A stretch of DNA of 12,124 bases, taken from contig CAMVRW010000043.1 of assembly GCA_947169985.1 (NCBI GenBank), forward strand, positions 1-12,124, in the 5' to 3' direction. Positions within the stretch are counted from its first letter, which is position 1. Every line of letters begins with the position of its first letter. This DNA is from an uncultured Butyrivibrio sp. GTDB taxonomy: Bacteria; Bacillota; Clostridia; Lachnospirales; Lachnospiraceae. The translations under genes were made by a program, and so were the position numbers. Below the pieces are notes generated by a model, which had not been told where the DNA came from, did not search any database, and was given only the letters and a program-made list of their open reading frames with translations. Of the stretch, positions 1 to 12,124 are shown piece by piece.

Positions 1-1333
1 GCTCGCCGTCTGTTGTCCACCAGTCATATCCACGGTCGTTCTTTGCAGGGAACTCGTCTCCGCCGCCCTGTGAATGATGGAACTTGTCCTCGATCTCTGC
101 TGCTACTGTAGGATTTGATGAGTATCCACCCATGTCCTTACCCCAAGCTTCGAAGCCTGACTCTGTGCAAGTCATGAATGCGATGAATGCGCATGCTGTC
201 CAAGGAAGAGGAGAGTTCTTTGTAAGGAACAGGTAGTGGCAATATCCATATCCGCCGATTCCTGTGTAGCCATCCTGATAAGCTGCAACATTGATGTTGT
301 TAACTGATACGGAAGCTGACTCCTCAACTGAACGAAGCTTTGAATAAACTAAAAGTCCTGACTGATCCTTTGCTGATGCATCTACAAGAGTGTTGCAGAT
401 AGGACCGTCATCAGTCTGCTCGTTGTAGTTGTTAACCCAGAGCTTGATCCATGCAAGAGCATAAGCGCCGTTTGCGCCAAGACCAAGGTCGTTAGCATCA
501 GCCTGCATAGCCTGGATTGTAGGCTCGAAGTATGCCTTCTTTGTGTCATCAAGCTTGTCATAAGCTTCCTTAAGCCATGTAGCGTACTTGTCTTCTGTGA
601 GCATCATAAGGAAGTTCTTTCCTACGATCTCAGAGTCAACGCCCATGAAAAGAGGATGTGATCCTTCATATACGAAATCCCAGCAGTTTGTGAATGTAGC
701 TGAGCCCTGGTTGTTGTACATGAATACCTTGTTAAGCGTCTGAAGTGGAAGGAATCCTGTGTATGCATCAGCTGTTGTTCCGTTAGCCTCTGCCCACTCC
801 TTAGGAACGAAGGTCTTAAGGATATCTGTGTCAACCATCTTTGACTGGATCTGGTTACCATCCTGGATAAGAGTCATGGCAAATGTGCCTTCGCTCTTAA
901 GGGAATCAGATGTGAGCTGCTCGAAGATCTTGTTGTTCTTTGGCTGCTGCCACTCAAATTCCATTGAGTAAGATGGATCGATTGACTGTAAGTACTCGAT
1001 GAATACTGGAAGTGCTGACTTACCACGGCTGGAGTTTCCTACACCGTAGAAGGTCTTGCCGTTTGACTCTTCGATAGCCTTCTTTGCAAGCTCTTCCATT
1101 GACATTGTTTCTGCCTCAGCGATGATGGCATCGATTCCTGTAAGCTCTGCTGCAGGAGCTGCTGTCTCTGTAGCTGTAGCAGCTGCTGTGTTATCTGTAG
1201 CTGTTCCGGCATCAGATGTTGTCTGCTGAGTGTCTGATGTAGTTGTTGTTCCTGTTGCTGCGCTTCCGCAACCTGCAAGAGCAGATACAACCATTGTGAA
1301 TGCTAAGACTGTAGATAATACTTTCTTTTTCAC
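1..1333 (-). CDS. extracellular solute-binding lipoprotein of an ABC importer (3' end outside the window)
   Basis: The 444 visible codons start at GTG 1333, preceded by AGGAGGG with 6-nt spacing. The N-terminus is a lipoprotein signal: KKK, a hydrophobic stretch, and lipobox L19-A-G-C22, so the protein should be anchored on the outer face of the membrane. Residues 24-60 form a Thr/Ala/Ser-rich linker typical of Firmicutes binding lipoproteins. The body, from about residue 78 (KTFYGVGNSSRGKSALPVF) onward, reads as a type 2 periplasmic-binding fold of the extracellular solute-binding class. The ligand cannot be read from sequence. Codon choice is strongly restricted (AAG, AAC, GGA, GCT/GCA), unlike the neighbouring kinase gene, which suggests high expression. 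It lies downstream of a binding-protein/kinase/regulator operon on the same strand and is probably the transport component that operon controls. Partners such as permeases would lie left of the window. The family assignment is confident; the substrate is unknown. Confidence 0.88.
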   Translation of the reverse strand, partial: MKKKVLSTVLAFTMVVSALAGCGSAATGTTTTSDTQQTTSDAGTATDNTAAATATETAAPAAELTGIDAIIAEAETMSMEELAKKAIEESNGKTFYGVGNSSRGKSALPVFIEYLQSIDPSYSMEFEWQQPKNNKIFEQLTSDSLKSEGTFAMTLIQDGNQIQSKMVDTDILKTFVPKEWAEANGTTADAYTGFLPLQTLNKVFMYNNQGSATFTNCWDFVYEGSHPLFMGVDSEIVGKNFLMMLTEDKYATWLKEAYDKLDDTKKAYFEPTIQAMQADANDLGLGANGAYALAWIKLWVNNYNEQTDDGPICNTLVDASAKDQSGLLVYSKLRSVEESASVSVNNINVAAYQDGYTGIGGYGYCHYLFLTKNSPLPWTACAFIAFMTCTESGFEAWGKDMGGYSSNPTVAAEIEDKFHHSQGGGDEFPAKNDRGYDWWTTDGE

Positions 1334-1360
1334 TTTTAACCCTCCTTTTAATGCGTGCAC

Positions 1361-1401
1361 AAAAAAATGTAGTTAACACGCTGTTTCATGTTAACTACAT
1401 T
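1361..1401 (-). terminator. 13-bp perfect inverted repeat with T-run: intrinsic terminator, attenuator or operator
   Basis: On the minus strand AATGTAGTTAACA (1401-1389) pairs perfectly with TGTTAACTACATT (1378-1366) across a 10-nt loop. The run of T continues to 1361. This is the shape of a Rho-independent terminator for the response-regulator operon ending at 1484, although the stem is AT-rich. The dyad lies only 32 nt before the GTG of the binding-protein gene, so readthrough could feed that gene. A second, overlapping 15-bp palindrome (AACTACA-T-TGTAGTT, 1393-1407) shares the upstream arm, so an operator is also possible. Confidence 0.6.
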
Positions 1402-1406
1402 GTAGT

Positions 1407-1435
1407 TGTATCAGTTTTTTATTTGCAGAAGACAA
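1407..1435 (-). promoter_or_regulatory. possible promoter of the solute-binding protein gene
   Basis: TTGTCT (1435-1430) is followed after 17 bp by GATACA (1412-1407) on the minus strand. The -35 box is fair and the -10 box poor (3 of 6). If used, transcription would start near 1400, inside the inverted repeat, which would then be either a 5' hairpin or an operator over the start site. The weak match fits a promoter needing an activator such as the neighbouring AraC-type regulator, but this is inference. Confidence 0.3.
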
Positions 1436-1483
1436 TTCTGATATTATTTGTAATTTTTTAACATTTTATTTATAAATTCCTGA

Positions 1484-2251
1484 TCATTCCATTAGACCCT
1501 TGGTCTGATAGTCAGAAGGGGTGCGGCCCACAAGCTTTTTGAAGGTGTTGGAAAAGTATGCAATATCCTGATATCCAACCTTCTCTGCAACCTCGTATAT
1601 CTTCACCTGGACATCCTTAAGATAGTCCATGGCCATTCTGATACGATACTTGGTGAGATAATTGTTTATGCTGACATCTGTTTCTGCCTTAAAAAGTCTG
1701 CTTATGTGCCCATCACTGACTCCCATAGACTGGGCAAGGCCCGTCACAGAAAAGTCCATCTCAGCAAAGTGCTCCTCAATATAGGCTATGGCTGTCTGAA
1801 CGTACCTGTTGGAAATATCTTCCTTTTTCTTAAGAGGTATAAGATTCTCCTCAAGCTCTTTTGACGAGGCGGGAGCATTGGGATGGAGATGCAGAAGCCT
1901 TTGAATTGAGGCCTCCAGCTCACCGTCCTGAAAGGGCTTTAAAAGATAATCCGAGACTCCGATCCTGATGGCCTGTCTTGCATATTCAAATTCATTGTAG
2001 GCAGTAAGGAATATAACCTTGGTCCCGGGATATTTTTCAAGGAGCTTTTCTGCCAGAGCAATGCCGTCCATCTTTGGCATCCTGATATCAGATACCACAA
2101 GGTCCGGGCGAAACTCGTCTGCCATTAAAAGAGCTTCTTCCCCGTTTGAAGCCTCTGCCACAACCTCACACCCGATAAGGGCCCAGTCGGTCTCACTCCT
2201 TATTCCCATTCTCACGTATTTCTCGTCGTCAACTATCAAAACCTTTGTCAT
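1484..2251 (-). CDS. response regulator, receiver plus AraC-type DNA-binding domain (YesN/HptR type)
   Basis: 255 aa. Residues 1-120 form a receiver domain with acidic pair D8-D9, phospho-acceptor D55 in SDIRMPKMDG, T83 and K105 (LLKPF). After a linker, residues about 150-250 form an AraC-type double helix-turn-helix, with the family signature around GYQDIAYFSNTFKKLVGRTPSDYQ. It should be phosphorylated by the kinase encoded immediately upstream and then bind DNA near its target transporter gene. The ATG overlaps the kinase TGA (ATGA), with AGGTGA as ribosome site, so translation is probably coupled. It is the last gene of the four-gene operon, and the hairpin at 1361-1401 follows it. The likely target by position is the binding-protein gene at 1-1333. 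The family is certain; the regulon is inferred. Confidence 0.95.
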   Translation of the reverse strand: MTKVLIVDDEKYVRMGIRSETDWALIGCEVVAEASNGEEALLMADEFRPDLVVSDIRMPKMDGIALAEKLLEKYPGTKVIFLTAYNEFEYARQAIRIGVSDYLLKPFQDGELEASIQRLLHLHPNAPASSKELEENLIPLKKKEDISNRYVQTAIAYIEEHFAEMDFSVTGLAQSMGVSDGHISRLFKAETDVSINNYLTKYRIRMAMDYLKDVQVKIYEVAEKVGYQDIAYFSNTFKKLVGRTPSDYQTKGLME

Positions 2252-3999
2252 GTCTCACCTTTTGTCTCTATGGTCGTCTTATCATCGGCTCTTACTGGCT
2301 CTTTTTCCGAATAGGGCAAAGTTACGATCATGACTGTTCCGCCACCTGAGGGCCTTACAGCCAGCACTCCATACTCCTTGCCATAGTAGAGTCTGATGAT
2401 GGTATTTACATTGTTAAGGCCAAGATGTCCCTTCAAGGTCTCGGGATCATCATTGTTAAGGGCTGTCAGCATCTCATCGCTAATGCCCTTTCCGTTGTCC
2501 TGAACTGAGATCTTCAAAAGGTCCGGTTTGTCATCAGTGCCCTTTTCCCTTATGGCTGCCACATATATGTGACCGTTTTCCATCTCATCCATTCCATGTA
2601 TTATGGCATTCTCAACTATCGGCTGTAATATCAGCTTGGGGATGATGGCCTCCATTATCTCATCAGGAATATCTATGGTTATATCAAACTTGTCATCAAA
2701 CCTGATCCTCTGGATCTCGCAGTAGTTCTCGATGAGCTTTATCTCCTCAGAGAGCTTCACGAACTGGTTTTGGGAGATGCTGGTCCGAAGGATCCCTGCC
2801 AGTGAAGCCGACATTGTGGCAACCTCCGGCACCTGATTGGCCTTAGCCACCCACTTGATGGTATCAAGAGTGTTGTACAAGAAGTGAGGATTAAGCTGAG
2901 CCTGCATCATCTCGATCCTGGTCTCGTTGACCTTTCTCTCTGCAGCCACTCTCTCTTCCATGGTTTCCTTCAGCTTGGTTGTCATCTTATTAAAACCAAC
3001 AGCCAGCTGTTCGAACTCATCCTCACGCTCCAGCTCTATCTTGGCATCAAAGTCACCCTTTCTAAAGCGCTTCATTCCTGCTGCCAGAGTAGCTATGGGC
3101 TTTGAAACGTAGTTACTCATCCTGTTTGCCACAACAAGACAGACTATAACACTTATAACTGCCAACAACAAGATGATCTGATAGCCTGCCCTTACAGCTG
3201 TCTCGTCCAAAGCAGGAGGTGTGACATAAACACTAAGGAGCCCTGTGTCTCCCATTGGTGTGATATAGATATTGCTCTCAAATCCCGCATTGTATAGCTG
3301 CCCGGAAAAGAGATTTCTCCTGATCCCCGAAAGAACTGTTCCATCCTGAGTTGTACCCATCATGCAAAATGGCCTAAAATGCTCGTTGGTCAGCATGAAG
3401 CCATCCCTTGAATTTAAGCTTCCTCCCAGCTGCTCCTTAAGACTGCTTTGCTCAATCCTTATTACCGCATATCCCGGCTCATCCTTATTTACGATACGCC
3501 TTGCGATCAAAAGAGCTGCACCGGACTCCGAAGCATTTCCCGGATCCAGGGCATAAACTGTCTTTCCGCCGCTGTTTTTGGCATCGTACAAAACCGAGTA
3601 ATAATCAGGAAGGGGATCTGACTTGTAGCCACTTCTTGTGCTGTACATACATCTGCTTCCGATGTACAGATCCACCACAGAGAAGGTCCTTATATCCTGA
3701 GTTACCTCATAAAGGTTTGAATATATTTCCAGTGAATTCTTTCTTCCCTTGAAAAAAGCATTCCTAAGGACTTCGTTTTGGGAGATGGCGTCAAGTGTCG
3801 CCTCAGATCTTTCCAGAAGATCCAAAACCCTTCCGGATACCAGCTCTTCCTGCTGAGCATCCATCCTCTCGTAGTCAGCAACAACCCTTGCCTGGAATCC
3901 CTGTACTGTAAGGATTCCTCCGAATATAACCAGGAAAAGAGTTACTGCCAGGAATACTACGAAGATCTGCCTCTTAAAGGACTGTCTCACAAATCCCAT
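2248..3999 (-). CDS. sensor histidine kinase, YesM/HptS type
   Basis: 583 aa from ATG 3999. AGGAG sits 7 nt before this ATG but only 1 nt before an in-frame GTG at 4005, so the ATG is preferred. Order of parts: TM1 about residues 11-34; an extracellular sensor region to about 265; TM2 about 273-292; a HAMP segment to about 345; then the His_kinase domain with H372 in QLNPHFLYNTLDTIKW, and a HATPase_c domain with N464 (PIVENAIIHG), DNGKG 501-505 and GHLGLNNV. This is the LytS/YesM class, which phosphorylates AraC-type regulators such as the product of the next gene, which it overlaps by 4 nt. The gene for a binding lipoprotein lies just upstream (2-nt gap), suggesting that the kinase reads ligand through that protein, as HptS does with HptA. 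The signal itself is unknown. Confidence 0.95.
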   Translation of the reverse strand: MGFVRQSFKRQIFVVFLAVTLFLVIFGGILTVQGFQARVVADYERMDAQQEELVSGRVLDLLERSEATLDAISQNEVLRNAFFKGRKNSLEIYSNLYEVTQDIRTFSVVDLYIGSRCMYSTRSGYKSDPLPDYYSVLYDAKNSGGKTVYALDPGNASESGAALLIARRIVNKDEPGYAVIRIEQSSLKEQLGGSLNSRDGFMLTNEHFRPFCMMGTTQDGTVLSGIRRNLFSGQLYNAGFESNIYITPMGDTGLLSVYVTPPALDETAVRAGYQIILLLAVISVIVCLVVANRMSNYVSKPIATLAAGMKRFRKGDFDAKIELEREDEFEQLAVGFNKMTTKLKETMEERVAAERKVNETRIEMMQAQLNPHFLYNTLDTIKWVAKANQVPEVATMSASLAGILRTSISQNQFVKLSEEIKLIENYCEIQRIRFDDKFDITIDIPDEIMEAIIPKLILQPIVENAIIHGMDEMENGHIYVAAIREKGTDDKPDLLKISVQDNGKGISDEMLTALNNDDPETLKGHLGLNNVNTIIRLYYGKEYGVLAVRPSGGGTVMIVTLPYSEKEPVRADDKTTIETKGET

Positions 4000-4001
4000 A
4001 C

Positions 4002-5063
4002 TCACTCTCCTTCCTGCCCTCTAAGGGCATTCCAGAGAGAAAAGACCTCTTCCTCTTCCCTGGCAGATTTTTGCACATCAAATCTTATAAGGTTTATGCT
4101 GTTTCCCATGGACTGTCCAAGGTCCTTTCTTACTGACCTTCGATAGAACTTATCCTGGGCATATTTCTGGGTGTCGTATCCCACCACAAAATCAATGAAT
4201 TTTCCTGCATTATAGCTGTGTGGCGCATTCTTTACCATGGCACAGCCGTCGGGAACTGCGCTGGTCCCATCCTCCGGGTAAACCATGTCTATGTCTTCGC
4301 CCTGATCCATGGCTTTCCTTGCTGTCTCCTCAAGGGTTATCCCTATGAGATAGGTTCCGTCTGTAACCTTAGGTATAACCTGACCTGAGGAATTTAAGAC
4401 CTTTCCATCCAACTGCTCATAAAACCTAGGCACCAGGCTTTCAGCGCTCTCGTTAAATATCTGTTCCATGGTGGAGATAATGGTATAGCTGGTTCCGGAA
4501 TTTGTTATATCAGCAAAAGAGATCTGGCCCTTCCACTTGTCGTCAAACAGCTCCTGCCAGGTCTTTGGGACCTCTGAATAGGATACGAGTTTTGGGTTGT
4601 AGATAAAAACTATAGGTAGCTCCGTGAAGGGAGTCCAGAAATCATCCGCGTCAACGTAATTGGGGTCCAGATTCTCTTTTCCCGCTGTCTCATAGGCAGT
4701 GAAAAGATCCTTTTGGGCCTCGTAGCTTTCGATTCCGCCTCCAAACATAATGTCGCACTGACCGATTGCCGAAGCCTCTTTTACCTGAGAGAGCATCTCG
4801 GCCGTACCACCTGCGTGAATTTCCACCCAGATTCCGGTCCTGTTCTCAAACTCCCTTATTATCGGCAGATACACCTCTTCCTTGTGGGAGGTGTAGACGA
4901 TGAGCTGCTTTTCTTCAGGGACATTGTAACGCTCGGAGAGCTCCTGTATGGCTTTTTGACGCTCGGTTCCTGCGCACGACGAAAGCAGAAGCATTGCTGC
5001 TCCTGCCGTCAGAATTGTCACTATTTTTATTAGTCGTTTTGTCTGATCAATGAAAATGTTCAT
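4002..5063 (-). CDS. iron/HptA-type extracellular binding lipoprotein linked to a two-component system
   Basis: 353 aa. The signal peptide ends in lipobox L27-S-S-C30, so the mature protein is lipid-anchored outside the membrane. The mature sequence opens with KQLIVYTSHKEEVYLPIIRE, the typical start of the AfuA/FutA-like (COG1840-type) binding proteins, and continues with the family-style DIMFGGGIES and NSGTSYTI segments. Despite the iron label, members of this family sense sugar phosphates or other anions; in HptRSA the equivalent protein is the external sensor for glucose-6-phosphate. No permease or ATPase gene adjoins it, which favours a sensory role with the kinase encoded next. The ATG overlaps the preceding stop codon (TAATG) and has no clear ribosome site, so coupled translation is likely. 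The ligand is unknown. Confidence 0.88.
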   Translation of the reverse strand: MNIFIDQTKRLIKIVTILTAGAAMLLLSSCAGTERQKAIQELSERYNVPEEKQLIVYTSHKEEVYLPIIREFENRTGIWVEIHAGGTAEMLSQVKEASAIGQCDIMFGGGIESYEAQKDLFTAYETAGKENLDPNYVDADDFWTPFTELPIVFIYNPKLVSYSEVPKTWQELFDDKWKGQISFADITNSGTSYTIISTMEQIFNESAESLVPRFYEQLDGKVLNSSGQVIPKVTDGTYLIGITLEETARKAMDQGEDIDMVYPEDGTSAVPDGCAMVKNAPHSYNAGKFIDFVVGYDTQKYAQDKFYRRSVRKDLGQSMGNSINLIRFDVQKSAREEEEVFSLWNALRGQEGE

Positions 5064-6661
5064 TAACTGTTACTTTCCCGGGCTTTCATTTCCTCTTTTC
5101 GTTTGTACATGTTTGTGTCAGCCCTCTTAAACACATCTGATACGGTGAAGTCCTTCTCAGGATCAAAAAGAGCTACTCCGATAGCCGCAGAGATCCGCTG
5201 CCAGGGTTCAAGACTGTCATCTGCAAGGCGCCTGTCTATCTCTGCATACAGCTCCTCCACCAGTTTTTCTACGTTCTCATAATCGCTGTTTTTCAGGATA
5301 ACGGCAAATACGTCTCCACCAATTCTGAATACCGGTGAGTGCTTGAATACATTACAAACCAGCATACACAGCTCTTTTATCGCGGTATTTCCGCTGTCGT
5401 GTCCGTGCTCTTCGTTGATGGCCTTTAAATTGTTAAGGTCTACCATTGCAAGACCGAATTTATCTTCTCCTCCAGCCACATCCCACTCAAGCTTCCTGAT
5501 CTCATCCTCGTAGGCGCTTCTGTTTCTGATACCAGTAAGGGCATCTCTGTTGGCCAGGGCCTGAAGCTCGCTGGCCTGCTTTCTGGTCTCCGTCAGCTCG
5601 TTGGTGGCAGTGCTAAGATGCTTCATAAACTTATCCATCTCAAGCATCATTTCTGCCGTATGATTCGCAAGGGCTGAGATTTCGTCGCCGCCTCTGGCAT
5701 CATACTCGATAACATGGGCAATCTTTGGATCCTTGGTCTTTGTATACTTTTTGATGTTAGTTACCAGGGCTTCCAGCTTTGCAATATAATTCCTCTCCAT
5801 GAAAGCCAGGGTAAGAATTACGCCTACTATAAGAATGAATCCCATTGTGGTTATAAGAATAAGTGTATTACGAAGTATTGTAGCATTGATTGAGGAAATT
5901 GGCACATCAATGGCGATGATTCCCATCTTTTCCCCATTTATATACAGCGGATAATAGTAGGTATATACATGTCCGTACTCGTTGCTTAACTCATCATGCT
6001 CTGGAAGTATCTCTCCTGTTTCCCATACTTTCCACATAACAGGGAATCGGTCCGCAGCCTCATAAATGTCCATGCAAACATTTATGCAGGACTTGCCATC
6101 AACAATTTTTTCTTCTCGCACAGCATCTATGACGTAGTACATATGATAAGGCTCACCTGTTGATGTTACATAGTAGGTGTAGTCCACTTCGAACACTTTA
6201 GTCGCAGACTCAAACACATAAAGCCAGTATTCATGCGTATAAACTGCAAAGGCATTTTTCACTTCATCAGACAGCTCGTCAAAAGAGATATCATAGCCCA
6301 GGACTTTTCCCGGGTACTGCTCAGCAAAAAGCTTCTGATACCTGTCCAGCGCCGGCAGGTAATTTCCGTCAAAATCAAAAGGGATAAGTACTTCGTCCCC
6401 ATGCTCCTTCATATACTCCTGATATTGGATAAAGTCCTCTCTATCAGCTTTTATCAGAGCCTGCAGATATTCTGACAGACTCTTGACGTTATCCTCTATC
6501 CTCTGCTCATAGATCCTCTCCTGGAGTCTGTATGTTGCAATTCCTCCAAGGACCAGTGTAACCACAGTAAATACCGCAAAAGCCACACCAAACTTAAAGA
6601 GCAGGCTCTCACTCTTTTTCCCGGTCAGAGATTTTTGATTAGTTGCACTGTTATCTCTCAT
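5063..6661 (-). CDS. membrane sensor protein with degenerate GGDEF domain (GGDVF)
   Basis: 532 aa from ATG 6661, chosen because AGGTG lies at good spacing. ATG 6682 in the same frame would add 7 residues but has no ribosome site. TM1 is about residues 21-43, an extracellular region of roughly 215 residues follows (probably Cache-like), then TM2 about 262-287, a HAMP-like segment and coiled coil, then a GGDEF domain from about 370. D408 (MVDLNN, metal) and N416 are kept, but the signature is GGDVF (448-452) instead of GGDEF, and the GHxxGD motif reads GHDSGN, replacing a residue that contacts guanine in PleD. No RxxD inhibitory site precedes the signature. It may be a weak diguanylate cyclase or a GTP/c-di-GMP-binding sensor. 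It leads the four-gene operon and overlaps the next gene by 1 nt. I saw no convincing promoter between it and the divergent tRNA. Confidence 0.9.
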   Translation of the reverse strand: MRDNSATNQKSLTGKKSESLLFKFGVAFAVFTVVTLVLGGIATYRLQERIYEQRIEDNVKSLSEYLQALIKADREDFIQYQEYMKEHGDEVLIPFDFDGNYLPALDRYQKLFAEQYPGKVLGYDISFDELSDEVKNAFAVYTHEYWLYVFESATKVFEVDYTYYVTSTGEPYHMYYVIDAVREEKIVDGKSCINVCMDIYEAADRFPVMWKVWETGEILPEHDELSNEYGHVYTYYYPLYINGEKMGIIAIDVPISSINATILRNTLILITTMGFILIVGVILTLAFMERNYIAKLEALVTNIKKYTKTKDPKIAHVIEYDARGGDEISALANHTAEMMLEMDKFMKHLSTATNELTETRKQASELQALANRDALTGIRNRSAYEDEIRKLEWDVAGGEDKFGLAMVDLNNLKAINEEHGHDSGNTAIKELCMLVCNVFKHSPVFRIGGDVFAVILKNSDYENVEKLVEELYAEIDRRLADDSLEPWQRISAAIGVALFDPEKDFTVSDVFKRADTNMYKRKEEMKARESNS

Positions 6662-6776
6662 AAGCCACCTATAAGAAAACATACCATTTTACGATATCAA
6701 CATATCTATATTTTACTACACTTTTCTTAACCTTTGCACTTTGTAATTCCAAAGCCTCCCTCCTGCCCTGTCTGCC

Positions 6777-6805
6777 TTGATTTAACACTGTCTTTGTGAT
6801 AATAT
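6777..6805 (+). promoter_or_regulatory. promoter of the tRNA-Arg gene
   Basis: TTGATT (6777-6782), a 17-bp spacer and TAATAT (6800-6805) lie on the plus strand. The predicted start near 6812 falls about 5 nt before the mature tRNA. Confidence 0.55.
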
Positions 6806-6816
6806 ACTTATTGCAT

Positions 6817-6890
6817 GTTTCCGTAGCTCAGCAGGATAGAGCGTTCGCCTCCTAAGCGAAAGGTCGTGCGTTCGAATCGCATCGGGAACA
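6817..6890 (+). tRNA. tRNA-Arg (anticodon CCU)
   Basis: This 74-nt cloverleaf has acceptor stem GTTTCCG/CGGGAAC (one T-G wobble), D arm GCTCAGCAGGATAGAGC, anticodon stem TTCGC/GCGAA with loop CTCCTAA (anticodon CCT at 6851-6853), and T arm GTGCG-TTCGAAT-CGCAT's standard core TTCGAAT. The discriminator base is A6890 and CCA is not encoded, so it is added after transcription. It reads AGG codons. It is a single gene with its own promoter and terminator, divergent from the GGDEF operon. I see no duplicated 3' end that would mark an integrated element. Confidence 0.96.
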
Positions 6891-6913
6891 TTCGCGAAGG
6901 CTACAAGCCATGC

Positions 6914-6977
6914 AAAAAAGGATACATAAAGCTCGACGGGAGTTTACTCACGAGAGAGCTTTTATGTATCCTTTTTT
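6914..6977 (+). terminator. long terminator hairpin after tRNA-Arg
   Basis: Left arm 6914-6934 (A6, GGATACATAAAGCTC) pairs with right arm 6956-6977 (GAGCTTTTATGTATCC, T6) with one bulged base, giving about 20 pairs. The 21-nt apex (6935-6955) can fold further (CTCG/CGAG, GAGT-TT-ACTC). The A6/T6 flanks make it potentially bidirectional. It begins 23 nt after the tRNA. Confidence 0.85.
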
Positions 6978-6980
6978 ATA

Positions 6981-7015
6981 GGGCGACAGCCCGCGGAGAA
7001 GGAAGCTTTGCTTCC
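6981..7015 (+). repeat. pair of small GC-rich hairpins after the tRNA terminator
   Basis: GGGC-GACA-GCCC (6981-6992) is followed by GGAAGC-TTT-GCTTCC (7001-7015), separated by CGCGGAGAA. Both are perfect stems directly behind a terminator, in a stretch with no gene of its own. They look like a palindromic intergenic repeat unit, but only one copy is visible here. The rest of 6891-7157 holds the terminator, the inverted repeat at 7062-7115 and the AraC leader. Confidence 0.5.
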
Positions 7016-7061
7016 GAGTTTGAGCATGGCGACAATGATCGTTATTTACGGATTATTCTTC

Positions 7062-7115
7062 GTACACTACTATTGCCGACAAAAGAAAGCATTTTATGTC
7101 GGGAACAGTATGTAC
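7062..7115. repeat. 54-bp imperfect inverted repeat upstream of the AraC/GyrI-like gene
   Basis: GTACACTACTATTGCCGACA (7062-7081) pairs with TGTCGGGAACAGTATGTAC (7097-7115) with one bulged base and two mismatches, around a 15-nt loop. It has no T-run, so it is not a simple terminator. It ends 42 nt before the start codon and 8 nt before a TATACT (7124-7129) that would serve as a -10 box with no recognisable -35. A regulator-binding dyad, an mRNA leader structure or a decayed small repeat element are all possible. Confidence 0.55.
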
Positions 7116-7157
7116 AACACCTCTATACTAAAGTTACAATCAAGTTGGAGGTTACTT

Positions 7158-8006
7158 ATGAACTGGAGCAAGATCATTGAAGACGCCATAAGGTTTATTG
7201 AAGAGAACATCACTGAAGATCTGACGGTAGGCAGGATTGCCAAGGAAGTGAATACATCCGCGTTTTATTTCCAAAAGGGCTTTTCCATGCTGTGCGGACT
7301 AACCGTTGGCGAATATGTTCGAATGAGAAGGCTCTCCCTTGCAGGAGAAGAACTGCTCTCTACAGACATCAAGGTGATCGACCTGGCAATGAAGTACGGC
7401 TATGACTCAGCAGACAGCTTCACCAAGGCGTTTACAAGATTTCATGGAAGTACCCCAACTGATGTAAGGACGAATGGTGCGAATATAAAATCCTTTGCAC
7501 CACTGCATATCAAACTGACATTAGACGGAGGAAAAACAATGGAGTACAGAATTGAAAAGAAACCGGCATTTAAGGTAATGGGCGTATCAAGGATAATCGG
7601 ATATGGAGATGGCTACACAACAATCCCCAAGTTCTGGGATGAAGTCTTTTCTGGCAGTGATAACAAGCTTATGGGGATGTATGGCGTTTGCCTTGATGGT
7701 GAAGTTCCCGGAGATGAGTTCCGCTACATGATCGCAGATGATTATAACGAAGACCTGGCAGCCTCAAAGGGCTATGAGGTAAAAGAAATACCAGAATACA
7801 CCTGGGCTGTGTTCCCTTGCCGAGGCGCTATGCCAAAGGCTCTTCAGGACGTCAACACCCAGGTATTTAATGAGTGGCTCCCTGCCAGCAACTATGAGAT
7901 CGCTGCAGGATTCAACATTGAGTTTTACACCGACGAGACCAAGTACAAGCTTGGAACTCAGGACCCTGACTACTACTCAGAAATCTGGGTTCCTGTTAAG
8001 GCCTGA
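7158..8006 (+). CDS. AraC-family regulator with C-terminal GyrI-like effector-binding domain
   Basis: 282 aa from ATG 7158, which has GGAGG 6 nt upstream. The frame stays open upstream to a TTG at 7008, but that stretch is structured noncoding sequence without a ribosome site. Residues 1-105 form the two helix-turn-helix units of the AraC domain, with VGRIAKEVNTSAFYFQKGFS and GYDSADSFTKAFTRFHGSTP. Residues about 127-282 read as the AraC effector-binding (GyrI-like) domain, with the characteristic opening MEYRIEKKPAFKVMGVSR and a C-terminus YSEIWVPVKA. Such proteins sense small, often cationic or hydrophobic compounds and usually activate efflux or detoxification genes. The nearest candidate target is the convergent permease gene, but the ligand and target are not shown by sequence. 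Confidence 0.93.
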   Translation: MNWSKIIEDAIRFIEENITEDLTVGRIAKEVNTSAFYFQKGFSMLCGLTVGEYVRMRRLSLAGEELLSTDIKVIDLAMKYGYDSADSFTKAFTRFHGSTPTDVRTNGANIKSFAPLHIKLTLDGGKTMEYRIEKKPAFKVMGVSRIIGYGDGYTTIPKFWDEVFSGSDNKLMGMYGVCLDGEVPGDEFRYMIADDYNEDLAASKGYEVKEIPEYTWAVFPCRGAMPKALQDVNTQVFNEWLPASNYEIAAGFNIEFYTDETKYKLGTQDPDYYSEIWVPVKA

Positions 8007-8007
8007 T

Positions 8008-9138
8008 TCAGCGACCTAAAAGTAGTGCAAAACAAACCAGAATAATAAGGAATACTACGTTAACAGCGGTGAATACCAACAGGTATTTGCCGCTGTTTTC
8101 TCTATATTCCTTACTATAGGCCTTATAAGAAATCAGCGATGCCATGGATGCAATAAGTGTTCCCAGTCCTCCAACATTAACTCCAAGAAGAAGGTCTTTG
8201 TAATTGGTGGTAAATCCTGAGAGCATCAATGTAGCAGGAACATTACTGATGACCTGGCTTAAGGCAATTGAAATTGCAAACTCCCTTCCACTTAGTACCC
8301 TTTGAAGAAAAGAGCTTATGGCACCAATATTTCCCATGTTTCCTGTAAAGATAAAGAAACCAATAAAGGTCAGCAGCAGTATATAGTCAGCCCTGAAAAG
8401 GATCTTGAAATCCATTCCGCCAACAATTACAAGCACTATGATTGCAAACACATACCAGGGAAGGATTCTTACAACGGATAAAAGAGCTATCACAAAAAGC
8501 ACGCCATAGATTATGATCTGGCGCTTACTTCCAAAGTTGCTGGTGATAACTGAATCCTTGCTGGTGGAAAGGCTCTTTTGCCTGTCAGGCGTTAAGAGAA
8601 AAAGAGCTGCAACCAAAAGGAGTGCTGAAACAAGGCTGTAAGGAAGAAGTGTCAGGATAAATTCCCCAAGTCCCATACCTGTAAGGCCATAGAGATACAG
8701 GTTCTGAGGATTTCCTATAGGAGTCAGCATGCTTCCAAGATTCGCTGCCACAGTCTGAAGTACTACCGTTGGGATCATCATATCTTCTCTGTTGCAGTCA
8801 TGAAGGATCATAAGTGCAAAGGGAACGAAGGTGATCAGCGCCACATCATTAGTGATCAGCATACTTCCAATAAAGCACATGAAGATCAGTACAGCAGAAA
8901 GCTGCCATCCGTTTTTTACCTTTGATAAAAGAACTCCGGCAATCTTTTCAAATACTGCATTTTCCTTAAGTCCCTGGATTATTACCATCAGTCCCCAAAG
9001 GATTCCAAGAGACCTAAAGTCAATATATCCCAGATACTCTTTTCCGGGATGTACAAAAAAAGCTGAGATTATCGCCAGTACCCAGGCGATGGTCAGAACA
9101 GTATCAGGCTTGTGTATCTTTTTCTTTATATTATTCAT
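8008..9138 (-). CDS. ion transporter-superfamily permease (SLC13/ArsB/CitMHS-like)
   Basis: 376 aa, hydrophobic throughout, with roughly ten membrane segments. The protein has two similar halves, each with the family's hairpin signatures: GSMLITNDVALITFVPF (91-107) and NLGSMLTPIGNPQNL (133-147) in the first, SNVPATLMLSGF and NVGGLGTLIASMASLI in the second. These are hallmarks of the SLC13/ArsB/NhaD-type ion transporter superfamily, which carries dicarboxylates, citrate, sulfate, arsenite or Na+. At 376 aa it is shorter than most family members of 420 aa or more, but both signature pairs are present. The ATG has AGAGGT at 8-nt spacing. It converges on the AraC-type regulator with one base between the stop codons and no visible terminator between them. 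The substrate is unknown. Confidence 0.9.
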   Translation of the reverse strand: MNNIKKKIHKPDTVLTIAWVLAIISAFFVHPGKEYLGYIDFRSLGILWGLMVIIQGLKENAVFEKIAGVLLSKVKNGWQLSAVLIFMCFIGSMLITNDVALITFVPFALMILHDCNREDMMIPTVVLQTVAANLGSMLTPIGNPQNLYLYGLTGMGLGEFILTLLPYSLVSALLLVAALFLLTPDRQKSLSTSKDSVITSNFGSKRQIIIYGVLFVIALLSVVRILPWYVFAIIVLVIVGGMDFKILFRADYILLLTFIGFFIFTGNMGNIGAISSFLQRVLSGREFAISIALSQVISNVPATLMLSGFTTNYKDLLLGVNVGGLGTLIASMASLISYKAYSKEYRENSGKYLLVFTAVNVVFLIILVCFALLLGR

Positions 9139-9170
9139 TGAATGTTACCTCTTTCTAAACAACGCCTACT

Positions 9171-9198
9171 ATATTACCACAAAATAATGTTTCTTCAA
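9171..9198 (-). promoter_or_regulatory. promoter of the SLC13/ArsB-like permease gene
   Basis: On the minus strand TTGAAG (9198-9193) is followed after 16 bp by TAATAT (9176-9171), with TGG immediately before it as an extended -10. The predicted start near 9164 gives a leader of about 25 nt. It sits back to back with the plus-strand promoter at 9208-9236, with 9 bp between the two -35 boxes. Confidence 0.55.
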
Positions 9199-9207
9199 AT
9201 CACCGGG

Positions 9208-9236
9208 TTGACTAATCCAGGCAAACGTGTTACATA
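9208..9236 (+). promoter_or_regulatory. promoter of the MFS/ABC-F leader
   Basis: TTGACT (9208-9213, 5 of 6 consensus), 17-bp spacer and TACATA (9231-9236) with TGT directly before it (extended -10). The predicted start is near 9243. It gives a leader of about 335 nt before the MFS start codon. Confidence 0.5.
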
Positions 9237-9406
9237 TAAATTTAGTAAGTTTCCAAGCACAATTTGGAGGTAGAGAGGGATGTTGCGTAGGTGATATTGA
9301 TTCAATAAGTAAAACACTTGCCCGAAAGGGTTATTGCGTTGCGCTTAGTAGTAAGGACAATGTTTGTTCTTATGTTGTGGATCATGTCATTTATTGCATA
9401 TTCTGA
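9212..9406 (+). pseudogene. possible decayed gene fragment in the leader region
   Basis: A 64-codon open frame runs from after a TGA at 9209-9211 to the TGA at 9404-9406, with a GTG at 9227 but no ribosome site. Its translation includes VGDIDSISKTLARKGYCVAL followed by SSKDNVCSYVVDHVIYCIF, which reads like real protein (alternating helix/strand, similar in feel to the N-terminal domain of ATP-grasp enzymes or a Rossmann fold). It lacks a proper start and a continuation. It competes with the leader interpretation and could equally be chance. Confidence 0.2.
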
Positions 9407-9452
9407 TACCGGGAATAGGTGCTTTTTTTGTGGGATAAAGCCCGTTTTCTAA
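9360..9452 (+). CDS. possible 30-residue leader peptide
   Basis: ATG 9360 to TAA 9450-9452, with a modest AAGG 3 nt before the ATG. The peptide is hydrophobic at the start (MFVLMLWIMSFIAY), then SDTGNRCFFCGIKPVF with a Cys-x2-Cys pair and basic residues. Its last codons run through the first copy of a 19-bp tandem repeat, so a ribosome halted there would cover one of two alternative pairing partners. It overlaps the end of the 9212-9406 frame in another phase. I do not recognise the peptide; evidence that it is translated is limited to position and the weak ribosome site. Confidence 0.3.
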   Translation: MFVLMLWIMSFIAYSDTGNRCFFCGIKPVF

Positions 9453-9471
9453 GATAAAGCCTTTGTTTTCA
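9434..9471 (+). repeat. two-copy tandem direct repeat, period 19
   Basis: GATAAAGCCCGTTTTCTAA (9434-9452) is followed at once by GATAAAGCCTTTGTTTTCAA (9453-9472). The first nine bases are identical and the remainder similar. Each copy contains AAAGC, complementary to GCTTT at 9421-9425. The repeat lies in the leader between the small frame and the terminator. Confidence 0.6.
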
Positions 9472-9505
9472 AGGCAGGCTCAGGGTATAGTAATATGATT
9501 TAGTG

Positions 9506-9536
9506 AATCCGTTTGCGTAACGCAGGCGGATTTTTT
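9506..9536 (+). terminator. intrinsic terminator in the leader upstream of the MFS gene
   Basis: AATCCGTTTGCG (9506-9517) pairs along all 12 positions (two G-T wobbles) with CGCAGGCGGATT (9521-9532) around a TAA loop, followed by a continuing T-run to 9536. It is the strongest plus-strand terminator in the window, but no complete gene precedes it on that strand. It ends 42 nt before the MFS ATG. A second weak promoter (TTGTTT-17-TATAGT, 9463-9491) would start transcription only just before it. Confidence 0.85.
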
Positions 9537-9578
9537 ATTGCCGCGAAATTATTATTTTGACTTGCTTAGGAGGACATA

Positions 9579-10865
9579 ATGGAAACAAATTTATCAAAAG
9601 AAATTTCAAAAGAATTAACGGTCAAGAACCCCTTATGGACAAGGGACTTTACCATAATAACAATTGGCAGCGTAGTTTCAATGCTTGGAAACAGTATGGC
9701 TGGCTTTGCAATGAGTCTTATGGTCCTTGATTTTACCGGATCAACCATGCTCTATGCCATATACCTTATGACCTATACTGTACCACAGCTTCTGGTTCCC
9801 ATTTTTTCAGGAGCTATCCTTGACAGGTTTTCAAGGAAAAAGATGATATACACTTTAGACTTTATGATGGGCGGATTATATTTACTCATGGCAATTCTGC
9901 TTACCAGCGGATGGTTCAGTTTCCCAATATTTGCACTGTTTAGCCTGACAGTTGGATCAGTGAGCAGCATTTATATGGTGGCTTATGACAGCTTTTATCC
10001 ACTGCTGATCTCGGAGGGAAATTACTCAAAAGCCTATTCCATAGCCAGTGTGCTTGAGACCTTGGCAGTTTTCATGGTTCCTGTGGCCACATTCTTTTAC
10101 AACATGTTTGGTATGGGGCCACTTATGATGGCCAATGCCGTATGTTTCCTTGTTGCTGCAACTTTGGAGATGCGCATTGAGGCAGAGGAAAAGTACATTG
10201 AAAAGCAAAAGAAGTCGATAGAAGGTGAAAACCTGGGTCATGTGCAGAGGATACTTGTGGATATCAAAGAGGGCTTTAGATATCTCTTTTCCGAAAAAGG
10301 ACTTCTGGCAATTGCACTGTACTTCCTGTTTAGCAATATCGCTGGGGGAGCATCTAATGTAATATGCCTTCCCTACTTTAAGAGTAATTTTCCAAATGGA
10401 GAGTATCTCTTTATGTGCATATTCGGAATGGCATTTGTGGGAAGAGGTATTGGCGGATGGTTCCATTACAGAAAAAAGCTGCCTACAAAATATAAGTTTT
10501 ACATAGCTCTTGTGGTCTACATAATGCTTGGAATCTGCGAGGGATTATATCTTTATACTCCTGTTGCAGTTGCCATGGTCCTCTCCTTCCTGACTGGAAT
10601 TGGAGGAGTCACAAGCTACACCATAAGGATATCTTCAACTCAGAGCTATGTTCCCGATGAAAAGAAAGGCAGATTTAACGGTGCTTTTCAGGTGCTTAGC
10701 ACAGCCGGAACACTTTTTGCAGAGCTGATGGCTGGTATTCTTACGGTGTATCTCGATGAAAGAGCAGTTCTTTTGCTATTTGAGATGTTGGCAGTTGTGG
10801 CAGCTATTGTGATCATCGGTGGAAACAAGAAATACGTTAAAGCAATTTATAATAGAAATATGTAA
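9579..10865 (+). CDS. MFS drug exporter, Mef-like
   Basis: 428 aa with about 12 membrane segments. AGGAGG lies 5 nt before the ATG. Motif A of the major facilitator superfamily is clear in the TM2-TM3 loop: GAILDRFSRKK (78-88). A hydrophilic central loop around residues 194-225 (EMRIEAEEKYIEKQKKSIEG) divides two six-helix halves, as usual. Length and organisation match the Mef/MFS_3 group of proton-driven exporters. The ABC-F gene follows after 27 nt on the same strand, reproducing the mef-msr operon order in which MFS efflux and ribosome protection act together against macrolides. The sequence is clearly diverged from classical Mef(A), so the substrate is inferred from context. It is probably controlled by the terminator-bearing leader at 9243-9578. 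Confidence 0.9.
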   Translation: METNLSKEISKELTVKNPLWTRDFTIITIGSVVSMLGNSMAGFAMSLMVLDFTGSTMLYAIYLMTYTVPQLLVPIFSGAILDRFSRKKMIYTLDFMMGGLYLLMAILLTSGWFSFPIFALFSLTVGSVSSIYMVAYDSFYPLLISEGNYSKAYSIASVLETLAVFMVPVATFFYNMFGMGPLMMANAVCFLVAATLEMRIEAEEKYIEKQKKSIEGENLGHVQRILVDIKEGFRYLFSEKGLLAIALYFLFSNIAGGASNVICLPYFKSNFPNGEYLFMCIFGMAFVGRGIGGWFHYRKKLPTKYKFYIALVVYIMLGICEGLYLYTPVAVAMVLSFLTGIGGVTSYTIRISSTQSYVPDEKKGRFNGAFQVLSTAGTLFAELMAGILTVYLDERAVLLLFEMLAVVAAIVIIGGNKKYVKAIYNRNM

Positions 10866-10892
10866 TCAGATTCCTTCGAAAGGAGGTGTGAC

Positions 10893-12124
10893 ATGTCTAA
10901 GAAAATTCTTATCAGTGCAGAAAATATAAAACAGATATATGGCGAACAGACAGTTCTGGATTTTGAAAGGTTCTATCTGTATGAGGGAGAAAAGGTTGGA
11001 TTAGTTGGAATGAACGGAGCCGGGAAAACAACTCTCTTGCGGATTTTAGCCGGACAGATAGAGCCCTCGTCCGGAAGCGTTAAGCTTGATTGTATCCCGT
11101 TTTACTTTGAGCAGTTTGGAAGCGGAAACTCATATTTCGATACTGATTATACCGAGGCAGGGAAGATGGGGGTCAGCGACCAGATGTGGCAGGAGAAAGT
11201 CAGCGGAGGTGAGGATACCAGAATAAGACTTGCAGAGCTCTTTTCAAGTCAAAGGGCTGTGGCGTTTTTGGATGAGCCCACATCAAATCTGGATAGCGCC
11301 GGTGTTGAGCTTTTGAAAAAGAGACTTATAGAGATAGAATCTATGGTCCTTATCAGTCATGACAGATCCTTGTTAAATGAAGTATGTGACAGGATCGTAG
11401 AGGTTTCTTTTGGCGAGCTCCATTTTTATAATGGAAATTACGATGATTACCTGGAACAAAAGGAGCAGCAAAGAAAGACAGAATATGCCGAGTACGAAAG
11501 TTACCAGGCTGAAAAACAAAGGTTAACAAATGTCTATCGGCAAAAGAAAGCCAAGGCTAAGTCCATTGAGAAAAAACCAAAGAATATCTCAGCCAGCGAG
11601 GCTAAAGCCATTGCCCTTTGCGGAAACAGAAAGCCGGAGGACAAGGCTCGTAACATGGAAAAGAGTGCTGAGAATGTCCTAAAGCGCATCGAGCACATGG
11701 AGGTTAAGCAAAAGCCAAAGGAGGAACCGGTTGCCAGACCTGATTTCAGATTGACTAATCCGCCGAGGAATCCCATTGTTATAAGAGGTGAGCATCTTAC
11801 CTTTGGTTATGATGACAAGCTTATCTTTGATGATGCTGACTTTATGATACGAAACGGGTCAAAGGTTGCTCTTGTTGGTGAGAACGGAGCAGGAAAGACT
11901 ACACTGATCGAGCTTATCGACGAGGGAGAGTTAGTATATGTGGTTCCGGGAGCCAAGATAGGCTACGCAAGACAGAACATGTCCCAGATAGATATGGAAA
12001 AGACTGTTCTTGAAAATGTAAGGGATGTGAGCATCCAGTCCGAGAGTATAGCACGTATCATACTGGCGAGACTTCTTTTAACTGAAAGAGATATCCGGAA
12101 GAAGGCAAAAGAGCTGTCGGGTGG
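10893..12124 (+). CDS. ABC-F protein, probable antibiotic-resistance (ribosome protection) type; cut by the right edge
   Basis: 410 codons are visible from ATG 10893, which has a near-perfect AAAGGAGGTG ribosome site. There are no membrane segments. First ABC domain: Walker A GMNGAGKTT (39-47), signature VSGGE (103-107), Walker B AVAFLDEPTSNLD (122-134, catalytic E128) and SHDR switch (155-158). A charged, Lys/Glu-rich linker at about 182-285 corresponds to the interdomain linker that reaches toward the peptidyl transferase centre. Second domain: Walker A GENGAGKTT (329-337), with the second signature LSGG just at the window end; its Walker B is outside. Both E/K residues needed in domain 1 are present. 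The first domain lacks a long arm insertion between Walker A and signature, as in the Lsa/Vga/Msr-like resistance group rather than housekeeping EttA. It shares an operon with the MFS exporter. The drug class is not determinable here. Confidence 0.92.
   Translation, partial: MSKKILISAENIKQIYGEQTVLDFERFYLYEGEKVGLVGMNGAGKTTLLRILAGQIEPSSGSVKLDCIPFYFEQFGSGNSYFDTDYTEAGKMGVSDQMWQEKVSGGEDTRIRLAELFSSQRAVAFLDEPTSNLDSAGVELLKKRLIEIESMVLISHDRSLLNEVCDRIVEVSFGELHFYNGNYDDYLEQKEQQRKTEYAEYESYQAEKQRLTNVYRQKKAKAKSIEKKPKNISASEAKAIALCGNRKPEDKARNMEKSAENVLKRIEHMEVKQKPKEEPVARPDFRLTNPPRNPIVIRGEHLTFGYDDKLIFDDADFMIRNGSKVALVGENGAGKTTLIELIDEGELVYVVPGAKIGYARQNMSQIDMEKTVLENVRDVSIQSESIARIILARLLLTERDIRKKAKELSG

Follow-up and report, generated by a model that had tools for sequence, protein, structure and literature searches.

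What does the long, terminator-bearing leader ahead of an MFS exporter gene and an ABC-F gene do, and to which known attenuators is it related? The window (the whole 12,124-nt stretch analysed) is one entire contig (C43) of a fragmented rumen Butyrivibrio genome of 376 contigs and 67% completeness. The layout given by the initial annotation, a promoter, a long leader, a strong terminator, the MFS gene, a 27-nt gap and the ABC-F gene, was borne out when the coordinates were re-checked (Table 1). We propose, with a probability of roughly three in four, that a transcription attenuator of the vmlR/cplR type governs this operon of an MFS exporter and an ARE-type ABC-F and is induced by drug stalling on a short upstream open reading frame (uORF).

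Table 1 Features of the operon and its leader (window positions).
Feature	Positions	Strand	Basis or remark
Promoter	9208..9236	+	TTGACT 9208-9213, 17-nt spacer, -10 TACATA 9231-9236, TG upstream of -10
AAGCAC, 5' foot of long hairpin	9255..9260	+	pairs with GTGCTT ahead of the U7 run; may be part of a first terminator, T1
uORF Shine-Dalgarno (SD), GGAGG	9266..9270	+	sequence inspection
uORF ATG TTG CGT AGG TGA (MLRR), proposed drug-sensing mini-ORF	9280..9294	+	own SD; counterparts in relatives
P1 5' arm core (anti-antiterminator hairpin)	9290..9303	+	folds; overlaps uORF end; equivalent helix covaries in second leader group
Antiterminator arm TTGCGTTGCGC	9334..9344	+	11/11 positions able to pair with 9515-9525
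P1 3' arm region	9377..9403	+	folds
GGTGCTTTTTTT, T1 3' foot and U7 run	9418..9429	+	sequence, nascent-RNA fold
Intrinsic terminator T2	9505..9538	+	terminator scan, folding; 9515-9525 (T2 5' half) is the antiterminator partner
MFS exporter gene, 428 aa	9579..10865	+	strong SD; Pfam MFS_1 92.7 bits
ABC-F gene, 410 aa, runs off contig end	10893..12122	+	NF000355 profile, tree

The promoter has a poor -10 element of the extended type and was absent from the list of a simple consensus promoter scan of the window; five relatives carry TTGACG-N17-TACAAA or TACAAC (L034, L038, L033, L055, L031). About 336 nt of leader separate it from the MFS gene. The leader folded more stably than its shuffles (9243-9539, z -3.90, equal or better in 0/200), as did the terminator T2 (9500-9536, -17.5 kcal/mol versus -6.07 +/- 2.4 for 200 shuffles, z -4.76). 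A CitMHS gene in the window is oriented away from the operon. The initial annotation had overlooked the 4-codon uORF with its SD (9266-9294), the antiterminator arm and the U7 run (9423-9429), which may close a first terminator, T1.

Pairing of the arm 9334-9344 with 9515-9525 and formation of T2 are mutually exclusive, and this arm is the best T2 partner in the window leader, matched by 1/200 shuffles. With arms and T2 cores defined by patterns chosen after reading the sequences (as also in the own-partner and ribosome-folding tests below), an unsupervised search for the T2 partner in 31 leaders gave a mean z of -2.5. At most 2/200 shuffles were as good in 10/31, the weakest leader was L062 (24/200), and in L040 the top partner lay elsewhere than the expected arm. 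For 21 leaders of this set, T2 and its own arm gave a mean of -15.85 kcal/mol versus -12.03 kcal/mol with the partners of other leaders, an advantage that 0/20000 permutations reached.

The window fold contains a long hairpin, P1, that hides the antiterminator arm and has the uORF in its 5' arm. The uORF counterparts in relatives encode MIIR, the commonest peptide, MLNR, MLIR, MRR, MRNR, MRI and others, and their indels come in 3-nt steps that keep the frame (L033; L075, L035, L036). A second uORF further downstream (window ATG TTT GTT CTT... from 9361; relatives AGGTGAACATG) was dismissed by eye because its ATG is ACG in L066 and L071 and the frames differ. The AAGCAC foot is paired in 8/8 window-type rows, was also recovered by RNAalifold (7 relatives) and has a predicted pairing probability of 0.99 in the nascent window RNA; covariation is scant here because the foot is nearly invariant. 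Covariation of P1 was found in the second leader group, where 6 pairs show changes on both sides (0/500 shuffles as high). L040 (a near copy of L039), L084 and L086 were left out of alignments A3/A4, and L080-L082, L049, L041 and L048 out of A2. In the second group 97.9% of cells in the antiterminator are paired; these pairs are mostly invariant and covary no more than shuffles. Covariation in the window-type leaders by themselves, with the window row misaligned at the arm, was not above shuffles, so the evidence for the structure comes from the second group and from pairing across groups.

We used nascent-RNA folding to predict the effect of a ribosome on the uORF in the 31 leaders, a set that excludes L037, L032, L050, L073 and L074 because T2 could not be named in them or the leader was of another kind. 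The antiterminator probability averaged 0.14 on ribosome-free RNA and rose to 0.84 when a ribosome occupied the start codon and to 0.94 when it occupied the last sense codon. Without a ribosome the value was below 0.5 in 28/31 leaders; in the window the antiterminator was predicted at 0.93 even then, likewise in L049 (0.99) and L082 (0.88). A ribosome at the start codon left it at 0.5 or less in three leaders (L039, L040, L075), and one at the last codon was ineffective in L086. With T2 complete, the antiterminator loses in 16/31 leaders even if the ribosome occupies the last codon (window 0.04), and kinetics must therefore carry the switch there. T1 was not clearly disrupted by the ribosome in this model (window 0.97 at codon 1).

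Sequence and comparison show a uORF, a hairpin, an alternative pairing and a terminator that are conserved across species and genes. In the mechanism we propose, the uORF would be translated in the absence of drug and the ribosome would soon leave, allowing P1 to form and mask the antiterminator arm; T2, and perhaps T1 too, would then end transcription ahead of the MFS gene. A ribosome held on the uORF by an antibiotic would cover the P1 5' arm, and the freed arm could pair with the 5' half of T2 and block it, such that the exporter and a ribosome protector would be produced together.

Comparison of the ABC-F protein with known families is consistent with such a role. Grouping with the EttA/Uup families, which the initial annotation had named as evidence against its reading, was not found: in a tree of 25 rows the protein groups with Msr and Vga (support 99/98), not with EttA/YbiT, and its best PDB matches are VgaA (315 bits) and MsrE (302 bits), versus 198 bits for YbiT. 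The window fragment, an incomplete protein, scored 337.1 bits against the ARE-type profile NF000355 (curated cut-off 380), and all 5/5 full-length relatives exceeded the cut-off (437-464 bits), among them L031, which is 87% identical (459.6 bits). Homologues with a stop in view have 485-514 residues. Together the tree, profile and PDB matches support an ARE-type assignment. The MFS protein scored 139.6 bits against TIGR00900, under the cut-off of 319.6, and had no PDB match at E 0.01; a strong SD precedes each of the two genes.

By sequence, the layout matches the vmlR/cplR type rather than the mef(A)-msr(D) type. As described for Bacillus subtilis vmlR, a 3-codon uORF (MIN) lies in the anti-antiterminator hairpin SL-1, a pause hairpin stands at the antiterminator apex, and an intrinsic terminator precedes the ARE-ABCF gene (PMC9226507). 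The window shares the short uORF in an anti-antiterminator hairpin, the terminator and the ARE-ABCF, whereas its uORF has four codons, its leader type fronts several gene families and an MFS gene precedes the ABC-F; VmlR, as reported there, is an ARE2 protein that stands alone. Clostridioides cplR is described as an ARE-ABCF behind a uORF, MR[I/M], with induction by retapamulin and lincomycin (PMC10201436), and some Butyrivibrio uORFs likewise read MRI (L035). In contrast to the window, where T2 ends ~30 nt before the MFS SD, the cplR terminator stem also sequesters the main-gene SD in that account. The ABC-F scored 393 bits versus a CplR cut-off of 780. Listeria lmo0919, an ABC-F gene with a lincomycin-responsive transcription attenuator, encodes VgaL, which falls in the Msr/Vga/Butyrivibrio clade of our tree; the accounts consulted describe no MFS gene at that locus (PMC5418344, PMC6310831).

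In a rival reading the locus would be a macrolide-specific unit of the mef(A)-msr(D) type, induced by stalling at a nascent-chain motif and conferring macrolide resistance through the pair. The streptococcal operon is described with an MFS gene followed by an ABC-F gene, a single promoter ~350 bp upstream, transcription attenuation and the leader peptides MTASMRLR and, before msrD, MYLIFM (PMC10314930). Gene order is identical in the window, the leader bears a terminator, MsrE is second among the PDB matches, and +x+ uORFs occur in the wider family (MRNR in L031, L049 and L041; MRMR, MRIR, MKIR). However, +x+ is missing from both MLRR and the commonest MIIR, the 27-nt gap leaves no room for a second leader with its attenuator before the ABC-F gene, and the linker KKPKNISASEAK resembles KKPKNLSSSEGK of VgaA. 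Both proteins fall far under the cut-offs: 37.5 bits for the MFS against Mef(A) (675), and 313.1 bits for the ABC-F fragment and 439.1 for L031 against Msr (680). We consider this reading unlikely. Of the earlier proposal, comparison supports a conditional terminator, sensing through a leader ORF and an ARE-type ABC-F; close kinship with mef(A)-msr(D) is not supported. We infer drug stalling, readthrough and resistance for the vmlR/cplR-type attenuator, whose inducers are probably lincosamides, pleuromutilins or streptogramin A, likelier than macrolides because of the match to vmlR and cplR as these are described (PMC9226507, PMC10201436).

The last codon is Arg in many uORFs (MxxR), and the leader might instead sense a general slowing of translation or charged arginine tRNA at that codon, rather than the drug itself. 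This is improbable to a still greater degree: the AGA codon coincides with conserved pairs of P1 and is exchanged for TGA where the uORF has three codons, so RNA pairing accounts for part of the Arg frequency, and the genes downstream are chiefly ABC-Fs, not arginine genes. That T2 only insulates an operon of low, constitutive expression from upstream transcription is very improbable; a same-strand CitMHS gene does end just upstream in 6 relatives (L034, L038, L033, L055, L079, L088), but that of the window points away, the operon has a promoter of its own ahead of T2, and the uORF, P1 and the alternative pairing persist in different species and in front of different genes.

Conservation of the leader, proposed earlier as a check on the locus, was seen beyond it: uORF, P1 and alternative pairing are retained across species and genes. 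Within the genus, 19/20 homologues of the ABC-F gene follow a short-uORF leader (T2 defined in 18), whether or not an MFS gene intervenes, and a covariance-model search found 50 leaders in 40/99 genomes, 42 of them before ABC-F genes of three clades. Model R1 missed the window leader; of its further leaders, 38/40 have a 3-4-codon ORF after an SD-like motif in the same place. Model R2, built without the window leader, recovered it at 71.5 bits. Among 8 MFS homologues not beside that ABC-F, 5 have such a leader of their own and 1 ends a second-clade ABC-F operon; the exporter is linked to two different ABC-F clades. The leader is the constant element; the MFS gene is present at some loci and absent from others.

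No Rfam 15 family matched the leader; the window at gathering score yielded a tRNA alone, and four loci including the window leader gave a single chance match, elsewhere, at E up to 1. We found no published account of these leaders in the open-licence literature, no relative of the ABC-F on viral contigs and no DNA-level copy of 9200-12124 on plasmids, where all protein matches were <60% identical. We lean slightly towards the view that the leaders form one Lachnospirales family of plug-in ribosome-drug sensor RNAs, outside Rfam, that wires a dispersed resistance regulon without a regulatory protein and stands before three separate ABC-F clades (the Vga/Msr-like one of the window, an Lsa-type and an unnamed sub-cut-off one), before acetyltransferases, and before an MFS exporter gene that may or may not be accompanied by an ABC-F. 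If so, rumen and gut commensals share a drug-sensing RNA, and its presence would flag undescribed resistance factors, each gene behind it being a candidate inducible one. The natural variety of 3-4-codon uORFs could also serve to match drugs to the minimal peptides on which they cause stalling, an issue brought up in the cplR report (PMC10201436). As a search tag, the leader already points to the MFS exporter and to an ABC-F clade under the curated cut-off, found behind it at 22 loci in the 99-genome search and at 6/14 loci checked outside the genus.

Re-checking the window, one entire contig of a 376-contig genome (67% complete) whose named relatives are mostly Butyrivibrio, bore out the elements described in the initial annotation: a promoter, a leader, a terminator, an MFS gene and an ABC-F gene. 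The terminator T2 and the leader fold far beyond chance (z -4.76 and -3.90, respectively); the operon promoter was absent from the output of a simple promoter scan of the window because its -10 is poor. In six relatives (L034, L038, L033, L055, L079 and L088) the CitMHS homologue shares the strand of the leader and ends just 5' of it; its orientation in the window suggests a local inversion in this lineage.

Features of the operon leader and its neighbourhood in the window
Feature	Position	Strand	Remark
tRNA gene	6817-6890	+	
AraC-type regulator	7008-8006	+	GyrI-like small-molecule-binding domain; adjoins operon
CitMHS-type transporter gene	8008-9138	-	directed away from operon
uORF	9280-9294		MLRR; in 5' arm of P1
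Antiterminator arm	9334-9344		pairs with 9515-9525 at 11/11 positions
T2 terminator	9505-9538		

The uORF, ATG TTG CGT AGG TGA, lies 3' of GGAGG, within the long hairpin P1, whose interior holds an arm able to pair with the 5' half of T2. Of 20 loci with a homologous ABC-F (at least 70% identity; in 20 of the 99 genomes, counting the window's own), 19 have a short ORF with a Shine-Dalgarno sequence in the upstream region that we read. The exception, genome G013 (L032), has a window-clade ABC-F with a different leader, comprising a 21-codon ORF starting MSSMRIE and a different terminator (arms GGCCGTG/CACGGCC). The peptides are MLRR, MLNR, MLIR, MRR, MRNR, MRI and MIIR, with MRISRI in G022, and the reading frame is kept despite length differences, 3 nt being absent in L033, L075, L035 and L036.

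Across the 14 rows of the second leader group, 94.6% of cells in P1 and T2 are paired, with both-sided changes at 6 pairs (0/500 shuffles as high). The antiterminator is paired in 97.9% of cells there, and its covariation does not exceed that of shuffles because the pairs are mostly invariant. Neither structure covaries above shuffles in the eight window-type leaders, misalignment of the window row being part of the reason. Across leader groups (21 of 31 leaders), arm and T2 change in step: own pairing gives -15.85 kcal/mol versus -12.03 with foreign partners, and 0/20000 permutations were as low, a generous figure since the sequences are related. A partner search that did not name the arm averaged z -2.5 across the 31 leaders, and 1/200 shuffles was as good for the window leader.

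For the 31 leaders, we modeled folding of the nascent RNA up to the apex of T2. Mean antiterminator probability was 0.14 with the ribosome absent, 0.84 with it at the start codon (above 0.5 in 28/31) and 0.94 at the last sense codon (30/31). The window leader is the exception, at 0.93 even without a ribosome. Once T2 is complete, the antiterminator prevails in 15/31 leaders with a last-codon ribosome (window, 0.04) and in 0/31 without; thus, folding order must matter. Window-type leaders also carry a lower stem, AAGCAC/GTGCTT, 5' of a U7 run; together these may form a first terminator (T1), whose stem a ribosome on the uORF did not clearly open in the model.

Grouping with housekeeping EttA, named in the initial annotation as counting against a resistance unit, is not what the tree gives: among 25 rows, the window ABC-F family joins Msr and Vga (99/98), apart from EttA and YbiT. 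All five full-length relatives score above the resistance ABC-F cut-off (437-464 versus 380 bits) but fall short of those for Vga, Msr and CplR. The best PDB matches of the L031 ABC-F are VgaA (315 bits), MsrE (302), VgaL (265), VmlR2 (234), VmlR (209) and YbiT (198). From the likeness of the linker stretch KKPKNISASEAK to KKPKNLSSSEGK of VgaA, and from the short uORF, we infer that the ABC-F would protect against lincosamides, pleuromutilins and streptogramin A. To macrolide exporters the MFS is distantly related, with 37.5 of 675 bits for Mef(A) and 24.5% identity to Mef(H). An E. coli IncI plasmid (L123, NZ_AP024115.1) encodes an ABC-F with 41.5% identity to that of the window; the protein falls into the Butyrivibrio clade, and its gene lies near IS6100, sul1 and genes for aminoglycoside and bleomycin resistance.

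The vmlR and cplR leaders have 3-codon uORFs (MIN; MR[I/M]), an anti-antiterminator, an antiterminator and a terminator (PMC9226507, PMC10201436), a layout like that of the window unit. The mef(A)-msr(D) operon, as described in PMC10314930, shares gene order and attenuation, whereas its leader peptides, second leader and curated family membership were not found in the window unit. On these comparisons the unit probably works like vmlR/cplR (roughly 0.75). New relative to vmlR/cplR are the shared leader, the 4-codon ORFs and the exporter within the output. We infer that these proteins confer resistance and are induced by drugs.

Across loci, the constant piece is the leader. MFS and ABC-F stand together in G000, G004, G010, G050, G055 and G005 and at the named locus L055; G011 and G029 keep leader and ABC-F with MFS remnants between, and the remaining ABC-F loci have no MFS there. 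In G009 and G031 the sequence ends within or just past the MFS, leaving the next gene out of view. Of eight MFS homologues apart from window-type ABC-Fs, five are preceded by a short-ORF leader of their own (L080 MTRI, L081 MTKF, L082 MSNR, L084 MSI, L086 MSSVVFA). The G013 copy keeps promoter and terminator and lacks ORF and hairpin; the separate G029 copy has neither pair. In G018 (L085:1-9001), whose MFS is another of the eight, a leader matched by the second-group model, a second-clade ABC-F, a kinase-like ATP-binding protein and the MFS, third of the genes, form a tight row.

The window-type leader model (R2), built without the window, recovers the window leader at 71.5 bits and matches in 10/99 genomes; an Rfam search of the leader matched no family. 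The covariance model of the second leader group (R1), searched in 99 genomes (61 of the genus), gave 50 matches in 40 genomes, every one within the genus. Ten lie at window-clade ABC-F loci. The other 40, 38 of them with a 3-4-codon ORF (commonest MIIR (9), MFIR (7) and MYRR (6)), precede second-clade ABC-Fs (22; L142 and L149 split or deleted), Lsa-type ABC-Fs (10) and, in the last eight, DNA-deoxyinosine glycosylase (2), GNAT-type acetyltransferases (2), an ABC-2 permease, an ABC exporter (ORF lost), a family-less protein and no clear gene. The Lsa-type L184 scores 631 of 750 bits for Lsa and 436 of 380 for resistance ABC-Fs. The second clade (L172:1397-2926, minus strand, and 21 more) lies behind the same leader and sits on a separate long branch; the two members scanned score 286-295 bits against a cut-off of 380. 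It is possibly an undescribed resistance ABC-F clade. An order-wide search matched 30/392 genomes in 10/173 genera. Outside the genus, 13 of the 14 matches read for downstream gene (of 15) precede an ABC-F, seven Lsa-type and six second-clade (three of these six nearly identical); the fourteenth precedes a DJ-1/PfpI protein. A GNAT acetyltransferase lies 3' of the second-clade ABC-F in L149, L176 and L212, and immediately behind the leader, with the ABC-F absent, in L143 and L213.
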